Origin: Deltaproteobacteria bacterium | GTDB taxonomy: Bacteria > SZUA-79 > Acidulodesulfobacterales > Acidulodesulfobacteraceae | NCBI GenBank assembly: GCA_023489335.1 | Contig: JAMDCP010000002.1 | Coordinates: forward strand, 186,001-250,000 | Direction: 5' to 3' | DNA: 64,000 bases | Part shown: positions 1 through 64,000 of the stretch, piece after piece | Numbering within the stretch: position 1 is the stretch's first letter | Layout: every line of letters begins with the position of its first letter | Translations under genes and position numbers: made by a program | Notes under the pieces: generated by a model | Databases searched by the model: none | The model's input: only the letters and a program-made list of their open reading frames with translations | Told to the model about the DNA's origin: nothing

Positions 1-1
1 C

Positions 2-784
2 GTTGAGGTAAAGGAAGGCTATGCCGAAGGGATTAAATTCGAATTCCTATTTGCTTTAGACGAAATTATTACCGAAAACGGAAAAGCCGCCGCCGTTCGT
101 CTCAAAAAAATGAAGCTTTCGGAAAAAGACGCTTCAGGCAGGGTCCACCCGATTATAATAGAAGGCGGACAGGAACTCACCTTAAAATTAGATACGCTAA
201 TATATTCATTCGGTCAAAAGCCCGATTATAAAGGCCTTGAAAATCTTACTAAAAATCCGAATAATGAATTTCTCAAGGTTGACGATAATTATCTGGTAGC
301 CAACGAAGATAAGGTTTTTGCAGGCGGCGATATATTAAAATTCGGATTAGTTACGGATGCTATAGGAATGGGCAGATATGCGGCATATTCCATACATCAA
401 AAACTAACCGGAGAACCTGCAAAGAAAGACGAAAGAACCGTCATTAAATACGGAGACGCAGTAAACAGGGAAGGTAAAAATATGTATATTGCATATTTTC
501 AGGCTTCCGAAAGACAAAAAAGAACATCGAGGGATCCCTTAGCCAGGGTTAAAGATTTCGACGGGATTTTAAACGATCTCGGCATGGATGAATTAATCAT
601 GGAGGCAAAGAGATGCATGAGCTGCGGTATGTGTTTCGACTGCGGAAGCTGTTTCGAATACTGCTCGCAGAGCGCCGTTAAAAAATTGCCGAAGGGGCAG
701 CATTTCGAATTCCACTTAGAAACCTGCAACGGCTGCAAGAAATGCGCAGAGGCCTGTCCTTGCGGCTATATTGACATGATTTAA
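2..784 (+). CDS. dsrL: DsrL-like NAD(P)H:acceptor oxidoreductase, C-terminal part (5' truncated by window edge)
   Basis: The reading frame is open from base 2 and lacks its start, so about 260 C-terminal residues are visible. They show the end of a glutamate-synthase-small-subunit-like FAD/NAD(P) module (VFAGGD followed by a GMGRYAA helix, the usual flavin-closing motif). After a linker comes a ferredoxin-like tail with two clusters of cysteines (CMSCGMCFDCGSCFEYC and CNGCKKCAEACPCG). This fusion of a GltD-like module to a C-terminal 4Fe-4S domain is the DsrL architecture. DsrL passes electrons between NAD(P)H and DsrAB and is classically found in rDsr sulfur oxidisers, with some reducers carrying a second type. 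The gene directly precedes dsrC (54 nt gap). A generic GltD-like oxidoreductase is the main alternative; the dsr context argues against it. Confidence 0.8.
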   Translation, partial: VEVKEGYAEGIKFEFLFALDEIITENGKAAAVRLKKMKLSEKDASGRVHPIIIEGGQELTLKLDTLIYSFGQKPDYKGLENLTKNPNNEFLKVDDNYLVANEDKVFAGGDILKFGLVTDAIGMGRYAAYSIHQKLTGEPAKKDERTVIKYGDAVNREGKNMYIAYFQASERQKRTSRDPLARVKDFDGILNDLGMDELIMEAKRCMSCGMCFDCGSCFEYCSQSAVKKLPKGQHFEFHLETCNGCKKCAEACPCGYIDMI

Positions 785-838
785 ATTTTAAATAAAAACT
801 AACTAATAACTAAATAAAATTTACAGGAGGTTTTACTT

Positions 839-1180
839 ATGGCTGAATTTGATTACAACGGAAAGAAGATTGAAACTGATGATGAAGGCTACCTTCAAAA
901 TTTAGGCGATTGGGACAAAGGCCTTGCCGAAGTTCTGGCTAAACAGGAAAATGTAACGCTTACGGAAAAACACTGGAAACTTATCGAATGGATCAGGGAC
1001 TATTTCCAGAAGTATCAAGTAGCTCCCGCTATTAAGTCTCTTACAAAAGAAGTTATGAATCTTGAAAATTTGCCCGATAAAAAGGAAGCAAACAAGTTTA
1101 TTTACGAACTGTTTCCCGAAGGTCCGGCTAAACAGCTTGCCAAAATAGCAGGGCTTCCAAAGCCGACCGGTTGCGTTTAA
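839..1180 (+). CDS. dsrC: DsrC/TusE family sulfur carrier lacking CysA
   Basis: This 113-residue protein has the full DsrC fold signature: an EGYLQNLGDW N-terminal motif, a LTEKHWKLIEWIRDYF helix, and the flexible arm ending GLPKPTGCV. The penultimate Cys112 (CysB) is present. CysA, eleven residues earlier in canonical DsrC (GPAKQAC or GPGKGAC), is Ala101 here (GPAKQLA). In known DsrC proteins both cysteines are needed to form the DsrC trisulfide and the intramolecular disulfide that DsrMK reduces; TusE-type proteins keep only CysB. By residue content this is therefore TusE-like, yet it sits between dsrL and dsrM in a dsr operon. The start is supported by aggagg at 824-829, nine bases before the ATG. 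A canonical DsrC may exist elsewhere in the genome. Confidence 0.92.
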   Translation: MAEFDYNGKKIETDDEGYLQNLGDWDKGLAEVLAKQENVTLTEKHWKLIEWIRDYFQKYQVAPAIKSLTKEVMNLENLPDKKEANKFIYELFPEGPAKQLAKIAGLPKPTGCV

Positions 1181-1254
1181 CAGCGGGTAAATAAATAAAT
1201 CGCGGCTTTATTTATAAATTTAGGAGTTTTATTTAGTATAGAGGGGCAAACATA

Positions 1255-1283
1255 TATATAGAGGGATACTCTCCCTCTATATA
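1255..1283 (+). promoter_or_regulatory. Intercistronic hairpin between dsrC and dsrM
   Basis: An 11-bp perfect stem (tatatagaggg at 1255-1265 paired with ccctctatata at 1273-1283) with a 7-base loop lies in the 168-base gap between dsrC and dsrM. A T6 run follows only after about 15 bases, so it is not a textbook terminator. It could be a processing or stability hairpin that lets the carrier protein be made in excess over the membrane complex, or a partial attenuator; this role is inferred. Confidence 0.6.
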
Positions 1284-1348
1284 GTAAAGTAGTAAAGGTT
1301 TTTTGATGTTATAAAATAACATAAATTATTATTTAGGGGGGAACAAAT

Positions 1349-2110
1349 ATGGCACCTCTTAATTTGACCACGGCAATATTTTTATTATTTACATACGGGG
1401 TCGGCTTGATTTTTGTAATCGGGGTGGTATTAAGAATATACCAATATGCAACGACGCCCCAACCCGTTAAAATACCTCTTACGCCCGCTCCCTTAACTTC
1501 AGGCGGGGCTTTTGCCAGAATTTTGGGAGAAGTTTTTTTCTTCAAGAGTCTTTTTAGGTCTAATAAGCCGACGTGGGTTTTTGGATATCTTTTTCATATT
1601 TCGTTTTTTATCTTGATATTTATGCACTTTTTAAGGCATTTTATATATTCCAATCCGCTGCCCTGGTGGTACAATATATTTGTCGATATCGGAATAGTTT
1701 GCGGCATTATTATGGTGTTGTCCCTTTTTCTTCTTTTAATGAGAAGGGTCGTTATAGAAAGAGTTAAATTTATATCGTTATTTGCTGATTACTTAATACT
1801 TATTCTTTTAATGCTTATAGGTCTGGCCGGTTTGTCTTTAAATTTTGTTTTGTCTCCCGCTGCCCTGACGACTGTCGATAACCAATTAGATCCTTATATG
1901 AACGGACTTTTAAACTTTCAATTTACGAATATTCCATCAAATCCTCTTTTTTTAATTCATTACACGCTTGTCATGCTGCTCATAGCTTATATTCCGTTCA
2001 GTAAAGTGATGCATTTTGTCGGGATATTTTTCTCGCCGACAAGAATAATGGCTGATAATCCGGAAGAAGAAAGATATTACAGGCCTAACGCGAAAGATTT
2101 ATCTATTTAA
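1349..2110 (+). CDS. dsrM: DsrM, heme b membrane subunit of the DsrMK complex
   Basis: A 253-residue membrane protein with about five to six hydrophobic spans and NarI-like histidines on helices (FHISF near residue 83, FMHFLRHF near 91-98, IHYTL and KVMHF near 211 and 226). These are the expected ligands for two b hemes, as in DsrM and HdrE. DsrM oxidises menaquinol, or reduces menaquinone, and passes electrons to the cytoplasmic DsrK. It is somewhat shorter than many DsrM proteins. The start follows ggggggaac about nine bases upstream. dsrK follows after 68 bases. No dsrJ, dsrO or dsrP lies in the window, so this looks like the minimal DsrMK form, unless those genes are elsewhere. Confidence 0.88.
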   Translation: MAPLNLTTAIFLLFTYGVGLIFVIGVVLRIYQYATTPQPVKIPLTPAPLTSGGAFARILGEVFFFKSLFRSNKPTWVFGYLFHISFFILIFMHFLRHFIYSNPLPWWYNIFVDIGIVCGIIMVLSLFLLLMRRVVIERVKFISLFADYLILILLMLIGLAGLSLNFVLSPAALTTVDNQLDPYMNGLLNFQFTNIPSNPLFLIHYTLVMLLIAYIPFSKVMHFVGIFFSPTRIMADNPEEERYYRPNAKDLSI

Positions 2111-2178
2111 TTAATGCCGGATTATGCAAATTTACGGTAATTTTTTGATTTTTAACGGTTAAGCGGAGGATAAATAAC

Positions 2179-3666
2179 ATGGCTAAGCCAAAAGACAAAT
2201 ATAAAGTTCCCGTTCTGGACGGAAAAATTTCAATTCCTAAAATTGTTCCCGGGGCTACGGCTTATGAACACATGATAGAAGCCCAAAAAGATGATATGGA
2301 AGCCCTTGGTTTTCCGGCTAAATTACAGGACGGTTGGAAGGCAAAGGCTATCGGGGTTTTTAAAGAGATATTAGATAACAATAAGGCTGTCAGGGATTAT
2401 ATGGATATTTGCGTCAGATGCGGCGCCTGCACGGATAAATGCCAGTTTTTCCTTGGAACCGCAGACCCCAACAATATGCCGGTTCAGAGGCAGGAACTCA
2501 TGAGAAAAGTTTACAGGTACTATTTTACCCCTTCGGGATTCTTCAAGAGCCTTTCAAACTCACAGGAATTAACCGAAGAAGTTTTAAAGGATTGGTACAC
2601 TTATTTCTGGCAGTGCTCGGAATGCAGAAGATGTTCTCTTTATTGTCCGTACGGCATAGACACCGCGGAAATAACTATGGCGGCAAGGCAGATTATGGAT
2701 TCCATAGGTCTTGGCCAGAAATATACGACGGAAGTTATCCATAAGGTTTTTAAAATCGGGAACAATATTGGAATACCGCCGGCTGCTTTAAGGAATACCC
2801 TTGATGACCTTGAAGAAGAAATTGAGGAAGAGGGCGGAAAAGGCGTTAAAATACCTATGGATGTCGAAGGAGCCGAAGTTTTATTGGTGCCGCCTTCGGC
2901 GGATTTTTTTGCAATGCCCCATATGGAATCCTTAAAAGGATATGCAAAGGTGTTTCATAAAGCGGGTATAAGCTATACGGTTTCATCGTATGCCTCGGAA
3001 GCCGGAAATTTCGGAAAGTTTATAGGAAGTTATAAAAGCACCAAGGAAATAAATAAAAGAATCTGGGATGAAGCAAGAAGGCTTAAAGTAAAAAGGGTAA
3101 TTATAGGCGAATGCGGCCATGCATGGAGAGCGGCATATAACTATTCGAATACCATGAACGGGCCTTTTGATTTTCTCGACAGCAAGTATAAACAGCCCAC
3201 CCATATATGCGATTTCACTTTAGGCCTGGTAAAAGACGGAGTAATAAAGCTTGATCCATCGGCGAACGATGATAAGGTTGTTACATTTCACGATTCATGC
3301 AATATTGCAAGAGCTTCGAGGATGGGCGATTTTCAAGGCGGACAGTTTACGATACCGAGAGAGCTCATTAAAGCCGCCGCAAACCATTTTGTAGAACTAA
3401 GGGAAGGCACTACTAAAGAAAAGACTTATTGTTGCGGTGCAGGCGGAGGTTTGCTGACCGAAGAAATTATGAATGTGCGAATAGCGGGGGCCATGCCGAG
3501 AATGCAGACCGTTAAGGAAGCGGTCGATAATCACGGGGTTAATTTTTATGCCCTTATCTGTGCAATTTGCAAAACCCAGTTTACAAAAATATTTCCTCTC
3601 TACGGGTTCGATGAGGAAATGGTCGGGGGAATTCATCAACTTGTCAGCAATGCTATCGTTTTGTAA
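2179..3666 (+). CDS. dsrK: DsrK, HdrD-like iron-sulfur subunit of the DsrMK complex
   Basis: This 495-residue soluble protein has two 4Fe-4S motifs in its first third (CVRCGACTDKC near residue 78 and CSECRRCSLYCP near 150). The C-terminal half carries CCG-domain motifs (GECGHAW, HDSCNIAR, CCGAGGG, CAICKTQF), which bind the noncubane cluster of HdrD-type heterodisulfide reductases. In the family, DsrK reduces the DsrC trisulfide or disulfide. This creates tension with the CysA-less DsrC encoded two genes upstream. It is co-directional with dsrM and has a gcggagg ribosome-binding site. Generic HdrD homologues are the alternative, but adjacency to dsrC and dsrM makes DsrK the best call. Confidence 0.93.
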   Translation: MAKPKDKYKVPVLDGKISIPKIVPGATAYEHMIEAQKDDMEALGFPAKLQDGWKAKAIGVFKEILDNNKAVRDYMDICVRCGACTDKCQFFLGTADPNNMPVQRQELMRKVYRYYFTPSGFFKSLSNSQELTEEVLKDWYTYFWQCSECRRCSLYCPYGIDTAEITMAARQIMDSIGLGQKYTTEVIHKVFKIGNNIGIPPAALRNTLDDLEEEIEEEGGKGVKIPMDVEGAEVLLVPPSADFFAMPHMESLKGYAKVFHKAGISYTVSSYASEAGNFGKFIGSYKSTKEINKRIWDEARRLKVKRVIIGECGHAWRAAYNYSNTMNGPFDFLDSKYKQPTHICDFTLGLVKDGVIKLDPSANDDKVVTFHDSCNIARASRMGDFQGGQFTIPRELIKAAANHFVELREGTTKEKTYCCGAGGGLLTEEIMNVRIAGAMPRMQTVKEAVDNHGVNFYALICAICKTQFTKIFPLYGFDEEMVGGIHQLVSNAIVL

Positions 3667-3737
3667 ATCAAAACATTCTTTAACTGCTTACTTTTGTATA
3701 TAATTATTTGCAACTAAAACGGATGAGGAGGGTTATA

Positions 3738-4088
3738 ATGAAATTTGGTATTCTAATTAAAGACGGCCCATATATGCATCAGGCTATGGATACCGCATAT
3801 AATTTTATAGTCGCGGCAATGGAAATGGGGCATGAAATAACCGGCGTATTTTTTTATAATGACGGGGTTTACAATAGAAGTAATGCTTTGGAACCTCCTA
3901 TAGATGAAAGGAACATCATGAAACTACTTACCGATATTGAACTTAAAGGGGTGAGATTGATAGTGTGCGTTGCCGCCGGAAAGAGAAGGGGAATCGTTAA
4001 TAAAACGGTATGCGAAGTAAATGAAATATCGGGTCTCGGCCAACTTCTCGACCTCTGCATAGCGTCTGACAGAATGATAACATTTTAA
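3738..4088 (+). CDS. dsrE: DsrE/TusD sulfurtransferase subunit
   Basis: A 116-residue DsrE-fold protein. Cys77 lies in LIVCVAAGKRRGI, matching the position of the active persulfide cysteine of DsrE and TusD (about Cys78). The DGVYN motif after strand 2 is also typical. The start at 3738 is chosen over an upstream in-frame codon because gaggagg (3725-3732) is correctly spaced in front of it and the protein then begins MKFGILI as in relatives. It forms a dsrEFH block with the next two genes. Together these encode the hexamer that loads sulfur onto DsrC in sulfur oxidisers, or onto TusE for tRNA thiolation. Confidence 0.9.
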   Translation: MKFGILIKDGPYMHQAMDTAYNFIVAAMEMGHEITGVFFYNDGVYNRSNALEPPIDERNIMKLLTDIELKGVRLIVCVAAGKRRGIVNKTVCEVNEISGLGQLLDLCIASDRMITF

Positions 4089-4121
4089 AATTTGAAATAT
4101 TTTATTTAAGGAGCCGATAAA

Positions 4122-4496
4122 ATGTCTGAACAAGAAAAAACTAAAGTTATGTTTGTTTGTAGAAGTGCGCCGTACGGCAATATTTTTGAGCAGGAAGCTA
4201 TTGAAGCCATGATTATGTTTGGGGCATATGAGCAGGACATTAGCGTCTCGTTTATAGATGACGGCGTCTATTCATTAAAAAAAGGGCAGGACACTTCTTT
4301 GTTGGGGAAGAAAAATTTCTCATTGACATATATGATTTTAAAAGACGATTTTGAAATTAACCATATTTATGTTGAAAAGGAATCTCTTGAGGAAAGGGGA
4401 TTAAACGAAAGCGACCTGATTACGGAGGTTGAAGTTTTGGATAGAAATGCTTTAAGGGAAAAGATGGACGAGATGAAGGCATTTTTGCCATTTTAA
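4122..4496 (+). CDS. dsrF: DsrF/TusC subunit
   Basis: A 124-residue protein of the DsrE/F fold, with the F/C-type N-terminus (VMFVCRSAPYGNIFEQEAIEAM) and the shared FIDDGVYSLKKGQDT motif. The family role is a structural or supporting subunit of the DsrE2F2H2 complex; no DsrE-like CVAAG cysteine motif is present, as expected. A strong aaggagc ribosome-binding site precedes it. It lies 33 bases after dsrE and before dsrH, in the order E-F-H found in sulfur oxidisers and TusDCB loci. Confidence 0.85.
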   Translation: MSEQEKTKVMFVCRSAPYGNIFEQEAIEAMIMFGAYEQDISVSFIDDGVYSLKKGQDTSLLGKKNFSLTYMILKDDFEINHIYVEKESLEERGLNESDLITEVEVLDRNALREKMDEMKAFLPF

Positions 4497-4560
4497 CCGT
4501 TTTTTCATTTTAATAATGCTTTTTACTTACATTATAAAGCTTAAGGAGGGAAAAAACAGT

Positions 4561-4860
4561 ATGCTGCATATAGTTAAAAGATCGCCCTATGAATCATCGG
4601 CTCTTAACGACTCTTTAAAATACATAAAAGAAAAAGACATATTGCTATTAATCGAGGATGGGGTGTATTCGGCAAAAAAGGGAGGGAAATTCGAGAACCT
4701 CTTAAAGGGCGTTTTACAGAATAACGAGGTTTTTTGCCTAATTGCCGATGTCAAGGCAAGGGGGATTGAAGGAAGCGAAATAATAGAAAATGTTAAGCTG
4801 ATAGATTACAAGGGGTTTGTTGACAAGGTTTGCGAGCAAAATCCTCTAATGTGGGCATAG
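4561..4860 (+). CDS. dsrH: DsrH/TusB subunit
   Basis: A 99-residue protein that begins MLHIVKRSPYES and has the DILLLIEDGVYSA motif diagnostic of DsrH/TusB. The start is set at 4561, after aaggaggg at 4543-4550, rather than at the earlier in-frame ATG at 4516, which has no ribosome-binding site. The cysteine sometimes seen near residue 20 of DsrH is absent; cysteines occur only in the second half (FCLIAD, KVCEQ). It closes the dsr cluster and is followed by about 250 bases of AT-rich, gene-free DNA before sat. Confidence 0.85.
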   Translation: MLHIVKRSPYESSALNDSLKYIKEKDILLLIEDGVYSAKKGGKFENLLKGVLQNNEVFCLIADVKARGIEGSEIIENVKLIDYKGFVDKVCEQNPLMWA

Positions 4861-4928
4861 CAAAAAGTCTCTATTTTTTTGCTTATTTATTTGATATAAA
4901 AAAATTAAAAATTTATCAAAAATAATAG

Positions 4929-4957
4929 TTGACATTTTTATAAGATAATATTAAAAA
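4929..4957 (+). promoter_or_regulatory. Possible sat promoter in the dsrH-sat gap
   Basis: The 252-base gap is very AT rich. It holds a perfect TTGACA at 4929-4934, with taaaaa 17 bases further on as a poor -10. A TATAAT occurs at 4976-4981 without a matching -35. A sigma70-like promoter for the sat-apr-qmo genes is plausible here but the exact site is uncertain. I see no other structure in the gap. Confidence 0.35.
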
Positions 4958-5112
4958 TAAATGATTAAAAATTATTATAATATGGATATTAATTTATATG
5001 CATATATGTATTAATAATATACCTCATATATTCCGTTCATTAAGAGAAAAGCAAATAGTCGGGTCGGTCGAAAAATTATAAAATAAAAAATATACCAGAA
5101 TCGGAGGAACAT

Positions 5113-6336
5113 ATGGCATTAGTGAATCCCCACGGAAAAGAAAAGAAATTGAAGCCGTTGCTTTTATCCGGAACGGAACTTAAAGAAGCAAAAGAAAAGG
5201 CAAAAACTCTCAAAAAGCTACCGATGACATCGAGAGAAACATCGGATTTGATAATGATGGGCATCGGCGCTTTTACCCCATTAGAAGGATTTATGGGTAA
5301 AAATGACTGGAAGGGCGTTGTGGACAATTTTACGATGCAGGACGGGACATTTTGGCCTATTCCCATTACCCTCTCCGCTACCGAGGAAATAGCGGATGAA
5401 ATTAAAATAGGAGAGGATGTGGCGCTCGTTGACTTCGAAACCTCGGAGATTATGGGGATAATCAATGTAAGCGAAAAATATTCCATCGATAAAGCATATG
5501 AATGCCAAAAAATATTTAAAACAACGGATATGGAACACCCCGGCGTTCAAAAGGTTATGGCACAGGGCGACGTTAATATTGCCGGTAAAGTCAAGGTCTT
5601 GAGCGAGGGTTCATATCCTACCGAATTTAAAGAAATTTATATGCGTCCCGCAGAGGTAAGGAAAATATTCGAAGAAAAGGGCTGGAGCACCGTTGCCGCT
5701 TTTCAGACGAGGAACCCTATGCACCGCTCGCACGAATATCTTGCAAAGGTCGCGATAGAAACTACCGATGGCGTCTTAATCCATCAGCTTGTCGGCAAAC
5801 TAAAGCCGGGGGATATACCCGCTAATGTCAGGGCAGTTGCTATAAATACATTAATCGATAAATATTTTGTAAAAAATACGATTGTTCAGGCAGGCTATCC
5901 TATGGAGATGAGATACGCAGGTCCAAGAGAGGCGCTTCTTCACGCGGTTTTCAGGCAAAACTACGGCTGTTCGCACCTGATTGTCGGAAGAGACCACGCC
6001 GGGGTAGGGGATTATTACGGGCCGTTTGACGCGCATAAAATATTCGATGAAATTCCCAAAAATGCCCTCGAGTTGAAGCCGTTAAAAATGGACTGGACAT
6101 TTTATTGCCACAAGTGCGACGGTATGGCATCCACCAGGACTTGTCCGCACTCAAAGGAAGACAGGCTTATTTTAAGCGGAACAATGCTCAGAAAACTGTT
6201 ATCAGAAGGGCAGGAAGTACCGGAACATTTTTCAAGACCCGAGGTTTTAAAAATATTAAAGGAATATTATGCTTCCCTTGCAAAAGAGGAAAAGGTCGAG
6301 GTTAAACTGCACAAGGCTGCGAAGGGCGAAATATAA
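5113..6336 (+). CDS. sat: Sulfate adenylyltransferase (ATP sulfurylase)
   Basis: A 407-residue homo-oligomeric-type ATP sulfurylase that converts sulfate and ATP to APS and PPi (or the reverse in sulfide oxidisers). Visible motifs are [14 protein letters not shown] (the QxRNP plus HxxH nucleotide site), [15 protein letters not shown] and, near the C-terminus, a CHKC plus TCPH cysteine/histidine set that binds zinc in the prokaryotic dissimilatory enzymes. Length matches the family. It has a cggagg ribosome-binding site. It heads a run with aprBA, qmoABC and hppA, so PPi removal and electron supply are encoded alongside. Confidence 0.97.
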
Positions 6337-6360
6337 AAATAATAATATCCCTTCATTCCA

Positions 6361-6391
6361 TCCCTATAATGGGAGGGGCTAGGAGAGGGTG
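6361..6391 (+). repeat. Degenerate G/C-rich repeat, copy A
   Basis: A C-rich half, an ATAATGGGAGGGGCT core and a G-rich half (aggagagggt) lie between sat and aprB. The same core recurs at 23446-23477 and 53848-53890. The left half can pair weakly with the core. It is probably a dispersed intergenic element. Confidence 0.55.
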
Positions 6392-6445
6392 AAATGCAGC
6401 ATTGTTTTATTTAAATAATAATATATTAATTAAGGAGGTATGAAA

Positions 6446-6880
6446 ATGCCAAGTTTTGTAATTGCGGAAAAATGTGATGGTTGCAAAGGGAGAGATAAGA
6501 CTGCCTGCCAGTATATCTGTCCCAACGATCTTATGGTTCTTAACAAGGACATCATGAAGGCTTATAATCATGAACCGGATCAGTGTTGGGAGTGTTACAG
6601 CTGCGTAAAAATATGCCCCCAGTCCGCCATAGAGGTAAGGGCATATCAAGATTTTGCTCCGATGGGTTCATCGGTTATTCCGTTGCGCGGTTCCGATTCC
6701 ATAATGTGGACGGTAAAATTTAGAAACGGAAAGATTAAAAGGTTTAAGTTCCCTATCAGAACAACGCCGGAAGGGGGAATTGATCCGTATCAGGGGCTGC
6801 CGGATATGAATCAGGAAAATTTAAAAAACGAATTACTTTGTGACGAAATCGGCTCTACGCTTCTTGCTCCTAAGAAGTAA
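6446..6880 (+). CDS. aprB: Adenylylsulfate reductase beta subunit
   Basis: A 144-residue ferredoxin-like subunit with the AprB start MPSFVIAEKCDGC and two 4Fe-4S motifs (CDGCKGRDKTACQYICP and CWECYSCVKICP), followed by the beta-barrel tail. It carries electrons from Qmo to the FAD of AprA for reducing APS to sulfite and AMP. The ATG at 6446 is preferred over the one at 6440: taaggagg ends at 6438, leaving seven bases to 6446 but only one to 6440, and known AprB proteins begin MPSF or MPTY. The beta gene precedes the alpha gene, as usual. Confidence 0.95.
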   Translation: MPSFVIAEKCDGCKGRDKTACQYICPNDLMVLNKDIMKAYNHEPDQCWECYSCVKICPQSAIEVRAYQDFAPMGSSVIPLRGSDSIMWTVKFRNGKIKRFKFPIRTTPEGGIDPYQGLPDMNQENLKNELLCDEIGSTLLAPKK

Positions 6881-6934
6881 AGAGTAGTTCATACCTACAT
6901 TAACAAAAAATTTAAAATAAGGAGTAAATTTGTC

Positions 6935-8872
6935 ATGGGAATCATGGTTGAACCAAAAGGTTCGTTGACAAGCACGGAAGTGCTCAACAACTACAAAATT
7001 GAAGAAATAAATACCGATCTTTTAATTGTCGGCGGCGGTATGGTTGGATGCGGCGCGGCATTCGAGGTTAAAAAATGGGCGCCGAAAGATATGAAAATAA
7101 CGATGGTTGAGAAGGCCGCTATAGAAAGAAGCGGCGCTGTTGCAATGGGGCTTTCCGCAATCAACACTTATCTTGGAGAAGAAAATACTCCTGAGGATTA
7201 TGTGAAACATGTTGCAAACGACCTTATGGGTATTGTAAGGGAAGACCTTATCTATGATGTAGGCAGACATGTCGATAGCTCCGTAAAGTTATTCGAGAAA
7301 TTCGGGCTTCCGATATTTAAAGAAGACGAGGAAGACACAAGGACTATAGCGGAAGGCGCAAAACCTATGAGAGCGGGAAGATGGCAGATAATGATTCACG
7401 GTGAATCATACAAAGTTTTAGTTGCCGAAGCCGCAAGGAAAGCGCTTGGAGAAGAAAATATTTATGAGAGAGTTTTTATTATCGAGCTCCTTATGGATGA
7501 AGGCAAGGAAAACAGGGTTGCAGGCGCCATAGGATTCAGCCTGAGAGAGGCCAAAATATACATCTTTAAAGCAAAAGCAGTAATTATGGCATGCGGCGGC
7601 ACGGTCAATGTCTTCAGGCCGCGGTCTCAGGCCGAAGGAATGGGAAGAACCTGGTATGCCGTGTGGAATGCCGGTTCTACATATGCCATGGCATATAATG
7701 CCGGAGCCGAAATGACCACGATGGAAAACAGGTTTGTTCCTAACAGGTTTAAAGATGGCTACGGGCCTGTCGGTGCATGGTTTACCCTGTTTAAATCAAG
7801 GGTTATAAATGCCCATGGCGAAGATTATATGCAAAAGTGGGGAGAAATGCTTAAAGATTATCCCCCGTACGGACTTGCCAAGATTCCCGCAACATGCTTA
7901 TGGAATCATGTTATGTTGAAGGACTGGATGGAAGGCAATGGTCCGTTTTATATGAATACATCCGGCGCAATGAAAAAGCTTTTCGAAACGCTTCCCGAAA
8001 AGAGGAAAAAATCTCTCGAAGCAGACGCTTGGGAAGACTTCCTCGATATGACCGTTGCCCAGGCAGGACTCTGGGCCGCAATGGATATCGATCCTCAAGA
8101 AACAAACTCCGAGGTTATGCCGACGGAACCATATTTTCTCGGTTCGCATTCCGGCGCTTGCGGAATATGGGTTAGCGGCCCCTCCGATATCGCTCCTAAG
8201 GAATGGCAGTGGGGTTATAACCGTATGACGAGCGTGAACGGACTTTTCACGGGCGGCGACGGAGTCGGCGCGTCCGGCCATAAATTCTCTTCCGGTTCAT
8301 ATACGGAAGGAAGAATAGCCGCAAAATCTGCGGTAAGGTTTATTCTGGATGACCCGGGCTTTACCCCTACCGTGCATACCGACAACCAGACTTTAGCCGA
8401 AAGAATATATGCCCCTATGATTCATTTTGAAAAGAATAAAGGTTATTCGACCGAAGAGGGTGTCAACCCACATTATATTAGGCCAAGGATGTATTTGTTC
8501 AGGCTTAATAAACTGATGGACGAATATGTTGCGGGCACATCGACATTCTACAGAACAAGCGAAGCGAACCTCTTAAGAGGGCTGGATTTGTTAAACAGGT
8601 TAAAAGCCGATGCACCTAAGCTCGCAGCAGCTACTTTACATGAACTCATGAGGGCTTGGGAAAATTATCACAGGTCCATTGTCGGGGAACTTCACCTGAG
8701 GCACGTATTGTTTAGACAGGAAACAAGATACCCGGGCTTCTATTACAGAATGGATTACCCGCACCTGGACGAGCAAAACTGGAAGGTATTCGTTAATTCT
8801 AAACTCAATAAAGCAACAGGCGAGCCCGATTTATTTAAAAGGGATTATATTGAATTAGTTCCTAAGAACTAA
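6935..8872 (+). CDS. aprA: Adenylylsulfate reductase alpha subunit
   Basis: A 645-residue flavoprotein of the fumarate reductase/succinate dehydrogenase family, the catalytic subunit of dissimilatory APS reductase. The N-terminus has the dinucleotide fold (DLLIVGGGMVGCGAAFE). Typical AprA stretches follow: ERSGAVAMGLSAINTY, MACGGTVNVFRPR, and FTGGDGVGASGHKFSSGS near the C-terminal part of the FAD domain. Length is normal for the family. A taaggag site lies ten bases upstream. It works in the cytoplasm with AprB and is fed by the QmoABC genes that follow. Confidence 0.97.
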   Translation: MGIMVEPKGSLTSTEVLNNYKIEEINTDLLIVGGGMVGCGAAFEVKKWAPKDMKITMVEKAAIERSGAVAMGLSAINTYLGEENTPEDYVKHVANDLMGIVREDLIYDVGRHVDSSVKLFEKFGLPIFKEDEEDTRTIAEGAKPMRAGRWQIMIHGESYKVLVAEAARKALGEENIYERVFIIELLMDEGKENRVAGAIGFSLREAKIYIFKAKAVIMACGGTVNVFRPRSQAEGMGRTWYAVWNAGSTYAMAYNAGAEMTTMENRFVPNRFKDGYGPVGAWFTLFKSRVINAHGEDYMQKWGEMLKDYPPYGLAKIPATCLWNHVMLKDWMEGNGPFYMNTSGAMKKLFETLPEKRKKSLEADAWEDFLDMTVAQAGLWAAMDIDPQETNSEVMPTEPYFLGSHSGACGIWVSGPSDIAPKEWQWGYNRMTSVNGLFTGGDGVGASGHKFSSGSYTEGRIAAKSAVRFILDDPGFTPTVHTDNQTLAERIYAPMIHFEKNKGYSTEEGVNPHYIRPRMYLFRLNKLMDEYVAGTSTFYRTSEANLLRGLDLLNRLKADAPKLAAATLHELMRAWENYHRSIVGELHLRHVLFRQETRYPGFYYRMDYPHLDEQNWKVFVNSKLNKATGEPDLFKRDYIELVPKN

Positions 8873-8910
8873 GTAATTTTTCATCGCCATAGAATTGTAG
8901 AGAATCTTAA

Positions 8911-8949
8911 CTTTCTCCCTTTATCAAATAATAAAATAAAGGGAGAAAG
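8911..8949 (+). terminator. Hairpin between aprA and qmoA
   Basis: A 14-bp perfect stem (8911-8924 with 8936-8949, arm ctttctccctttat) and an 11-base loop lie 38 bases after the aprA stop. The downstream DNA is T rich but has no compact T run. It is likely a partial terminator or an mRNA stabiliser that keeps aprBA transcript above qmo transcript. Confidence 0.6.
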
Positions 8950-8999
8950 CAGTCTTTGTTTATTATATTTTAAATAATTAAAAAGTTACCGGAGATTTA

Positions 9000-10310
9000 A
9001 TGTCAAACAAATCTACCAGCGAAAATCCAGTTTTAATTATAGGCGGCGGGCATAGCGGAGTTTCTGCCGCCCTTGAAATCACCGAGGCAGCAAATAAAAA
9101 GGTTTATATTGTCGAGAAAAGGCCTTATTTGGGCGGAAGAGTTTTGCAAATGTATAAATACTTTCCGAAATTGTGTCCCCCGTTTTGCGGATTCGAGATA
9201 AACACTAAACGGATAAAGTCGCCTTTTGAAAGTAATATAAAATTTTTTGTTTCATCCACCGTGGAGGAGATTGCTAAGGAGGAAAACGGAACCGGGTATA
9301 TAGTTAAAATAAGGCAAAAGCCGCAGTTTATAAATGATAATTGCACGATATGCGGCGAATGCGCTAAGGTTTGCCCTGAGGCCCGGCCAAACGATTTTAA
9401 TTATGATATGGATATGACAAAAGCTATATATTTGCCAAACATATCTGCATTTCCGTTAAAATTTACGGTAGATGAAAAGTATTGCAAGTTTTCGTCCTGC
9501 AAAAAGTGTGAAGAGGTCTGCAAATATAACGCAATTAATCTTAATGCAAGCGAAAATATTTTTGAACTTAAAGTTTCCGATATTATTTTCGCTTCAGGTT
9601 GGAAGCCTTATAATGTGGAAAAATTGGAAAATTTGGGCTTCGGTAAATTTAAAAATGTTATTACTAATGTTATGTTGGAAAGATTAGCATCGGATGGCGG
9701 TCCAACGGGCGGCAAAATATTAAGGCCGTCGGATGGTAAAGAGGTGAATAATGTTGCCTTTATCCAGTGCGCAGGGTCGCGAAACGAAAATCATCTCCCG
9801 TATTGCTCCGCGGTTTGCTGCATGGCTTCTTTAAAACAGGCTCTTTACTTAAGAGAAAAAAATCCCTCCTCCGCTCCGACAATCTTTTATATAGATTTAA
9901 GGACACCCGGAAGATATGAAAATTTTCTTAACAGAGCGACTTGCGATGAAAACATCAAGTTTAATAAGGGTGTTGTGGGGAAGATTTCGGAAGAAGCCGT
10001 GTCAAACAATCTTATATTAGATGTAGAGGATATTCTTTCCGGAAAAAAGATGAAATTTACAGCTGAAATGGTGGTTTTGGCGGTTGGGATGGTCCCGAAT
10101 ATTAAAGATGATTTGAAAAACATAAAAATAGGCGAAGGTATAAATATAGGCATCGACGAAAATGGCTTTATATTTAATCAAGATGGATTAAACGGTATTT
10201 TTTCGGCAGGAGTTTCAAAGTTTCCTTTAGATGTTTATATGTCGGGCCAATCTGCAACATCCTCGGCGCTTTCCGTTCTTCAACGCAATTATAGAAGGGA
10301 TAATGGATAG
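9000..10310 (+). CDS. qmoA: QmoA, HdrA-like flavoprotein of the quinone-interacting complex
   Basis: A 436-residue HdrA-type protein with an N-terminal FAD fold (PVLIIGGGHSGVSAALEI, YLGGRVLQMYKYFPKLCPPFCG). An internal ferredoxin-like segment has CTICGECAKVCPE and CKFSSCKKCEEVCKYNAI, and a second HdrA block holds FIQCAGSRNENHLPYCSAVCC. QmoA is a cytoplasmic subunit of QmoABC, which connects menaquinol to AprBA. A ccggag site precedes the ATG. It is followed by qmoB and qmoC in the standard order. HdrA of heterodisulfide reductase is the alternative, but the Apr-Qmo context is decisive. Confidence 0.93.
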   Translation: MSNKSTSENPVLIIGGGHSGVSAALEITEAANKKVYIVEKRPYLGGRVLQMYKYFPKLCPPFCGFEINTKRIKSPFESNIKFFVSSTVEEIAKEENGTGYIVKIRQKPQFINDNCTICGECAKVCPEARPNDFNYDMDMTKAIYLPNISAFPLKFTVDEKYCKFSSCKKCEEVCKYNAINLNASENIFELKVSDIIFASGWKPYNVEKLENLGFGKFKNVITNVMLERLASDGGPTGGKILRPSDGKEVNNVAFIQCAGSRNENHLPYCSAVCCMASLKQALYLREKNPSSAPTIFYIDLRTPGRYENFLNRATCDENIKFNKGVVGKISEEAVSNNLILDVEDILSGKKMKFTAEMVVLAVGMVPNIKDDLKNIKIGEGINIGIDENGFIFNQDGLNGIFSAGVSKFPLDVYMSGQSATSSALSVLQRNYRRDNG

Positions 10311-10404
10311 GCTATAGCCGTCATTCTAAGGTTAAATCAAATTTAATAATAAGAGTAAAGCAGCTAAAAAGATTGAAAAGGTTTATTTGTAAAGAGGGGT
10401 AACG

Positions 10405-12717
10405 ATGGATAATAATGTAGGGGTTTATATCTGTTCGGGATGCGATATAGGAAAAAGCCTCAATGTTGAAAGATTGGTCAATACCGCAAAAGATTCTTTC
10501 AAACCGATGGTGTGTTTAAGCCATGAGGCTTTTTGCGGAGAAGAGGGCATAAATCTTATAAAAAAAGACATTGCCGAAAAGTCGGTCAACAAGGTAGTTA
10601 TCGCGGCGTGTTCTATGCGGGCAAAGCAGGATGTATTCAACTTTGACCCCCTAAATGTGCACACCGAAAGGGTTAACCTGAGAGAACATGTCATATGGGT
10701 AAGCCCTCCAAATGACAATAACACACAGCTTCTTGCCGAAGACAACATCGGAATGGGCATTGCCAGGGCCAAAAAGGCGGAATTTCCGGAACCCCTTGTC
10801 CAGGAACTGAATAAAACTATTTTAGTTATCGGAGGCGGCGTAACCGGTCTTAATTCTGCCCTTAATGCGGAAAAAGCTGGATACAGCGTTGTTTTAGTCG
10901 AAAAAAAGTCTAATCTCGGCGGTTTTCCGTATTCAAAATATAAAAAATGGGAGGCCAATCCCCCTTTTGATAAAAATATCTTAATCAAAAACGGAATGGA
11001 CGAACTCATAAGCGGGGTTGAAAATTCCAAAAATATTAAAATTTATAAAAATTCAAAAATAAAGTCTATTTCCGGCGCTCCGGGAAGATTTAATGTGGAA
11101 ATAGAGTCCGAAGGCGAAAGCAATAAAATAGATAACATAAATGAGAACATCGGCGCTATTATAGTTGCAACGGGTTGGAAACCGTACGACGCAAAAAAGT
11201 TAGACTATTTAGGTTACGGTTTGACCCCGGATATTTTGACCAATGTGGAATTAGAAGAACTTTACTCGGACTTATATCAGGACGGTAAAAATGAAAATTT
11301 TACGATAAAAAGAAAATCTAACGGTGAAAATGTTAAGTCTGTTGCCTTTCTACAATGTGCCGGTTCCAGGGACGAAAACCATTTGCCTTATTGTTCGACC
11401 GTTTGCTGCATGTCGTCGCTCAAGGAGGCTGCGTTATTCAGAAAAAATAACCCCGATGCCAATGTATATATAATTTATAAAGATATTAGAACACCGGGCG
11501 AATATGAAAATTTTTACAGAAAGATGCAGGACGACGAAGGTTTGTTTTTGATGAAGGGCATTATTTCGGATGTATCTTTCGATAAAGGCAGTAACATTAT
11601 CAGCTTAAAAGTAAAAGATACTCTTTTCGGCGGGGATATCGATTTAGATGTCGATATGCTGGTTTTAGCGGCAGGGATGGTTCCAAATTCAGGCGATTTT
11701 GAGGCAGGTCCCGAAGTAAAATTAGGGTCAGATAACGATAGTGCAGCTAATGCTAACGGCGCGTCATGCGCGGCAACAACCACTGCGGGTTTATCTGTTT
11801 TGCCTAACAAAAGCGGAATACTTAATCTTACATACAGGCAAGGTAAAGAAATGCCCGACCTGGCTTACGGTTTTCCCGATTCTAATTTTATCTGTTTTCC
11901 TTATGAATCGAGAAGAACTGGAATATACCCGGCAGGTTCCGTCAGGGCGCCTATGGATGCCGTTTTTTCCGTTGACGACGCAAAAGGGGCAGCTTTAAAG
12001 GCTATCCAATGCATGGAACAGACTTCGAGAGGCAGGGCAGTCCACCCCCGCTCGAACGATATGACCTATCCGTTTTTTGATTTGCCGAGGTGTACGCAGT
12101 GTAAAAGGTGCACCGAGGAGTGTCCGTTTGGCGCGATAGACGAGGATGAAAAAGGAACGCCGAAGCCTAATCCTGAAAGGTGCAGAAGGTGCGGCGTATG
12201 CATGGGCGCCTGTCCCGTCAGAATTATATCCTTTAAAAATTATTCTCCCGATATTATAGGTTCGATGATAAAAAGCCTTTACATTCCTGAAGACCCGACT
12301 GATGAAAATTACAGAATATTAGTATTCGCCTGTGAAAATGATGCCTATCCCGCGCTCGATATATTAGGCCTTAATAAAATAAATTTATCGTCCAACATTA
12401 GGGTTGTACCCGTCAGATGCCTTGGTTCCATTAATAATGTATGGTATGCCGATGCCCTTTCGAAGGGCATAGACGGAATACTCCTTCTCGGATGCAAATT
12501 TGGCGACGATTATCAATGCCATTTTGTAAAAGGTTCGGAACTTGCATCTTATAGAATGGGAAATCTTAAAGAAACATTGACAAGGCTTGTTCTGGAGGAA
12601 GAAAGAGTAAGGCAGATCCAGCTTGAATTTTCGGATTATATGAAGCTGCCTGAAATCGTGGATGATTTTGTGAATAAAATAAAATCTCTCGGACCTAATC
12701 CATATAAAGGTTTTTAA
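10405..12717 (+). CDS. qmoB: QmoB, HdrA/MvhD-like subunit
   Basis: A 770-residue protein built from an N-terminal HdrA-like extension with CSGCDIGKSLN, an FAD fold (ILVIGGGVTGLNSALNAEKAGY near residue 139), and the HdrA block FLQCAGSRDENHLPYCSTVCCMSS. A two-cluster ferredoxin (CTQCKRCTEECPFGA and CRRCGVCMGACP) follows near residues 560-610. The C-terminal MvhD-like domain has CLGSINNVW and LLGCKFGDDYQC. This order is diagnostic of QmoB. Together with QmoA it may confurcate electrons to AprBA. A stretch near residues 440-460 (SDNDSAANANGAS) is low complexity and may be a loop insertion. Confidence 0.93.
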   Translation: MDNNVGVYICSGCDIGKSLNVERLVNTAKDSFKPMVCLSHEAFCGEEGINLIKKDIAEKSVNKVVIAACSMRAKQDVFNFDPLNVHTERVNLREHVIWVSPPNDNNTQLLAEDNIGMGIARAKKAEFPEPLVQELNKTILVIGGGVTGLNSALNAEKAGYSVVLVEKKSNLGGFPYSKYKKWEANPPFDKNILIKNGMDELISGVENSKNIKIYKNSKIKSISGAPGRFNVEIESEGESNKIDNINENIGAIIVATGWKPYDAKKLDYLGYGLTPDILTNVELEELYSDLYQDGKNENFTIKRKSNGENVKSVAFLQCAGSRDENHLPYCSTVCCMSSLKEAALFRKNNPDANVYIIYKDIRTPGEYENFYRKMQDDEGLFLMKGIISDVSFDKGSNIISLKVKDTLFGGDIDLDVDMLVLAAGMVPNSGDFEAGPEVKLGSDNDSAANANGASCAATTTAGLSVLPNKSGILNLTYRQGKEMPDLAYGFPDSNFICFPYESRRTGIYPAGSVRAPMDAVFSVDDAKGAALKAIQCMEQTSRGRAVHPRSNDMTYPFFDLPRCTQCKRCTEECPFGAIDEDEKGTPKPNPERCRRCGVCMGACPVRIISFKNYSPDIIGSMIKSLYIPEDPTDENYRILVFACENDAYPALDILGLNKINLSSNIRVVPVRCLGSINNVWYADALSKGIDGILLLGCKFGDDYQCHFVKGSELASYRMGNLKETLTRLVLEEERVRQIQLEFSDYMKLPEIVDDFVNKIKSLGPNPYKGF

Positions 12718-12735
12718 CAAATATAGGAGGCAAAG

Positions 12736-13902
12736 GTGGGTACCACGACAATAAAAACTGATAACGATTTAATAAAATATGTCAAAAATGTTGGGGAAAG
12801 CAATTTTAAGAAATGCTTTCAATGCGGTACATGTTCCGCAGTCTGCCCGTTATCTACGGAAGACAGGCCGTTTCCCAGAAAAGAGATGATATGGGCTGGA
12901 TGGGGATTAAAAGAACAATTAGCAAGCGATTTAGACCCATGGCTTTGTTATTACTGCGGCGAATGTTCCAAAAATTGTCCAAGAAAGGCCGAACCAGGTG
13001 AATTAATGATGTCGCTTCGCCGTTTTTTGATAAGCGCTTACGACTGGACAGGGATATCGAAACTTTTATACAAGTCAAAGTATGCCGAATATATTGCTTT
13101 ACTTATAGTTGCGGTTGTCGTTTTTATCGAATGGGCTGTTCTGTTCGGTTTTTCTCCCGCAAGCGGGGCATCGTTAAACCAGTTGGTTTCCCCCGAAAAA
13201 ATAGACTATTTTTTTGATTGGCCGATGACGGCATTTCTTGGGGTCGTTCTTACATCGTTTATTTATAATATGTACAGGAAAACCGTTTTAAGCGATAAGA
13301 GCGTAAAAATTCCTCTAAAACTTTATTTTACGGAAGGCTGGTCGTTAATTTTTAACTTTTTTACGCAGTACAGGTATGCAAAATGCGATGACGGCAAAGA
13401 GCCTTTTTATAAAAAACTTACGGACGGAAAGTATAACTTCTGGTTAACGCATCTTTTTCTCATGATAAGCTATGTTGCTTTATTTGTCGGGATTGTTTTC
13501 TTTTTGGATTGGTTTCAAAAAGAAAACAGTTTTCCGCTCCTCCATATAGTTTTATTTGATTATTTTGCCAGCATAGGGCTTATGTTCGGCACCGTTTATT
13601 TTGTAATTAAAAGGCTTACCAAAAAGATAGAAAGAAGCAAGTTTTCCCATCATACCGACTGGATGTTTATAATACTTTTATTTTTAACCGGTTTTACCGG
13701 AATTATATTGCGTGCGGCCATAGTATATAAACTCCCTGTTCCGTGGATGTTTTATTTATATTTGATTCACTTATTAATTTTGTTCCCGATGCTGGTGATA
13801 GAAGTGCCATTTTCTAAATGGTCGCATTTAGCATACAGGCCTATGGGGATTTATTTTGCAAATTTAAAAGAGAAGGCTAAAAATTTGAGTAAGCAGGTTT
13901 AA
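12736..13902 (+). CDS. qmoC: QmoC, iron-sulfur and heme b membrane subunit
   Basis: A 388-residue fusion of an HdrC-like domain (CFQCGTCSAVCPL near residue 27 and CYYCGECSKNCPRKAEPGE near 73) to an HdrE/NarI-like domain with about six membrane spans and histidines for b hemes (THLFLMISY, HIVLFDY, FSHHTDWMF, LIHLLIL). It takes electrons from menaquinol in the membrane for QmoAB. It starts at GTG; aggagg at 12725-12730 is five bases upstream, and the gap to qmoB is 18 bases, indicating co-translation. Confidence 0.94.
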   Translation: MGTTTIKTDNDLIKYVKNVGESNFKKCFQCGTCSAVCPLSTEDRPFPRKEMIWAGWGLKEQLASDLDPWLCYYCGECSKNCPRKAEPGELMMSLRRFLISAYDWTGISKLLYKSKYAEYIALLIVAVVVFIEWAVLFGFSPASGASLNQLVSPEKIDYFFDWPMTAFLGVVLTSFIYNMYRKTVLSDKSVKIPLKLYFTEGWSLIFNFFTQYRYAKCDDGKEPFYKKLTDGKYNFWLTHLFLMISYVALFVGIVFFLDWFQKENSFPLLHIVLFDYFASIGLMFGTVYFVIKRLTKKIERSKFSHHTDWMFIILLFLTGFTGIILRAAIVYKLPVPWMFYLYLIHLLILFPMLVIEVPFSKWSHLAYRPMGIYFANLKEKAKNLSKQV

Positions 13903-13979
13903 CCGATAATTAATCGATTTAGCATATATTATGAAGTTAAATTTTTTACTCATTAAATTTTAACGTAGGGGGTTGATGT

Positions 13980-16049
13980 ATGAACATCTTCGATGAAGCT
14001 ATGATTTTCGGAATAGTTGCGGGTCTTGTCGCCGTTATTTACAGCATATCGGTAACTATCTGGGCGCTGAAGCACGATGAAGGTTCCGAGAAAATGAAAC
14101 AGATTGCAAAAGCTATTCAGGAGGGCGCAACCGCTTTTCTTAACAGACAGTACAGAACGGTTGCTATTGTCGGAATTATTATTTTTGCCTTAATACTTAT
14201 CGGCGGAATCTGGATACCGCAGTTCGGAATTCTAACCGCGTCGGGTTTTTTACTGGGAGCTATATTATCTGCTTTAGCGGGTTATCTGGGAATGTTTAAT
14301 GCCGTAAGGGCAAATATAAGGACTGCCCAGATAGCGCATAACGGAGTGAAGCCGGCTTTAAAGTTTGCATTTAAAGGCGGTTCGGTTACAGGTTTAATGG
14401 TTCTCGGTCTCGGCGTCTTAGGCATATCGATATTTATGCTTATAGGATATTCCCTAACCGGTCTCGGTGGAGTAGTTGACTCCTTGATAGGTTTTGCATT
14501 CGGATGCAGCCTTATATCTGTTTTTGCGAGGCTTGGCGGCGGTATTTACACTAAAGCTGCCGATGTAGGAGCAGATTTAGTCGGTAAAGTCGAAGCCGGA
14601 ATTCCGGAAGACGATCCCAGGAATCCCGCTGTTATAGCGGACCAGGTCGGGGACAATGTCGGGGACTGCGCGGGTATGGCAGCCGATGTTTTCGAAACTT
14701 TTGCGGTCACCATAATCGCATCCATACTTTTAGCATATTCTTCTTTTCAAGGGTTAGGCGAAAGCGAATTGATGAAGACAATTTTGTATCCGCTATTGCT
14801 TGGCGGTATCGCGGTTTTTACCTCTATAATCGGCGTATTTTTCGTAAGCGCTCCTACAAAAGAAAAAATTATGCAGGGGCTATATAAAGGATTATTTGCT
14901 ACTGGAATAATTTCGGCAATTGCTTATTACTTTTTTACGGTTAAATTCATGAACGGCGTCGGCGATTATTCTTCTTTAGATTATTATTATGCGGCATTAG
15001 TAGGCTTAGTATTAACCGGGCTTATCATCGTCATTACCGATTATTTTACTTCGACAAGTTTTTCCCCCGTAAAATCTATCGCTAAGGCTTCGACTACCGG
15101 GCACGGAACAAATATTATAGCAGGACTTGCCGTTGGGCAGATGTCAACGGCGCTTCCGGTTATCGCAATTGTTTTCAGTATTTTACTTGCGTATCATTTT
15201 GCCGGCTTTTACGGTATTGCTATTGCCGCTTCCAGTATGCTTTCCATGGCAGGCATGGTAATAGCGGTCGATTCATTCGGACCGATTACCGATAATGCGG
15301 GAGGTATTGCAGAAATGAGCGAACTTCCGGGCGATGTCAGGGAAACTACGGATGCGCTGGACGCAGTCGGCAATACTACAAAAGCAGTAACAAAAGGCTA
15401 TGCAATAGGTTCCGCAGCCCTTGCCGCAATAGTTCTTTTCGGAGAATATTCCAATTTAATTAAAGTAGGCATTCCTGGTATATCGTTTTCTATTTCTAAA
15501 CCGGAAGTTCTTATAGGTCTTTTCCTGGGCGCCATGCTTCCGTATATTTTTGCATCGCTTGCAATGAAAGCGGTCGGAAAGGCTGCCGGCGACATAGTCG
15601 TAGAAGTTAGAAGGCAGTTTAAAGAGATTCCCGGTATTATGGAAGGGACAGGCAAGCCCGAATACGGCAAATGCGTCGATATAGTCACAAAGTCATCGTT
15701 AAGAGAAATGATATTGCCCGCATTTATACCGATCGCAGGTCCGATAATTTTTGGTTTAACAATGGGGCCGCAGGTTCTTGGCGGTATTTTATTAGGGACT
15801 ATCATATCTGGGCTTTTTGTAGCTATTTCGATGACGAGCGGCGGCGCGGCATGGGATAATGCAAAAAAGCTCATAGAAAGAGGTTTATACGGCGGAAAAG
15901 GCAGCGAGGCTCACAAAGCTGCTGTAACCGGCGATACGGTAGGCGATCCTTATAAAGATACGGCAGGGCCGGCTATTAACCCTATGATAAAGGTCGTAAA
16001 CATCTTTACTATCTTGATAATTCCGATAGTTTTAATTTTATGGCATTAA
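13980..16049 (+). CDS. hppA: Proton-translocating membrane pyrophosphatase
   Basis: A 689-residue membrane protein with about 16 spans and the family's PPi-binding motifs ([42 protein letters not shown] in parts, and the second D-rich site [18 protein letters not shown]). At the position that separates K+-dependent (Ala) from K+-independent (Lys) enzymes it has Lys468 in GNTTKA, so a K+-independent, H+-pumping type is expected. Its place just after sat-aprBA-qmoABC fits conservation of the energy of the PPi made by Sat; some sulfate reducers are known to use membrane PPases this way. Confidence 0.95.
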
Positions 16050-16086
16050 TCTAAACCTAAGATTAGGCAAGTAAATATAAATATTT

Positions 16087-16117
16087 AAAAGGCGGGCTTA
16101 CATTCCTCGCCTTTTTT
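16087..16117. terminator. Bidirectional terminator between hppA and the antiporter gene
   Basis: An 8-bp stem (aaaaggcg at 16087-16094 with cgcctttt at 16108-16115) runs into a T6 run on the plus strand and has an A4 run on the left that serves the minus strand. It separates two convergent genes. Confidence 0.75.
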
Positions 16118-16121
16118 ATTT

Positions 16122-17405
16122 TTAAGGGTTTGTTTCGGGGGTTTTACTTAAGTTTGCGTCAATTGTTTGCGAAGCGGCGTTTTTAGCCTTTCTGCTGTAT
16201 ATAAAAACCCCAACCGTAAGCAATATATTCGTGGTTATAATTACCAGAAAGGCGTATTCCGGAAATGCGGATGTTCCGGGGATACCCTCGTTTAAAGGCA
16301 TATAGGCCATAATAGCGGTTGCCAAAGCCCTTCCAATCATCGAGAGCATAAAAAACCGTTCTTCTTTGGGGGCAGCCGCGGCATCTTTTATCTTTTTATT
16401 ATTCTCCGATTTAAAAGCTATCCGCACCGCAATATAGCGGGATAGAATAATCAGGATAATTATTATAAAAAATCTGTCAAAAAACTCCCAATCTAAATTT
16501 GCCAACTCTACCACAACGCCCAAAAATACAAAAAATACCGTCCTTATAAGAAATGAAAACTCATGGTTAAACTGTTTTATAACCGAATTTTTTATGCTCA
16601 TATTAAAAAAATTAATTTTAAACCTGTTTAACAAGTCTTCATTGCCCATTATTATTCCAAAGACAAGTATGGCAATAGCGCCGTTTCCGTGAACATAATG
16701 CATAATTAAAACAAGAACAAGCATGGCGGCAAATGTAACCCCGTAGGCAAATTTTGTTTTTACGAGAGCCTTAAGCGCCATATACCAGACAATCCCTAAT
16801 ACAGCGGCTATAAGCCCTGATATGGCAAAAGAATATGCGGTTTGAAGGGCTATTTTGCCGTAGTTCATGTTTATGGAGGCATGTTTTGCAATACTTATAA
16901 GTATAATCAGGAGTATTATTGCAAACGCATCGTTAAATGTGGATTCGATAGCAATTACGGTTTTGCTTTTTTCGCTTGCGTTAATATTGGGCAAAAGCGG
17001 TATTATAACGGTCGAACTGGAACAGGAGACGATAGTTCCAAGCATAAGCGATTGAATGAAGCCCGCGCCGCCCATTATATAAAAAATAACGCCGACGAAG
17101 ACCGTGGAAAGAAACAAGCCCGACAGGATTAAAATCATCGAAACGAAAGAAGATTTGAAAACGGTGAGGAAATTAAGTTCGAGCCCGCCCTGGAACATGA
17201 TTAAAACTAAAACCAATGTGCTTAGATAAGGGGCAAAGGATAAAAAGACATTTTGGTTAAAAATATGATAGATTGGACCGAGTAGCAAGCCCGCGGCCAT
17301 TAAAAATAATATAGAGGGAATTTTGGTATATTGAAACAGTATTTCTCCCAAAAAACCAAGGATTATTATTATGCCGAAAATTCCAATGGCAATGGATGGG
17401 AACAT
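16122..17405 (-). CDS. Cation:proton antiporter
   Basis: A hydrophobic protein of about 427 residues with 11-13 predicted spans, of the Na+/H+ (cation:proton) antiporter superfamily. The mid-protein ESTFNDAFAI resembles the ESxFND motif of NhaP/CPA1-type exchangers, which points to electroneutral exchange; the ion is unknown. The last 40 residues are a polar cytoplasmic tail. The start is set at 17405 (MFPSIAIG). A longer in-frame version begins at 17468, but its basic N-terminal extension looks unlike the family and overlaps a candidate promoter for the divergent gene; neither start has a clear ribosome-binding site. An acid-stress or ion-homeostasis role is inferred. Confidence 0.85.
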   Translation of the reverse strand: MFPSIAIGIFGIIIILGFLGEILFQYTKIPSILFLMAAGLLLGPIYHIFNQNVFLSFAPYLSTLVLVLIMFQGGLELNFLTVFKSSFVSMILILSGLFLSTVFVGVIFYIMGGAGFIQSLMLGTIVSCSSSTVIIPLLPNINASEKSKTVIAIESTFNDAFAIILLIILISIAKHASINMNYGKIALQTAYSFAISGLIAAVLGIVWYMALKALVKTKFAYGVTFAAMLVLVLIMHYVHGNGAIAILVFGIIMGNEDLLNRFKINFFNMSIKNSVIKQFNHEFSFLIRTVFFVFLGVVVELANLDWEFFDRFFIIIILIILSRYIAVRIAFKSENNKKIKDAAAAPKEERFFMLSMIGRALATAIMAYMPLNEGIPGTSAFPEYAFLVIITTNILLTVGVFIYSRKAKNAASQTIDANLSKTPETNP

Positions 17406-17442
17406 AAATATCTTTTTATTTTTATCTATTTTAAAATTTTTC

Positions 17443-17471
17443 TTGACATAGTTTTTATAAAATAGCATACT
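17443..17471 (+). promoter_or_regulatory. Candidate promoter for the Nramp-family gene and its leader
   Basis: TTGACA (17443-17448), then 17 bases, then CATACT (17466-17471). A start point near 17478 would give a leader of roughly 285 bases. The site overlaps the N-terminal extension of the longer antiporter reading frame, which supports the shorter start for that gene. Confidence 0.45.
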
Positions 17472-17558
17472 TTAAAATATAAGTGCAAATAAAAAAGTGA
17501 ATATTTTTATTGCAATATCTTTAATTCTGAAATAAATAAAACTTAAATGGAGTTATTT

Positions 17559-17699
17559 ATGCGAAGCGAACCCGACAGTAGCAGCTATTACATTTATTTA
17601 ACAAAAACCGAAAATAGCTTTAACTTTAACTCGTTATTAAAGAGTTCAATATTAAATAATATAAATAAATTCTCCGCTAATTTCCTCCGCCGAATATAA
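17559..17699 (+). CDS. Possible 46-residue leader ORF upstream of the Nramp-family gene
   Basis: A 46-codon frame (MRSEPDSSSYYIYL... ending FLRRI) begins six bases after ggag (17549-17552), inside the long 5' leader of the transporter gene. It is rich in Ser and Asn and matches no family I know. It ends 15 bases before a hairpin that covers the transporter's Shine-Dalgarno region. This could be a regulatory upstream ORF, a small protein or a chance frame; only the position and the ribosome-binding site support it. Confidence 0.35.
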   Translation: MRSEPDSSSYYIYLTKTENSFNFNSLLKSSILNNINKFSANFLRRI

Positions 17700-17714
17700 T
17701 CTTTTAATATTCTT

Positions 17715-17755
17715 CTCTTTCTAATAAATCGTTGAAGCTATTTATTAAGAAAGAG
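17715..17755 (+). promoter_or_regulatory. Shine-Dalgarno-masking hairpin before the Nramp-family gene
   Basis: ctctttctaataaat (17715-17729) pairs with atttattaagaaagag (17740-17755) over 15 bp with one bulged base and a 10-base loop. The right arm contains the only purine-rich stretch (aagaaagag) before the ATG at 17764, so folding would hide the ribosome-binding site. The arrangement resembles a translational attenuator or metal-responsive leader; the ligand or trigger is not evident. Confidence 0.5.
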
Positions 17756-17763
17756 ACGAAACA

Positions 17764-19113
17764 ATGGAAGATTATAAAAACAAACTCAACGAACTTCCGG
17801 TAGATATCAAACTCAGAGCCGTAGATAGACTTAAAATCCACCTTATGAGGCAGAAATACGGGTATTTTTCGCGCCTGTGCCTTTTGATGGCATTAATAGG
17901 TCCGGGTATACTCGTTATGCTTGCCGATAACGATGCCGGCGGCGTTATGACATATGCGCAAACCGGCTCGATATTCGGAATCGGTTTTTTTATACCTTTT
18001 ATGATAATAATGCTTCCTGTCGCTTATATAGTTCAGGAAATGACGGTAAGGCTCGGCGCCGTTACGCACAGGGGGCATGCCGAAATGATATGGAAAAGAT
18101 ACGGGAAATTCTGGGGCGCATTTTCTTTGATAGACCTTGTCATTGCAAATGTACTAACCTTAATAACCGAATTTATCGGAATAACGCTCGGAATGGAAGT
18201 TTTTGGGGTGTCTCCCGTATTTTCGTCGGTAACCGCGATTGTCGTCATATCTTCTATTCAGCTTTTTTTGCGCTATTTTTCGTGGGAGTGGATTAGCTTA
18301 AGCATTGCGGCGTTTAATCTGGTTTTTATTCCGTTAGTCTTTTTTGTCCCGCATCTTCACTGGGGGGCCGTTGCAAGAAGCTTTGTATCGTGGCATATAC
18401 CCGGGGGAATTAATTCGCTCTTTATATATGTCGTGCTGGCAAATGTGGGAACGACTATAGCGCCGTGGATGCTTTTTTTTCAACAGTCTTCGGTTGTAGA
18501 TAAAGGGCTTACCGTAAAAGATATAAGAGACGGACAGATTGATACCTTCCTGGGCTCCCTCTTTATGGTAATAGTCGCCATAGCGATTATTCTGGTTACG
18601 GCTGGAACTGTTTTCGGTTTTACCCATACGCCTAATTTAGACATACAGACTATACTTTCCGCCATATCGGCAAAAATGGGACCGCTGGCAATGAGGTTTT
18701 TTGCCCTTGGCCTTGTAGAAGCAGGACTTATCGCGGCCATTGCAATTTCGGCAAGCACCTCATGGGCTATGGGCGAAGCGTTCGGATGGCCGAAGAGCAT
18801 TAACATACCTCCATTGCAGGGCTGGAAGTTTTATCTGCCGGGAATTATAAGCCTTTTGATCGCCGGAGGCATAGTTCTGATTCCTAATGCCCCGCTCGGG
18901 TTTTTAAATTTAACCGTTCAGGTCGTCGCCACTATTTTTATGCCTGCGGCAATGATGTTTTTACTCCTTCTTCTTAACGATAAAGAGATAATGGGCGACC
19001 ATATAAACAAACCGTGGCAGAATATATCCGCATTCGCAATAGTCGGGTTTTTGATAATTATGAACGGGATATACGGAATAACGGTGGTGTTTCCGCATAT
19101 ATTCGGAAAATAA
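17764..19113 (+). CDS. Nramp (SLC11)-related divalent cation transporter with atypical metal site
   Basis: A 449-residue protein with about 11 spans and the Nramp frame: GPGILVMLADNDAGG at TM1 and VGTTIAPWMLFFQQSSVVDKG at TM6. The canonical TM1 DPGN is D57-A-G-G60 and the TM6 metal-ligand Met (MPH) is A233 followed by PW. In Nramp transporters the Asn and Met ligands select soft transition metals. Their loss is the hallmark of Nramp-related proteins (one characterised group transports Mg2+), so Mn2+/Fe2+ transport should not be assumed. It is preceded by a structured leader and followed 33 bases later by a small membrane protein gene. Confidence 0.88.
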   Translation: MEDYKNKLNELPVDIKLRAVDRLKIHLMRQKYGYFSRLCLLMALIGPGILVMLADNDAGGVMTYAQTGSIFGIGFFIPFMIIMLPVAYIVQEMTVRLGAVTHRGHAEMIWKRYGKFWGAFSLIDLVIANVLTLITEFIGITLGMEVFGVSPVFSSVTAIVVISSIQLFLRYFSWEWISLSIAAFNLVFIPLVFFVPHLHWGAVARSFVSWHIPGGINSLFIYVVLANVGTTIAPWMLFFQQSSVVDKGLTVKDIRDGQIDTFLGSLFMVIVAIAIILVTAGTVFGFTHTPNLDIQTILSAISAKMGPLAMRFFALGLVEAGLIAAIAISASTSWAMGEAFGWPKSINIPPLQGWKFYLPGIISLLIAGGIVLIPNAPLGFLNLTVQVVATIFMPAAMMFLLLLLNDKEIMGDHINKPWQNISAFAIVGFLIIMNGIYGITVVFPHIFGK

Positions 19114-19146
19114 ATTTTTAATTTTTAAATTACGGAGATATAAAAA

Positions 19147-19356
19147 ATGAAAATAGAAGATAAGATTTCAAGAAAAATAAATCTCGACGAAGATTGGGAA
19201 GATTTTATTAAAGAAGAAGGATTAGTGGACTATAATAAAATTCCGGTAGAAAGAGCTATCGTTAAAGGATGGGTACAGATTGCCTTCTGGTTTTTAAGAA
19301 TTTATATATTGATTATGGTTATAATGGTAATAATCGGTTTTTCGAGGATACATTAA
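19147..19356 (+). CDS. Small single-span membrane protein of unknown function
   Basis: A 69-residue protein with a charged N-terminal half (KIEDKISRKINLDEDWEDFIKEEG) and one hydrophobic helix near the C-terminus (IAFWFLRIYILIMVIMVIIGF). It has an acggaga ribosome-binding site, starts 33 bases after the Nramp-family gene and is likely co-transcribed with it, so an accessory role for that transporter is possible. I do not recognise a family. Its last four bases overlap the end of tadA on the other strand. Confidence 0.6.
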   Translation: MKIEDKISRKINLDEDWEDFIKEEGLVDYNKIPVERAIVKGWVQIAFWFLRIYILIMVIMVIIGFSRIH

Positions 19357-19820
19357 CCGTTTATTCTCCTTTTTTCTTTAAAAAAGCCTTTTAACAAAAG
19401 AGACGATTCTAATTCCATAACCCCTGGAATTACTTCGACATTATGGTTAAGCCTTTTATCGTTCAGGGTACTATAAAGTGAATCTGCCGCGCCGGTTTTT
19501 AAATCCTTTGCTCCGTAAACCAATCTTTTTATCCTCGATAAAACTATCGCACCGCAGCACATAAGGCAGGGCTCAAGGGTAACATATAACGAGCAACCCT
19601 CGAGTCTCCAGTTGCTGAGTTTTTTTTGCGCCTCTAAAATTACCTTTATTTCTGCGTGCATTATGCTTGATTTATCCTTTTCCACGGTGTTAAAAGAAGA
19701 TGCAATCAGCCTGTTATCTATCGTAATAATAGCGCCGACAGGTACTTCACCTTCTTCTTTTGCCTTTTTAGCCTCGCCCAAAGCCAGTTCCATAAATTTT
19801 ATATCATTATGATAATTCAT
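19353..19820 (-). CDS. tadA: tRNA-specific adenosine deaminase
   Basis: A 155-residue cytidine-deaminase-fold protein with the zinc and proton-shuttle motifs HAEIKVI (near residue 55) and PCLMCCGAIVLSRI (near 85), matching TadA, which converts A34 to inosine in tRNA-Arg. The VGAIITIDNRLIA stretch and the VYGAKDLKTGA segment are also typical. It is convergent with the small membrane protein gene and divergent from lipA. The 129-base gap to lipA is almost pure A/T, with an 18-bp AT palindrome at 19881-19898, and probably holds promoters for both genes. Confidence 0.93.
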   Translation of the reverse strand: MNYHNDIKFMELALGEAKKAKEEGEVPVGAIITIDNRLIASSFNTVEKDKSSIMHAEIKVILEAQKKLSNWRLEGCSLYVTLEPCLMCCGAIVLSRIKRLVYGAKDLKTGAADSLYSTLNDKRLNHNVEVIPGVMELESSLLLKGFFKEKRRING

Positions 19821-19949
19821 AAATAAAATTATTAATTGAAATTTGTTTAGATATTATGGTATAAACAATAAGATATTTATTATATAATATATTATATATT
19901 ATGATTTTAGTCTAATAAAATTAGCGATAGTTTTTATAATTTTTATAAA

Positions 19950-20819
19950 GTGAATAAAAGGCTCCCCGGCTATTTAAAAAATGAGATTTTAAAAATAAAG
20001 ACCAAAAAGGATATTTCCGAAATATCTAAGGTAATTAAGGAAAAAGAGCTTAATACCGTTTGTTCTTCTTCAAGGTGTCCCAACCTTAATCTCTGTTATT
20101 CAAATAAAACCGCCACATTTTTATTGCTTGGAGATAAATGCACACGAAAGTGTCCTTTTTGCAATATAGGTTATACCGCCGAAAATCCATTTATAGACCA
20201 CTTAGAACCGCAAAAGGTAGCTTATGCCGTGAAATTGCTTGATTTAAGGCATGCCGTAATTACTATGGTTACAAGAGACGACCTTAAAGACGGCGGAGCA
20301 GATATTATAATTAAAACCGTTAAGGCAATTAGAATGAATACTAATTGCCCGACCGTCGAGGTTTTGACATCGGATTTTAACGGCAATGAACAAGCCGTTA
20401 TGGATGTTGCTGACAGCGGCATTAATATATTTGGGCATAATATCGAAACGGTAGAGCGGCTATATAAAACAATCAGGCCTTCAAGTTCCTACAGGAGGTC
20501 CCTAAATATATTAAAAACGGTAAAAGAGGAAAGGCCTCATATTATTACAAAATCGGGAATTATGGTCGGCCTTGGAGAGCAGGACGGGGAGGTTTTCGGA
20601 ACAATAAACGACCTTGCGGACAGCGGCATAGATTTTATAACCATAGGGCAATATTTAAGGCCGTCGCTTCAAAATATTCCCGTTCAAAGGTTCGTTCCAT
20701 TAAAAAAGTTTATCGAATATAGAGACTATGCAAAAAAAGCGGGAATTAAGAATGTCTTTTCCGCCCCGCTTGTCAGAAGTTCTTTCGGTGCGGAAAAATT
20801 TTTTAAACATTCTTTATAA
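19950..20819 (+). CDS. lipA: Lipoyl synthase
   Basis: A 289-residue radical SAM enzyme that inserts two sulfurs into octanoyl groups. It has both LipA cluster motifs: the auxiliary CSSSRCPNLNLC (CxxxxCPNxxxC) near residue 38 and the radical SAM CTRKCPFC near 62, plus the C-terminal VRSSFGAEKFF that supplies the serine ligand. The third residue before the last auxiliary Cys is Asn-Leu rather than the usual Glu, a mild variation. The start is GTG with no obvious ribosome-binding site, so the exact N-terminus is less certain. No lipB or lplA is nearby. Confidence 0.95.
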   Translation: MNKRLPGYLKNEILKIKTKKDISEISKVIKEKELNTVCSSSRCPNLNLCYSNKTATFLLLGDKCTRKCPFCNIGYTAENPFIDHLEPQKVAYAVKLLDLRHAVITMVTRDDLKDGGADIIIKTVKAIRMNTNCPTVEVLTSDFNGNEQAVMDVADSGINIFGHNIETVERLYKTIRPSSSYRRSLNILKTVKEERPHIITKSGIMVGLGEQDGEVFGTINDLADSGIDFITIGQYLRPSLQNIPVQRFVPLKKFIEYRDYAKKAGIKNVFSAPLVRSSFGAEKFFKHSL

Positions 20820-20886
20820 TGATTTATAATGATTTTAATTGCTTTAAAATTTAAATAAATTTTTGTAAAATTATAGGAATTTCATT

Positions 20887-22098
20887 ATGATAGAAGATTT
20901 CGAAACCATAAAAAGACTCCCGCCTTATGTTTTTGCAGAGGTAAATAAGCTCAAAATGGAGGCAAGAAAGCGCGGCGACGATATTATAGATTTAGGCATG
21001 GGCAATCCGGATTCGCCGACGCCGGACTATATAATAGAAAAATTGATAGAGGCTTCTAAGAACCCCCGTAATCATAGATATTCCGTTTCCCGGGGTATAT
21101 ATAAGCTAAGGCTCGCCATAGTAAATATGTATAAAAGGCATTACGATGTCGATATCGATCCCGATAGCGAAGCTATCGTTACCATGGGCATAAAAGAGGG
21201 TCTAAGTCATTTGATGCTCGCAACAATCAACAAAGGAGATGTTGCCTTTGTGCCCAGCCCGACTTATCCGATACATGCTTACAGCGTCATTATTGCTGGA
21301 GGCGATGTCAGAAGCATACCTTTGATTCCGGGAGAGGATTTTTTTGAAAACCTTATGGTTGCTTTAAAAGGTTCACGGCCAAAACCTAAGTTTATAATAT
21401 TAAGTTTCCCGCATAATCCTACGACTATTACGGTTGAGCTTGATTTTTTCGAAAAATTGGTCGATTTTGCAAAAGATAACGGCATATATATAATTCATGA
21501 CAATGCGTATGCCGATTTAACATTTGACGGCTATAAGGCTCCCAGTTTTTTACAGGCTAAAGGGGCTAAGGATGTTGGGGTGGAATTTTTTTCCATGTCT
21601 AAAAGTTATAGTATGGCAGGTTTTAGGGTTGGATATGCTTTGGGGAACGCAGGTTTAATAAATGCGCTTTCCAGGATTAAAAGTTATCTCGATTACGGGA
21701 TGTTTCAGCCCCTCCAGATAGCCTCGATTATTGCCTTAAATGAGGAGACGAAACATAACGCAATTTCGGAAATGGTTTTGCATTATAAAAAAAGAAGGGA
21801 TGTTTTAATAGAAAGTTTTAAAATAGCTGGATGGAATATTGAAAAGCCTAAGGCAACGATGTTTGTTTGGGGAAAAATACCTGAGCAGTTTTTAAACGCA
21901 GGAATAAAATCGCTCGAATTTTCCAAACTGCTTTTAGATAAAGCAAAAGTGGCGGTTTCCCCCGGTATCGGGTTTGGCGAGTACGGCGACGAATATGTCC
22001 GCTTTGCCTTGGTCGAAAATGAAATGCGCATAAGGCAGGCATCAAAAGGCGTAAAGCATTTTATTCACAATGAAGAATATTTTCACAAGACGGTATAA
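20887..22098 (+). CDS. Class I/II PLP aminotransferase (alanine/aspartate type)
   Basis: A 403-residue fold-type I aminotransferase with [14 protein letters not shown] at the N-terminus, the [18 protein letters not shown] motif carrying the PLP lysine near residue 238, HNPT for the phosphate/carboxylate site, and a C-terminal YVRFAL arginine motif. It resembles the AlaC/YfdZ group that uses alanine, or aspartate with 2-oxoglutarate. It is the first gene of a cluster with hom and thrC, where related bacteria also place an aminotransferase. Substrate specificity cannot be read from sequence alone. A taggaatttc site precedes it. Confidence 0.85.
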
Positions 22099-22118
22099 TA
22101 AAAGTAAAGGGCGCAAAC

Positions 22119-23420
22119 ATGAAAAAAGAAATCAATATCGGGCTTCTGGGTTTTGGAACGGTCGCTTCAAGCCTGTATCATATATTTAATGAGCGAAAGA
22201 AAGAAATAGATTCCCTCTTTTCCGTCCCCGTTAATATTAAAAAGATATTTACAAGGGGGGATAGCCACCCCGTCCCCGAAAATATAAAAAGATTTTTGGT
22301 TAAAAATATTGGCGAAATATTGGAAGATAAAGATATAGATATTGTAATAGAACTTATCGGAGGTATCAGCCCCGCAAAAGATTTTATAACAAAGGCTATA
22401 AGTAACGGAAAGAGTATTATTACGGCAAATAAAGCCCTTTTGGCCGAACACGGCGAAGAGATATTTAAACAATGTGTAGATAAAAATGTCCACATAGGAT
22501 TCGAGGCGGCGGTCGGCGGAGGAATCCCGATTTTAAGGGCAATAAAAAACGGTCTTGCAGGGGATTCTATAAAATCGGTTTATTCCATAATTAATGGAAC
22601 CTCAAATTTCATACTTTCAAAAATGACAAACGAGGGTGGAAAATTTGAGGATGTTTTAAAAAAGGCTCAAGAAAAAGGATATGCCGAAGCCGACCCTTCG
22701 CTCGATATAAGCGGCGCCGACAGCGCCCATAAACTTGTTGTTCTCGGGAGGCTCGCTTTTTCCACAAGCTTGTCTATAAAAGATGTTATAATAGAAGGCA
22801 TAAAGGATATAAGCCCTTTGGATGTCAATTTTTCAAAAGAGCTTGGTTATACCATAAAGCTATTGGGAATACTTAAAAATGAAGATTCAAGAATAGAAAT
22901 AAGGGTTCATCCCACCTTAATACCTTCCGCCTGCCTTTTAGCAAAGGTCGATGGAGTGTTTAACGCATTTTTCTTGAATACAAAATATGCGGGACCATTA
23001 AGTTTAACAGGATACGGCGCAGGAGGCAACCCGACGGCAAGTGCCGTTATGGGAGATTTAATGGAAATCGCCGGTAAAATTATAAACAACGATAACCATC
23101 ACGATTTTATTATTTCGGAAAATATCATTAAACTTAAAGTCAAGAGTAAAAACGAAATAATTTCAAGATATTATCTCAGGTTTTCGGCTATGGACAGGCC
23201 GGGCGTTCTTGCAAAAATAGCAGGTATATTGGGTGAAAATTCGATTAGCATTAGTTCCATGATTCAAAAGGGCAGAAAAGTCGAGGGTTCTGTTCCGATA
23301 GTGATTACAACCCATGAAGCCAACGAGGAAGACCTGTTTAAAAGCGTAAAATTTTGCGATAATCTCGATGTGGTTTCCGCAAAAACCGTCGTGTTAAGAA
23401 TAGAAGACCGCATTAATTGA
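22119..23420 (+). CDS. hom: Homoserine dehydrogenase
   Basis: A 433-residue NAD(P)-dependent homoserine dehydrogenase: an N-terminal Rossmann motif (GLLGFGTVASSLY), ITANKALLAEHGEE, the catalytic-domain signatures YSIINGTSNFILSKM and AEADPSLDISGADSAHKLVVL, and a C-terminal ACT domain (YYLRFSAMDRPGVLAKIAGILGENSISISSMIQKG) for threonine feedback inhibition. It makes homoserine from aspartate semialdehyde. It lies 20 bases after the aminotransferase and immediately before thrC. Confidence 0.96.
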   Translation: MKKEINIGLLGFGTVASSLYHIFNERKKEIDSLFSVPVNIKKIFTRGDSHPVPENIKRFLVKNIGEILEDKDIDIVIELIGGISPAKDFITKAISNGKSIITANKALLAEHGEEIFKQCVDKNVHIGFEAAVGGGIPILRAIKNGLAGDSIKSVYSIINGTSNFILSKMTNEGGKFEDVLKKAQEKGYAEADPSLDISGADSAHKLVVLGRLAFSTSLSIKDVIIEGIKDISPLDVNFSKELGYTIKLLGILKNEDSRIEIRVHPTLIPSACLLAKVDGVFNAFFLNTKYAGPLSLTGYGAGGNPTASAVMGDLMEIAGKIINNDNHHDFIISENIIKLKVKSKNEIISRYYLRFSAMDRPGVLAKIAGILGENSISISSMIQKGRKVEGSVPIVITTHEANEEDLFKSVKFCDNLDVVSAKTVVLRIEDRIN

Positions 23421-23445
23421 CTATTTTATTATTATGAGGGTTATT

Positions 23446-23477
23446 TCCCTCTCTTTATGGGAGGGGCAGGGGAGGGT
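23446..23477 (+). repeat. Degenerate G/C-rich repeat, copy B
   Basis: It shares the ATGGGAGGGGC core and G-rich right half with the copies at 6361-6391 and 53848-53890. The right half (ggaggg at 23471-23476) appears to act as the ribosome-binding site of thrC. Confidence 0.55.
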
Positions 23478-23483
23478 TTTATT

Positions 23484-24551
23484 TTGATAGTGTCTAATTA
23501 TAAAGGAATAATAAAAAGATATCGGGAGTTTTTGCCCGAAATAGACGATAAACATATTATCACTATCCTTGAAGGCAATACTCCTTTAATAAAATCAAGG
23601 AATATCCATAAAATTATAAATCCCGATATCGAGATATATTTTAAGTATGAGGGATTGAATCCGACAGGTTCTTTTAAAGACAGGGGCATGACTATGGCGG
23701 TGTCAAAAGCCGTTTCGGAGGGGTCGAAAGCCGTTATTTGCGCCTCGACGGGGAATACCTCTGCTTCTGCCTCCGCTTATGCCGCCAGGGCGGGAATAAA
23801 ATCGTTTGTTTTAATTCCCGAGGGAAAGATCGCCGCAGGCAAACTCTCCCAGGCGCTTGTTCACGGTTCTATCGTGATGCAGATACAGGGAAACTTTGAT
23901 GATGCTTTAGTTATCGTCAGAGAAATTGCAAGAGATTATGATGTTACTCTTGTAAATTCGGTAAATCCTTACAGGCTGGAGGGGCAAAAAACCGCCAGTT
24001 TCGAAATTGTCGATGAGCTTGGTTTTGCTCCCGATTATCATATACTTCCTGTCGGGAATGCGGGAAACATAACTGCATATTGGAATGGGTACAGGGAGTA
24101 TCTTAAAGCGGGGAAAGGCGGTAAGCTGCCTAAAATGCTCGGTTTTCAGGCGGAAGGTTCCGCCCCTATCGTTTTAAACCATATAATAAAAGAGCCTCAT
24201 ACGGTTGCAACCGCTATTAGAATAGGAAATCCCGCAAGCTGGCAAAAGGCTGTTGCCGCAAGAGATGAATCAGGGGGTTTAATCGAAGCGGTAAGCGATG
24301 AAAGCATATTAAAGGCTTATTCTATGCTTGCTTCAAATGAAGGGGTGTTTTGCGAACCAGCTTCGGCAATAACGCTTGCCGGCTTAATCAAGCTGAACGA
24401 AAGAGGATTTTTTAAAAAAGGAGATGTTTGTGTTTTGACCTTAACGGGTCACGGGCTTAAAGATCCAGGAAATGCTATAAAGGTCTCGAAAGAACCGATT
24501 ATTGTTCCATGCGATAAATATTCGGTGCTCAAGGTTATGGGATTAGCATAA
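23484..24551 (+). CDS. thrC: Threonine synthase
   Basis: A 355-residue fold-type II PLP enzyme that converts O-phosphohomoserine to threonine. Motifs: NPTGSFKDRGMTMAVSKA with the PLP lysine, ICASTGNTSASASAYAARAG, and GNAGNITAYW for the phosphate loop. I place the start at TTG 23484, seven bases after ggaggg; GTG 23490 is an alternative. The in-frame ATG at 23457 lies inside a dispersed repeat and would add a Gly-rich peptide (MGGAGEG) that has no place in the family. It is clustered with hom and apgM. Confidence 0.93.
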   Translation: MIVSNYKGIIKRYREFLPEIDDKHIITILEGNTPLIKSRNIHKIINPDIEIYFKYEGLNPTGSFKDRGMTMAVSKAVSEGSKAVICASTGNTSASASAYAARAGIKSFVLIPEGKIAAGKLSQALVHGSIVMQIQGNFDDALVIVREIARDYDVTLVNSVNPYRLEGQKTASFEIVDELGFAPDYHILPVGNAGNITAYWNGYREYLKAGKGGKLPKMLGFQAEGSAPIVLNHIIKEPHTVATAIRIGNPASWQKAVAARDESGGLIEAVSDESILKAYSMLASNEGVFCEPASAITLAGLIKLNERGFFKKGDVCVLTLTGHGLKDPGNAIKVSKEPIIVPCDKYSVLKVMGLA

Positions 24552-24593
24552 ATCTTAAATTATAAAAATTATAGGAGGATTGATTTTAAATAT

Positions 24594-25832
24594 ATGGAGA
24601 GCCACAAATATGTTATTTTATGCCCGGACGGTATGGCAGATTTTCCCTTAGGGGAGCTTGGCGGGAAAACCCCGCTGGAGTACGCTGATACTCCAAATAT
24701 GGATAATATCGCAAGTCAAGGTATTACGGGTTTAATTAAAACTATCCCCGACGGCTGTCTGCCGGGAAGCGATATCGGTTCGATGTCCATATTAGGTTAT
24801 GACCCAGTTAAATACTATACGGGAAGGTCTCCTTTAGAGGCGGCAAGCATGGGAGTCGAATTGGGAGCAAACGATGTCGCTTTCAGGCTTAATCTTGTCA
24901 ATATACTGGAAGAAAATGGAAAAAGAATTATGCATGATTATTCCGGCGGGCATATTACTACCGAAGAGGCAAAAAGCATAATAGAGACATTCCAAAAAGA
25001 ATTAGGCGACAGTCAATTTCAATTTTACCCGGGGGTTAGCTACAGGCATCTCATGATTGCTAAAAATATCGGCATAAAAGGCCTTAAAACAGTTCCGCCC
25101 CACGATATACCAGACCAGCAAATAGATGAATATCTTCCTTACGGGAATTCTTCAAGCGAAGGCATACTTGATATAATGCAAAAGGCAGAAAAAATACTTG
25201 AAAATCATGATATTAATAAAAAAAGGATTGCTTCAGGCAAACTTCCCGCAAATTCCGTGTGGCTCTGGGGGCAGGGATACAAGCCTTCCATGCCTACGAT
25301 GAAAGAAGAATACGGCATCGAGGGTTCGGTTATTTCGGCAGTCGATCTTGTTAAAGGAATCGGTAAATATGCGGGGCTTAAGGTTATAAATGTTCCTGGA
25401 GCCACGGGATATTTAGACACCAATTATAAAGGCAAAGTTGATTACGGCATGGGGTCTTTAAATTCGGGCGATTTTGTATATATACATGTCGAAGCCCCCG
25501 ACGAAGCATCCCATGAAGGAAGCGTAAGCAAGAAAATAAAAGCCATAGAGGATTTCGATAAATTTATTGTCGGCGGCGTCCTTGAAGGCCTTAAAAAATT
25601 TAGCGGATATACTTTAATGATTTTACCCGACCACTATAATCCAGTGAAACTAAAAAAACACACGCCTGAGCCGGTTCCATTCTGCGGATTTTCCACAATA
25701 ATAAATGGCGCAAAAACCAGATACCGGTCTAATTTTTACTCTGAAATTATGGCGCAAAACAGCGGTTTATTTTTTAACTCAGGTTCTTTATTGTTTAAAG
25801 GCTTCTTGAATTCATTTCAAGATTTTATGTAA
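24594..25832 (+). CDS. apgM: Cofactor-independent phosphoglycerate mutase, archaeal type
   Basis: A 412-residue alkaline-phosphatase-superfamily protein of the ApgM group, interconverting 3- and 2-phosphoglycerate. It starts YVILCPDGMADFPL (metal site and neighbours) and has the PGSDIGSMSILGYDP motif with the phospho-serine, VHVEAPDEASHEG and MILPDHYNP for metal ligands. In several deltaproteobacterial-type genomes, from memory, apgM likewise follows hom/thrC. An ataggagg site precedes it. The stop overlaps an A/T-only hairpin (25829-25849) that could be a weak terminator. Confidence 0.92.
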   Translation: MESHKYVILCPDGMADFPLGELGGKTPLEYADTPNMDNIASQGITGLIKTIPDGCLPGSDIGSMSILGYDPVKYYTGRSPLEAASMGVELGANDVAFRLNLVNILEENGKRIMHDYSGGHITTEEAKSIIETFQKELGDSQFQFYPGVSYRHLMIAKNIGIKGLKTVPPHDIPDQQIDEYLPYGNSSSEGILDIMQKAEKILENHDINKKRIASGKLPANSVWLWGQGYKPSMPTMKEEYGIEGSVISAVDLVKGIGKYAGLKVINVPGATGYLDTNYKGKVDYGMGSLNSGDFVYIHVEAPDEASHEGSVSKKIKAIEDFDKFIVGGVLEGLKKFSGYTLMILPDHYNPVKLKKHTPEPVPFCGFSTIINGAKTRYRSNFYSEIMAQNSGLFFNSGSLLFKGFLNSFQDFM

Positions 25833-25849
25833 AAAATTTAATTTTTTAC

Positions 25850-25878
25850 TTGATTTTAAAAAAATGTTTTATTATAAT
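25850..25878 (+). promoter_or_regulatory. Candidate promoter of the icd-citrate cleavage operon
   Basis: TTGATT (25850-25855), 17 bases, then a perfect TATAAT (25873-25878). The resulting leader to icd is about 215 bases and includes a small hairpin (aatatct at 25997-26003 with agatatt at 26010-26016). The rest of this gap shows nothing else I can name. Confidence 0.55.
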
Positions 25879-26102
25879 CATTAGCAACTAAATTTTTCGT
25901 TTAAATTTAAAGATAAATATTCGCTAGAGTATATTTATGCCTTTTAACAATTAATAGCGCCTAGAATTCCCATTAAAACAAAAAGTTTGTCATTGCAATA
26001 TCTTTATGTAGATATTTGTGTTTATAACCGTATAATCCATAGCCTAATCTGTATGCAAGCAATATATAACATTAATTAAAATAGATTATAAGGAGGTAAT
26101 CT

Positions 26103-27347
26103 ATGGCATCTTATCAAAAACTTACGGAACCTAAAGAAGGTTCAAAAATCAAGGTCTTAGGACCAAACAAATTTGAAGTTCCAAATGATCCGATTATTCC
26201 GTTTATAGAAGGCGACGGAATCGGCGCCGATTTAACGAGGGCAATGCATATCGTTATTAACGCCGCGGTAAAAAAGGCATACGACGGCAAAAGAAAAATC
26301 AACTGGTTTGAGGTTTATGCAGGAGAAAAGGCGGTCGAGAAGTATGGAGAAGGGCAGTATCTGCCGGAGGACACCATTACCGCATTTAAAGAATATTCCG
26401 TCAGCATTAAAGGACCTCTTACCACGCCGGTTGGAGGAGGATTCAGGTCGTTAAATGTTACCATCAGGCAGGTGCTTGACCTTTTTGCCTGCGTTAGGCC
26501 GGTTAAATATTACAAAGGGATACCTTCGCCCGTTAAGCACCCAGAAAAGGTAGATATGATAATCTTCAGGGAAAATACCGAAGACATTTATGCCGGCGTA
26601 GAATTCAGGTCTGGCAGCGCGGAAGCAAAAAAACTAAGGGATTTTTTAATTTCGTTAGACCCTAAAATTAAGGAAAAAATAAGGGAAGACGCAGGTCTCG
26701 GAATAAAACCGATGGGACCTTTTGCCTCAAAAAGACTTATAAAAAAAGCGATTCAATATGCGATAGATAACGGTAAATCAAGCGTTACCCTGGTTCACAA
26801 AGGCAATATAATGAAATTTACCGAAGGCGCTTTTAAGGATTGGGGTTATGAACTCGCAAAGGCCGAGTTCAGCGACAAGTTAATTGCTGAAGCCGAAGTT
26901 ACCGGCAAGGCGGACAAAATCATTATAAAAGATAGAATAGCGGATTCTATGTTCCAGCAGGGGCTTCTTCGTCCGGACGAGTATTCCGTTCTTGCATTGC
27001 CAAACCTTAACGGCGACTACATGTCCGACGCTTTAGCGGCGCAGGTCGGGGGCCTGGGTATGGCGCCCGGCGCAAATATGTCCGATACAATTGCCGTTTT
27101 CGAAGCGACCCACGGTTCTGCTCCTAAATATACAAATCAGGACAAAGCAAACCCGGGCTCTTTAATTCTGTCGGCGGTTATGATGCTGATACATATGGGA
27201 TGGAAAGAAGCGGCAGACCTCGTAGAAAAAGGGCTTAACAAAACGATAGAACAGAAATATGTTACTTATGACCTTGCAAGGCAGATGGAAGGCGCTACCG
27301 AGGTCAAATGTTCGCAATTTGCGGAAAGAATTGCCCAGAATATGTAA
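26103..27347 (+). CDS. icd: Isocitrate dehydrogenase
   Basis: A 414-residue decarboxylating isocitrate dehydrogenase of the bacterial NADP type by overall similarity. Visible: [14 protein letters not shown], the substrate phosphate-loop segment [51 protein letters not shown] and the cofactor-site stretch [20 protein letters not shown]. It has a strong aaggagg site. In this operon it may run in the reductive direction (2-oxoglutarate plus CO2 to isocitrate), since the next three genes look like citrate-cleaving enzymes. Direction is an inference from context. Confidence 0.95.
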
Positions 27348-27361
27348 AAAATAATTAAGAC

Positions 27362-27387
27362 GGCATTCCCCTTGAGCGGGGAATGCC
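27362..27387 (+). repeat. Palindrome between icd and ccsA-like gene
   Basis: ggcattcccc (27362-27371) and ggggaatgcc (27378-27387) form a perfect 10-bp stem with a 6-base loop. No T run follows, so it is more likely an intercistronic hairpin or repeat remnant than a terminator. The ATG at 27383 lies in its right arm and is not the gene start. Confidence 0.6.
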
Positions 27388-27415
27388 TGTTGCAAAGTTA
27401 AAACGAGGATTATTT

Positions 27416-28657
27416 ATGAAACTTTACGAATACGAAACATACGACACTATATTTAAAAAATACGGTGTCCCTACTCCAAAGTATTTAGTTGTCCAGCATC
27501 CTGGACAAAATGTATCGGATTTTGTGGAGCAGTACGGGGATGTTGTCATAAAATCGCAGGTGCTTGTCGGAAAAAGAGGAAAAGCCGGCGCCGTTAAGTT
27601 TGCTAAGACGGGGGAAGAGGCCAACGAGCATGTTTCGGCTTTAATGCAGACAGAGGTTTACGGTGAAAAACCGGTAAGCGTCATTATACAGGAGAAGGCT
27701 TCTATAATAAAGGAGCTATATGTTAGCTTCACATATTCGTCAAAACCGAGGCGCCCGGTTTTTGTCGTTTCGCTTCAGGGCGGAATGGACATCGAGGAGC
27801 AGGACCCGTCAACGATATTTACATTTGAAATAAATCCGCTCGAAGGGCTTTTTCCGTACAAAGTCAGGGAATATTTGATTGAAATCGGATTTGACGACAA
27901 AGCGGTATTGAGGCAGCTTTCCGAGGTTATTGCCAATATGTATAAGGGATTCTGGAGTTCCGAATCCAGGCTTTTAGAGGTAAATCCGCTAATTATCGCG
28001 GGCGATAAGGCAAATCCCGAAAAACAAAAGATTCTTGCAATAGATGCGGTAACGATGATAGATGACGACGCAAGAATTGCGCCTTCCAAGATATATACCG
28101 CAAGGGGCGCAATGGGAAGACCCCTTACCGAAAGGGAAGCGGCGGCCCATTTAATAGACCGGGACGACCATAGGGGGAAAGCAGGCTCTTATGTCGAATT
28201 AGACGGCGACATAGGAATGATGACATTCGGGGGCGGGGGTTCGACTATCACGGCAGAAACTGTTTTCGCGCTGGGAATGAAGCCTGCAAATCTTACCGAT
28301 ATCGGCGGAAATCCACCCGCGGAAAAAATGAACAAAATTTCTAAAATAATTCTTTCCAAGCCCGGCTTAAAAGCCATTTTGGTGTGCGGCGGAACGGCAA
28401 GCAATACGCGAATAGATGTTACGCTCGGCGAAGGTCTTGTTTCCGCAATAGAGGAGATGAAAAGAGACGGAACATTTCCCGAAGGTTTAGTATGGGTTGT
28501 CAGAAGAAGCGGACCTGAATATCAAAAAGGCTTGAAAATGCTTAGCGAATGTTTCGTAAAAAATAATATAGAAGGGGTTATATACGATTCCGAACTTCCG
28601 CTTACCGAAGCGCCCCAAAAACTTTACGAGATTTTAAAATCTAAAAATTTAATATAG
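27416..28657 (+). CDS. ccsA: ATP-grasp subunit, probable citryl-CoA synthetase large subunit (SucC-like)
   Basis: A 413-residue homologue of succinyl-CoA synthetase beta: an N-terminal ATP-grasp domain (KSQVLVGKRGKAGAVKFA, EVNPLII metal-binding region) and a C-terminal CoA-ligase flavodoxin-like domain (DIGGNPPAEKMNKISKIILSKPGLKAILVCGG). It is longer than ordinary SucC (about 388). Size, operon with an enlarged SucD homologue and a 263-residue citrate-synthase-fold lyase match the Hydrogenobacter-type citryl-CoA synthetase/lyase system. Start is ATG 27416 after cgagga. Plain SucC or an ATP-citrate-lyase-like protein is the alternative. Confidence 0.75.
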   Translation: MKLYEYETYDTIFKKYGVPTPKYLVVQHPGQNVSDFVEQYGDVVIKSQVLVGKRGKAGAVKFAKTGEEANEHVSALMQTEVYGEKPVSVIIQEKASIIKELYVSFTYSSKPRRPVFVVSLQGGMDIEEQDPSTIFTFEINPLEGLFPYKVREYLIEIGFDDKAVLRQLSEVIANMYKGFWSSESRLLEVNPLIIAGDKANPEKQKILAIDAVTMIDDDARIAPSKIYTARGAMGRPLTEREAAAHLIDRDDHRGKAGSYVELDGDIGMMTFGGGGSTITAETVFALGMKPANLTDIGGNPPAEKMNKISKIILSKPGLKAILVCGGTASNTRIDVTLGEGLVSAIEEMKRDGTFPEGLVWVVRRSGPEYQKGLKMLSECFVKNNIEGVIYDSELPLTEAPQKLYEILKSKNLI

Positions 28658-28689
28658 TTCGTTAAAAGAATTAACTGGAGATTATCTAT

Positions 28690-29694
28690 ATGGAAGTTAA
28701 AGGCACTAAATTTTTAAACGACGGCACGGGCGTTATAGTAATCGGTATTACCGGAAGAGAGGCTTCCCAGGTTGTTATAGAATCGGAAAAGTTATTTCCC
28801 GGCATAGTAAAATGCGGCGTAACTCCGGGAAAAGGCGGAACCGTTTTAAAAGACGATTGCCCCGTTCCCGTTTTCGATACCGTAAAAGATGCTTTAAAAG
28901 TTAAGGAATTAAAGCAGTCGGTAAATACCGGTCTTATATATGTTCCTCCTACATCCGTGCTTGACGCCGTTTATGAATTAATCGATAACGGCATTAAGTT
29001 AATGTACATCATTACCGAGCATGTTCCTATCAGGGATTCCATTATAATTTACGAGCTTGCAAGAGAAAAAGGAGTTACGATTATCGGCGGGACATCCTTA
29101 GGATGTTTTGTTCCGTCTGTCGGCAGGATTGGCGCAATCGGAGGGAAAGACCCCAGCATTGCTTTCAGGGACGGTTCTATAGTCGTTCTTTCAAAAAGCG
29201 GAGGCCTTACCGTTACCACATCCGAAATGTTTAAAAGAAGGGGTTTCGGCATTTATATGGCGCTGGCAGTGGGGGGCGATGTTATAGCCTGCACGACATT
29301 TGCGGATGTTTTGCCCGAACTGGAAAAAGACAAAAATGTTCAGGCCTGCGTTATAATGGGGGAACCGGGCGGCACATATGAAGAACAGGTTGCCGAACTG
29401 GTTGCTAAAGGAGGCTATACTAAGCCTTTAGCTGTTTTTGTCGCAGGCGTCTTTCAGGAGATGATGCCGGAAGGGGTTTCTTTTGGGCATGCAGGCGCAA
29501 TCGTAGAAAGGGGCATGGGAAAGGCGACGGATAAGATAAAAATGCTCGAGGAAGTAGGAAAGAAAACAGGCACAATCAAAGTCGCTAAATTTTACCACGA
29601 GCTTGTCAACGCATTGATTTCCCTTGGGGTTAAGAGGGATTTCGAGGATAGCTCCGGGGGCGATGTCAAGCCCTTATATAGCACATTAAAATAA
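28690..29694 (+). CDS. ccsB: CoA-binding/phosphohistidine subunit, probable citryl-CoA synthetase small subunit (SucD-like)
   Basis: A 334-residue homologue of succinyl-CoA synthetase alpha with a CoA-binding Rossmann domain (VIVIGITGREASQVV) and the catalytic histidine region GVSFGHAGAIVERGMGKATDKI, where His is phosphorylated in the family. SucD is usually near 290 residues; the extra C-terminal stretch (TIKVAKFYHELVNALISLGVKRDFED) brings it close to the roughly 340-residue citryl-CoA synthetase small subunit. It starts 32 bases after the large subunit with an actggag site. If the assignment is right, the pair makes citryl-CoA from citrate, CoA and ATP. Confidence 0.75.
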   Translation: MEVKGTKFLNDGTGVIVIGITGREASQVVIESEKLFPGIVKCGVTPGKGGTVLKDDCPVPVFDTVKDALKVKELKQSVNTGLIYVPPTSVLDAVYELIDNGIKLMYIITEHVPIRDSIIIYELAREKGVTIIGGTSLGCFVPSVGRIGAIGGKDPSIAFRDGSIVVLSKSGGLTVTTSEMFKRRGFGIYMALAVGGDVIACTTFADVLPELEKDKNVQACVIMGEPGGTYEEQVAELVAKGGYTKPLAVFVAGVFQEMMPEGVSFGHAGAIVERGMGKATDKIKMLEEVGKKTGTIKVAKFYHELVNALISLGVKRDFEDSSGGDVKPLYSTLK

Positions 29695-29779
29695 AATAAG
29701 TTTGCAGTATTTATAGGAAATATAATTAAATACAAAAAGGAATAAAAAAAGGAATAAAAATAAAAGGAGTTTTTAATTT

Positions 29780-30571
29780 ATGTCCGAAACAAATTCACAG
29801 AAGGAATGGCGGACTGCCATTACATCCAATCAGGATGGGAAGATCCTTATAAGAGGCTACAATCTCGATAACTTAATCGGAAATAAATCCTATGCCGAGG
29901 TCTGTTTTTTGCTTTTAAAAGGCGAAATGCCCACGCAAAATGAGGCTAAGATGCTTGACGCTATCTTTGTTTCATGTATAGATGCCGGAATTGCAACACC
30001 TTCAGCCGTTGCCGCAAGAACGGTATTTTCGGGAGGAAATTCACTGAACGCCGCGGTTGCGGCAGGAGTATTGACCCTTGGCGATGCGCACGGCGGAGCG
30101 ATAGAAAAAGCCGCCAAGATGTTCCAGGATTATTTGAAGGGAAAAGAAGACCTTAAAGACGAAGGCGTCAAAGAAATGGCAAAAAATATCGTGGATGACG
30201 CAATTAAAAACAAAAAAAGGCTCGCGGGTTACGGTCATAAACTGCACACCGTCGATCCGAGGACAAAAAGACTTTTAGAAGTTGCGGGAGATTTAAACTT
30301 TGGCGGCAATTATGTTAAACTTGCCGCGTCCATTGCGGATGAATTCAGGCTGAAAAAGCCGGAACAGAAGCTTCCTCTTAATGTTGACGGATGTATCGCC
30401 GCAATAATTTCCGATATGGGATTCGATTACAGGCTCGGCAAAGGATTTTTTATAATTGCCCGCTCATGCGGACTTGTCGGGCAGGTTTTCGAGGAGTGGA
30501 TGAGAGAAAAGCCCTTCAGGAGATTGGCTCCTAACCTGCACGAATACGACGGCGTTCCGGAACGCGGGTAA
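29780..30571 (+). CDS. ccl: Citrate synthase-fold lyase, probable citryl-CoA lyase
   Basis: This 263-residue protein is about 130 residues or more shorter than citrate synthase, but keeps the three catalytic positions: His in LGDAHGGAIEKA, His in GYGHKLHTVDPRTKRL, and Asp in LPLNVDGCIAAIISDMGF. The length matches stand-alone citryl-CoA lyase, and relatives at the C-terminus of ATP citrate lyase. It splits citryl-CoA to acetyl-CoA and oxaloacetate. It is last in the icd-ccsA-ccsB operon with an aaaggag site and a strong terminator behind it. A short citrate synthase is possible but less likely in this setting. Confidence 0.78.
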   Translation: MSETNSQKEWRTAITSNQDGKILIRGYNLDNLIGNKSYAEVCFLLLKGEMPTQNEAKMLDAIFVSCIDAGIATPSAVAARTVFSGGNSLNAAVAAGVLTLGDAHGGAIEKAAKMFQDYLKGKEDLKDEGVKEMAKNIVDDAIKNKKRLAGYGHKLHTVDPRTKRLLEVAGDLNFGGNYVKLAASIADEFRLKKPEQKLPLNVDGCIAAIISDMGFDYRLGKGFFIIARSCGLVGQVFEEWMREKPFRRLAPNLHEYDGVPERG

Positions 30572-30597
30572 ATAAATAAAGTCAGATTTATTTAGGT

Positions 30598-30668
30598 AAA
30601 AAGGTATCCGATTTATTTTCCCTGGGAAAATAAATCGGATACCTTTTTAAATGGATACCTTTTTAAAT
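30598..30668 (+). terminator. Strong terminator with duplicated 16-bp tail
   Basis: A perfect 25-bp stem (30598-30622 with 30624-30648, one-base centre) begins 27 bases after the lyase stop and ends in a T5 run. The right arm's end, ggatacctttttaaat (30637-30652), is repeated exactly at 30653-30668, giving a second T run. It separates the citrate-cleavage operon from glpX. Confidence 0.8.
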
Positions 30669-30696
30669 GCCCGGCAATTTGGGGTAGCCGTATGTA

Positions 30697-30725
30697 TTGT
30701 GTTAGAATAAAATATGGGGTATAAT
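30697..30725 (+). promoter_or_regulatory. Candidate promoter of glpX
   Basis: TTGTGT (30697-30702), 17 bases, TATAAT (30720-30725); the start point would be near 30732, about 50 bases before the glpX ATG. Confidence 0.55.
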
Positions 30726-30783
30726 AAGGCGAACTATAAAAGATATGAATGTATATAAATATGTATAAATCAAGGGAGGAATT

Positions 30784-31740
30784 ATGGACGATAAAGCGTT
30801 AACAATCGAGTTTGTCAGGGTTACGGAGCATGCGGCCATATCGGTTGCGCGGTTTATCGGCAGAGGAGACGAAAAGGCGGCGGATAGAGCCGCGGTCGAA
30901 TCGATGAGAAACTCCCTCGAGTATATAGATGTTGACGGAACAATCGTTATAGGAGAAGGCGAAAGGGACGAAGCCCCCATGCTTTATATCGGAGAAAAAG
31001 TGGGGAGCGGAAAAGGACAAAAGGTCGATATAGCCGTTGATCCTTTAGAAGGAACGACATTGACTGCAACAAGCGCTCCTAATGCCATTGCCGTTATGGC
31101 AATAGGCGATAACGGGAACTTCCTTCACGCCCCTGATACATACATGCAGAAGATAGCCGTCGGCCCTAAAGCAAAAGGAGTTATAGATATTAATCTTACC
31201 CCAACCGAAAATCTTCACAGAATCGCGGAGGTTTTAAATAGATATGTCGAGGATTTAACCGTTATTATTCTTAATCGTGAAAGGCATAAGGCTTTAATAG
31301 AAGAGGTGAGAAAAACGGGGGCAAGGATTAGGTTAATTCAGGACGGGGATGTTGCGGGCGCGATAGCAACTGCAAAAGAAGATTCAGGAATAGATGTCCT
31401 TATGGGTACAGGCGGCGCCCCCGAAGGCGTTCTTGGCGCAGCGGCATTAAGATGCGTCGGCGGAGATATGCAGGGCAGGCTTTCCTTTCGGAACGAAGAG
31501 GAAAAGGAGCGAGCCGTAAAAATGGGAATAAAAGACTTAAATAAGGCATATAATATTAACGAGCTTGCCGCGGGCGATGTTATATTCGTCGCAACGGGTG
31601 TTACCTCAGGCGATTATCTCAAGGGCGTGGAGTTTTTCCAGGGCGGGGCAAGGACTTACTCCGTCGTCATGAGGTCAAAGACGGGAACTGTCAGGTATAT
31701 AGAGGCTATTCATTATTTTAATTACAAACAAATAAAATAA
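30784..31740 (+). CDS. glpX: Fructose-1,6-bisphosphatase, class II
   Basis: A 318-residue GlpX-type phosphatase: RFIGRGDEKAADRAAVESMR, IVIGEGERDEAPMLYIGE and AVDPLEGTTLTA hold the metal-binding Asp and Glu residues, and the TGGAPEGVLGAAALRCVGGDMQGRL segment is the family hallmark. It converts fructose-1,6-bisphosphate to fructose-6-phosphate in gluconeogenesis, which fits an autotroph fixing carbon through acetyl-CoA. It has an aagggagg site and its own promoter behind the upstream terminator. Confidence 0.95.
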   Translation: MDDKALTIEFVRVTEHAAISVARFIGRGDEKAADRAAVESMRNSLEYIDVDGTIVIGEGERDEAPMLYIGEKVGSGKGQKVDIAVDPLEGTTLTATSAPNAIAVMAIGDNGNFLHAPDTYMQKIAVGPKAKGVIDINLTPTENLHRIAEVLNRYVEDLTVIILNRERHKALIEEVRKTGARIRLIQDGDVAGAIATAKEDSGIDVLMGTGGAPEGVLGAAALRCVGGDMQGRLSFRNEEEKERAVKMGIKDLNKAYNINELAAGDVIFVATGVTSGDYLKGVEFFQGGARTYSVVMRSKTGTVRYIEAIHYFNYKQIK

Positions 31741-31789
31741 TTTAGTTTTTGGGGCACTGGTCTTAAGCCTCCGTTATAGAGTAAAGAAT

Positions 31790-32710
31790 ATGAGGGTTTT
31801 TATTACAGGCGGAACAGGGTTTGTCGGTTCGGCGGTATCCGAAAAAATTAAATCTTTCGGCGCTTCCGTTACGCTTTTAGAGCGCAATAAAAAGAAAATT
31901 CCAAAATTAAAAGAACAGGGCTTTGAAGTTTTTGAAGGAACCCTCGAAGCTCAAGATGCCGTAAGCGGCTTTTTGTCCGATAATAGATTTGACGCAATAA
32001 TAAATCTTATCGGGATAATAAGGAGCCAGCCAGATTTTTCGTTTCAAAAGGTTCATGTGGATTATGTGAAAATACTCTTGGATTTGGCCAAGAAAAACGG
32101 CATAGATAGGTTCGTTCATATGAGCGCGCTCGGCGCTTCGGTTAGCGATTCCGAGTATTTTTCCACAAAATACGAGGGTGAAGCGCTTGTTAAAAATTCG
32201 GGTTTAAAATGGACGGTTTTTAGGCCTTCTTTGATTTTTGGCGATAATGCGGCTTTTTTTGACGACCTCATAAATTTAGTAAAAACAAGGGCGCTTGTTC
32301 CGATAATCGGAACGGGGGAAACTAAATTTGCTCCGATAGATGTTTTTTCCATTGCCAATGCTTATAACAATTCTTTATATAACGAAAAGACGGCGAACAG
32401 GGTCTTCCAACTGTGCGGCCCGGATGTTTACACCTTCGAGGGTATGATAGATTTAATTATGGAATTATCCCCTCCAAAAAAATTAAAACTTCACACGCCT
32501 TCTTTTATAGCAGAAAAATCCTTAGGCATTTTTGAAAAATTACCGTTGCCCGTTATGAAAAATCTGCCTATAACATCCGACCAAATCAGGATGCTAAAGC
32601 ATAATAACATTTGCGATGCGGATATGGGTGAAGCGGATGAACTGTTTGAATTAAAAAGAGCCCATCTTAAAGACTGGCTCAAGGAATATTTACCAAAAAA
32701 ATACAATTAA
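31790..32710 (+). CDS. NAD(P)-binding SDR, complex I NDUFA9-like family
   Basis: A 306-residue atypical short-chain dehydrogenase: VFITGGTGFVGSAVSEKI at the N-terminus, NLIGIIRSQPDFSFQKVHVDY, then HMSALGASVSDSEYFSTKYEGEALVKNSGLKWTVFRPSLIFGD. The catalytic Tyr-xxx-Lys of ordinary SDRs is altered to the YFSTKYEGE form typical of the NDUFA9-like group. Members bind NAD(P) but usually have no known reaction; quinone or isoprenoid-linked roles have been proposed. It lies 49 bases after glpX and 17 before a small gene, possibly in one transcript. I cannot assign a substrate. Confidence 0.75.
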   Translation: MRVFITGGTGFVGSAVSEKIKSFGASVTLLERNKKKIPKLKEQGFEVFEGTLEAQDAVSGFLSDNRFDAIINLIGIIRSQPDFSFQKVHVDYVKILLDLAKKNGIDRFVHMSALGASVSDSEYFSTKYEGEALVKNSGLKWTVFRPSLIFGDNAAFFDDLINLVKTRALVPIIGTGETKFAPIDVFSIANAYNNSLYNEKTANRVFQLCGPDVYTFEGMIDLIMELSPPKKLKLHTPSFIAEKSLGIFEKLPLPVMKNLPITSDQIRMLKHNNICDADMGEADELFELKRAHLKDWLKEYLPKKYN

Positions 32711-32727
32711 GCATTATATTAAGTGGA

Positions 32728-33102
32728 ATGGAAGACGAAAAAATTTTAATAATCCAGCTTGCCGACCCCGAAACAGAACCTGAAAAATGTATAGCCGGTC
32801 TAATATTTGCAAGAACTTTAGCCGTTATGGAAGACAGGGTCTATGTATTCAGTATGGCTAAATCTCCATTGCTTTACGTAAAAAATATAGCCGAAAATCC
32901 CCGTATAGATAAAAAATTTAAGGATTTAATAGCCGAAAACCTTGCCGATTTACTAAAAAGTTCACCTACTATATACATCTGTTCAAAAAGCAAAGAACTG
33001 CTAAGCCTCGAAGAAGATATGTTAATCCAGCCTTTTCAGATTGCGGGAATGCTCACCCTGCACAATTTAAAGCAAACAGTTAATCATACCTATTTTTTTT
33101 AA
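32728..33102 (+). CDS. Small protein, possibly DsrE-like fold
   Basis: A 124-residue soluble protein that starts 17 bases after the SDR gene. The pattern (ILIIQLADPETEPEKCIAGLIFARTLAVMEDRVYVFSMAKSPLLYVKN... then TIYICSKSKELLSLEEDMLIQPFQIAGMLTLHNL) follows the strand-helix-strand order of DsrE/F-fold proteins. A cysteine (IYICSKS) lies where DsrE has its active cysteine. This is a visual judgement, not a database match, and the function is unknown. It is the last gene before the dcw cluster promoter. Confidence 0.55.
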   Translation: MEDEKILIIQLADPETEPEKCIAGLIFARTLAVMEDRVYVFSMAKSPLLYVKNIAENPRIDKKFKDLIAENLADLLKSSPTIYICSKSKELLSLEEDMLIQPFQIAGMLTLHNLKQTVNHTYFF

Positions 33103-33179
33103 AATAATAAAAATTGTCGGGATATTTTTATTATATTTTTATTATTTTGCCATTTAATAAATTTTTTTATTCAATTCGC

Positions 33180-33208
33180 TTGACTTTTATTAAATTTGCT
33201 AATATTAT
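33180..33208 (+). promoter_or_regulatory. Promoter of the dcw cluster
   Basis: TTGACT (33180-33185), 17 bases, TATTAT (33203-33208). The expected start point, near 33215, falls on the first MraZ box, so bound MraZ would block initiation. Confidence 0.7.
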
Positions 33209-33214
33209 TTAAAT

Positions 33215-33240
33215 GTGGTAAAAAGTGGTAAAAAGTGGTA
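33215..33240 (+). promoter_or_regulatory. MraZ operator: three direct repeats
   Basis: GTGGTA occurs three times at exactly 10-base intervals (33215, 33225, 33235), with AAAA between copies. Direct repeats with one-helical-turn spacing upstream of mraZ are the known binding sites of the MraZ ring-shaped repressor, so autoregulation is expected. Confidence 0.85.
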
Positions 33241-33275
33241 ACTTATTAAATATATTTAAATATATTTTTAATTTT

Positions 33276-33719
33276 ATGTTTAGCGGAAGATATATCCATT
33301 CAATCGACGACAAAGGCAGGGTTAAACTTCCACAGAAGATTAAGGAATCCCTTATTTCAAATTATAACAATACCGCCCTTGTAATTACAAACCTTGATAA
33401 ATGCCTTGTTGCCTACCCTATGGAAGAATGGCGTAAATTGGAAGAAAAAGCGCTTAAACTTCCCTCTATGCAGAAAGATGTTCTGGAATTTTTGAGATAT
33501 TTTTTTTCCGGAGCGTGCGAGCTTGAACTTGACAAAATGGACAGATTTCTCATTCCGCAGTCGCTTAAAGCCTCCGGAAACTTAGATAAAGAAATAATGC
33601 TTGTGGGAATAATAAACAGATTCGAAATATGGAATAAGGATTTATGGGATGCAAACTTTGAAAGCGCCAGAACTAATTTTGAATCGGTTGCCGCTACAAT
33701 GTCCCAGATAGGTTTTTGA
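33276..33719 (+). CDS. mraZ: Transcriptional regulator MraZ
   Basis: A 147-residue protein of two AbrB-like swapped hairpins, starting MFSGRYIHSIDDKGRVKLPQKI and with the second half ELDKMDRFLIPQSLKASG; both repeats keep the DxKGR / DxxxR-type motif of MraZ. The ATG at 33276 is chosen because all family members start with MF(x)G; the longer frame from GTG 33225 would begin inside the operator. MraZ represses the dcw operon by binding the direct repeats found just upstream. Ribosome-binding site is weak. Confidence 0.95.
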   Translation: MFSGRYIHSIDDKGRVKLPQKIKESLISNYNNTALVITNLDKCLVAYPMEEWRKLEEKALKLPSMQKDVLEFLRYFFSGACELELDKMDRFLIPQSLKASGNLDKEIMLVGIINRFEIWNKDLWDANFESARTNFESVAATMSQIGF

Positions 33720-33788
33720 ATACTTAAAAAATGTTCAGGTCGCGTGTTGCGTATATCGGTTGATATTTGATATTGATATTAGGAAAAT

Positions 33789-34676
33789 ATGATGGAACCA
33801 AAACATGTGCCTGTGATGTTAAATGAGGCTGTCAATATTCTAAGCGTAATGCCGGGCAGGGTTTATGTGGACGGAACCATCGGAGGGGGCGGTTTTTCGA
33901 AAGAAATATTGAGAAGGTCTTCCCCGGACGGTTTTTTAATCGGCATCGATAGGGACGCGGATGCGGTTAAAAATGTTCAGATAGAACTCGAGAAAGAATT
34001 TGACAAAAAAAGATTTAAGTTATTTTATTCAAATTTTAGTAAAATAGATGACATAGTTAAGGAGTCGGGTTTTAAAAATGTTGACGGAATAATTCTCGAC
34101 CTCGGTATAAGTTCGATTCAGCTTGAAGGAGATAGAGGTTTTAGTTTTAAAGAAGAGGGCGGCCTCGATATGAGAATGGATAAAGGAGAACGGCTAACCG
34201 CTTACGAGATTGTGAATCATTATCCCGAAAAAGTTCTTGCGGACATTATATGGAGATTCGGGGATGAAAGGCACTCGCGAAAAATAGCTAAGAAAATTGT
34301 GGAATTTCGAAAAAATAAACAGATAGAAACCCCTCTCGAGTTAAGGACAATCATAAAAAAAGCCGTTTTTAAAGGCCGGGGAGTATTAAGAATAGACCCT
34401 GCGACAAGAACATTTATGGCGTTAAGGATTTTTGTAAACAAAGAGTATGATTCGTTAATAGAATTTTTAGGAAAACTTAAAGATGTTCTTAACATAGGGG
34501 GAGTTATAGCTATTCTGTCTTTCCATTCGGGAGAAGATAGAATCGTCAAAAATTTTTTTAAAAATAACCCGGGTTTTAAATCGTTATCCAAAAAACCGAT
34601 ATTGCCGTCTGATGAAGAGGTCAGGTTTAATCCAAGATCGAGAAGCGCAAAATTGAGGGCTTTTTGCCATGTCTAA
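33789..34676 (+). CDS. rsmH: 16S rRNA m4C1402 methyltransferase
   Basis: A 295-residue SAM-dependent methyltransferase with the RsmH/MraW signatures HVPVMLNEAVNIL, YVDGTIGGGGFSKEIL (SAM loop), GIILDLGISSIQLEGDRGFSF and the C-terminal NPRSRSAKLRAF. It N4-methylates C1402 of 16S rRNA. The start may be ATG 33789 or 33792 (MMEPKHVPVM). It overlaps ftsL by eight bases, in standard dcw order. Confidence 0.97.
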   Translation: MMEPKHVPVMLNEAVNILSVMPGRVYVDGTIGGGGFSKEILRRSSPDGFLIGIDRDADAVKNVQIELEKEFDKKRFKLFYSNFSKIDDIVKESGFKNVDGIILDLGISSIQLEGDRGFSFKEEGGLDMRMDKGERLTAYEIVNHYPEKVLADIIWRFGDERHSRKIAKKIVEFRKNKQIETPLELRTIIKKAVFKGRGVLRIDPATRTFMALRIFVNKEYDSLIEFLGKLKDVLNIGGVIAILSFHSGEDRIVKNFFKNNPGFKSLSKKPILPSDEEVRFNPRSRSAKLRAFCHV

Positions 34677-34935
34677 AATAAAGCCGTATTTTATTGTTTT
34701 AATAATAATATTTACGATATTGGGCATGTTTTATGTTTGGACGACTATGGAAAGCATAAAACTTGGATACGATATTAACAAACTAAATACTATAAAATCG
34801 GGACTCGAACATAAACATAAAGAACTTTTGATTAAAAAAACGGCGTTGAGCTCGCCTTCAAGGATTTATAAGATTGCCAAAAAGATGGGTTTTATCTATC
34901 CGAAAGAGGGTGAAATTATAATGGTTCATGATTAA
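34669..34935 (+). CDS. ftsL: Cell division protein FtsL-like
   Basis: An 88-residue bitopic membrane protein: a short cytoplasmic N-terminus, one span (YFIVLIIIFTILGMFYVW), then a coiled-coil-like segment (KLNTIKSGLEHKHKELLIKKTALSSPSRIYKIAKKMGF) ending in the SPSRIYKIAKKMG motif typical of FtsL. FtsL joins FtsB and FtsQ in the divisome. Identification rests on topology, size and position between rsmH and ftsI; it overlaps both neighbours by eight bases. Confidence 0.88.
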   Translation: MSKIKPYFIVLIIIFTILGMFYVWTTMESIKLGYDINKLNTIKSGLEHKHKELLIKKTALSSPSRIYKIAKKMGFIYPKEGEIIMVHD

Positions 34936-36904
34936 ATTATGGAAAACAACTTTAAGGCTGAGAATGCTAATCGGTTTTATTGCCATAGCAATTTTCGGAG
35001 GTTTATTGGCGGCCAGGGCTTTCAACCTTCAAATAATCGAAGGAAAAGGATTGAGGCTGCTTGCCCGCAAACAGTTTCATGCGGAAGTATATTTTACTCC
35101 CGAGCGCGGGAATATTTATTCGTCTAACGGCAGCGTGCTTGCGACAAGCGTTAATGTCCCGGGAATTGCCGTTGATCCGTTAATGGTGAGGCATAAGTTT
35201 AAGAATGCCGAAAAGTTATCTAAATTAACAGGCATTAGCTTTCAAAAAATAATTGGAATATTAAATCAGGATATTCAATTTGCATGGATTAAAAGGAGGG
35301 TTTCGGGGCGTATCGCCAAAAATGTAGAAAAACTGGGGATTAGCGGGGTTATTATAGTTAAACAGCCCGTAAGGTACTATCCCAACGGATCATTACTGGC
35401 TCATGTTTTAGGTTTTGTCGGGATTAATGACAACGGTTTATCGGGAATAGAATATAAATATAATAAATTTTTAAGGGGCAGCAGGCATGCTCTAAAGGTT
35501 TTGCACGACGGTTTGGGGCAGTATATATTTATCAAGGGTTTCGGGCTTAGAAAGGCAACGCATGGGGATAATATTTATTTAACTATAAATAAACAGCTGC
35601 AATTTATTACGCAGTACTATTTAGACAGGGAGGCAAAGGCGGCTGATTCAAGAGGCGCTTTTGCAATACTTATGGATCCAAATACTGGGGCTATTCTTGC
35701 AATGGCGGATTATCCGGGATTTAATCCTAATTATTACTGGAAGTATCCCGCAAGATACTGGAGAAACAGAGCCGTTACCGACGATTTCGAACCTGGTTCG
35801 ACTATGAAGCCGTTTGTGGTTTCGGCTGCGCTGATGGAAGGGCTCGTTAAGCCTGACACTATAATTAACTGCCATCATGGATCGTATTCGATAGACGGTA
35901 TAACTGTCAGCGATGTGGAAAACTGGTTTGGACATTTCTCCGTCAATCAAATCGTCGAATATTCGAGCAATGTCGGCGAGTGCCAGATAGGCATGAGATT
36001 TAAAAAAGCGGAACTTTATAAGTGGTTCGGCTTATGGGGATTTGGACATAAACCTCGTGCGGGACTTTTGGGCGAAGCTAACGGTATAGTGAGGCCGCTA
36101 AATAAATGGTCGGAGGTGGGTCCGTGCGAAATGGCTTTCGGACAGGGAATAAGCGTTACCGGCCTTCAGGAAATGGTTGGACTTGCGGCAATCGCAAACG
36201 GCGGATATATAATGAAGCCGTATATTATTCAAAAGATTGTAAATCCTTACGGCAAGGTTATTTATAAGGCAAAACCGGAGGTTTTAAAAAGAATTATTAC
36301 GCCGCGCGTCGATAAAGAGATTAAGCATATGATGAGGTTGGTCGTTAAAGGCGGAACAGGGCAGTATAGCAAACTTATAGATTTTAAGGTTTCGGGGAAA
36401 ACAGGAACGGGACAGATAGCGGATCCAAAAACGGGCAAGTATTATAAAAATAAATATACAGCATCTTTTATGGCGTTTGTTCCGTATAAACATCCAAAGC
36501 TGGCAATGATTGTTGTACAGGAAAAACCGTCGAAAATCAGCTATTACGGCGGAGCCGTGGGCGCCCCGGTAGTAAGGAGCGTATTTAAAAATGCTTTAAA
36601 CATATTAAACATATATCCGGGCGAAAGGGCGTACAAAAAACAAACAATGTCAGGTAATTCAGGCATTAATGCAAACAATATTGCATTAATGAAACAGGGC
36701 AAGAAAAAACTAATGGCATTAAAAGACTATTCCGGAATAATGCCCGATTTAAACGGTGATACGATGCAGGGTGCCTTAAAAATAATCAGGGAATATAATC
36801 TTAATGTAAAGATTAAGGGCAGCGGCTTTTTATATTATCAAAGCATAAAACCGGGTTCGAATATGAGCGGTAAAAGAAATATTGTCTTAAAATTTAAATC
36901 TTGA
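34928..36904 (+). CDS. ftsI: Penicillin-binding protein 3 / FtsI with C-terminal PASTA domain
   Basis: A 658-residue class B penicillin-binding protein: an N-terminal membrane anchor (RMLIGFIAIAIFGGLLAARAF), a dimerisation domain (RGNIYSSNGSVLATS), and a transpeptidase domain with SxxK as PGSTMKPFVVSA, SxN as YSSNVGECQ and KTG as SGKTGTGQ. The last 60 residues (DYSGIMPDLNGDTMQGALKIIREYN...) form a single PASTA repeat, as in SpoVD-type or some deltaproteobacterial PBPs rather than E. coli FtsI. It cross-links septal peptidoglycan with FtsW. Confidence 0.95.
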   Translation: MIKLWKTTLRLRMLIGFIAIAIFGGLLAARAFNLQIIEGKGLRLLARKQFHAEVYFTPERGNIYSSNGSVLATSVNVPGIAVDPLMVRHKFKNAEKLSKLTGISFQKIIGILNQDIQFAWIKRRVSGRIAKNVEKLGISGVIIVKQPVRYYPNGSLLAHVLGFVGINDNGLSGIEYKYNKFLRGSRHALKVLHDGLGQYIFIKGFGLRKATHGDNIYLTINKQLQFITQYYLDREAKAADSRGAFAILMDPNTGAILAMADYPGFNPNYYWKYPARYWRNRAVTDDFEPGSTMKPFVVSAALMEGLVKPDTIINCHHGSYSIDGITVSDVENWFGHFSVNQIVEYSSNVGECQIGMRFKKAELYKWFGLWGFGHKPRAGLLGEANGIVRPLNKWSEVGPCEMAFGQGISVTGLQEMVGLAAIANGGYIMKPYIIQKIVNPYGKVIYKAKPEVLKRIITPRVDKEIKHMMRLVVKGGTGQYSKLIDFKVSGKTGTGQIADPKTGKYYKNKYTASFMAFVPYKHPKLAMIVVQEKPSKISYYGGAVGAPVVRSVFKNALNILNIYPGERAYKKQTMSGNSGINANNIALMKQGKKKLMALKDYSGIMPDLNGDTMQGALKIIREYNLNVKIKGSGFLYYQSIKPGSNMSGKRNIVLKFKS

Positions 36905-36937
36905 ACTAAAAAATTTTAATGATGGTAAGAACTATTT

Positions 36938-38554
36938 ATGAAGCTTAAGGATATTATAAAAGATAATGATCTAAATGTTGCCGTAGAAGGAAGAAAGGAC
37001 ATCGATATTCTGGGGATATCGAATGATTCCCGCAATGTAAAAAGCGGCTATATATTTGCCGCAAGAAAAGGGGTGAATATTAATTCCAATATATACATAT
37101 CCGAGGCGGTTTCCAACGGAGCTATTGCAATATTAACCGATGAAGAGGGTTACGAAAAAGAAATTAGAGATAAAAATATGGAGGCAACGATAATAATTGC
37201 GCAAGATGCCTTAAAGGCTTATGCTATTATTTCCAGAAACTTTTTTAAACATCCGGGTCAAAAAATAAGCGTTATCGGTGTTACGGGAACAAATGGAAAA
37301 ACGACGACGACATTTTTAATAAAATCTATTTTAATGAACGCTAAAAATAATGTGGGTTTAATAGGAACAATAGGTTATGAAATCGGCGGTAGTGTGATAA
37401 ACTCAGGTAACACGACACCCGATGTTTATGAACTAAACAAAATGCTGAATGATATGGTTAATTCGGGTGTAAAATATTGCGCAATGGAAGTGTCTTCGCA
37501 TAGCCTTAGCCAGGACAGGGTTTATGGAGTTCCCTATGACGGCGCCGTTTTTACTAATCTAACCCGCGACCATCTCGATTACCATAAGGATATGGAGGAG
37601 TATTACTTAGCGAAAAAAAAGTTATTTTCGGAAATACTCTTAAAAAGTAATAAGCCAAAAAAATTTGCCGTAATAAATAACGATGATTTTTACGGGAAAA
37701 GGCTGATAAAGGAATTAAAAGAAACGCTTTCGGATCATATAGCTTTAAAAAATGGGCAGGCAGGCATGAGTATCATAACTTATGGCATGGAAGAAGGCAG
37801 CGATATAACAGCCAGAGATATTTCGTATTCTAAAGACGGATTAAAATTTAATATTAGTTTACCCGCAGGTAAGGAAAGATTAGAAATTTCTTCAAAACTT
37901 ATAGGAAGCTATAATGTTTATAATATCCTTGCCGCATGCGGGGCGGCATACGCCCTTTCCATTCCTGAAAAGACCATAGCCCTTGGCGTAAAAAACCTGG
38001 CCAATGTTCCCGGCAGAGTCGAAAAGGTAAATATCGAAAATGCCGAAACTCCTTTAATATGCATAGATTACGCCCACACCGACGATGCGCTTAAAAGGGT
38101 TTTATCCGCTCTAAGAAATATTAGCAGAGGCAGGCTGATAAGCGTTTTTGGCTGCGGCGGGGACAGGGATAAAGGGAAAAGGCCGCTTATGGGCAAGCAT
38201 TCTACGGATATTGCCGATATTACTGTAATCACATCCGATAATCCAAGAAGCGAAGAACCCTTGAAGGTTATAAGGGAAATAGAAGCGGGGGTAGAAAATG
38301 CAATATTTATCGATTTTCTAAATATGGATTTACAAGAACTTAAAAACAAACTTGAAAATATCGGGGATAACCATATTTATACGATTATAAAAGACAGGTC
38401 TGCCGCAATAAGAACGGCTGTTTCTATCGGAGCGGCCAATGATACCGTTTTGATAGCGGGAAAGGGACACGAAGATTATATGATAGTGGGAGAAAACAAA
38501 TACCATTTTAGCGATAAAGAAGAAGTATTAAAATATTATGAAGATAGAATATAA
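36938..38554 (+). CDS. murE: UDP-MurNAc-tripeptide synthetase MurE (meso-DAP type)
   Basis: A 538-residue Mur ligase: N-terminal UDP-binding domain, ATP loop GVTGTNGKTTTTFLI, the carbamylated-lysine region and a C-terminal domain with the DNPR motif (ITSDNPRSEEP), which marks meso-diaminopimelate-adding MurE enzymes rather than lysine-adding ones. So the wall should be of the A1-gamma meso-DAP type, expected for a Gram-negative. It overlaps murF by 17 bases. Confidence 0.97.
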   Translation: MKLKDIIKDNDLNVAVEGRKDIDILGISNDSRNVKSGYIFAARKGVNINSNIYISEAVSNGAIAILTDEEGYEKEIRDKNMEATIIIAQDALKAYAIISRNFFKHPGQKISVIGVTGTNGKTTTTFLIKSILMNAKNNVGLIGTIGYEIGGSVINSGNTTPDVYELNKMLNDMVNSGVKYCAMEVSSHSLSQDRVYGVPYDGAVFTNLTRDHLDYHKDMEEYYLAKKKLFSEILLKSNKPKKFAVINNDDFYGKRLIKELKETLSDHIALKNGQAGMSIITYGMEEGSDITARDISYSKDGLKFNISLPAGKERLEISSKLIGSYNVYNILAACGAAYALSIPEKTIALGVKNLANVPGRVEKVNIENAETPLICIDYAHTDDALKRVLSALRNISRGRLISVFGCGGDRDKGKRPLMGKHSTDIADITVITSDNPRSEEPLKVIREIEAGVENAIFIDFLNMDLQELKNKLENIGDNHIYTIIKDRSAAIRTAVSIGAANDTVLIAGKGHEDYMIVGENKYHFSDKEEVLKYYEDRI

Positions 38555-39968
38555 TTTGACATTGGACGAAATTTTAAACTGCACCGGCGGAAAAACCGTA
38601 ATGGCCGGAGACGGAACGGCTCCGCTTGTTTTTAACGAGATATTTACGGATTCACGGGAGGAATTTTCAAAACACTCTATTTTTATAGCGTTAAAGGGAA
38701 AAACCTTTAACGGTGAAGACTTTGTAGGTGCAGTTTTTAAAAAAGGAGCGCCCTGCGCAATCGTTTCATGGAATTTTCTCGAGAATTACGATATAGGAGG
38801 TTACTCGGATAAAATTATTATAGCGGTTGACGATACGACAGATGCTTACGGCAGTATAGCTAAAATGTATTTAAACCGGTTTAGTTTGAAAATAAAGATA
38901 GCGATAACCGGTTCTTGCGGTAAAACAACGACAAAGGACATGGTTTATAAAATATTGTCGGAAAAATACGGCGCCCAGGCCGTCCTGAAAAATCTTTATA
39001 ATTTTAATAATTTGATAGGCGTTCCAAAAACTATTTTAGAATTAAACGCAAACCATGAATTTCTTATTCTGGAGATTGGCACGAATAAAAAAGGGGAAAT
39101 AAAAAAACTCTCAGAAATTATATCCCCGGATATCGGCGCGATAATAAATATCGGTAAATCCCATCTTTTAGAGTTTAAAGACCTTGAGGGAGTGCTTGAA
39201 GAAAAGTCTGCTTTAGTTTCAAATCTAAAAGAAAACTCTTATTTGGTATTAAATGCCGACGACGAAATGCTTAGTAAAAAATATCATACGGTACCCGGCA
39301 TTAATATTCTTTCATTTGGATTCGGGCAAAAAAGGGGGGCGGACATCGTATGCGGCAACATCGAATATAAAAAGGATCATACCGGTTTAACCATTGGGTT
39401 TAAAGGTAAAAAGTATTCCGCAAATGTTAAACTTAAAGGGGACCATTTAATATACGATTTTTTATGCGCACTTTTAATAGGATATATTTGCGGGGCAGGT
39501 ATCGACTTCGGTATAAAGGCTTTAGAAAATTTTGATCTTCCTGATGGAAGAATGCAGGTAATTAACGATGCGGCAAAGGAGTATGTATTGATTAACGACA
39601 CTTATAATTCAAATCCGGATTCGTTAAAAGCATCGTTAAATTCGATAAATGCCTATTACCCGGATAAAAAAAAGATATTAGTTTTGGGGGATATGTTAGA
39701 GCTGGGAGATTCCGCAGGAGCCGAACATTTTAATGCGGGACGGGAAGTCGCTAATTCCGCCGATTATATTTTTTATAAGGGTGATTATTACAATAATGTA
39801 AAAGAGGGGCTTATGGAAGCCGGGTTCGATATTAATAAACTGTTTTTATTCGATGACAAAGACATTTTTAAAGAAAAATTTTTAAAATTAGACAAAAAAA
39901 ATAGCATTGTTCTGGTAAAAGGTTCAAGAGGAATGAAGCTGGAAAAATATTTTGATTTTAATGCATAA
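38538..39968 (+). CDS. murF: UDP-MurNAc-tripeptide:D-Ala-D-Ala ligase
   Basis: A 476-residue Mur ligase with the ATP loop AITGSCGKTTTKDMVYKIL, EIGTNKKGEIKKLSEIISPDIGAIINIGKSHL and the C-terminal NDTYNSNPDSLKASL motif diagnostic of MurF. It adds D-Ala-D-Ala to complete the pentapeptide precursor. It starts within the 3' end of murE, so the two are translationally coupled. Confidence 0.96.
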   Translation: MKIEYNLTLDEILNCTGGKTVMAGDGTAPLVFNEIFTDSREEFSKHSIFIALKGKTFNGEDFVGAVFKKGAPCAIVSWNFLENYDIGGYSDKIIIAVDDTTDAYGSIAKMYLNRFSLKIKIAITGSCGKTTTKDMVYKILSEKYGAQAVLKNLYNFNNLIGVPKTILELNANHEFLILEIGTNKKGEIKKLSEIISPDIGAIINIGKSHLLEFKDLEGVLEEKSALVSNLKENSYLVLNADDEMLSKKYHTVPGINILSFGFGQKRGADIVCGNIEYKKDHTGLTIGFKGKKYSANVKLKGDHLIYDFLCALLIGYICGAGIDFGIKALENFDLPDGRMQVINDAAKEYVLINDTYNSNPDSLKASLNSINAYYPDKKKILVLGDMLELGDSAGAEHFNAGREVANSADYIFYKGDYYNNVKEGLMEAGFDINKLFLFDDKDIFKEKFLKLDKKNSIVLVKGSRGMKLEKYFDFNA

Positions 39969-39991
39969 CAGGTTTGCGGAGTAAAATATTT

Positions 39992-41047
39992 ATGATAAGT
40001 TTAAACCCGGATTTTTTTAGATATATTACATTCAGGGCATCTTATGCGATAATTTTATCTTTAATCCTATCTATCGCGTTCGGCAATATATTTATTAAAA
40101 TGCTAAAAAAGATGAAAGTTTCCCAGATTGTAAGAGAAGACGGCCCAAAATCTCATATAACGGAAAAAAAAGATATTCCGACCATGGGAGGCCTTTTAAT
40201 CTTATTCAGCGTGCTCATACCGGTACTATTGCTTGCTAAACTTTACAACTTTTATCTCTATACGGGTTTATTTACGCTTTTTGTCTTTGGGCTTATCGGT
40301 TTTGCGGACGATTTCCTGAAGCTCAGGGGGCGTTCTTCGAGAGGGCTAAAAGGCAGGTATAAGTTTACATTGCAAAGTTTAACGGCGCTTTTCGTCTCCA
40401 CCGTTTTGTACACCCATGACGAATCTTTAGGTATGGTCGTTATACCCTTTGTTAAGGATTATTATCTTAATTTAGGTCCATATTTTATTTTATTTGCATC
40501 GTTTATCATCGTAGGCTCTTCTAATGCGGTTAATCTGACCGACGGACTTGACGGGCTTGCCATAGGTATTTTCGCAATTTCCATAGCAGGCTACCTTATA
40601 TTTTCTTATGCAAGTTCAAATTATAAATTTGCAAGCTATCTGTCCATACCGTATATAAAAAATATAGGAGAAGTAGTTATTCTATGCGCCGCGTTATTGG
40701 GAGCCTCTATCGGATTTCTCTGGTTTAACAGTTATCCCGCATCCGTTTTCATGGGAGATGTGGGATCAATATCCTTAGGCGCTATTTTGGGTTATGTAGC
40801 AATAGTTTCGAGGCAGGAGATACTTCTTATTATAATAGGATTTGTATTTGTATTGGAGGCTTTAAGCGTAATCTTTCAAGTCAGCTCCTATAAGCTCAGA
40901 AAAAAAAGGATATTTAAGATGGCTCCGATTCACCATCATTTTGAGATGGAAGGCATACCCGAGCCAAAGATTATAATAAGGCTCTGGATTATATCTTTAA
41001 TATTAACCATATTTGCTCTTTCAACCTTAAAGTTGAGGATTTTTTAA
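39992..41047 (+). CDS. mraY: Phospho-N-acetylmuramoyl-pentapeptide transferase
   Basis: A 351-residue membrane protein with ten expected spans, making lipid I. The motifs are complete: GPKSHITEKKDIPTMGGLLIL, FADDFLKL, NAVNLTDGLDGLA, FMGDVGSISLGA and the MAPIHHHFEMEG cytoplasmic loop. I set the start at ATG 39992, 11 bases after ggag; an upstream TTG at 39974 would extend it by six residues. Confidence 0.97.
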   Translation: MISLNPDFFRYITFRASYAIILSLILSIAFGNIFIKMLKKMKVSQIVREDGPKSHITEKKDIPTMGGLLILFSVLIPVLLLAKLYNFYLYTGLFTLFVFGLIGFADDFLKLRGRSSRGLKGRYKFTLQSLTALFVSTVLYTHDESLGMVVIPFVKDYYLNLGPYFILFASFIIVGSSNAVNLTDGLDGLAIGIFAISIAGYLIFSYASSNYKFASYLSIPYIKNIGEVVILCAALLGASIGFLWFNSYPASVFMGDVGSISLGAILGYVAIVSRQEILLIIIGFVFVLEALSVIFQVSSYKLRKKRIFKMAPIHHHFEMEGIPEPKIIIRLWIISLILTIFALSTLKLRIF

Positions 41048-42484
41048 ATGAACACGCTAATCTTAGGCTACGGCAAAACAGGAAAGGCTGTTTATGATTA
41101 TCTTAACAGCCGGACAAATCCCGGTTCTTTAGACAGGGTATTTGTATATGACGATATTTTGGCAGAGGGTGAGATTAACGCTTTAAATAAAGCGGCGGAT
41201 TTAAAAGTTCATAAAAGTCCCGTATTTTTTAATAAAACTAATTATAAAGTTTTTATGGAAAAATATTGCCGTGATATAACCCTGTGCGTGGCGAGTCCGG
41301 GGATAGAAAGAAATCATAATGTGATTTCAAAACTTAAAGAATATAATATTCCCGTTTATAGCGAAATTGAATTTGCCTATAAGATGTTAAATTTCAAAGA
41401 ACCTAAAGCGGCAAAAATTATGGCTATTACAGGGACAAACGGAAAAACCACGACAACCACCATTTGCGGGAAGGCTATTAATAAGGCAGGTTTAGGCAAA
41501 ACGACATTTGTCGGCGGGAATCTCGGGGTTCCTTTTATTTCGGGCGTAAAAGATTTTAATGATTTTATTCTTGAGATTTCAAGTTTCCAGCTTGAATGGG
41601 TTTACGACTTTAAACCCGACATTGCGGTTTTACTTAATGTGGAAGACGACCATCTGGATAGATATGAAAATTTTGACGAATACAGGCTTACGAAATATAA
41701 ACTCTTTAAGAATCTTAAGCATAGCGATGTTGCTATTTTAAATTATGACGATTATAATTCAAGGATTTTAAAAGGCGTCGTCGGTTCTAAAAGTATTTTG
41801 TTCGGGCTAGACGAAAATAAATGCGATGCATATTTTAAGGAAGATGCGATTAACTTAAGGTTTAAGGATATTATCGGTTTTGACGCCGTAATACCGTTAA
41901 AAAATGTAAAGGATAAAAGAAAGTTCGTTATTTACGATATGCTTGCCGCCGCCTGCTCTTTGGCCTTATTTGGCGTTTCGCCCGAGGCCATATCTTCGGC
42001 CTGCGCCGAATACGAACTTTTAAAACATAGGGTTGAATATGTCGGCAGTGTTGGAGACATAGAATTTTATGACGATTCCAAGGCGACAAATCCCGCGGCG
42101 GTCGTAAGCGCCCTTGAATCGCTTAAGGGGGACGGCGAAGGTGATAAGGATATAGTTCTTATATTAGGCGGAAAGGATAAAGGATTTAATTATGAATGCT
42201 TGATTCAACCTATAAAAAATAGCGTCAAGGCATGCGTTTTAATCGGGGAAACAAAAAATATTATAAAGGATACCTTTAACGGTCATGTCCCGCTGATTAT
42301 AGCAGGTGATATGGAATGCGCTGTTAAAGAATCATTCCTTTATTTAATGAATGATCGTACGAGGTCAAGCAAAGGAATCGTTTTGCTTTCGCCGGCATCC
42401 TCCAGTTTTGATATGTTTAAGGATTACAACGAAAGAGGAGACGCGTTTAAAAAATGTTACGAGGGTTTGAAAGAAGAGGCATGA
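41048..42484 (+). CDS. murD: UDP-MurNAc-L-alanine:D-glutamate ligase
   Basis: A 478-residue Mur ligase with the MurD N-terminal Rossmann-like domain (LILGYGKTGKAVYDYL, SPGIERNH), ATP loop AITGTNGKTTTTTICGKAI, the EISSFQLE motif and C-terminal LLSPASSSFDMFKDYNERGDAFK, which is specific for MurD. It starts directly at the mraY stop. Slightly longer than E. coli MurD owing to a longer central domain. Confidence 0.97.
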   Translation: MNTLILGYGKTGKAVYDYLNSRTNPGSLDRVFVYDDILAEGEINALNKAADLKVHKSPVFFNKTNYKVFMEKYCRDITLCVASPGIERNHNVISKLKEYNIPVYSEIEFAYKMLNFKEPKAAKIMAITGTNGKTTTTTICGKAINKAGLGKTTFVGGNLGVPFISGVKDFNDFILEISSFQLEWVYDFKPDIAVLLNVEDDHLDRYENFDEYRLTKYKLFKNLKHSDVAILNYDDYNSRILKGVVGSKSILFGLDENKCDAYFKEDAINLRFKDIIGFDAVIPLKNVKDKRKFVIYDMLAAACSLALFGVSPEAISSACAEYELLKHRVEYVGSVGDIEFYDDSKATNPAAVVSALESLKGDGEGDKDIVLILGGKDKGFNYECLIQPIKNSVKACVLIGETKNIIKDTFNGHVPLIIAGDMECAVKESFLYLMNDRTRSSKGIVLLSPASSSFDMFKDYNERGDAFKKCYEGLKEEA

Positions 42485-42496
42485 AGAGGCATAGTT

Positions 42497-43627
42497 ATGA
42501 TTAATTACGGAAAGGTATTTATAAGAAAATATGATATAACATTATTTTTAACGACGATAATACTTATAGCGCTGGGTCTTATTATGGTCTACTCCACAAG
42601 CGCAATGGCTTCGATTGTGGAGTACGGCATAAGCTATCATTTTATAATAAGACAGATAATATATGTTATTATATCCGCATTTTTTATCGGTTTTTTAATG
42701 AGAAACGATTATCATAATTTAAAATCATTTTATGGCATCATTCTATTTTTAATAATAATTTCAATGTTTTTGGTGTTTGTTCCGCATATAGGGCTTAGCG
42801 CAGGCGGTTCCCGGCGGTGGATAAATTTAAGGATTTTCAATATCGAGCCTTCGGAATTTTTAAAAATTATTTTTATCGTATATTTGGCTAATTTCCTTGA
42901 GAAAAAAAAGGATATATTAGATAATAACCGGTATTCGCTAATGTTTATAAGTCCATTTATATTTATGGGTTTTTTAGATATTTTGCTTTTAAAAGAACCC
43001 GACTTTGGAACGGCGTCTATTTTGTTTTTTATTACTATTATCATGTTGTTTGCGGGCGGCATCTCTTTGCTGTACCTTATTTTTACTCTCCTGTTCGGAG
43101 CGGCGGCGGCATATTTTCTTATTTTTACCGTGACATACAGGAGGGACAGAATACTTGCATTCCTTCACCCTTTTCATGATAAGACCGGCATAGGTTTTCA
43201 GATTATACAATCGATGTATGCATTTGCAAGAGGCGGGCTCTATGGCGTCGGACTGGGAAACGGCAAGGAAAAACTGTTTTTCCTGCCCACCCCTTATTCG
43301 GATTTTGTCTTTTCGACGGTGGGAGAAGAGCTTGGATTTATCGGAGTTATTTTTTTTGTTTTGCTTTATCTGGTTTTGGCATACAGGGGGTTAAAGATTG
43401 CGATAAACGCGCCTGATTTATTCGGGACATATCTTGCTTACGGGTTTACTTCCCTTATTGTTTTAAGCGCTTTTATAAATATCGGCGTGGTTCTCGGTTT
43501 TTTGCCGACCAAAGGGCTTGCCCTGCCGTTTATCAGCTACGGGGGGAGTTCTATGCTGGCTTCATGTATTGCGATTGGTATTCTGCTTAATATATCTTCG
43601 CAAAGCGTTAAAAGGAAAAATGCATAG
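42497..43627 (+). CDS. ftsW: SEDS lipid II polymerase FtsW
   Basis: A 376-residue SEDS-family protein with ten expected spans. Visible family stretches: LGLIMVYSTSA, GGSRRWINLRIFNIEPSEFLKI, KEPDFGTASI, SMYAFARGGLYGVGLGNGKEKLFFLPTPYSDFVFSTVGEELGFIG (with the catalytic Asp region) and the closing LPTKGLALPFISYGGSSM. It polymerises septal glycan strands with the FtsI encoded upstream. Position between murD and murG is standard. Confidence 0.97.
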   Translation: MINYGKVFIRKYDITLFLTTIILIALGLIMVYSTSAMASIVEYGISYHFIIRQIIYVIISAFFIGFLMRNDYHNLKSFYGIILFLIIISMFLVFVPHIGLSAGGSRRWINLRIFNIEPSEFLKIIFIVYLANFLEKKKDILDNNRYSLMFISPFIFMGFLDILLLKEPDFGTASILFFITIIMLFAGGISLLYLIFTLLFGAAAAYFLIFTVTYRRDRILAFLHPFHDKTGIGFQIIQSMYAFARGGLYGVGLGNGKEKLFFLPTPYSDFVFSTVGEELGFIGVIFFVLLYLVLAYRGLKIAINAPDLFGTYLAYGFTSLIVLSAFINIGVVLGFLPTKGLALPFISYGGSSMLASCIAIGILLNISSQSVKRKNA

Positions 43628-44731
43628 ATGAATATCGTAATAGCGGGGGGAGGTACAGGGGGGCATTTATTTCCGGGCATTGCGGTTTATGAAAAATTAA
43701 AAAGCATTGACCCAAATATTAAGGTTTATTTTATAGGAACGGAAAGAGGAATCGAAAATAAGATTAAAGACGATTATAATTTTGAATTATTTACGATAAA
43801 TGTTAAAGGATTTTCGGGAAAAAGTTTTATGAATAAAATACAATCGGTAAAGGGGCTTTTTAAGGCCGCAAAGGATATAAGCGCAATTTATGATAGAGTA
43901 AAGCCTGAATTTGTTTTGGGCTTGGGCGGCTATATATCTTTTATGCCGCTTGTTATGGCAAAATTAAAGGGAATAAGGAGCGGGGTCATGGAGCAAAATG
44001 CCGTGCCCGGACTTTCCAATAAGCTCCTGGGATTACTTGGCGTAACTATTTTTGCCTCCTTCGAAGAAACAAAAAAATATTTGCCGTTTTCGAATGTTAT
44101 CGTTACAGGAAACCCTGTTAGAAAAAATATTTTAGATTTAGCAGGCAATGCGAGGCGGGAGGCTTACAAAGATGAAGCCGAAAAGGATTTTTCGCTTTTT
44201 ATTTTTGGCGGCTCCCAGGGCGCTTCATCGCTTAACAAGGCGGTTATAAGCATGCTGCCGCTGCTCAGTAAGGACATTTTAGGCAGCCTGACGATATTTC
44301 ATCAAACCGGCGATAAGGATTACGAACTGGTTAAGGGTTTTTATAACGGCGGCGGAATCCCCGTCAAAAAATTCGAAATTTTTCCCTTTACAAAGAATAT
44401 AGAACATTACTATGCGGGAAGCGATATCGTCATATCCCGTTCAGGAGCGGGAACTTTATCGGAGTTGATTGCGCTAAGGAAGCCCGCAATTTTAGTGCCT
44501 TATCCATACGCCGCTAAAAACCATCAGGAAAAAAATGCGTCGGTTTTTTCAAAAAAAGGCTGTTTTTATACCGTAAAAGACGATAAAAATCTTTCAAAAG
44601 AATTATTACAAACCATTAATAAAATATTTTATAATAGAAAATTATTAGATATTATGTATAATAATCTAAAAAAAATAGATGTTAAGGACTCTGTTTCGAA
44701 TATAACAGATATAATTTTGAACAAAAAATAA
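43628..44731 (+). CDS. murG: UDP-GlcNAc:lipid I N-acetylglucosaminyltransferase
   Basis: A 367-residue GT28 enzyme that makes lipid II at the inner face of the membrane. It shows the glycine-rich GGGTGGHLFPGIAV loop, MEQNAVPGLSNKLL, IFGGSQGASSLNKAV and the acceptor/donor motif SRSGAGTLSELIALRKPAILVPYPYAAKNHQEKNA. Its ATG starts at the base after the ftsW stop. Confidence 0.97.
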   Translation: MNIVIAGGGTGGHLFPGIAVYEKLKSIDPNIKVYFIGTERGIENKIKDDYNFELFTINVKGFSGKSFMNKIQSVKGLFKAAKDISAIYDRVKPEFVLGLGGYISFMPLVMAKLKGIRSGVMEQNAVPGLSNKLLGLLGVTIFASFEETKKYLPFSNVIVTGNPVRKNILDLAGNARREAYKDEAEKDFSLFIFGGSQGASSLNKAVISMLPLLSKDILGSLTIFHQTGDKDYELVKGFYNGGGIPVKKFEIFPFTKNIEHYYAGSDIVISRSGAGTLSELIALRKPAILVPYPYAAKNHQEKNASVFSKKGCFYTVKDDKNLSKELLQTINKIFYNRKLLDIMYNNLKKIDVKDSVSNITDIILNKK

Positions 44732-44755
44732 AATTTAAGTTTAAGGAGCGTTACA

Positions 44756-46213
44756 ATGAAAAACGGCGTCAAAAGGGTTCACCTTATCGGAATTGGCGGT
44801 TCAGGCATGAGCGGCATTGCGGAAGTTCTTATCAATTCGGGTTATACGGTTACCGGTTCGGATATCGAGTATAGCAAGACTATCGAAAAGATAGAATCCA
44901 TTGGCGGTAAAGTTTTCATTGGCCACAATCCAAAAAACCTGGCGGATTCGGAAGCGGTTGTCTATTCCACGGCGATTCAAGACGATAATGTCGAGCTTTT
45001 GTACGCGAAAAATAAGAAACTTACCGTTTTAAGGCGCGCAGAGATGCTTGCCGAGCTCCTATCCTTAAAAAAAGGTATCGCTATTGCAGGTTCCCATGGG
45101 AAAACAACGACAACATCGATGGTGTCCAATATATTTGGCGAAGCAGGCCTTGATCCGACCTTTGTCGTCGGGGGAAAGGTCTTCGGGATGGGTATGCATT
45201 CAAAGGTCGGGAAGGGTGATTTTATGGTCGTAGAGGCTGATGAGAGCGACGGTTCATTTTTAAAGCTTAAGCCGGATTATTGCGTTGTTACAAACATAGA
45301 TTATGAGCATCTGTGTTATTACGGCGATATAGAAAATTTAAAATCCGCATTTAAAGACTTTATTAATAATATCCCCTTTTTCGGTTTTGCCGTGTTATGT
45401 GCGGATAACCGCTTACTAAGGTCTATTTTCCCCGAAATAAATAAAAAGTATTTTACTTACGGAATAGAACAAAAGGCTGATTACTACGCTCTGAATATTG
45501 CGATTGAGAAAGATTCATCGGTTTTCGATGCTTACTCGAAAGGGAAATTTATAGGAAAATTTAACTTATCCGTTCCGGGAATTCATAATGTTTCGAATGC
45601 CCTTGCAGCTATAACCTTAGCCGTGGAGTCGGGAATAAAGATAGAATATATTCAAAAGGCTTTAAAGAATTTTCATGGAGTCGAAAGAAGGTTCCAGATT
45701 AAAAAAGAAGACGATAGGCTGATAGTCGTGGATGATTATGCCCATCACCCCGTTGAAATTACGGCTACGCTCAAAGCCGCCAAAAATTGGAACAGGCATA
45801 TCGTTGCCGTTTTTCAGCCCCATAGATATTCAAGAATGAAAAATTTAATAGAAGACTTTGCATCCTCTCTCAAAATCGCCGATTCCGTTATGATCACCGA
45901 TGTTTATTCGGCAGGAGAAAGCGAAATAGAAGGGGCATCGTCTTTTGCCTTAAGCGAAAAGATGCGTTGCGCCGGTTATAAAAATGTTTATTATGTTCCG
46001 GATAAAAAAGACATAGCGTCCAATTTAAAAACTATTTTAAAAGGCGGGGAAATGGTAATATTTTTAGGGGCAGGCGATATAACAAAGAGTTGCGATGAAT
46101 TTTTGCAGGTTAGCAAAGACAAATTAGGCAAAGTTAAAGTTAAATCTAAAAAGGTTACGCAGGACAGGCAGCCGTCTGCTCCTTTGGCTAATCTTATTTT
46201 AAAACAATCATGA
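44756..46213 (+). CDS. murC: UDP-MurNAc:L-alanine ligase
   Basis: A 485-residue Mur ligase. The N-terminal domain begins VHLIGIGGSGMSGIAEVLINSGY, the ATP loop is AIAGSHGKTTTTSMVSNIF, then VVEADESDGSFLKLKPDY and VVDDYAHHPVEITATLKAAK. A basic tail of about 25 residues extends past the usual end. It adds the first residue, L-Ala, to UDP-MurNAc. An aaggagcg site precedes it. Confidence 0.97.
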   Translation: MKNGVKRVHLIGIGGSGMSGIAEVLINSGYTVTGSDIEYSKTIEKIESIGGKVFIGHNPKNLADSEAVVYSTAIQDDNVELLYAKNKKLTVLRRAEMLAELLSLKKGIAIAGSHGKTTTTSMVSNIFGEAGLDPTFVVGGKVFGMGMHSKVGKGDFMVVEADESDGSFLKLKPDYCVVTNIDYEHLCYYGDIENLKSAFKDFINNIPFFGFAVLCADNRLLRSIFPEINKKYFTYGIEQKADYYALNIAIEKDSSVFDAYSKGKFIGKFNLSVPGIHNVSNALAAITLAVESGIKIEYIQKALKNFHGVERRFQIKKEDDRLIVVDDYAHHPVEITATLKAAKNWNRHIVAVFQPHRYSRMKNLIEDFASSLKIADSVMITDVYSAGESEIEGASSFALSEKMRCAGYKNVYYVPDKKDIASNLKTILKGGEMVIFLGAGDITKSCDEFLQVSKDKLGKVKVKSKKVTQDRQPSAPLANLILKQS

Positions 46214-46253
46214 AAAACATGAAAATAATACTTATTAATTAGTTTATTTTTAT

Positions 46254-47189
46254 ATGAATAATTTAGATAACATAATAAACGGTTTGAGAGAAAATGGCAT
46301 AGAGTTCATTGAAAATGAACCCATGTCTTTATATACTTCAATCAAAATAGGCGGAAAATGCGATATAATCATTTTTCCAAAAGACGAACAGGAACTGTTT
46401 TTTATAATCCGTTTGTTAAAAGAGAACTCGCGCAATTACATTATAATAGGCCGTGGAACAAATACCCTTTTTAAGGATGCAAGGATTAGCTTTCCCGTCA
46501 TATCTTTTAAAAAGGGGTTCCGGCATATAAAAGAAATAGATTCTCCGGCAGAGAAAAAGGGCAATTCTAAAATAAGTTTAAGGGTAGGTTCAGGCGTAGC
46601 TTTACCTACAGTTTTAAACTATGCCGTAAAAAATTGTTTAAGCGGATGCGAATTCTTTTTTGGGATTCCCGGTACCCTGGGCGGGGCGGTTAGGATGAAC
46701 GCAGGGTCTAAGGAAAGCGTGGCGGGGAATATCGTAGAGAGCATAGAAATTATCACTAAAGAGGGTGTCAAGTTAAATATCGAAAAAAAAGATTTACAAT
46801 TTTCATACCGCAATCTAGATGTTAACGGAGTGGGCGAGGGTTACTTTATTACTGGGGTAACTTTATCATTGGTCAGGGCGGCCCGGTCAAAAATAGCGGA
46901 TAATATAAATGTTTTCAAAGAAAGAAAATTAAGGCAGCCGCTGGGGGAATATTCTTTGGGCTGTATTTTTAAAAATCCCGAAGGTGATTCCGCAGGAAAA
47001 ATTATCGAGGAAATCGGGTTTAAGGGTTTTTCTAACGGAGATGCGGCAGTATCAAATAAACATGCTAATTTCATAATAAACAAAGGCAGGGCAAGCGCAG
47101 AAGATATTCTTGGATTAATAAATAACATTCAAAAAACGGCATTATTAAGGAAAGGTATAAAATTAAGCACGGAAATAAAGATAATCTAA
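46254..47189 (+). CDS. murB: UDP-N-acetylenolpyruvoylglucosamine reductase
   Basis: A 311-residue FAD protein with YTSIKIGGKCDIIIFPKD, IIGRGTNTLFKD, GCEFFFGIPGTLGGAVRMNAGS, and SLGCIFKNPEGDSAGKIIEEIGFKG. The S-x-G-C-x-F-K-N-P form, and the absence of the extra C-terminal loop found in E. coli, place it in the type II MurB group. It reduces the enolpyruvyl ether to the lactyl group of MurNAc. Confidence 0.96.
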   Translation: MNNLDNIINGLRENGIEFIENEPMSLYTSIKIGGKCDIIIFPKDEQELFFIIRLLKENSRNYIIIGRGTNTLFKDARISFPVISFKKGFRHIKEIDSPAEKKGNSKISLRVGSGVALPTVLNYAVKNCLSGCEFFFGIPGTLGGAVRMNAGSKESVAGNIVESIEIITKEGVKLNIEKKDLQFSYRNLDVNGVGEGYFITGVTLSLVRAARSKIADNINVFKERKLRQPLGEYSLGCIFKNPEGDSAGKIIEEIGFKGFSNGDAAVSNKHANFIINKGRASAEDILGLINNIQKTALLRKGIKLSTEIKII

Positions 47190-47192
47190 GTC

Positions 47193-48134
47193 GTGAATAT
47201 TAAAATGAAAGATAATTTAAAAAATTTGCGAATCGGCGTTTTAATGGGCGGAAGATCTGCCGAAAGAGAAATATCCCTTAAAACCGGCAATGCCGTTTTA
47301 AACGCGCTTAGAGGCATGGGGTATAATGCTTTTGGTTTCGATACGGATGAGAACTTTACCGAAAATTTAAAAAAAATAGACTTATGTTTTATCGCCCTTC
47401 ACGGAACTTTCGGAGAGGACGGAAGGGTGCAGGGAGCTCTTGATTTATTCGGTATTCCATATACAGGTTCAGGTGTTCTTGCAAGCGCCATTGCAATGGA
47501 TAAAATAAGGTCGAAGGTAATATTCAGCTACTACGGTTTAAAAACCCCTCCCTTCTTTTTAGTTATAAAAGGCGAAGATAGAGGGGTTCTTAAAAACGGG
47601 CATGGACAATTTGAGCCGCCGTATTTTGTTAAACCAAATTCTTCGGGGTCAAGCGTCGGCTGTTCTATTGTTAATTCCCAGGGGGAAGAACTTAAACGGG
47701 CGCTAAACAATGCTTTTGAATATGATGATGAAATATTGGTAGAAAAATATATAAAGGGCAGGGAAATACAATTTGCGGTGGTTTCCGGAAAGCCGCTCGG
47801 ATGCGTAGAGGTAAAGCCAAAGGATGCTTTTTATTCTTATGCCGCTAAATATACGAAGGGGCAAACGGAGTATTTATTAGACCCTGTTCTGAGCAAAGAA
47901 GAATATGATGCATGCGAGTCTGCCGCCGTTAACGCTCATAAACTTATCGGATGCAAAGGGGTTTCAAGAACCGACATGATACTTGACGGCGAGGGAAATG
48001 CGGTAGTGCTGGAGATTAATACGCTTCCTGGATTGACCGAATTTAGCTTAGTTCCAATGATTGCAGGGAATAAGGGCATAAGTTTTAACGAATTGATAGA
48101 AAATATCACCTTAGATGCGATTACTAAAAAATAA
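47193..48134 (+). CDS. ddl: D-alanine:D-alanine ligase
   Basis: A 313-residue ATP-grasp ligase: IGVLMGGRSAEREISLKTGNAV, ALHGTFGEDGRVQGALDLFGIPYTGSGVLASAIAMDK, KPNSSGSSVGCSIV, EKYIKGREIQFAVV and the metal site VVLEINTLPGLTEFSLVP. The start is GTG 47193 or ATG 47205 (MKDNLKN); neither has a strong ribosome-binding site. It overlaps ftsQ by 20 bases. Confidence 0.96.
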   Translation: MNIKMKDNLKNLRIGVLMGGRSAEREISLKTGNAVLNALRGMGYNAFGFDTDENFTENLKKIDLCFIALHGTFGEDGRVQGALDLFGIPYTGSGVLASAIAMDKIRSKVIFSYYGLKTPPFFLVIKGEDRGVLKNGHGQFEPPYFVKPNSSGSSVGCSIVNSQGEELKRALNNAFEYDDEILVEKYIKGREIQFAVVSGKPLGCVEVKPKDAFYSYAAKYTKGQTEYLLDPVLSKEEYDACESAAVNAHKLIGCKGVSRTDMILDGEGNAVVLEINTLPGLTEFSLVPMIAGNKGISFNELIENITLDAITKK

Positions 48135-48969
48135 AAATAAAAAAAATGAAAATAAGAATAAAAAAAACGCCTGGAAGATACATTTCTTAAAATATATTTA
48201 TGCTTCAGGGGTAATGATTTTTGTTTTAATCACCTTATTTTTGGGATATAAAGCATATAACTATATTATTTATAAAAAAAAGTTATTCGTTCTTAAAAAA
48301 ATTGATATAACGGGAAAAGGCATAAGTTATACGGAAAAAGTAAAAGTTTTAAGGCTGGCGGGCTTATATAAAGGAGAAAATTTATTAAATATCGATTTAA
48401 AACGGGTTTCGAGGTTGATCGCATCGGCCCCATGGATTAAAGATGTGACGGTTTACAGAAAATATCCGGACAAGGTTGTTATTGTCCTGAAAAAAAGGAA
48501 GATTTTTGCAATAGTAAATAAAGAAAATTTGTATTATATAAGCCAAAGCGGGTATATTATGGGAAGGGCAAATTCCACTACAGGTTATAATTACCCTGTT
48601 ATTACTGGTTTAAACAAAGACGATATGGATAATTATTTTAATAAGATAAAAAAGGCCATACATTTTTTAAATATTTCAAAGTCTTCCGTTATCTCGAATT
48701 ATATTGGCGAGATTCATTTAGAAAAGGATAACGGGATAGTAATCTACACAAACAACGGCACATTGATAAAGTTTGGAATTGGAAGATATAAAAATAAGCT
48801 AAAAACACTTAAAAGGCTGTTTTACGAAATAAACAGGATTCATCTTAAGTATAAGCAGTATATTAATTTAGAGTATAAGGATGAGGCGGTCATTGCGGTA
48901 AATCCCGGGTCGAGGGTTTTGCCGGCAGATTATAAAAATATTGCAATACCGCCGGATATTGTTAAATAA
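48115..48969 (+). CDS. ftsQ: Cell division protein FtsQ/DivIB
   Basis: A 284-residue bitopic protein: a very lysine/asparagine-rich cytoplasmic N-terminus (KNKNKKNENKNKKN), one span (YASGVMIFVLITLFLGYKAY), a POTRA domain (LKKIDITGKGISYTEKVKVLRLAGLYKGENLLNIDLKRVSRLIASAPWIKDVTVYRKYPDKVVIVLKKR) and a C-terminal FtsQ domain. It bridges FtsL/FtsB and other divisome members. Order ddl-ftsQ-ftsA-ftsZ is standard. Confidence 0.93.
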   Translation: MRLLKNKNKKNENKNKKNAWKIHFLKYIYASGVMIFVLITLFLGYKAYNYIIYKKKLFVLKKIDITGKGISYTEKVKVLRLAGLYKGENLLNIDLKRVSRLIASAPWIKDVTVYRKYPDKVVIVLKKRKIFAIVNKENLYYISQSGYIMGRANSTTGYNYPVITGLNKDDMDNYFNKIKKAIHFLNISKSSVISNYIGEIHLEKDNGIVIYTNNGTLIKFGIGRYKNKLKTLKRLFYEINRIHLKYKQYINLEYKDEAVIAVNPGSRVLPADYKNIAIPPDIVK

Positions 48970-48988
48970 GTAGATATAAATTAATTAA

Positions 48989-49010
48989 TTCCCGCCCGCG
49001 TAGGCGGAAT
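48989..49010 (+). repeat. Degenerate CCCGCC/GGCGG inverted repeat before ftsA
   Basis: ttcccgcc and ggcggaat form a short, imperfect inverted repeat around cgcgta. It resembles the tcccgc-ttac-gcggga element found inside the GT9 gene (56267-56282) and may be a relic of the same repeat class. It lies in the 51-base ftsQ-ftsA gap, just before the ftsA ribosome-binding site. Confidence 0.4.
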
Positions 49011-49020
49011 AGAGGTCAAG

Positions 49021-50253
49021 TTGGAAAAGAGTAACAATATCGTTGTCGGGTTAGATATTGGAACTACTAAGGTTTGCGCAATAGTTGCCGAGGTGAAGGG
49101 GAATTCCCTCGAAATAATAGGGGTGGGTTCAAGCAGTTCCGCCGGGCTTAAAAACGGGGTTGTAGTGAACATCGAAAACACCGTAGGTTCCATTACGAAA
49201 GCGGTGGAAGAGGCGGAACTTATGGCAGGTTATCAAATCCAGGAGGCTGTTATCGGCATTGCCGGTTCGCATATACGGGGTTTTAATTCCAGGGGCATTG
49301 TGGCGGTAAAAAGCAGGGAGGTTACCCAGCAGGATGTGGATAGAGTGATATCGGCGGCTAAAACAATAGCAATACCGCTTGATAATGAGGTTATCCATGT
49401 AATCCCGCAGGAGTTTATCGTCGATGACCAGGATGACATCAAGTACCCTATCGGTATGAGCGGCTTAAGGCTTGAGGCGCGCGTTCATATAGTTACGGCA
49501 TCCAGTATAGCCGCCCAGAACATCGTAAAGTGCGCAAACAAAGCCGGGCTCGATGTGTCCGATATAATTCTTGAACAAATTGCATCGAGCGAGGCTGTTT
49601 TAACCGAGGATGAAAAAGAATTGGGCGTGGCGCTAATCGATATCGGCGGGGGGACAACCGATGTTGCAATATTTTCGGGGGGAACTATCATACACACATT
49701 TGTTATCCCTAAGGGCGGGCAAAGTGTTACAAGCGATGTATCGCTGGGAACCAAAACCGTTCCTTTAGACGCGGAAAAGATAAAGGTAAAGTTTGGCATT
49801 GCTAAAGAATCCCTTGCAAGGAAGGATGAAATAATCGAGATTCCAGGGTTTGGAGGAAGGCCGCCAAGGTCGATATCCAGACAGGTTCTTGGCAATATCG
49901 TCGAGCAAAGAATGGGTGAGATTTTCACATGGATCAGAAAGAATATCGAAAAAAACGGCTTAGAAAGCAAGATTCTTTCTGGTTATGTTATCACCGGGGG
50001 CGCCGCTCTAATAGAAGGTTGTTCGGAGTTAGCGGGGGATATTTTTAACGCCCCCGTAAGAATCGGGTTGCCTTTAGATGTTGGAGGTTTAACGGATGTC
50101 ATAAGTTCTCCCGTATATTCGACAGGCGTCGGCCTTGTTAAATATGCCTTTAAAAACAATAAAAATAAAGAGCCGTTATTTAAAAGGGGAGGGAAGAATG
50201 TCTTTGAATCTATAAAGGACAGGCTCTTAAAATTATTGGAGGAGTTTTTTTAA
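49021..50253 (+). CDS. ftsA: Cell division protein FtsA
   Basis: A 410-residue actin-fold protein: VGLDIGTTKVCAIVAE (phosphate 1), the SHUFT-type 1C domain, ALIDIGGGTTDVAIFSGG (phosphate 2), GYVITGGAALIEGCSELAGDIF (adenosine), and an amphipathic C-terminal helix (FESIKDRLLKLLEEFF) that tethers FtsZ to the membrane. The start is TTG 49021, six bases after gagg; no better ATG is available. Confidence 0.96.
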   Translation: MEKSNNIVVGLDIGTTKVCAIVAEVKGNSLEIIGVGSSSSAGLKNGVVVNIENTVGSITKAVEEAELMAGYQIQEAVIGIAGSHIRGFNSRGIVAVKSREVTQQDVDRVISAAKTIAIPLDNEVIHVIPQEFIVDDQDDIKYPIGMSGLRLEARVHIVTASSIAAQNIVKCANKAGLDVSDIILEQIASSEAVLTEDEKELGVALIDIGGGTTDVAIFSGGTIIHTFVIPKGGQSVTSDVSLGTKTVPLDAEKIKVKFGIAKESLARKDEIIEIPGFGGRPPRSISRQVLGNIVEQRMGEIFTWIRKNIEKNGLESKILSGYVITGGAALIEGCSELAGDIFNAPVRIGLPLDVGGLTDVISSPVYSTGVGLVKYAFKNNKNKEPLFKRGGKNVFESIKDRLLKLLEEFF

Positions 50254-50329
50254 TAATAAAATTTAAATATTTATTAAATAATATTAAACTTAATAGAATA
50301 GCTTACGATATATATAAAGGGAGGTTACC

Positions 50330-51496
50330 ATGTTAGAGTTCGTTGAAAACAATGAATTATCGGCAACAATAAAAGTGGTAGGCGTCGGCGGGGGCGGGAG
50401 CAATGCCGTTAATACTATGATAAAATCGGGCTTATCTGGTGCGGAGTTTATCGTTGCTAATACGGATGCTCAGGCGTTAAAAGCAAGTATTTCCAATATA
50501 AAAATTCAACTTGGAGAAAAAATTACAAAAGGGCTTGGAGCCGGAGCAAATCCCGAGATAGGGAAACAATCCGCTATCGAAGACAGGGATAGGCTCAGGG
50601 AAATTTTAAGCGGCTCGGATATGGTTTTCATAACTGCGGGGCTTGGCGGCGGAACAGGGACGGGCGGCGCCCCGGTAATTGCCGAAATAGCTAAGGAAAT
50701 TGGCGCTTTAACTGTTGCCGTTGTTACCAAGCCGTTCTTGTTTGAGGGCAATAGGAGAATGAGGCAGGCCGAAGAAGGGCTAAGGGAGCTTAAATCGGTC
50801 GTGGATACGGTGATTACAATACCAAACCAGAGGCTTTTAGCAGTTGCCGGAAAATCGACCTCGATAGTCGATGCCTTTAAAAAGGTTGATGAGGTTCTTC
50901 TTCAAGCCGTTAAAGGTATTTCGGATTTAATAAATATTCATGGTCTTGTAAATGTTGACTTTGCCGATGTAAAGACCATAATGTCGGAAATGGGAATGGC
51001 TCTTATGGGCACAGGTATAGCGGAGGGCGACAATAAGGCTTTGGAAGCCGCTCAAAAGGCGATTTCAAGTCCATTGCTCGAAGATATCAGCATAGAAGGC
51101 GCAAGAGGACTGCTTATCAATGTTGCAGGCGGATCAGATATGACGCTTTTCGATGTAAACGAGGCTGCCGAAAGGATTAAATCGGAAGCCCATCCGGATG
51201 CCAATATCATATTCGGGGCGGTAATAGACGAGACTTTAGGGGATAAGATGATGCTGACCGTGATAGCCACGGGGTTTGGAAAAGATGTCAAAGATGTCAA
51301 AATTTCCCCGGTTCAGATTTCTAATCCGCCAAACGATAAAAATTTGGAAGCCATAAATATAAATGATAAATTTGGACATAATACCGGCAAACAGGATAAA
51401 AATGATTATATCGAAAGGTTTGGCGATCACGAAGAAGACGATTACGAAAATGAAAAATATGATATACCGACATTTTTAAGGAGGCAGGCGGATTAA
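50330..51496 (+). CDS. ftsZ: Cell division GTPase FtsZ
   Basis: A 388-residue tubulin-fold GTPase: [15 protein letters not shown], the tubulin signature [40 protein letters not shown] and PNQRLL, then a charged linker and the C-terminal peptide [10 protein letters not shown] that binds FtsA. It has a strong gggaggt site. It ends the dcw cluster; the convergent radical SAM gene begins its 3' end 103 bases later, in a gap without a clear terminator. Confidence 0.97.
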
Positions 51497-51599
51497 GGCC
51501 AAATGCCGGGCGAAGCGGTAATTTATTGAAAAACTTTGACATAAAAGCAAATAAAAGCAAAAATATGGCTCGAAAAGGACGGGGAGTTCGTTTTCAACC

Positions 51600-53336
51600 T
51601 CAACATACCCCGCACCTTTTACACCCTTCAAAACATTGAGGCGTTGTTTTAAAGAGGGCGCTGTTTTTGTACTCCTTTAAAAGATATTTCTTAGTGACTC
51701 CCTGGTCTATTATCTCCCACGGCAAAAGTTCGTGTGTATCAAATTTTCTTATAAAGTCGTTTATATTAAAACCGGAACCCGCGGCCGCCTTTTTTAAATT
51801 TATTTTATTTTTATAGGAATTAATCAAAATATCTAACGATAACCTTGAACCCCTCGCAAAGAAAGCCTCTATATAAGCGCTTTTAACCTGGTTTATTTTT
51901 ATGTTAAGGTTTGGCAAAGCTTTAAGGCTGTTTGAGATGTAATCCATTTTATGCCGAAGTATTGTTAAATCCTCAAAATTTTCCCACTGAAGAGGCGTCC
52001 ATGCTTTTGGAACAAACGGGCTGAATGAGACGGTAAGCGAGCCTATTCTTTTATTAATTTTGGAAGACGATACGAATTCCTTTTGCATTGTTTTTATTAA
52101 ACTTATCGTCTCATCTAAATCCTGTTTTTCTTCGCAGGGAAGTCCGACCATAAAATAAGACTTTATGTTTATTATTCCTTTTTCAATAATATTTTTAAGG
52201 ACAGTTATTATTTCCTCATTTTTTATATCTTTGTTTATTAATCTTTTAAGCCTTAAAGAACCCGTTTCTATGCCGAGCGTTATCGTCTTTAAACCCGTTT
52301 CTTTTATCAAATTCAAATTATTTTCGTCGAGGCAGTCAAATCTTATCGACGATAACGAAAAGGGTTTTTTGGAGTTTAATGAAAACTCCATAATCTTTCG
52401 GATATTTTTGCTATCCATTGTGCCTAATCCCACAAACCCAGCTTTCTCGTTTTCATTTAGCGATTCAATCGTTTTTAAAACATCGTCTGGTTTAGATTCC
52501 CTTAACGGCAAATAGATATACCCAGCGCTGCAAAAACGGCATCCCCTTTTACACCCCCGTTCTATTTCGATCATATTTATATTGCTGAGTTCCGAAAACT
52601 TTGTGGTAATAACCGAGGAAGAGAAAATAGAATCTTTGTCCGCCCATCTTCGCTTTATTTTCTCGGGAAAACCGGGAAGGCTTTTAATTTCTTTCAACTC
52701 ATTTACTTTTTTAGCGTCAAATATAAATTGATAAGCGGCGGGAACATAAATGCCTTTAATTTTTCCGCAGTTTTCTATAATTTCGCCCTTATTTTTTTTA
52801 ATCGTCGAATCGTTATATGTTTCAATATTTTTAAAAAAATCAGGGAATATTGCCTCGGCTTCCCCGACAAATAACATGTCAAAAATCCGGGCAACCGGTT
52901 CCGGGTTTAAGAAAGCAATTACGCCTCCCGCCATGATAAGCGGAAATATTTTATCTCTATCCGCAGATAAAAACGGGATTTGTTCGGCGGCTAAAACCTG
53001 CAAAATATTATAAAAATCATTTTCATAGCTTAAAGAAAAAAATATAAGGTCGTAAGTTGAAAGCCTTTTTCCTGTTTCTAAGGATATGATGCCTTTTGAT
53101 GCGTCATCCTGCAAAAAAGCCCTGTCGCACGATATAAAGCCGGATTGGTTAATTAATTCGTAAGCCCTTAAAAAGCCTAAATTTGACATAGCAACGCCGT
53201 AATAGTTTGGAAACACGATAACGGCGCTCAAGGATGCGTCCCTGCGCTTCACTAACCGGTTTTGTTCGGATTTCAGGTAAAGGCCGTAAAGGTTGTTTAT
53301 ATTGTTTATATTTATATTATTGAAAATATTTTTCAC
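51600..53336 (-). CDS. B12-binding-type radical SAM protein
   Basis: A 578-residue protein with an N-terminal cobalamin-binding-like Rossmann region (VIVFPNYYGVAMSNLGFLRAYELIN) and a radical SAM core with the cluster motif CKRGCRFCSAGYIYLPLRE near residue 261. The C-terminus ends CFEGCKRCGVC, as in the family often listed as TIGR03960. Relatives are frequently encoded near cell-wall, tRNA or ribosome genes; the substrate is unknown to me. It starts four bases after cbiX on the same strand, so the two are co-transcribed. Confidence 0.82.
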   Translation of the reverse strand: MKNIFNNININNINNLYGLYLKSEQNRLVKRRDASLSAVIVFPNYYGVAMSNLGFLRAYELINQSGFISCDRAFLQDDASKGIISLETGKRLSTYDLIFFSLSYENDFYNILQVLAAEQIPFLSADRDKIFPLIMAGGVIAFLNPEPVARIFDMLFVGEAEAIFPDFFKNIETYNDSTIKKNKGEIIENCGKIKGIYVPAAYQFIFDAKKVNELKEIKSLPGFPEKIKRRWADKDSIFSSSVITTKFSELSNINMIEIERGCKRGCRFCSAGYIYLPLRESKPDDVLKTIESLNENEKAGFVGLGTMDSKNIRKIMEFSLNSKKPFSLSSIRFDCLDENNLNLIKETGLKTITLGIETGSLRLKRLINKDIKNEEIITVLKNIIEKGIINIKSYFMVGLPCEEKQDLDETISLIKTMQKEFVSSSKINKRIGSLTVSFSPFVPKAWTPLQWENFEDLTILRHKMDYISNSLKALPNLNIKINQVKSAYIEAFFARGSRLSLDILINSYKNKINLKKAAAGSGFNINDFIRKFDTHELLPWEIIDQGVTKKYLLKEYKNSALFKTTPQCFEGCKRCGVC

Positions 53337-53340
53337 CTGC

Positions 53341-53715
53341 TTAAGCCAACTTTATGGATTCGATTCTTTCCATTACAAGTTCCGCCAATCTTTCGTCTAT
53401 TCCAAGATAGTCCCCCAACTTTAACTTGATATCCGGGTATTTTTCCCTGTACTCATCGATTATCTCGGGAATATCTCTCGACACATGGTTGCCGGAATAT
53501 AAAAAATACGGTATGACATATATGGAATCATAGCGGTTTGCGGCTAATTTTTCTATAATATCCCTGACATTAGGCTCCGCAAGCTCTAAAAAGGCATATT
53601 CTATATTAATCCCAAGAAACTTTGGCTTAATTATTTTTACTATGCTTTTAAGTATATTATTTGCTTCGCTTCTCCTTGAACCGTGCCCGAGAAGTACTAT
53701 AGATTCTTTTTCCAT
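53341..53715 (-). CDS. cbiX: Sirohydrochlorin chelatase, short CbiX/SirB type
   Basis: A 124-residue single-domain class II chelatase (CbiXS size). The two metal-binding histidines are visible in LLGHGSRRSEAN and FLYSGNHVSRDIPEII. It inserts Co2+ (for B12) or Fe2+ (for siroheme) into sirohydrochlorin; which metal cannot be read from sequence. Siroheme is the cofactor of DsrAB and B12 may serve the radical SAM protein encoded next to it, so either role fits. Confidence 0.9.
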   Translation of the reverse strand: MEKESIVLLGHGSRRSEANNILKSIVKIIKPKFLGINIEYAFLELAEPNVRDIIEKLAANRYDSIYVIPYFLYSGNHVSRDIPEIIDEYREKYPDIKLKLGDYLGIDERLAELVMERIESIKLA

Positions 53716-53847
53716 AAATTTTATCTTTTAAATTTCAATAAATATTTTTAAAATTTAATTCTTTTACTATATTAATAATATATTTTATAATATTATGAGG
53801 CGCTGTGCAATGTGCAATGAAAGACATATTTTAGAAAATATCGATAT

Positions 53848-53890
53848 CCCCCTCCCCCATAATGGGGGAGGGCTGGGGTGGGGGAGGAGG
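53848..53890 (+). repeat. G/C-rich repeat, copy C
   Basis: This is the longest of three related elements (others 6361-6391 and 23446-23477). Its halves (tccccctccccc and gggggaggg around ataat) can pair. Its G-rich end ggggaggagg serves as the ribosome-binding site of the ABC ATPase gene. Confidence 0.65.
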
Positions 53891-53894
53891 TATA

Positions 53895-54713
53895 ATGCCC
53901 ATTAATTTTGAATTTGCAGTATTAGTCGAGCATTTAGTCAAAAAATATAAGGATATAACCGCCGTGGATGATATATCTTTTAGCGTGAATAAAGGCGAAT
54001 TTTTTGCCTTTTTAGGGCCGAACGGCGCCGGAAAAACTACCACTATAAAGATATTATGCACCTTAATTCGCCAAACAAGCGGCGTTGCATACATAAACGG
54101 TTATAATACCCTTACAAACAGAAAAGATGTAAGGAAGTCCATAGGGCTTGTATTTCAAGACCCGACCCTCGATAATGACCTGAGCGCCCGCGAAAATCTC
54201 AATTTTCATGCAAAACTTTACGGTATGGATAAAAAACGCATTAAAGACAGGATAGATTATATATTAAATTTTATAGATTTATATAATTACAAAGATAAGC
54301 CTGTAAAGTTGTTGTCAGGCGGAATGAAAAGAAGGCTTGAGGTCGGAAGGGGGCTTTTGCATTCCCCGTCCGTTTTATTTCTCGACGAGCCTACGGTGGG
54401 TCTCGATATTCAAACAAGGATAAATATGTGGGGGTTTATAGATAAATTAAGAAGGGAAGAGCAAACAACAATATTTCTCACCACGCATTACATCGAAGAA
54501 GCCGAAAATTGCGATAAAATAGCTATAATAGATAACGGCAAAATCATTGCAATAGATACCCCTTACGAGTTAAAAAAATTAGTCGAATCGGAGGACGGAA
54601 AAATTCCCACGCTTTCGGATGTCTTCATATCTCTTGTGGGGAAAGAAATAAGAGAGGAAGCCGGGTCGGCTTTAGACAGGATGAGGGAGTTCGGCAGAGT
54701 TTTAAAGAGATAA
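53895..54713 (+). CDS. ABC transporter ATP-binding protein (DrrA-like)
   Basis: A 272-residue ATPase: Walker A GPNGAGKTTTIKIL, Q-loop VFQDPTLDNDLSARENL, signature LLSGGMKRRLEVGRGLL, Walker B SVLFLDEPTVGLD and the switch TTHYIEEAE. It resembles ATPases of ABC-2 exporters of the DrrA/daunorubicin type. No permease gene is adjacent: the next gene runs on the other strand and overlaps its 3' end by 12 bases. Start is ATG 53895 after ggaggagg; the ATG at 53862 lies in the repeat and would add a Gly-rich tail. Confidence 0.88.
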   Translation: MPINFEFAVLVEHLVKKYKDITAVDDISFSVNKGEFFAFLGPNGAGKTTTIKILCTLIRQTSGVAYINGYNTLTNRKDVRKSIGLVFQDPTLDNDLSARENLNFHAKLYGMDKKRIKDRIDYILNFIDLYNYKDKPVKLLSGGMKRRLEVGRGLLHSPSVLFLDEPTVGLDIQTRINMWGFIDKLRREEQTTIFLTTHYIEEAENCDKIAIIDNGKIIAIDTPYELKKLVESEDGKIPTLSDVFISLVGKEIREEAGSALDRMREFGRVLKR

Positions 54714-55415
54714 GCGCTTTAATATTATTTTCGCCGAAGCCTCAAGCATTATCGTCCACCTCAAAGCGTCGAGCGGCGTCTTGCCCCATGCGAAAGAGCC
54801 GTGCGATTTTATCATAAACACCCCGTTTTCTTTAAATATATCCTTTGCTTCAAACCCCGTCTTTAAATTATTTGTTTTAATATCTTCGATAAGATTAAGC
54901 GGGAAAACATATATTTTAGGGAAAAAATAGGTCGATTCAAAATCAAGGGGCGTTATTTCGTCTAATTCGGGATATTTTTTATAAAGGTTTTCAAGGAAAA
55001 AGGGGACAGATTTAAATCTGTCCCCTTTTTCCTTATTATTATCCATATTTTTATGCGGGCTTAAACTTAAAGCGATTGCGTTTAAGGGATGGGAATGAAA
55101 AACGGTCGAATCAGGGAAGCTTTTTAATATAAACCGGTGAATATTAATTTCGGATGATGCTCCGCCGTCCTTATCCCCTTTTTTCGGCTTTATTATCGAA
55201 ACGGCCGTAAAATCCTGCGGTTTTAAATTAATCAGGCTTCTTCCCGTTTTTGTAATTAAGAGGTTTTTACCAAGTCCAATGCTTATATTTCCGCTATGGG
55301 TATCTATAAGGCCTTTATCGAAAGCAATTTTACAAACCTGCCGCAATTCTGCAATTCTTTTTAAATAACCGGGTTCTTCCAATTTTTTGCGGCTGCCTTT
55401 TTCTTTTTTCATCAT
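54702..55415 (-). CDS. Class II aldolase/adducin family protein
   Basis: A 237-residue zinc-dependent aldolase-like protein, of the L-fuculose-phosphate aldolase / MtnB group. Motifs: DTHSGNISIGLG, TKTGRSL, the metal-binding FHSHPLNAIALSLS and C-terminal KSHGSFAWG. Substrate unknown. The segment after ALSLS is longer than usual for the family, and its coding DNA contains a perfect 38-bp palindrome (54995-55032) that adds about 13 residues (EKGDRFKSVPFFL) without breaking the frame. It is convergent with the ABC ATPase gene. Confidence 0.82.
   Translation of the reverse strand: MMKKEKGSRKKLEEPGYLKRIAELRQVCKIAFDKGLIDTHSGNISIGLGKNLLITKTGRSLINLKPQDFTAVSIIKPKKGDKDGGASSEINIHRFILKSFPDSTVFHSHPLNAIALSLSPHKNMDNNKEKGDRFKSVPFFLENLYKKYPELDEITPLDFESTYFFPKIYVFPLNLIEDIKTNNLKTGFEAKDIFKENGVFMIKSHGSFAWGKTPLDALRWTIMLEASAKIILKRLSL
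54995..55032. repeat. Perfect 38-bp palindrome inside the aldolase gene
   Basis: The 19-base arm (ggaaaaaggggacagattt) is followed at once by its exact reverse complement. Similar GGGGACAG/CTGTCCCC palindromes occur as dispersed repeats in many bacterial genomes, as far as I recall; here it lies within coding sequence. Confidence 0.9.
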
Positions 55416-55615
55416 AAATTATATAGTATTGTATATGACTTAAAAATCAAATACAATATTATTGCTATGAATAATAAAAAATCAACACCGAGAAAATGAC
55501 CAATATGGCAATAAAAGATAGAATATTATTATTTGAAGGAGAAAAATTGATTTCTCCAGGAGATGTTTAAAGCCCATATTTAAAGATATAAATCAAACAT
55601 GGTTTTAATAAAAAA

Positions 55616-56800
55616 TTGAATAATAAAAAAATCAACCATCTTGTCGCAAGGCTTGTCGATAATGCAATTTTTGTTAAAATCCTTGCGCTTTTTAAGAGCA
55701 AATACGCTAAAAATACACCCTCTCCCGATTCAATTAAGAAAATCCTAATTATAAAGCTGGAAGGAATGGGTGATGCCGTCTATCTTCTCGAAATAATACA
55801 CAGGCTTAAAATAAAATATCCGGATATAAAGATAGATGTTTTAACGACGGAAAAAGTTCCCGTTTTCAAGATTTTCGGCTCAAGTTCCAGGGAGTTTGGC
55901 GTTATTTTAATAAATCCGCTGAATTTAACCGACTATTATAAAACAATCAAAGCCATAGGTAAAAACGGTTACAACATTATTATCGATACGACCGGAATGC
56001 CGGTAAATATACCGCTTATGCTGGCTTTCGCAAAGACCTCTGGAACATATATAATCGGGTTTGATACGCTAAAGATTAAAAAAAGCATATACGACCGGCT
56101 CGAAGATTTAAAAGGGGACAGGCATATTTTTGAAAACTATATGAGCCTGTTTAAGATTTTTAATATATCGCAGGTTAAAGAATTTACTATTGTATATCCA
56201 TTTGATAATGCTCTGGATTACCGCTTCGCTCTCGGCTTTCAGCCTCGTGAAGTCCCTTCGGGACTTTCCCGCTTACGCGGGAATGACATAATCCTCGTAT
56301 TATCCAGCAACAGCGGAGGACTTTTGCACAGAAGACTGCCTCTGGCTAATTCTGTTAAATTAATAAAACTGTTAAAAGAGGAATTTAAGGATTATAGTAT
56401 CAGCCTTTTAGGCGGACCCGGCGACTATGATTATCTGGAAGAGATTAAAAACGCCGCCGAAAGCGAATACGGAAAGCAGGATATAAAAGTGGAAAAAACA
56501 AAAACTATAAAAGAGGCAATGGTTTTATTGAAGAATTCCTTTTTGAATATATGTATAGATTCGGGATTAATGCATATATCCTCTTTGGTCAACCCAAATA
56601 CTTATTGCCTGTTCGGATATTCCGACCCCAAGAACTCTCTGCCTTTTAATAATATAGGCTATTTCTGGTCTCATTCCGACTGCTCCCCGTGCTCGTTTTA
56701 TAAAATAAGCGATTGCGCCGATTTAAAATGCATGGAAGCCATAGACATAGACGCGGTTATGGATGATATAAGAAGGCATAAAACAAGACACAAAACATAA
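55616..56800 (+). CDS. Glycosyltransferase family 9 (heptosyltransferase-like)
   Basis: A 394-residue GT-B protein of the LPS heptosyltransferase family: ILIIKLEGMGDAVYLLEIIHRLK (acceptor-side loop), IDTTG, and in the C-terminal half LLGGPGDYDYLEEI and NICIDSGLMHISSLVNPNTYCLFGYSDP, which binds the nucleotide-sugar. It likely adds a sugar to LPS core or a related glycan. Near residues 212-223 the linker between domains is encoded by two tandem hairpins of repeat type (56250-56282). The start is uncertain: TTG 55616 lacks a ribosome-binding site, and a near copy of this start region with an ATG lies 149 bases upstream. Confidence 0.85.
   Translation: MNNKKINHLVARLVDNAIFVKILALFKSKYAKNTPSPDSIKKILIIKLEGMGDAVYLLEIIHRLKIKYPDIKIDVLTTEKVPVFKIFGSSSREFGVILINPLNLTDYYKTIKAIGKNGYNIIIDTTGMPVNIPLMLAFAKTSGTYIIGFDTLKIKKSIYDRLEDLKGDRHIFENYMSLFKIFNISQVKEFTIVYPFDNALDYRFALGFQPREVPSGLSRLRGNDIILVLSSNSGGLLHRRLPLANSVKLIKLLKEEFKDYSISLLGGPGDYDYLEEIKNAAESEYGKQDIKVEKTKTIKEAMVLLKNSFLNICIDSGLMHISSLVNPNTYCLFGYSDPKNSLPFNNIGYFWSHSDCSPCSFYKISDCADLKCMEAIDIDAVMDDIRRHKTRHKT
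56250..56282 (+). repeat. Two abutting hairpins of REP type inside the GT9 gene
   Basis: aagtccc-ttc-gggactt (56250-56266) is immediately followed by tcccgc-ttac-gcggga (56267-56282), then atgaca. The second unit matches a widely dispersed bacterial intergenic repeat as I remember it. The unit is translated as REVPSGLSRLRG within the interdomain linker. Confidence 0.8.
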
Positions 56801-56899
56801 AGGGAATTTTATTATCTTGACGCCGGTCAAATCTTTCACTAAAATAATATTTGTTTAAGAGAGTTTATTAATTAGATTAATCATCAATTAGGAGAATTA

Positions 56900-56930
56900 A
56901 TTCACCTAATTATATAATATTTAGGTGAAT
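56900..56930. promoter_or_regulatory. Inverted repeat upstream of hddC
   Basis: attcacctaa (56900-56909) and ttaggtgaat (56921-56930) form a perfect 10-bp inverted repeat with an 11-base AT spacer, 37 bases before the hddC ATG. It could be an operator or a transcript hairpin; a third partial half (attagga) sits just upstream. Confidence 0.4.
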
Positions 56931-56966
56931 ATAGTTATAAAATAGACCAAATTTTATGTTTATCCG

Positions 56967-57746
56967 ATGATTAAACAGGCCATAATACTGGCAGGCGGTC
57001 TCGGCACAAGACTAAAGGCCGTAATAAAAGATATTCCTAAACCTATGGCGGATATTGACGGAAAGCCGTTTCTGGAATATCTGCTGAGGTTTCTTTCCGC
57101 CCAGGGAATAGAAGAAGTTATAATATCCTGCGGCTATAAACACGAGGTAATCGAGAATTATTTTAAAGGCCGCTTCGGCGGTTTAAAAATATATTATTCG
57201 ATAGAAAGCGAGCCGCTTGGAACCGGCGGGGCGGTTAAAAAGGCGCTGGAATTTATAAATGCGGGCAATAAAAATGCGGATAATAAAAAATATGAAGATA
57301 TATTAATATTAAACGGGGACACTTTTTTTAATATATCCCTAAAAGAACTTTACGGCTTTCATAAAGCAAAAAACTCGGATTTAACATTAGCTTTAAAAGC
57401 TTTAAAAAATTTTGATAGATACGGCACGGTTAAAATAGATTATAATAATAAAATTAAGGGCTTCGAAGAGAAAAAACCTCAAAAAGAAGGTTTTATTAAC
57501 GGAGGAATATATTTATTAAGCGTCAATCTGATTAACTTATTATTAAGTTCAAAATTAAATCTTTCGGCGGTATTTTCATTTGAAAAAGATTTTCTTGAGG
57601 TTTATTATAATTATAAAGATAAAGATATTAAAAAAGGTTTCGGCTTATACGGATTGCCTTTTGACGAGAACAGCTATTTTATAGACATCGGAATCCCTTC
57701 CGATTATGAATCGGCAAAAAAGGAGTTAAAAAATCAATTAAAATAA
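56967..57746 (+). CDS. hddC: Sugar-phosphate nucleotidyltransferase, D-glycero-D-manno-heptose-1-phosphate guanylyltransferase-like
   Basis: A 259-residue nucleotidyltransferase: QAIILAGGLGTRLKAVIKDIPKPMADIDGKPFLEYLL, the LGTGGAVKKAL motif, LNGDTFFNI metal site and DIGIPSDYESAKKEL end. This length and the FINGGIYLL stretch fit HddC, which makes GDP-D-glycero-alpha-D-manno-heptose. The presence of an hddA homologue two genes on supports the heptose route over a hexose substrate, though the base (GDP or other) is inferred. No clear ribosome-binding site precedes the ATG. Confidence 0.8.
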   Translation: MIKQAIILAGGLGTRLKAVIKDIPKPMADIDGKPFLEYLLRFLSAQGIEEVIISCGYKHEVIENYFKGRFGGLKIYYSIESEPLGTGGAVKKALEFINAGNKNADNKKYEDILILNGDTFFNISLKELYGFHKAKNSDLTLALKALKNFDRYGTVKIDYNNKIKGFEEKKPQKEGFINGGIYLLSVNLINLLLSSKLNLSAVFSFEKDFLEVYYNYKDKDIKKGFGLYGLPFDENSYFIDIGIPSDYESAKKELKNQLK

Positions 57747-57754
57747 AAATTTAT

Positions 57755-59518
57755 TTAGTTATATTTTAAATTTAATATATCGTAATTTTTAATTATATAT
57801 ACATAAACCCCGCCTGATTTAACCGGTTTAATTTTTAATACGGATAAAAGTTTTTTAAATCTCCTATATGCATTATACTTTCTGCTATTCACAACGGTAG
57901 TAGCGGCATTTTTATTATTTATAACTATTATTGCATTTAATTTAGTTAGCTGTATAAATTTTTTAAGCGATAATTTAACCGTTTTGTTTATTTTTACTTT
58001 TTTGCCGTAATAAAATATATCAAAAATAAGATTGTTTTTATATTGCTCAGGCGGCAGGAATAAATAACCCCCGGCTAAATTATAATAAAAATCGTCATAA
58101 GACTGGAAAGCCATGCTGTAGCCGGCATTGCTGAACGGCAAAATTAAAACGTTTTGCCCTCTTTTTATGTAATTTTTATATAAACCATTTGCAAAAAAAT
58201 CAGGCATATAGGTGTGGCCCTGCCAGCGTGATTGATTGGGGACTAAAAATAAAATGCTTAAAAATATTAATGAATAATTTATAGCTAAGTTAAAATTAAA
58301 GTTGGTTTTGACATCTATTAATTTGATATTTTTAATATCTTTAACAAATAATCCGGCGATAATCGAAATGATTAAAAAAGCGTAAAGCATAAATCTTGAA
58401 GGAAGCGCTTTGCCTATCAGCGGCATTTTATAAAAAATAATCCACGGCAAAGGAATATTTGTGATTGTTCCTCCAATATGCAGATACTGTCCTAAAGAAA
58501 AAATAGATATTAAAGCAAGTAAAAATATCAAAAACTTTGTTTCTTGCTTAGCCCAATGTTTTTTAGCATATAAAACTATCAGTATTATCAGGGGCAATCC
58601 TATATATGCACAGGCTTGCGTCCATGTCGGGTTAAATTTATCGAAAATAGTTTTAAATATGCTTCCTCCGATTAGAGTTACATGAGTCGGTATAATAAAA
58701 TTTAGAATATCGGTCGAATATATCTTTGGAGGCATGAAATGTTTCGGGAGTTTATTAATTGTGGCAAGCATTGCGTAAAAAAAAGGGATTAATATAATAA
58801 AAGACAAAAAAACGCTAAGAATATTATAATAGAAAAAGGCTTTTATATCTTTTCGCAAACTTTTAAAAAATATAAACGAAACAAATATACCGATAAATCC
58901 AAAAAATATGAATGTTGCATATATTTCCGAAGAAATTAAAAATTCCAAACTTAATAATACCGAAATCAAAAAAACTGATAACTTTTTATTTAATTCGCCG
59001 TTCAAACCTTTTAAATAAAATAGAACGATTAAAGGTATGATGCAGATAAAATATAAATTGATATCGGTAATTTGTTCCGAAAGCGCATAAGTTGAAAATC
59101 CGAATATATAACCCCCGATTAGTCCGGACAGATTTGATTTAGCTATATGCCTGATTAACAAAAAAGCGCAAAAACTAGATAAGGCAGAAGATAATAATGC
59201 TAAAATATTATAAGATACGAACGGACCAAAAAATAAGGTTAAAGGAGCGCCCAATAAGCTTAATCCAAAAATTGAATTAACCCATGAAATATTAAACCCG
59301 AATGGTTCCCAGATAAACTTATTTGTCAAAAACGGATTTAAATGATGGACGATAGCGTATGGATACCAGCCTAAACACCAGATAAAAAGCAAAGGGTCGG
59401 GTGGAGTGCCGATGAAATTGGAATTTATGTTTTTCAGCATAGGAAAACCAAAATATATAATTGAAAAACATAAATAGATAAAAAAAACCAGTATATTTAT
59501 TTTTCCGGCAGGCTTCAT
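57755..59518 (-). CDS. Large multi-span membrane protein, GT-C-like, unknown function
   Basis: About 587 residues with 12 or more hydrophobic spans and a C-terminal soluble domain (YKNYIKRGQNVLILPFSNAGYSMAFQSYDDFYYNLAGGYLF...). The first outer loop has PDPLLFIWCLGWYPYAIVHHLNPFLTNKFIWEPFGFN, where the acidic residue after the first span is the usual catalytic place in lipid-dependent GT-C glycosyltransferases. I recall similar unnamed membrane proteins in glycan loci. Start is set at ATG 59518, after aaagga, instead of an earlier ATG at 59578. It runs against hddC and hddA, between which it lies. Confidence 0.7.
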   Translation of the reverse strand: MKPAGKINILVFFIYLCFSIIYFGFPMLKNINSNFIGTPPDPLLFIWCLGWYPYAIVHHLNPFLTNKFIWEPFGFNISWVNSIFGLSLLGAPLTLFFGPFVSYNILALLSSALSSFCAFLLIRHIAKSNLSGLIGGYIFGFSTYALSEQITDINLYFICIIPLIVLFYLKGLNGELNKKLSVFLISVLLSLEFLISSEIYATFIFFGFIGIFVSFIFFKSLRKDIKAFFYYNILSVFLSFIILIPFFYAMLATINKLPKHFMPPKIYSTDILNFIIPTHVTLIGGSIFKTIFDKFNPTWTQACAYIGLPLIILIVLYAKKHWAKQETKFLIFLLALISIFSLGQYLHIGGTITNIPLPWIIFYKMPLIGKALPSRFMLYAFLIISIIAGLFVKDIKNIKLIDVKTNFNFNLAINYSLIFLSILFLVPNQSRWQGHTYMPDFFANGLYKNYIKRGQNVLILPFSNAGYSMAFQSYDDFYYNLAGGYLFLPPEQYKNNLIFDIFYYGKKVKINKTVKLSLKKFIQLTKLNAIIVINNKNAATTVVNSRKYNAYRRFKKLLSVLKIKPVKSGGVYVYIIKNYDILNLKYN

Positions 59519-59720
59519 CTTACTATTTTCCTTTAAATACTCAATATATACGCTTAATGTTTTGAAGACATTATACAATATGTTATTGAGAAAATAAATG
59601 AATTATGATTTAATAATGCCAAATAATGGCGTTTTCCGGCAAAAAGATATAACAGTTATTTCTTTTAAACAATACAGAAGCATTTCCAAAAATAATTGTA
59701 ATAATAAATAATAATATGTT

Positions 59721-60767
59721 ATGATACATTCCAAAGCACCGTTAAGACTTGGTCTTGCAGGGGGAGGCACCGACGTAAGCCCTTATTCCGATACTTACGG
59801 AGGCGCAATATTAAACGCGACCATAAGTATGTATGCTTATGCGGTAATCGAGCCGCTATGTGATAACAACGCAAGCCCGGATAAAAATATGGAAAGCATC
59901 ATATTAAATTCTATCGACAGGGAAGAGTGTTACTGTTCAGGTTTAAATCATTTTATAGAATACGACGGCAATTTAGATTTAATCAAAGCGGTTTATAACA
60001 GGATAGTAAAGGATTTTACCCAAAAACCCTTATCGTTTAAACTATCGACCTATGCCGACGCTCCCGCGGGTTCGGGCCTCGGAACTTCTTCTACTCTCGT
60101 CGTGGCTATTATAGGAGCCTTTGCAGAGTGGTTGAAACTGCCATTAGGCGAGTATGACATTGCGCATCTTGCCTATGAAATAGAGCGGGTTGATTTAAAC
60201 ATGGCAGGCGGCAAACAGGACCAGTATTCCGCAACATTCGGCGGTTTCAACTTTATGGAGTTTTACGATAAAGGCAAAGTCATAGTAAATCCGTTAAGGA
60301 TTAAAAGGGAATATATTAACGAGCTTCAATTTAATATACTTCTTTATTATCTCGGAACGAGCAGATTGTCTTCGGGCATAATTAAGGCGCAGGCTGAAAA
60401 TGTGGCAAACAAAAATGAAAAATCGATAGAAGCGATGCACAGGCTCAAAGAACAGTCCGCAATGATGAAAGAAGCCGTATTAAAGGGCAATCTCGACGAT
60501 ATCGGAGAAATACTTAACTTCGGGTGGAAATATAAAAAACAAATGGCCGAATGCATATCAAACCCCCTAATCGACGAAATTTACGAAACCGCCCTAAAAA
60601 ACGGGGCAACCGGCGGCAAAATAACAGGAGCGGGAGGAGGCGGTTTTATGATGTTTTACTGCCCGCGCAATACCAGATACAATGTAATAAAAGCCCTTCA
60701 AAAGTTCGGCGGCGAATTCAGAAGATACCAGTTTACGGAAATAGGCCTCGAAACATGGAATGTGTGA
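59721..60767 (+). CDS. hddA: D-glycero-alpha-D-manno-heptose-7-phosphate kinase-like GHMP kinase
   Basis: A 348-residue GHMP kinase that starts SKAPLRLGLAGGGTDVSPYSDTYGGAILNATI, has the ATP loop DAPAGSGLGTSSTLVVAIIGA near residue 113, and a C-terminal GATGGKITGAGGGGFMMFYCP. These match HddA of the GDP-D,D-heptose pathway (S-layer or LPS heptose). The partner hddC is 2 kb upstream; the gmhA and gmhB steps are not in this window. A fucokinase-type GHMP kinase is the alternative. Confidence 0.87.
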   Translation: MIHSKAPLRLGLAGGGTDVSPYSDTYGGAILNATISMYAYAVIEPLCDNNASPDKNMESIILNSIDREECYCSGLNHFIEYDGNLDLIKAVYNRIVKDFTQKPLSFKLSTYADAPAGSGLGTSSTLVVAIIGAFAEWLKLPLGEYDIAHLAYEIERVDLNMAGGKQDQYSATFGGFNFMEFYDKGKVIVNPLRIKREYINELQFNILLYYLGTSRLSSGIIKAQAENVANKNEKSIEAMHRLKEQSAMMKEAVLKGNLDDIGEILNFGWKYKKQMAECISNPLIDEIYETALKNGATGGKITGAGGGGFMMFYCPRNTRYNVIKALQKFGGEFRRYQFTEIGLETWNV

Positions 60768-60807
60768 GGATTTTATAAAATATATAATTCTTAAATATAG
60801 ATAATAG

Positions 60808-61548
60808 ATGAAACTATATAAAGGTAAAATTTCTATATTAATGCCTGCTTATAACGAAGGCGATAGGATTTACGATAATCTTTTAAAATCCTGCGAGGTC
60901 TTTAGAAAATTTAGATTTCCGTTTGAAATTTTAGCCATAGACGACGGAAGTTCCGATAATACTAAAGACGAGATAAAAAGAGCAGGTTCTTGCCGTTCAG
61001 AGATAAAGCTTATAGAAAATAAAACAAATCTGGGCAAGGGTTTTGCTTTAAAAAACGGGTTTTTGAATGCGACAGGCAACATAATCGTATTTCTCGACAG
61101 CGACCTCGAAATTAACCCGTTTCAAGTAGGAGATTTATTAAAGGCTATGAGGGATAGCGATTCCGAAATTGCCATCGGCTCAAAAAGGCATAGTAAATCC
61201 AATATAAATTATCCTTTCTCAAGGAAAATATTAAGCACCGGTTATTACATAATGATAAGGCTGCTGTTTAATCTTCCGGTCAAAGACACGCAGTCAGGCA
61301 TTAAGGCTTACAGGCGCGATGTTCTTGACAAAGTATTCCCGAAAATATTGTGTAAAAAATATGCTTTTGATGTTGAAATACTTGCAAATGCGGTTCGCAA
61401 CGGATATAAAATAGTGGAGGTTCCCATAAAAGTCGTTTTTTCGAGAAAAAATAATATGGGACGCATTAAAATAAAAGATATAGCTGATATTTGGATTGAT
61501 ACTCTGGCTATATGGTACAGAATGAAGTTAATAAAATATTACGATTAA
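60808..61548 (+). CDS. Glycosyltransferase family 2 (dolichyl/polyprenyl-phosphate type)
   Basis: A 246-residue GT-A protein: ISILMPAYNEGDRIYDNLL, LAIDDGSSDNTKDEI, NLGKGFALKNGF, metal-binding IVFLDSDLEI and the KDTQSGIKAYRRDV motif found in polyprenyl-phosphate glucosyl/mannosyl transferases. It lacks the C-terminal spans of the GtrB group. It may charge undecaprenyl phosphate with a sugar used by the GT-C-like membrane protein encoded nearby. Confidence 0.85.
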   Translation: MKLYKGKISILMPAYNEGDRIYDNLLKSCEVFRKFRFPFEILAIDDGSSDNTKDEIKRAGSCRSEIKLIENKTNLGKGFALKNGFLNATGNIIVFLDSDLEINPFQVGDLLKAMRDSDSEIAIGSKRHSKSNINYPFSRKILSTGYYIMIRLLFNLPVKDTQSGIKAYRRDVLDKVFPKILCKKYAFDVEILANAVRNGYKIVEVPIKVVFSRKNNMGRIKIKDIADIWIDTLAIWYRMKLIKYYD

Positions 61549-61592
61549 TAAATCAAAAATAAAACGCGGATGAATCATAATTAACTAAGGGA

Positions 61593-62948
61593 ATGATAAA
61601 TAAAATCCAAAGATTAATCGGAAGGCTGGTTTCGGACAAACTGTTTTTTAACGGTGCGATGATATTTATTTTTGTAATGGCCGGAAATTTTTTTAACTAT
61701 CTTTTTCAGATTGCCATGAGCAGAAGCCTCAGCGTTCCGGATTACGGCACCCTGAATTCTTTACTGTCTTTACTTGTTATAACCTCAGTCCCTTCTGGCG
61801 CATTAACCGCCTTTTCCGCCAAAAATATTTCTGGGAATCTTGCAACGGGCGATGTTCCTGGGGTAAGAAAGTTTATGAAAAATACTGTTATCAAAACTTT
61901 TTTATACGATTGCTTGTTTCTGGCGATTTTTATCGCCTGCATTCCGTTTTTAATGAAGTTCATGAGAATAGATTCTTACTTTTATTATATTATAACCGGA
62001 ATAGCCATTTTTCTTATATTTCCTTTTTCATTACTTCTGGGGAGCTTGCAGGGTTCCAGAATGTATTTATCCTTAGGCCTGTTTTCTAGCTTATCCTCAA
62101 TTATTAAATTTATCCTGGCCGTTGCGCTTGTGTACGCAGGCTTGAATCTTGCAGGGGCTTTATTTTCGGTTGCCGTCTCGCCTTTAATTATTATCGCGGC
62201 CGCGGCCATTGTTTTATTTTCATATTTAAAACGCAAGCAGGATAAAGGCAATGAGAAACATATAGCTGTCGATAAAACAGAAGAAAACGGCTTAAAAACC
62301 GGAAGATTTTATTTTTTGTTCTTATTTTTCGTATTACTCTTTTATACATTTTTTACGAACATAGACCTCATAACCGTAAAACATTTTTTTCCGGCTTACA
62401 AAACGGGGATATATTCCGTTGCCGATATACTTGGTAAGATAATACTTTATTTTCCTTCCGCAATTGTGTTAGTTATGTTTCCGGAAGTTTCGCATGCCCA
62501 TGCTACCAATAACAAAACAAAACATATATTGCTTAAAACTATTTTTGTTACATTTCTCATGTGTTCGTTTCTCGAAACATTTTATATATTATTTCCCGAC
62601 AAAATAATCTCGTTTCTTATGGGAGCCAAATATATAACTTCGGCTCCACTCCTCACCTTATACGGATTAAGCATGTTTCCTTTTGCTTTTATTAATATTT
62701 TTATCAATTATTTTATGGCTATAAATAATTCAAAGATATTGATCCCCATGTTTTTATTTTCGATATTAGAGGTATTATTATTTTACTTGTTCCATTATTC
62801 TTTAAGAGAAATAATTTTAATAATTATGATAACCGGCTGGGCGGTAATGCTTGCCTTGTCTATCTATGCTTTTTATGAAGAATCGGCTTTGATTTTTAAA
62901 AAGTTTTTTCGCATTATCCAAAATGTAATGCCGGTAAACAGCAATTAA
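61593..62948 (+). CDS. Polysaccharide (lipid-linked oligosaccharide) flippase
   Basis: A 451-residue membrane protein with about 12-14 spans, of the MOP/Wzx-type exporter superfamily: an N-terminal FNYLFQIAMSRSLSVPDYGTLNSLLSL, a charged central loop (KRKQDKGNEKHIAVDKTEENGLK) and FFTNIDLITVKHFFPAYKTGIYSVADILGKI in the second half, which is typical of this superfamily. It probably moves a lipid-linked glycan across the inner membrane. It sits between two GT2 genes on the same strand. Confidence 0.82.
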   Translation: MINKIQRLIGRLVSDKLFFNGAMIFIFVMAGNFFNYLFQIAMSRSLSVPDYGTLNSLLSLLVITSVPSGALTAFSAKNISGNLATGDVPGVRKFMKNTVIKTFLYDCLFLAIFIACIPFLMKFMRIDSYFYYIITGIAIFLIFPFSLLLGSLQGSRMYLSLGLFSSLSSIIKFILAVALVYAGLNLAGALFSVAVSPLIIIAAAAIVLFSYLKRKQDKGNEKHIAVDKTEENGLKTGRFYFLFLFFVLLFYTFFTNIDLITVKHFFPAYKTGIYSVADILGKIILYFPSAIVLVMFPEVSHAHATNNKTKHILLKTIFVTFLMCSFLETFYILFPDKIISFLMGAKYITSAPLLTLYGLSMFPFAFINIFINYFMAINNSKILIPMFLFSILEVLLFYLFHYSLREIILIIMITGWAVMLALSIYAFYEESALIFKKFFRIIQNVMPVNSN

Positions 62949-62982
62949 AAACCGTAAGGTAAAAACTAATTTTAAAAACAAA

Positions 62983-63966
62983 ATGAAAGAAAACACATTT
63001 GTTTCTATAATAATTCCGTTGGTCGGCATAAACGATTACTTTCTGGAATCGTATCCCCATTTACTTAATCTTGATTATAAGAATTATGAAATCATCGTCT
63101 TGCCGGATAACCCGGTTTCTCAAGATTTTCCGGATATAAAAATAATTCCTACCGGTAAAATTTCCCCCGCGATAAAAAGAGATATAGGCGCCGCAAACGC
63201 CAAGGGAGAACTTTTATTTTTCCTTGACGACGATTCTTATCCCGAAAAAGACTGGATAAATAAAGCCCTGCCTTATTTTGACGATCCGTCCGTCGGAGCG
63301 ATAGGCGGTCCGGCAATAACGCCTTTAAACGACAGCTTTCTTCAGAAAGTTTCGGGAGCTGTTTTTTTAACTAAAGTAGGCGGCGGCGTTCCCGAAAGAT
63401 ATTATCCTATGGGCAAAACAAAAGAAATCGACGACTGGCCATCCGTCAATCTCGTTGTTAAAAAGGACCTGTTTATAAAAATAGGCGGGTTTAAATCGGA
63501 ATACTGGCCCGGCGAAGATACCAAACTGTGCCTCGAGATAATTAAGGAAGGCAGCAAAATATTATACGCTCCAGATGTTATAGTATGGCACCACAGGAGA
63601 CCAGGTTTATTGCGCCATTTAAAACAGGTAGGCAATTACGGTCTTCACAGGGGGTTCTTCGCGAAAAGATACCCGGAAACTTCTTTTAAACTTTTGTATT
63701 TTATTCCGACTCTCTTTGTGCTATACTTGGTATTATTTATCATATCCTTGTTATTTTTTAGTAGGCTGTCTTTTTATATGGGCTTAGGTTTTGTTCTTTA
63801 TCTGGGGGCACTGGCCTACGCTTTTTTCGATATAAATAAAAAAGCGGGGGACGTTAAAATTTCGTTAGCCTCGGTATATTATATAGTGCTTACGCATATA
63901 TGGTATGGAATTAGATTTATTCAGGGACTTGTATTCACTAAAGAACTTAAAAGCAAGTTAAGGTAA
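62983..63966 (+). CDS. Glycosyltransferase family 2 with C-terminal membrane spans
   Basis: A 327-residue protein: GT-A domain with FVSIIIPLVGINDYFLES, KRDIGAANAKGELLFFLDDDSYPEKDW (the DDD metal site near residue 86), AIGGPAITP and YWPGEDTKLCLEI (the catalytic ED region near 184). Two to three hydrophobic helices form the C-terminus. It probably acts on a membrane-bound acceptor in glycan assembly. It lies 34 bases after the flippase gene. Confidence 0.85.
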   Translation: MKENTFVSIIIPLVGINDYFLESYPHLLNLDYKNYEIIVLPDNPVSQDFPDIKIIPTGKISPAIKRDIGAANAKGELLFFLDDDSYPEKDWINKALPYFDDPSVGAIGGPAITPLNDSFLQKVSGAVFLTKVGGGVPERYYPMGKTKEIDDWPSVNLVVKKDLFIKIGGFKSEYWPGEDTKLCLEIIKEGSKILYAPDVIVWHHRRPGLLRHLKQVGNYGLHRGFFAKRYPETSFKLLYFIPTLFVLYLVLFIISLLFFSRLSFYMGLGFVLYLGALAYAFFDINKKAGDVKISLASVYYIVLTHIWYGIRFIQGLVFTKELKSKLR

Positions 63967-63978
63967 ATAAGGTTTATA

Positions 63979-64000
63979 ATGAAAATCTCGATATCGTTTC
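63979..64000 (+). CDS. Possible start of a further gene (3' truncated by window edge)
   Basis: An ATG 12 bases after the GT2 stop opens a frame (MKISISF) that runs out of the window, with only a weak aagg upstream. Seven codons cannot be assigned; position suggests another member of the glycan cluster. Confidence 0.3.

Follow-up and report, generated by a model that had tools for sequence, protein, structure and literature searches.

The locus analyzed here raises the question of how a dsr operon can operate with a DsrC that has lost one of its two cysteines. The window, by which we mean the whole 64,000-nucleotide stretch that was analyzed (assembly GCA_023489335.1, contig JAMDCP010000002.1, positions 186,001 to 250,000 of the forward strand), comes from a member of the Ca. 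Acidulodesulfobacterales (phylum SZUA-79), a group of acid-mine bacteria. In the two-cysteine cycle, two electrons are delivered in DsrAB and four in DsrMKJOP, which reduces the CysA-S-CysB trisulfide (PMC10229431). CysA is described as strictly conserved in sulfur-based energy metabolism and is found in organisms with DsrAB; TusE is found in organisms without DsrAB (PMC3397948).

The dsrC open reading frame has an ATG start with a ribosome-binding site (AGGAGG) ahead of it, and its product runs from MAEFDYNGKKIETDDEGYLQNLGDWDKGLAEVLAKQ to FPEGPAKQLAKIAGLPKPTGCV, with the C-terminal arm GPAKQLAKIAGLPKPTGCV. In an alignment with A. vinosum DsrC (GPAKQACRFAGLPKPTGCV), Leu-Ala stands where Ala-Cys was: codon 100 is CTT (1136-1138, Leu) and codon 101, at the CysA position, is GCC (1139-1141, Ala). 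The initial annotation of this DNA had read the arm in the same way, with CysA replaced by Ala101, the Ala before it replaced by Leu, and only the C-terminal Cys112 kept, and had placed the gene between dsrL and dsrMK. The open reading frame and its codons confirm both replacements, and dsrC does lie directly 3′ of dsrL, ahead of dsrM-dsrK. Since CysA is replaced and Cys112 (CysB) is the sole cysteine left, an intramolecular disulfide or trisulfide is impossible in this protein.

Both DsrC family profiles recognized the protein (TIGR03342, 138.7 bits; PF04358, 136.3 bits), and its AF2 model (pLDDT 90.3) had DsrC structures as its closest folds, namely A. vinosum 1yx3 (Foldseek E 8e-10) and A. 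fulgidus 1sau, with D. vulgaris 2v4j (chain C) matched too; A. vinosum DsrC is the nearest solved structure by both sequence and fold. With these canonical proteins it shares the fold, the penultimate CysB (also present in the one-cysteine clade described below), the KPTGCV box, and an operon with dsrL, dsrMK, and dsrAB of the reductive type (typed in PMC6776010). It differs from them at the CysA position, eleven residues ahead of CysB, which is Ala here and Val in Desulfurellales, and in the Leu one residue earlier. Like TusE of the E. coli type, it has CysB and no CysA, but it falls below the TusE equivalog cut-off (NF008562, 107.6 bits versus 191) and its host does encode DsrAB (dsrA at G000:C3:182428 of the source assembly). 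The most fitting description of the window protein is therefore a single-cysteine DsrC variant, one that departs from canonical DsrC in one test and from TusE in two.

Together with the DNA just upstream (L112), the window holds the gene order dsrN-dsrA-dsrB-dsrD-dsrL-dsrC-dsrM-dsrK-dsrE-dsrF-dsrH-sat-aprB-aprA-qmoABC (Table 1). DsrK, DsrE, DsrF, DsrH, Sat, AprA, and AprB scored above the cut-offs of their family models; DsrM scored under its own. The dsrD gene (L112:14777-15007) was assigned by homology to its neighbours and position only. Searches of Pfam and NCBIfam at E 0.001 did not call the dsrD of the Acidulodesulfobacterales lineage, and automated annotation may therefore overlook this gene. 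Reductive-type dsrAB, dsrD, dsrL, and dsrEFH, plus transcripts, were reported for Acidulodesulfobacterales by Tan et al. in 2019 (PMC6776010). Just upstream of dsrN, a cysteine-free protein of 113 amino acids that matched no Pfam family is encoded (L112:10352-10693). Relative to the window, one family cluster (L048) is 68-71% identical in DsrA/B but 92-93% in DsrM/K, and another (L053, AP1) is 86-88% identical in DsrA/B but 61-78% in DsrM/K; such mosaic identities suggest recombination inside the dsr cluster.

Table 1. Features of the dsr-sat-apr-qmo region in the window
Feature	Position	Strand	Family model or basis
dsrL, 3′ part; 5′ part outside the window, gene begins at L112:15072	2..784	+	
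dsrC, single-cysteine variant, 113 aa	839..1180	+	PF04358/TIGR03342
CTT GCC, codons 100-101 of dsrC, Leu-Ala for Ala-Cys (CysA lost)	1136..1141	+	
CysB, codon 112 (TGC) of dsrC, penultimate residue; DsrC-type box KPTGCV retained	1172..1174	+	
dsrM	1349..2110	+	NF038037, E 3.6e-30, under its curated cut-off
dsrK, ferredoxin and CCG-domain cysteines all present	2179..3666	+	NF045796, 528.8 bits
dsrE, active-site Cys present	3738..4088	+	TIGR03012, 101.8 bits
dsrF	4122..4496	+	TIGR03010, 112.3 bits
dsrH, start possibly 4516; Ser in the Cys20 column	4561..4860	+	TIGR03011, 81.7 bits
sat	5113..6336	+	NF003166, 540.5 bits
aprB	6440..6880	+	TIGR02060, 217.9 bits
aprA	6935..8872	+	TIGR02061, 908.2 bits
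qmoA, qmoB, qmoC-like (9000-10310, 10405-12717, 12736-13902)	9000..13902	+	sequence reading of the open reading frames, no family search

We then examined the arm across a family sample of 30 genomes, which includes the source genome. Leu100-Ala101 and CysB were present in all 23 genomes that carry dsrC. Over 22 family sequences, Leu100 was written with four synonymous codons (CTT, CTC, TTA, and TTG) and Ala101 with three (GCC, GCA, and GCT), the arm was otherwise nearly invariant, and the median dN/dS over 48 pairs of family dsrC genes was ~0.05, indicating strong purifying selection. Across the whole lineage, the Leu-Ala arm is fixed and under selection. A sequencing or assembly error at 1139-1141 was ruled out, because 22 relatives share the allele with varied codons. 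As to the origin of the change, CAG GCT TGC AAA versus CAG CTT GCC AAA can be explained by loss of one G and gain of one C, which makes two events versus four substitutions. Since CTT in any case accounts for 32% of Leu codons, passage from Ala-Cys to Leu-Ala through a G deletion and a C insertion is only a suggestion.

A second DsrC with both cysteines, which the initial annotation had offered as one way out, did not turn up: the source assembly (92% complete) contained a single PF04358 match, and no two-cysteine DsrC was detected in it, in the 22 relatives, including family genomes listed as 97-100% complete, or in near-complete Desulfurella genomes. The incompleteness of the source assembly and the draft status of the family genomes leave some room for such a copy to have been missed, or for a wrong base call. 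Against this, 23 genomes share the allele in varying codons and none has a two-cysteine copy, and in the genome of a Desulfurella (100% complete, 2 contigs) both DsrC copies lack CysA; we find this explanation scarcely credible. We instead favor, with a probability of roughly 0.55, the reading that the protein is an authentic, selected, lineage-wide DsrC variant that partners DsrAB and DsrMK and works with CysB alone.

The distribution of dsrC within the family bears on whether the protein could be a housekeeping TusE for tRNA 2-thiouridine that sits in the dsr operon by chance. Its single cysteine would suit TusE proteins, which lack CysA, and the cluster also encodes TusBCD homologues (DsrEFH) farther downstream. 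However, DsrC follows dsrAB. A dsrA or dsrB match was found in 24 of the 30 family genomes, and DsrC was present in 23 of these 24 versus none of the six dsr-negative genomes (Fisher p ~1e-5, kinship ignored); the sole dsr-positive genome without DsrC, G025, has a truncated dsrB match. MnmA was present in all four of the six dsr-negative genomes that were checked, and TusA homologues occurred in all 30 genomes, including all six dsr-negative ones (the source genome has nine TusA-family matches in 1.8 Mb). Dsr-negative relatives, one of them 99% complete, have kept MnmA and TusA but lack DsrC, which makes a housekeeping TusE role unlikely. The equivalog score under the cut-off, the absence of the TusE-type CysB box KP[VA][KR]C, and the place of the gene in a complete dsr operon, lost along with dsrAB, point the same way, and overall we regard the TusE explanation as very improbable.

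To place the variant in a wider context, 386 genomes were searched for dsrA; outside the family, many bacterial families were thinly sampled. Strong dsrA matches were found in 26 further genomes, 25 of which had a DsrC-family gene, and in 24 of these 25 at least one DsrC copy had both cysteines (QAC or GAC arm). The exception was the 100% complete, two-contig Desulfurella genome (G262), with one copy adjoining dsrAB (GPARQLVRYAGLSKPTGCV) and another elsewhere (GPAKKAAKIAGIKKPVGCV), both without CysA. Three genomes of the same order, G386 (D. amilsii), G387, and G400, also had a QLV arm in the dsr-cluster DsrC. In D. amilsii, both copies (loci 1431 and 2056, PMC5317093) lack CysA, the dsr-linked one again reading GPARQLVRYAGLSKPTGCV; this copy is 59% identical to the window DsrC and has Val where the window has Ala. 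Unlike the family, Desulfurella carries a second, orphan one-cysteine copy, and its dsr clusters have no match to DsrEFH. A DNA pattern for non-Cys arms, run on sets from five phyla, matched only Desulfurellales; as the sets were small (3 to 52 genomes), this result carries little weight. Some other dsrAB genomes hold Ala-type DsrC copies in addition to a two-cysteine DsrC, and the Ala-type copies form a clade of their own (100/98).

The order dsrA-B-D-L-C-M-K is common to the family and Desulfurella, in agreement with D. amilsii locus tags 1435 to 1429, and the core shared by the two one-cysteine lineages is dsrABD-L-C-MK. DsrMK without JOP has been reported for both Acidulodesulfobacterales and Desulfurellales (PMC10504309). 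D. amilsii reduces thiosulfate, and an APS reductase was not detected in it (PMC5317093); a proteomic study, as cited in PMC10504309, linked its DsrAB to thiosulfate respiration, and Desulfurellales are described as known sulfite reducers (PMC12998232). Neukirchen et al. show the DsrC of Desulfurellales and Acidulodesulfobacterales branching together, and the word cysteine is absent from their main text; in the literature searched, where coverage of D. amilsii proteomics was incomplete, we found no account of the CysA loss. In the G262 genome, which matches D. acetivorans, dsrK is split over two frames and dsrL is fragmented, with dsrC and dsrM intact (G262:C1:1356847-1360919, L172:6847-10919); DsrC and DsrMK were reported as not encoded in D. 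acetivorans, which was tied to its inability to respire thiosulfate (PMC5317093). In the same genome, the orphan one-cysteine DsrC-like gene adjoins a DsrE-like gene (G262:C1:223035-223816, L173:3035-3816). The initial annotation was thus right about the loss of CysA in the window; that the loss is a lineage-wide trait, shared with a cultured genus, it had not seen.

A maximum-likelihood tree of DsrC, built on 109 columns with columns 100-101 omitted, united the window protein, 15 other family sequences, and four Desulfurellales sequences in one clade (100/100). This clade was placed beside the two-cysteine DsrC of dsr operons (83/83), apart from TusE. Within the family clade, Desulfurella took a nested position (99/95), suggesting that the dsr cluster was transferred between the Acidulodesulfobacterales and Desulfurella lineages. 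On these 109 columns, AU tests rejected neither a grouping of the clade with TusE (p 0.27) nor one with the orphan Ala-type copies (p 0.33), and the TusE result counts against the preferred reading.

The catalytic cysteines of DsrAB and DsrK have been retained. All conserved cysteines of DsrA and DsrB that are shared by two-cysteine reference loci were kept in the one-cysteine lineages, as were all the ferredoxin and CCG-domain cysteines of DsrK. No compensating new cysteine common to all one-cysteine lineages was found in DsrA, DsrB, DsrK, DsrM, DsrE, DsrF, or DsrH, and the lack of a lineage-specific cysteine in DsrK, DsrA, or DsrB that obviously replaces CysA also weighs against the preferred reading. 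Each of the 15 family sequences compared has kept the active-site Cys of DsrE. In the DsrH Cys20 column, whose residue is essential in A. vinosum, L046, L052, and L053 have Cys, whereas most family members have Ser, Ala, or Phe.

These observations also bear on whether DsrC could be the last carrier of a TusA-DsrEFH relay that feeds DsrAB oxidatively, as part of the oxidation of sulfide or sulfur, and take no part in sulfite reduction. Such a relay would fit dsrEFH downstream of dsrMK with the active-site Cys of DsrE kept, the TusA homologues throughout the family, the ability of CysB alone to take sulfur from DsrE (PMC3397948), and the proposal of Tan et al. that the pathway runs in both directions (PMC6776010). 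Yet accepted oxidative models too need CysA for disulfide or trisulfide closure (PMC3397948, PMC13293266), the dsrAB genes are of the reductive type and accompanied by dsrD, and the DsrH Cys20 column has lost its Cys in most of the family. Desulfurella, moreover, is a reducer; because its clusters show the same loss without a DsrEFH match, the loss of CysA is not tied to DsrEFH. The same comparison goes against the TusBCDE-like relay with DsrEFH proposed in the initial annotation, for which the retained DsrE cysteine does speak. We consider an exclusively oxidative role unlikely, if worth keeping in view.

How, then, might DsrC work with CysB alone? In A. vinosum DsrC, sulfur is bound by CysB only, a step to which CysA makes no difference (PMC3397948), so a one-cysteine DsrC should still be able to accept sulfur. 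We infer, at about even odds, that Acidulodesulfobacterales and Desulfurella-type Desulfurellales carry out dissimilatory sulfite reduction by a one-cysteine cycle that uses a persulfide or an intermolecular heterodisulfide, with no intramolecular DsrC trisulfide and a shifted split of electrons between DsrL/DsrAB and DsrMK. In this cycle, sulfur from the siroheme would be passed to Cys112 as a persulfide and would not be closed into a CysA-S-CysB trisulfide. H2S could then be released by either of two routes: DsrK might reduce the Cys112 persulfide directly, or a further thiol, either of low molecular weight or from a second DsrC, might attack the persulfide to give an intermolecular disulfide, which DsrK would reduce as a true heterodisulfide. 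By electron bookkeeping, each sulfite would then take ~4 electrons by way of DsrL/DsrAB and ~2 by way of membrane DsrMK, versus 2 and 4 in the two-cysteine cycle. The extra electrons could plausibly come from DsrL, whose gene directly precedes dsrC in both lineages; the DaDsrL-2 of D. amilsii is an NADPH oxidoreductase (PMC7596348). Against the preferred reading speaks the literature view that organisms with DsrAB strictly conserve CysA (PMC3397948) and that the trisulfide is the substrate of DsrMK.

The suggestion in the initial annotation that DsrMK acts on another disulfide comes close to this one-cysteine cycle. A more radical version has DsrAB reducing sulfite independently of DsrC and DsrMK acting on some other disulfide, leaving DsrC regulatory or vestigial. 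DsrAB alone does release some sulfide plus thionates (PMC10229431), and the missing CysA would suit a protein outside the cycle. Yet dsrC is under strong purifying selection, encodes a nearly invariant arm, holds a fixed place in the operon, and is retained only together with dsrAB. This is hard to square with a dispensable protein, and we judge this version quite unlikely.

In the accepted view, sulfite reduction is linked to energy conservation through the CysA-CysB trisulfide, and genome annotation uses CysA to separate DsrC from TusE. The exception to the CysA rule described here covers an entire lineage, whose dsr operons are under selection, and a cultured thiosulfate respirer. In these one-cysteine lineages, part of the textbook mechanism cannot operate as drawn, a point open to in vitro testing with enzymes that have in part been purified already (D. 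amilsii DsrL-2). For annotation, filters that require the two-cysteine motif would throw out likely partners of DsrAB.

Follow-up and report, generated by a model that had tools for sequence, protein, structure and literature searches.

A structured leader precedes an Nramp-type gene

The window, the 64,000-nt stretch of bacterial DNA analysed here, carries on its forward strand an NRMT-type (Nramp-related Mg2+ transporter) gene (17764–19113; PF01566), the closest solved relative of which is EleNRMT (7qia). Its leader contains three elements, each found where the original prediction had placed it: a promoter, TTGACA-N17-CATACT (17443–17471, forward strand), with the −35 element at 17443–17448, the −10 element at 17466–17471 and a 17-nt spacer; a 46-codon upstream open reading frame (uORF; MRSEPDSSSYYIYLTKTENSFNFNSLLKSSILNNINKFSANFLRRI) at 17559–17699 of the same strand, running from an ATG at 17559 to a TAA at 17697–17699 and equipped with its own forward-strand Shine–Dalgarno (SD) sequence, GGAG, at 17549–17552; and a hairpin, its long core starting 15 nt past the uORF stop, that pairs the transporter SD (AAAGAGA, 17750–17756). 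A second ATG is in frame at 17547; the SD and the conservation, however, favour 17559 as the start. The full leader is more stably folded than its shuffles (z = −2.45, matched by 3 of 100). On the opposite strand, the listed start of an antiporter ORF (16122–17468) falls within the promoter of NRMT; translation more probably begins deeper in the frame, which would make the promoters of the two genes divergent.

The prediction also recognized no known riboswitch class, and none emerged: when Rfam covariance models were run on the window, no family exceeded its gathering score and the ten weak matches included no metal riboswitch. We therefore rejected M-box and yybP-ykoY as candidates; weak miRNA matches are generic hairpins.

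The source genome, that of an uncultivated acid-mine bacterium, belongs to a small phylum, represented in this analysis by 30 genomes from one family and six genera. The same leader occurs in Candidatus Acididesulfobacter diazotrophicus AP1 and the isolate SZUA-79, which we take to be members of the acid-mine Acidulodesulfobacterales. We located uORF starts by pattern in 21 of the 30 genomes and, because such a search favours synonymous variants, also read the upstream regions of 24 NRMT orthologs directly, where the motif was missing in 5 of the 7 genomes of genus g2. The pattern gave 22 leaders upstream of NRMT (two of them in G029, on two contigs) and one extra leader. The whole module precedes NRMT in 19 genomes and the uORF only in 2, while 5 have NRMT without the module and 4 have no NRMT ortholog. 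The 17-nt promoter spacing is identical in all 20 module-bearing NRMT leaders; in two further leaders, L032 and L033, inspection by eye shows the variant TTGACA-N17-GATAAT. Both stem and ORF, whose absence from relatives had been named as grounds for abandoning the prediction, show conservation across the phylum.

The uORF encodes a conserved acidic N terminus

The uORF start is conserved in 22/22 NRMT leaders, as are G/A-rich columns 7–11 nt before its ATG. The peptide begins M[RQ]SEPD[SG]S in every one of these leaders and is variable afterwards. Codons 3–8, S-E-P-D-S-S (17565–17582, forward strand), which we propose to be a ribosome-destabilizing (or stalling) acidic motif, are invariant except for S7G in 2 of 22. 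Including the extra leader, L054, which stands before another gene, E4 and D6 are present in 23/23 and P5 in 22/23, L054 having S in place of P5. The first uORF codons carry closely spaced acidic residues, which, often together with Pro, mark acidic leader-peptide control.

The codon-level conservation that the prediction had proposed as a check is seen in this N terminus. Codon changes were counted by parsimony on an NRMT gene tree of the 19 leaders, out of 22, that have a full-length NRMT: in codons 2–8, third positions take 17 of the 20 changes (P = 2.8 × 10−6), and all 17 are individually synonymous; the proline codon occurs in all four CCN variants among the leaders. In codons 9–12, third positions account for 15 of 41 changes, matching the expectation without coding constraint. 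Further, the uORF of L047 is frameshifted after codon 16, indicating that the C-terminal peptide sequence is not under selection.

The uORF body and the transporter start compete for one RNA segment

Pairs of the masking hairpin span 17710–17760, 21 in total, with the long core beginning at 17714. Its right arm, segment 3 (17737–17760, forward strand; from folding and alignment), holds the NRMT SD, which is weak in the window (AAAGAG) and reads AAGGAG in most relatives. The hairpin is present in 21/21 folded leaders, 20 before NRMT and 1 before a different gene; G006 and G007 have strongly divergent hairpin sequences. For L051, the best whole-leader fold instead pairs much of the hairpin stretch with the uORF body. 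L032 and L033 were omitted from all folding. The alignment further leaves out L050 and L051, which could not be aligned, and L054, which precedes another gene; all three were kept in the folding tests. In the alignment, the hairpin is 91.2% paired, compared with 47–61% when slid, and 5 pairs are altered on both sides, a result matched by 33 of 500 shuffles; by itself, the hairpin gives modest covariation support. A regulon search with a hairpin model built from 19 of the 21 leaders, which misses the divergent G006 and G007 hairpins, returned NRMT leaders and their mirror matches, plus the single extra leader of G023, and nothing else.

In L016 and L025, an extra small hydrophobic ORF begins directly after the masking hairpin, before NRMT, so that a switch there would act on that ORF first; L015 and L017 have no clear ATG at this position.

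Segment 2 (17702–17738, forward strand), made up of the UUUUAAUAUU element and the hairpin's left arm and loop, can pair either with segment 3 or with segment 1, an anti-sequestor in the uORF body (17623–17657, forward strand). Several lines of evidence support this second helix. First, complementarity between the uORF body (nt 52–129 of the uORF) and the left arm plus loop is found in 21/21 leaders, with duplex z scores of −2.1 to −8.2 (300 shuffles per leader) and at most 3% of shuffles matching in any leader. Second, when partners were swapped among nine diverged lineages, hand-picked from the 21 and including L050, L051 and L054, own partners averaged −21.7 kcal/mol and foreign ones −13.5, with the own partner top of its row in 5 of 9 (P = 5.5 × 10−6 over 362,880 permutations). 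Third, in an 18-sequence alignment, 7 pairs of the 1:2 helix are altered on both sides and its covariation score is reached by 0 of 500 shuffles. The 1:2 helix is paired in 88.8% of cells; slid by −3 it is 45% paired, yet that register has 8 doubly changed pairs, in 20 cells. The helix contributed by the hairpin loop is paired in 99.2% of cells, and the conservation of the loop, GTTAAAGC, is explained by its pairing with GCTTTAA, a conserved stretch in segment 1.

These helices make the leader a two-state RNA, in which an anti-sequestor in the uORF competes with a sequestor on the transporter start site. The folds are mutually exclusive in silico, and the tie to translation rests on uORF position: across lengths of 22–52 codons, the uORF extends into segment 1 in 21/21 leaders, including those of just 22–29 codons, compared with 22–54% of shuffled frames. 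We hold with high confidence that the leader peptide and the RNA switch are real. The proposed class, a translational attenuator or ion-sensing leader, is supported by the conserved uORF and stem, the alternative helix within the uORF making them a switch; what the original prediction overlooked is the anti-sequestor, the EPD motif and the Mg2+-type NRMT branch of the transporter.

In transcripts ending at segment 2, 1:2 pairing is dominant in 18 of 21 leaders (mean pairing 0.60–0.82) and averages just 0.18, 0.41 and 0.47 in L045, L040 and L049. At full length, 20 of the 21 leaders settle at equilibrium in the masked state (P12 ≤ 0.12), the exception being L051 (P12 = 0.73), and blocking segment 1 alters this little. 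Since the masked state is preferred with segment 1 covered as well as uncovered, the switch must depend on co-transcriptional timing. Thermodynamics alone does not reveal ribosome dependence, and the kinetic reading is the weakest structural link.

The transporter belongs to the Mg2+-type NRMT branch

The best solved relative of the protein, the Mg2+ transporter EleNRMT (7qia), matches at E = 2.4 × 10−56, and the next best at 9 × 10−12; the metal-site stretches NDAGG and GTTIAPW are the same as in 7qia. The NRMT signature, as given in PMC8806188, comprises DxxG in helix 1, TxxA/T in helix 6 and Trp replacing His in helix 6b. Aligned with 7qia, the window protein has DxxG, TxxA and the Trp. The second Nramp gene of the same genome shares 35% identity; with DAGS and MPW in these places, it retains the transition-metal Met. 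Judged from its residues, the transporter is a probable Mg2+ importer.

In the 30 genomes of the phylum, we found no CorA (control, 14/14), no MgtE or MgtA over cut-off, with generic P-type ATPases matching in the MgtA search, and no M-box (RF00380). NRMT may therefore be the main Mg2+ importer, with unknown families possible. EttA (TIGR03719) likewise gave 0/30 over cut-off, with generic ABC matches only (control, 4/14), a suggestive absence. An EttA-type ABC-F factor rescues ribosomes on early acidic residues in E. coli (PMC11282234, PMC11552253).

A leader-peptide Mg2+ sensor is the favoured explanation

The best explanation of these observations, which we consider rather more probable than the other readings together, is a Mg2+ sensor that is built on the leader peptide and acts at the level of translation. 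Transcription would start near 17478, and a ribosome on the uORF would make the acidic nascent chain M-R-S-E-P-D within six codons. At low Mg2+, this chain would destabilize (or stall) the ribosome at codons 4–8, about 30–50 nt before segment 1; bare segment 1 would pair with segment 2 once the latter is transcribed, capturing the left arm, leaving the NRMT start free and yielding more importer. At sufficient Mg2+, the ribosome would traverse the uORF and strip segment 1, and segments 2 and 3 would pair, masking the SD and yielding less importer. The promoter, the N-terminal coding constraint, both alternative helices with their covariation and the NRMT identity are demonstrated in silico. We infer the low-Mg2+ trigger, drop-off over arrest, the ON/OFF polarity and the co-transcriptional kinetics; Mg2+-dependent drop-off is the likely signal. 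Experimental precedents are MgtL, on which ribosomes drop off at EPDP under low Mg2+ (PMC11282234, PMC11552253), and the Asp and Glu of mgtQ (PMC8092293).

The same switch might instead respond to a true arrest peptide or to another signal, such as Mn2+, Fe2+, pH, polyamines or translation stress, a possibility to which we give about half the weight of the Mg2+ sensor or somewhat less. A ribosome stalled at codons 4–8 would, by geometry, likewise leave segment 1 free, the habitat is acid mines, and A. capsulatum NrmT acted as a Mn2+ transporter (PMC4072509). Additionally, GAC6 and AGT7 have 0 and 1 third-position changes, compared with an NRMT average of 4.3, so that codon or RNA context may matter. 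Against this, N-terminal acidic residues one apart are a published signature of drop-off or pausing (PMC11282234, PMC11552253), the transporter site is Mg2+-type and no further Mg2+ importer family exceeds cut-off in the 30 genomes.

We consider it unlikely that the polarity is opposite, with uORF translation opening the masking hairpin by translational coupling and activating NRMT. This would suit the masked state as equilibrium default, a window stop codon merely 15 nt before the stem core and the mgtQ precedent, in which translation promotes mgtB (PMC8092293). However, the stop-to-hairpin distance varies, with stops roughly 55–90 nt away in L047, L050, L052 and L054, and we rejected coupling through an adjoining stop because this spacing is not conserved; moreover, the uORF always spans into segment 1, which co-evolves with the hairpin arm. 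That ATGCGAAGTGAACCCGACAGTAGC is the aptamer of a ligand-binding riboswitch rather than a coding stretch is very improbable: nucleotide identity is high and ORF-less remnants persist in four genomes, but no Rfam family passes threshold, the uORF SD is strong, and changes cluster at synonymous third positions with all four CCN codons in use.

Comparison with known leaders

In translational attenuators of the Erm type, a ribosome on the leader ORF chooses between two folds, one of which masks the start site; there the ribosome is stalled with a bound drug, whereas the present leader has an acidic nascent chain. The original paper on ribosome destabilization is reportedly Chadani 2017. The mgtL uORF has 17 codons; its motif is EPDP, whereas the present leader has one Pro only. 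The mgtL leader of mgtA in E. coli and Salmonella shares with the present one an early E-P-D, a position in the leader of a Mg2+ transporter gene and two exclusive RNA folds, and its full translation represses while low-Mg2+ drop-off induces (PMC11282234, PMC11552253), the occupancy logic that we propose here. Its output is Rho-dependent termination and its transporter a P-type ATPase, compared with SD masking, an NRMT and a uORF of 22–52 codons.

Asp2 and Glu5 are the ribosome-destabilizing residues of mgtQ, where refolding of the RNA exposes the mgtB ribosome-binding site (PMC8092293). Like the present leader, mgtQ combines an acidic uORF, there with AGGAGG, and alternative stem-loops with the release of a masked Mg2+-transporter ribosome-binding site, but it has 8 codons, is intergenic and uses four segments, compared with three segments here. 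Occupied segment 1 is ON in mgtQ, whereas bare segment 1 is proposed to be ON here; a uORF start mutant lowers expression in mgtQ (PMC8092293) and is predicted to be ON here. An M-box before NrmT in Clostridium is likewise a cis-acting RNA leader controlling an NRMT gene (PMC4072509), but there the RNA senses Mg2+ directly with a terminator as output, and the present leader has no M-box. By analogy, then, the leader would join mgtQ-like translational output and mgtL-like occupancy logic to a different transporter, and it matches neither system.

Literature searches of open-access PMC papers turned up mgtQ but no leader of this kind from other than enterobacteria or upstream of an NRMT gene, and the leader is apparently convergent with enterobacterial mgtL and mgtQ. 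We give roughly even weight to the full proposal, that acidic-chain ribosome destabilization was independently recruited outside enterobacteria as the Mg2+ sensor of this whole phylum, which appears to lack CorA, MgtE, MgtA and the M-box, through a three-segment co-transcriptional switch with the uORF body as anti-sequestor. If true, reading Mg2+ from how stable a ribosome is during translation would be a recurrent solution and not an enterobacterial oddity, and it would extend to the NRMT class, for which the M-box is the leader control known so far. A compact and testable design would also be at hand, a peptide motif plus three RNA segments, of which natural variants exist, and with it a way into the Mg2+ homeostasis of acid-mine bacteria that are known mostly through metagenomes.

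Distribution, loss and second use

In genus g2, the leader before NRMT has been lost in 5 of 7 genomes and is therefore dispensable there; four g2 genomes retain the remnants CGACAGTA or AGACAGTA without the ORF. In L032 and L033, 865–890 nt separate the uORF from NRMT. A gap of this size is also recorded for L023 and L024 (G011 and G009), where the uORF start is intact, the promoter is TTGACA-N17-GATAAT and the gap may be due to an inserted element.

The extra leader, L054 (G023:C44:42275–42488, reverse strand), is a second module of promoter, MRSESDSS uORF and switch, before a gene for a 429-aa protein; its motif is ESD rather than EPD, with both acidic residues retained. The protein, possibly exported and porin-like, matches no Pfam family over cut-off, and its gene adjoins a paralogous Nramp gene. 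Homologous genes following the paralog in G008, G010 and G016 have no leader, and the module thus seems to have been recruited to the G023 gene.

Beyond the phylum, the 700 nt next to each of 17 NRMT loci (687 and 333 nt at two of them) were examined for small ORFs carrying motifs of the [DE]P[DE] type; one of these loci, L103, has two nested GC-rich frames that look like chance. A pattern scan of the whole collection, for which simple arithmetic gives an expectation of about 7, returned 21 stretches, 19 of them within this clade. We set aside as chance the other two, in Chloroflexi and Hyphomonas, where the motif lies inside a longer frame with no clear SD.

Other features adjoin the transporter gene. 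After NRMT, the window encodes a 69-aa protein (19147–19356) with one hydrophobic stretch and no Pfam family; stretches similar to it adjoin NRMT in relatives (antisense reads). On a single tree with a midpoint root, the window NRMT clusters among those of genus g6 rather than those of its own genus (L001 compared with L015 and L016), although its upstream neighbour is shared with G002, making recombination at the locus possible. Finally, genus g6 (L007–L012 and others) has a parS-like palindrome, TGTTTCACGTGAAACA, upstream of the NRMT promoter, between the leader and a gene end that we take to be mnmG; in that place the window has the NHE-type antiporter.
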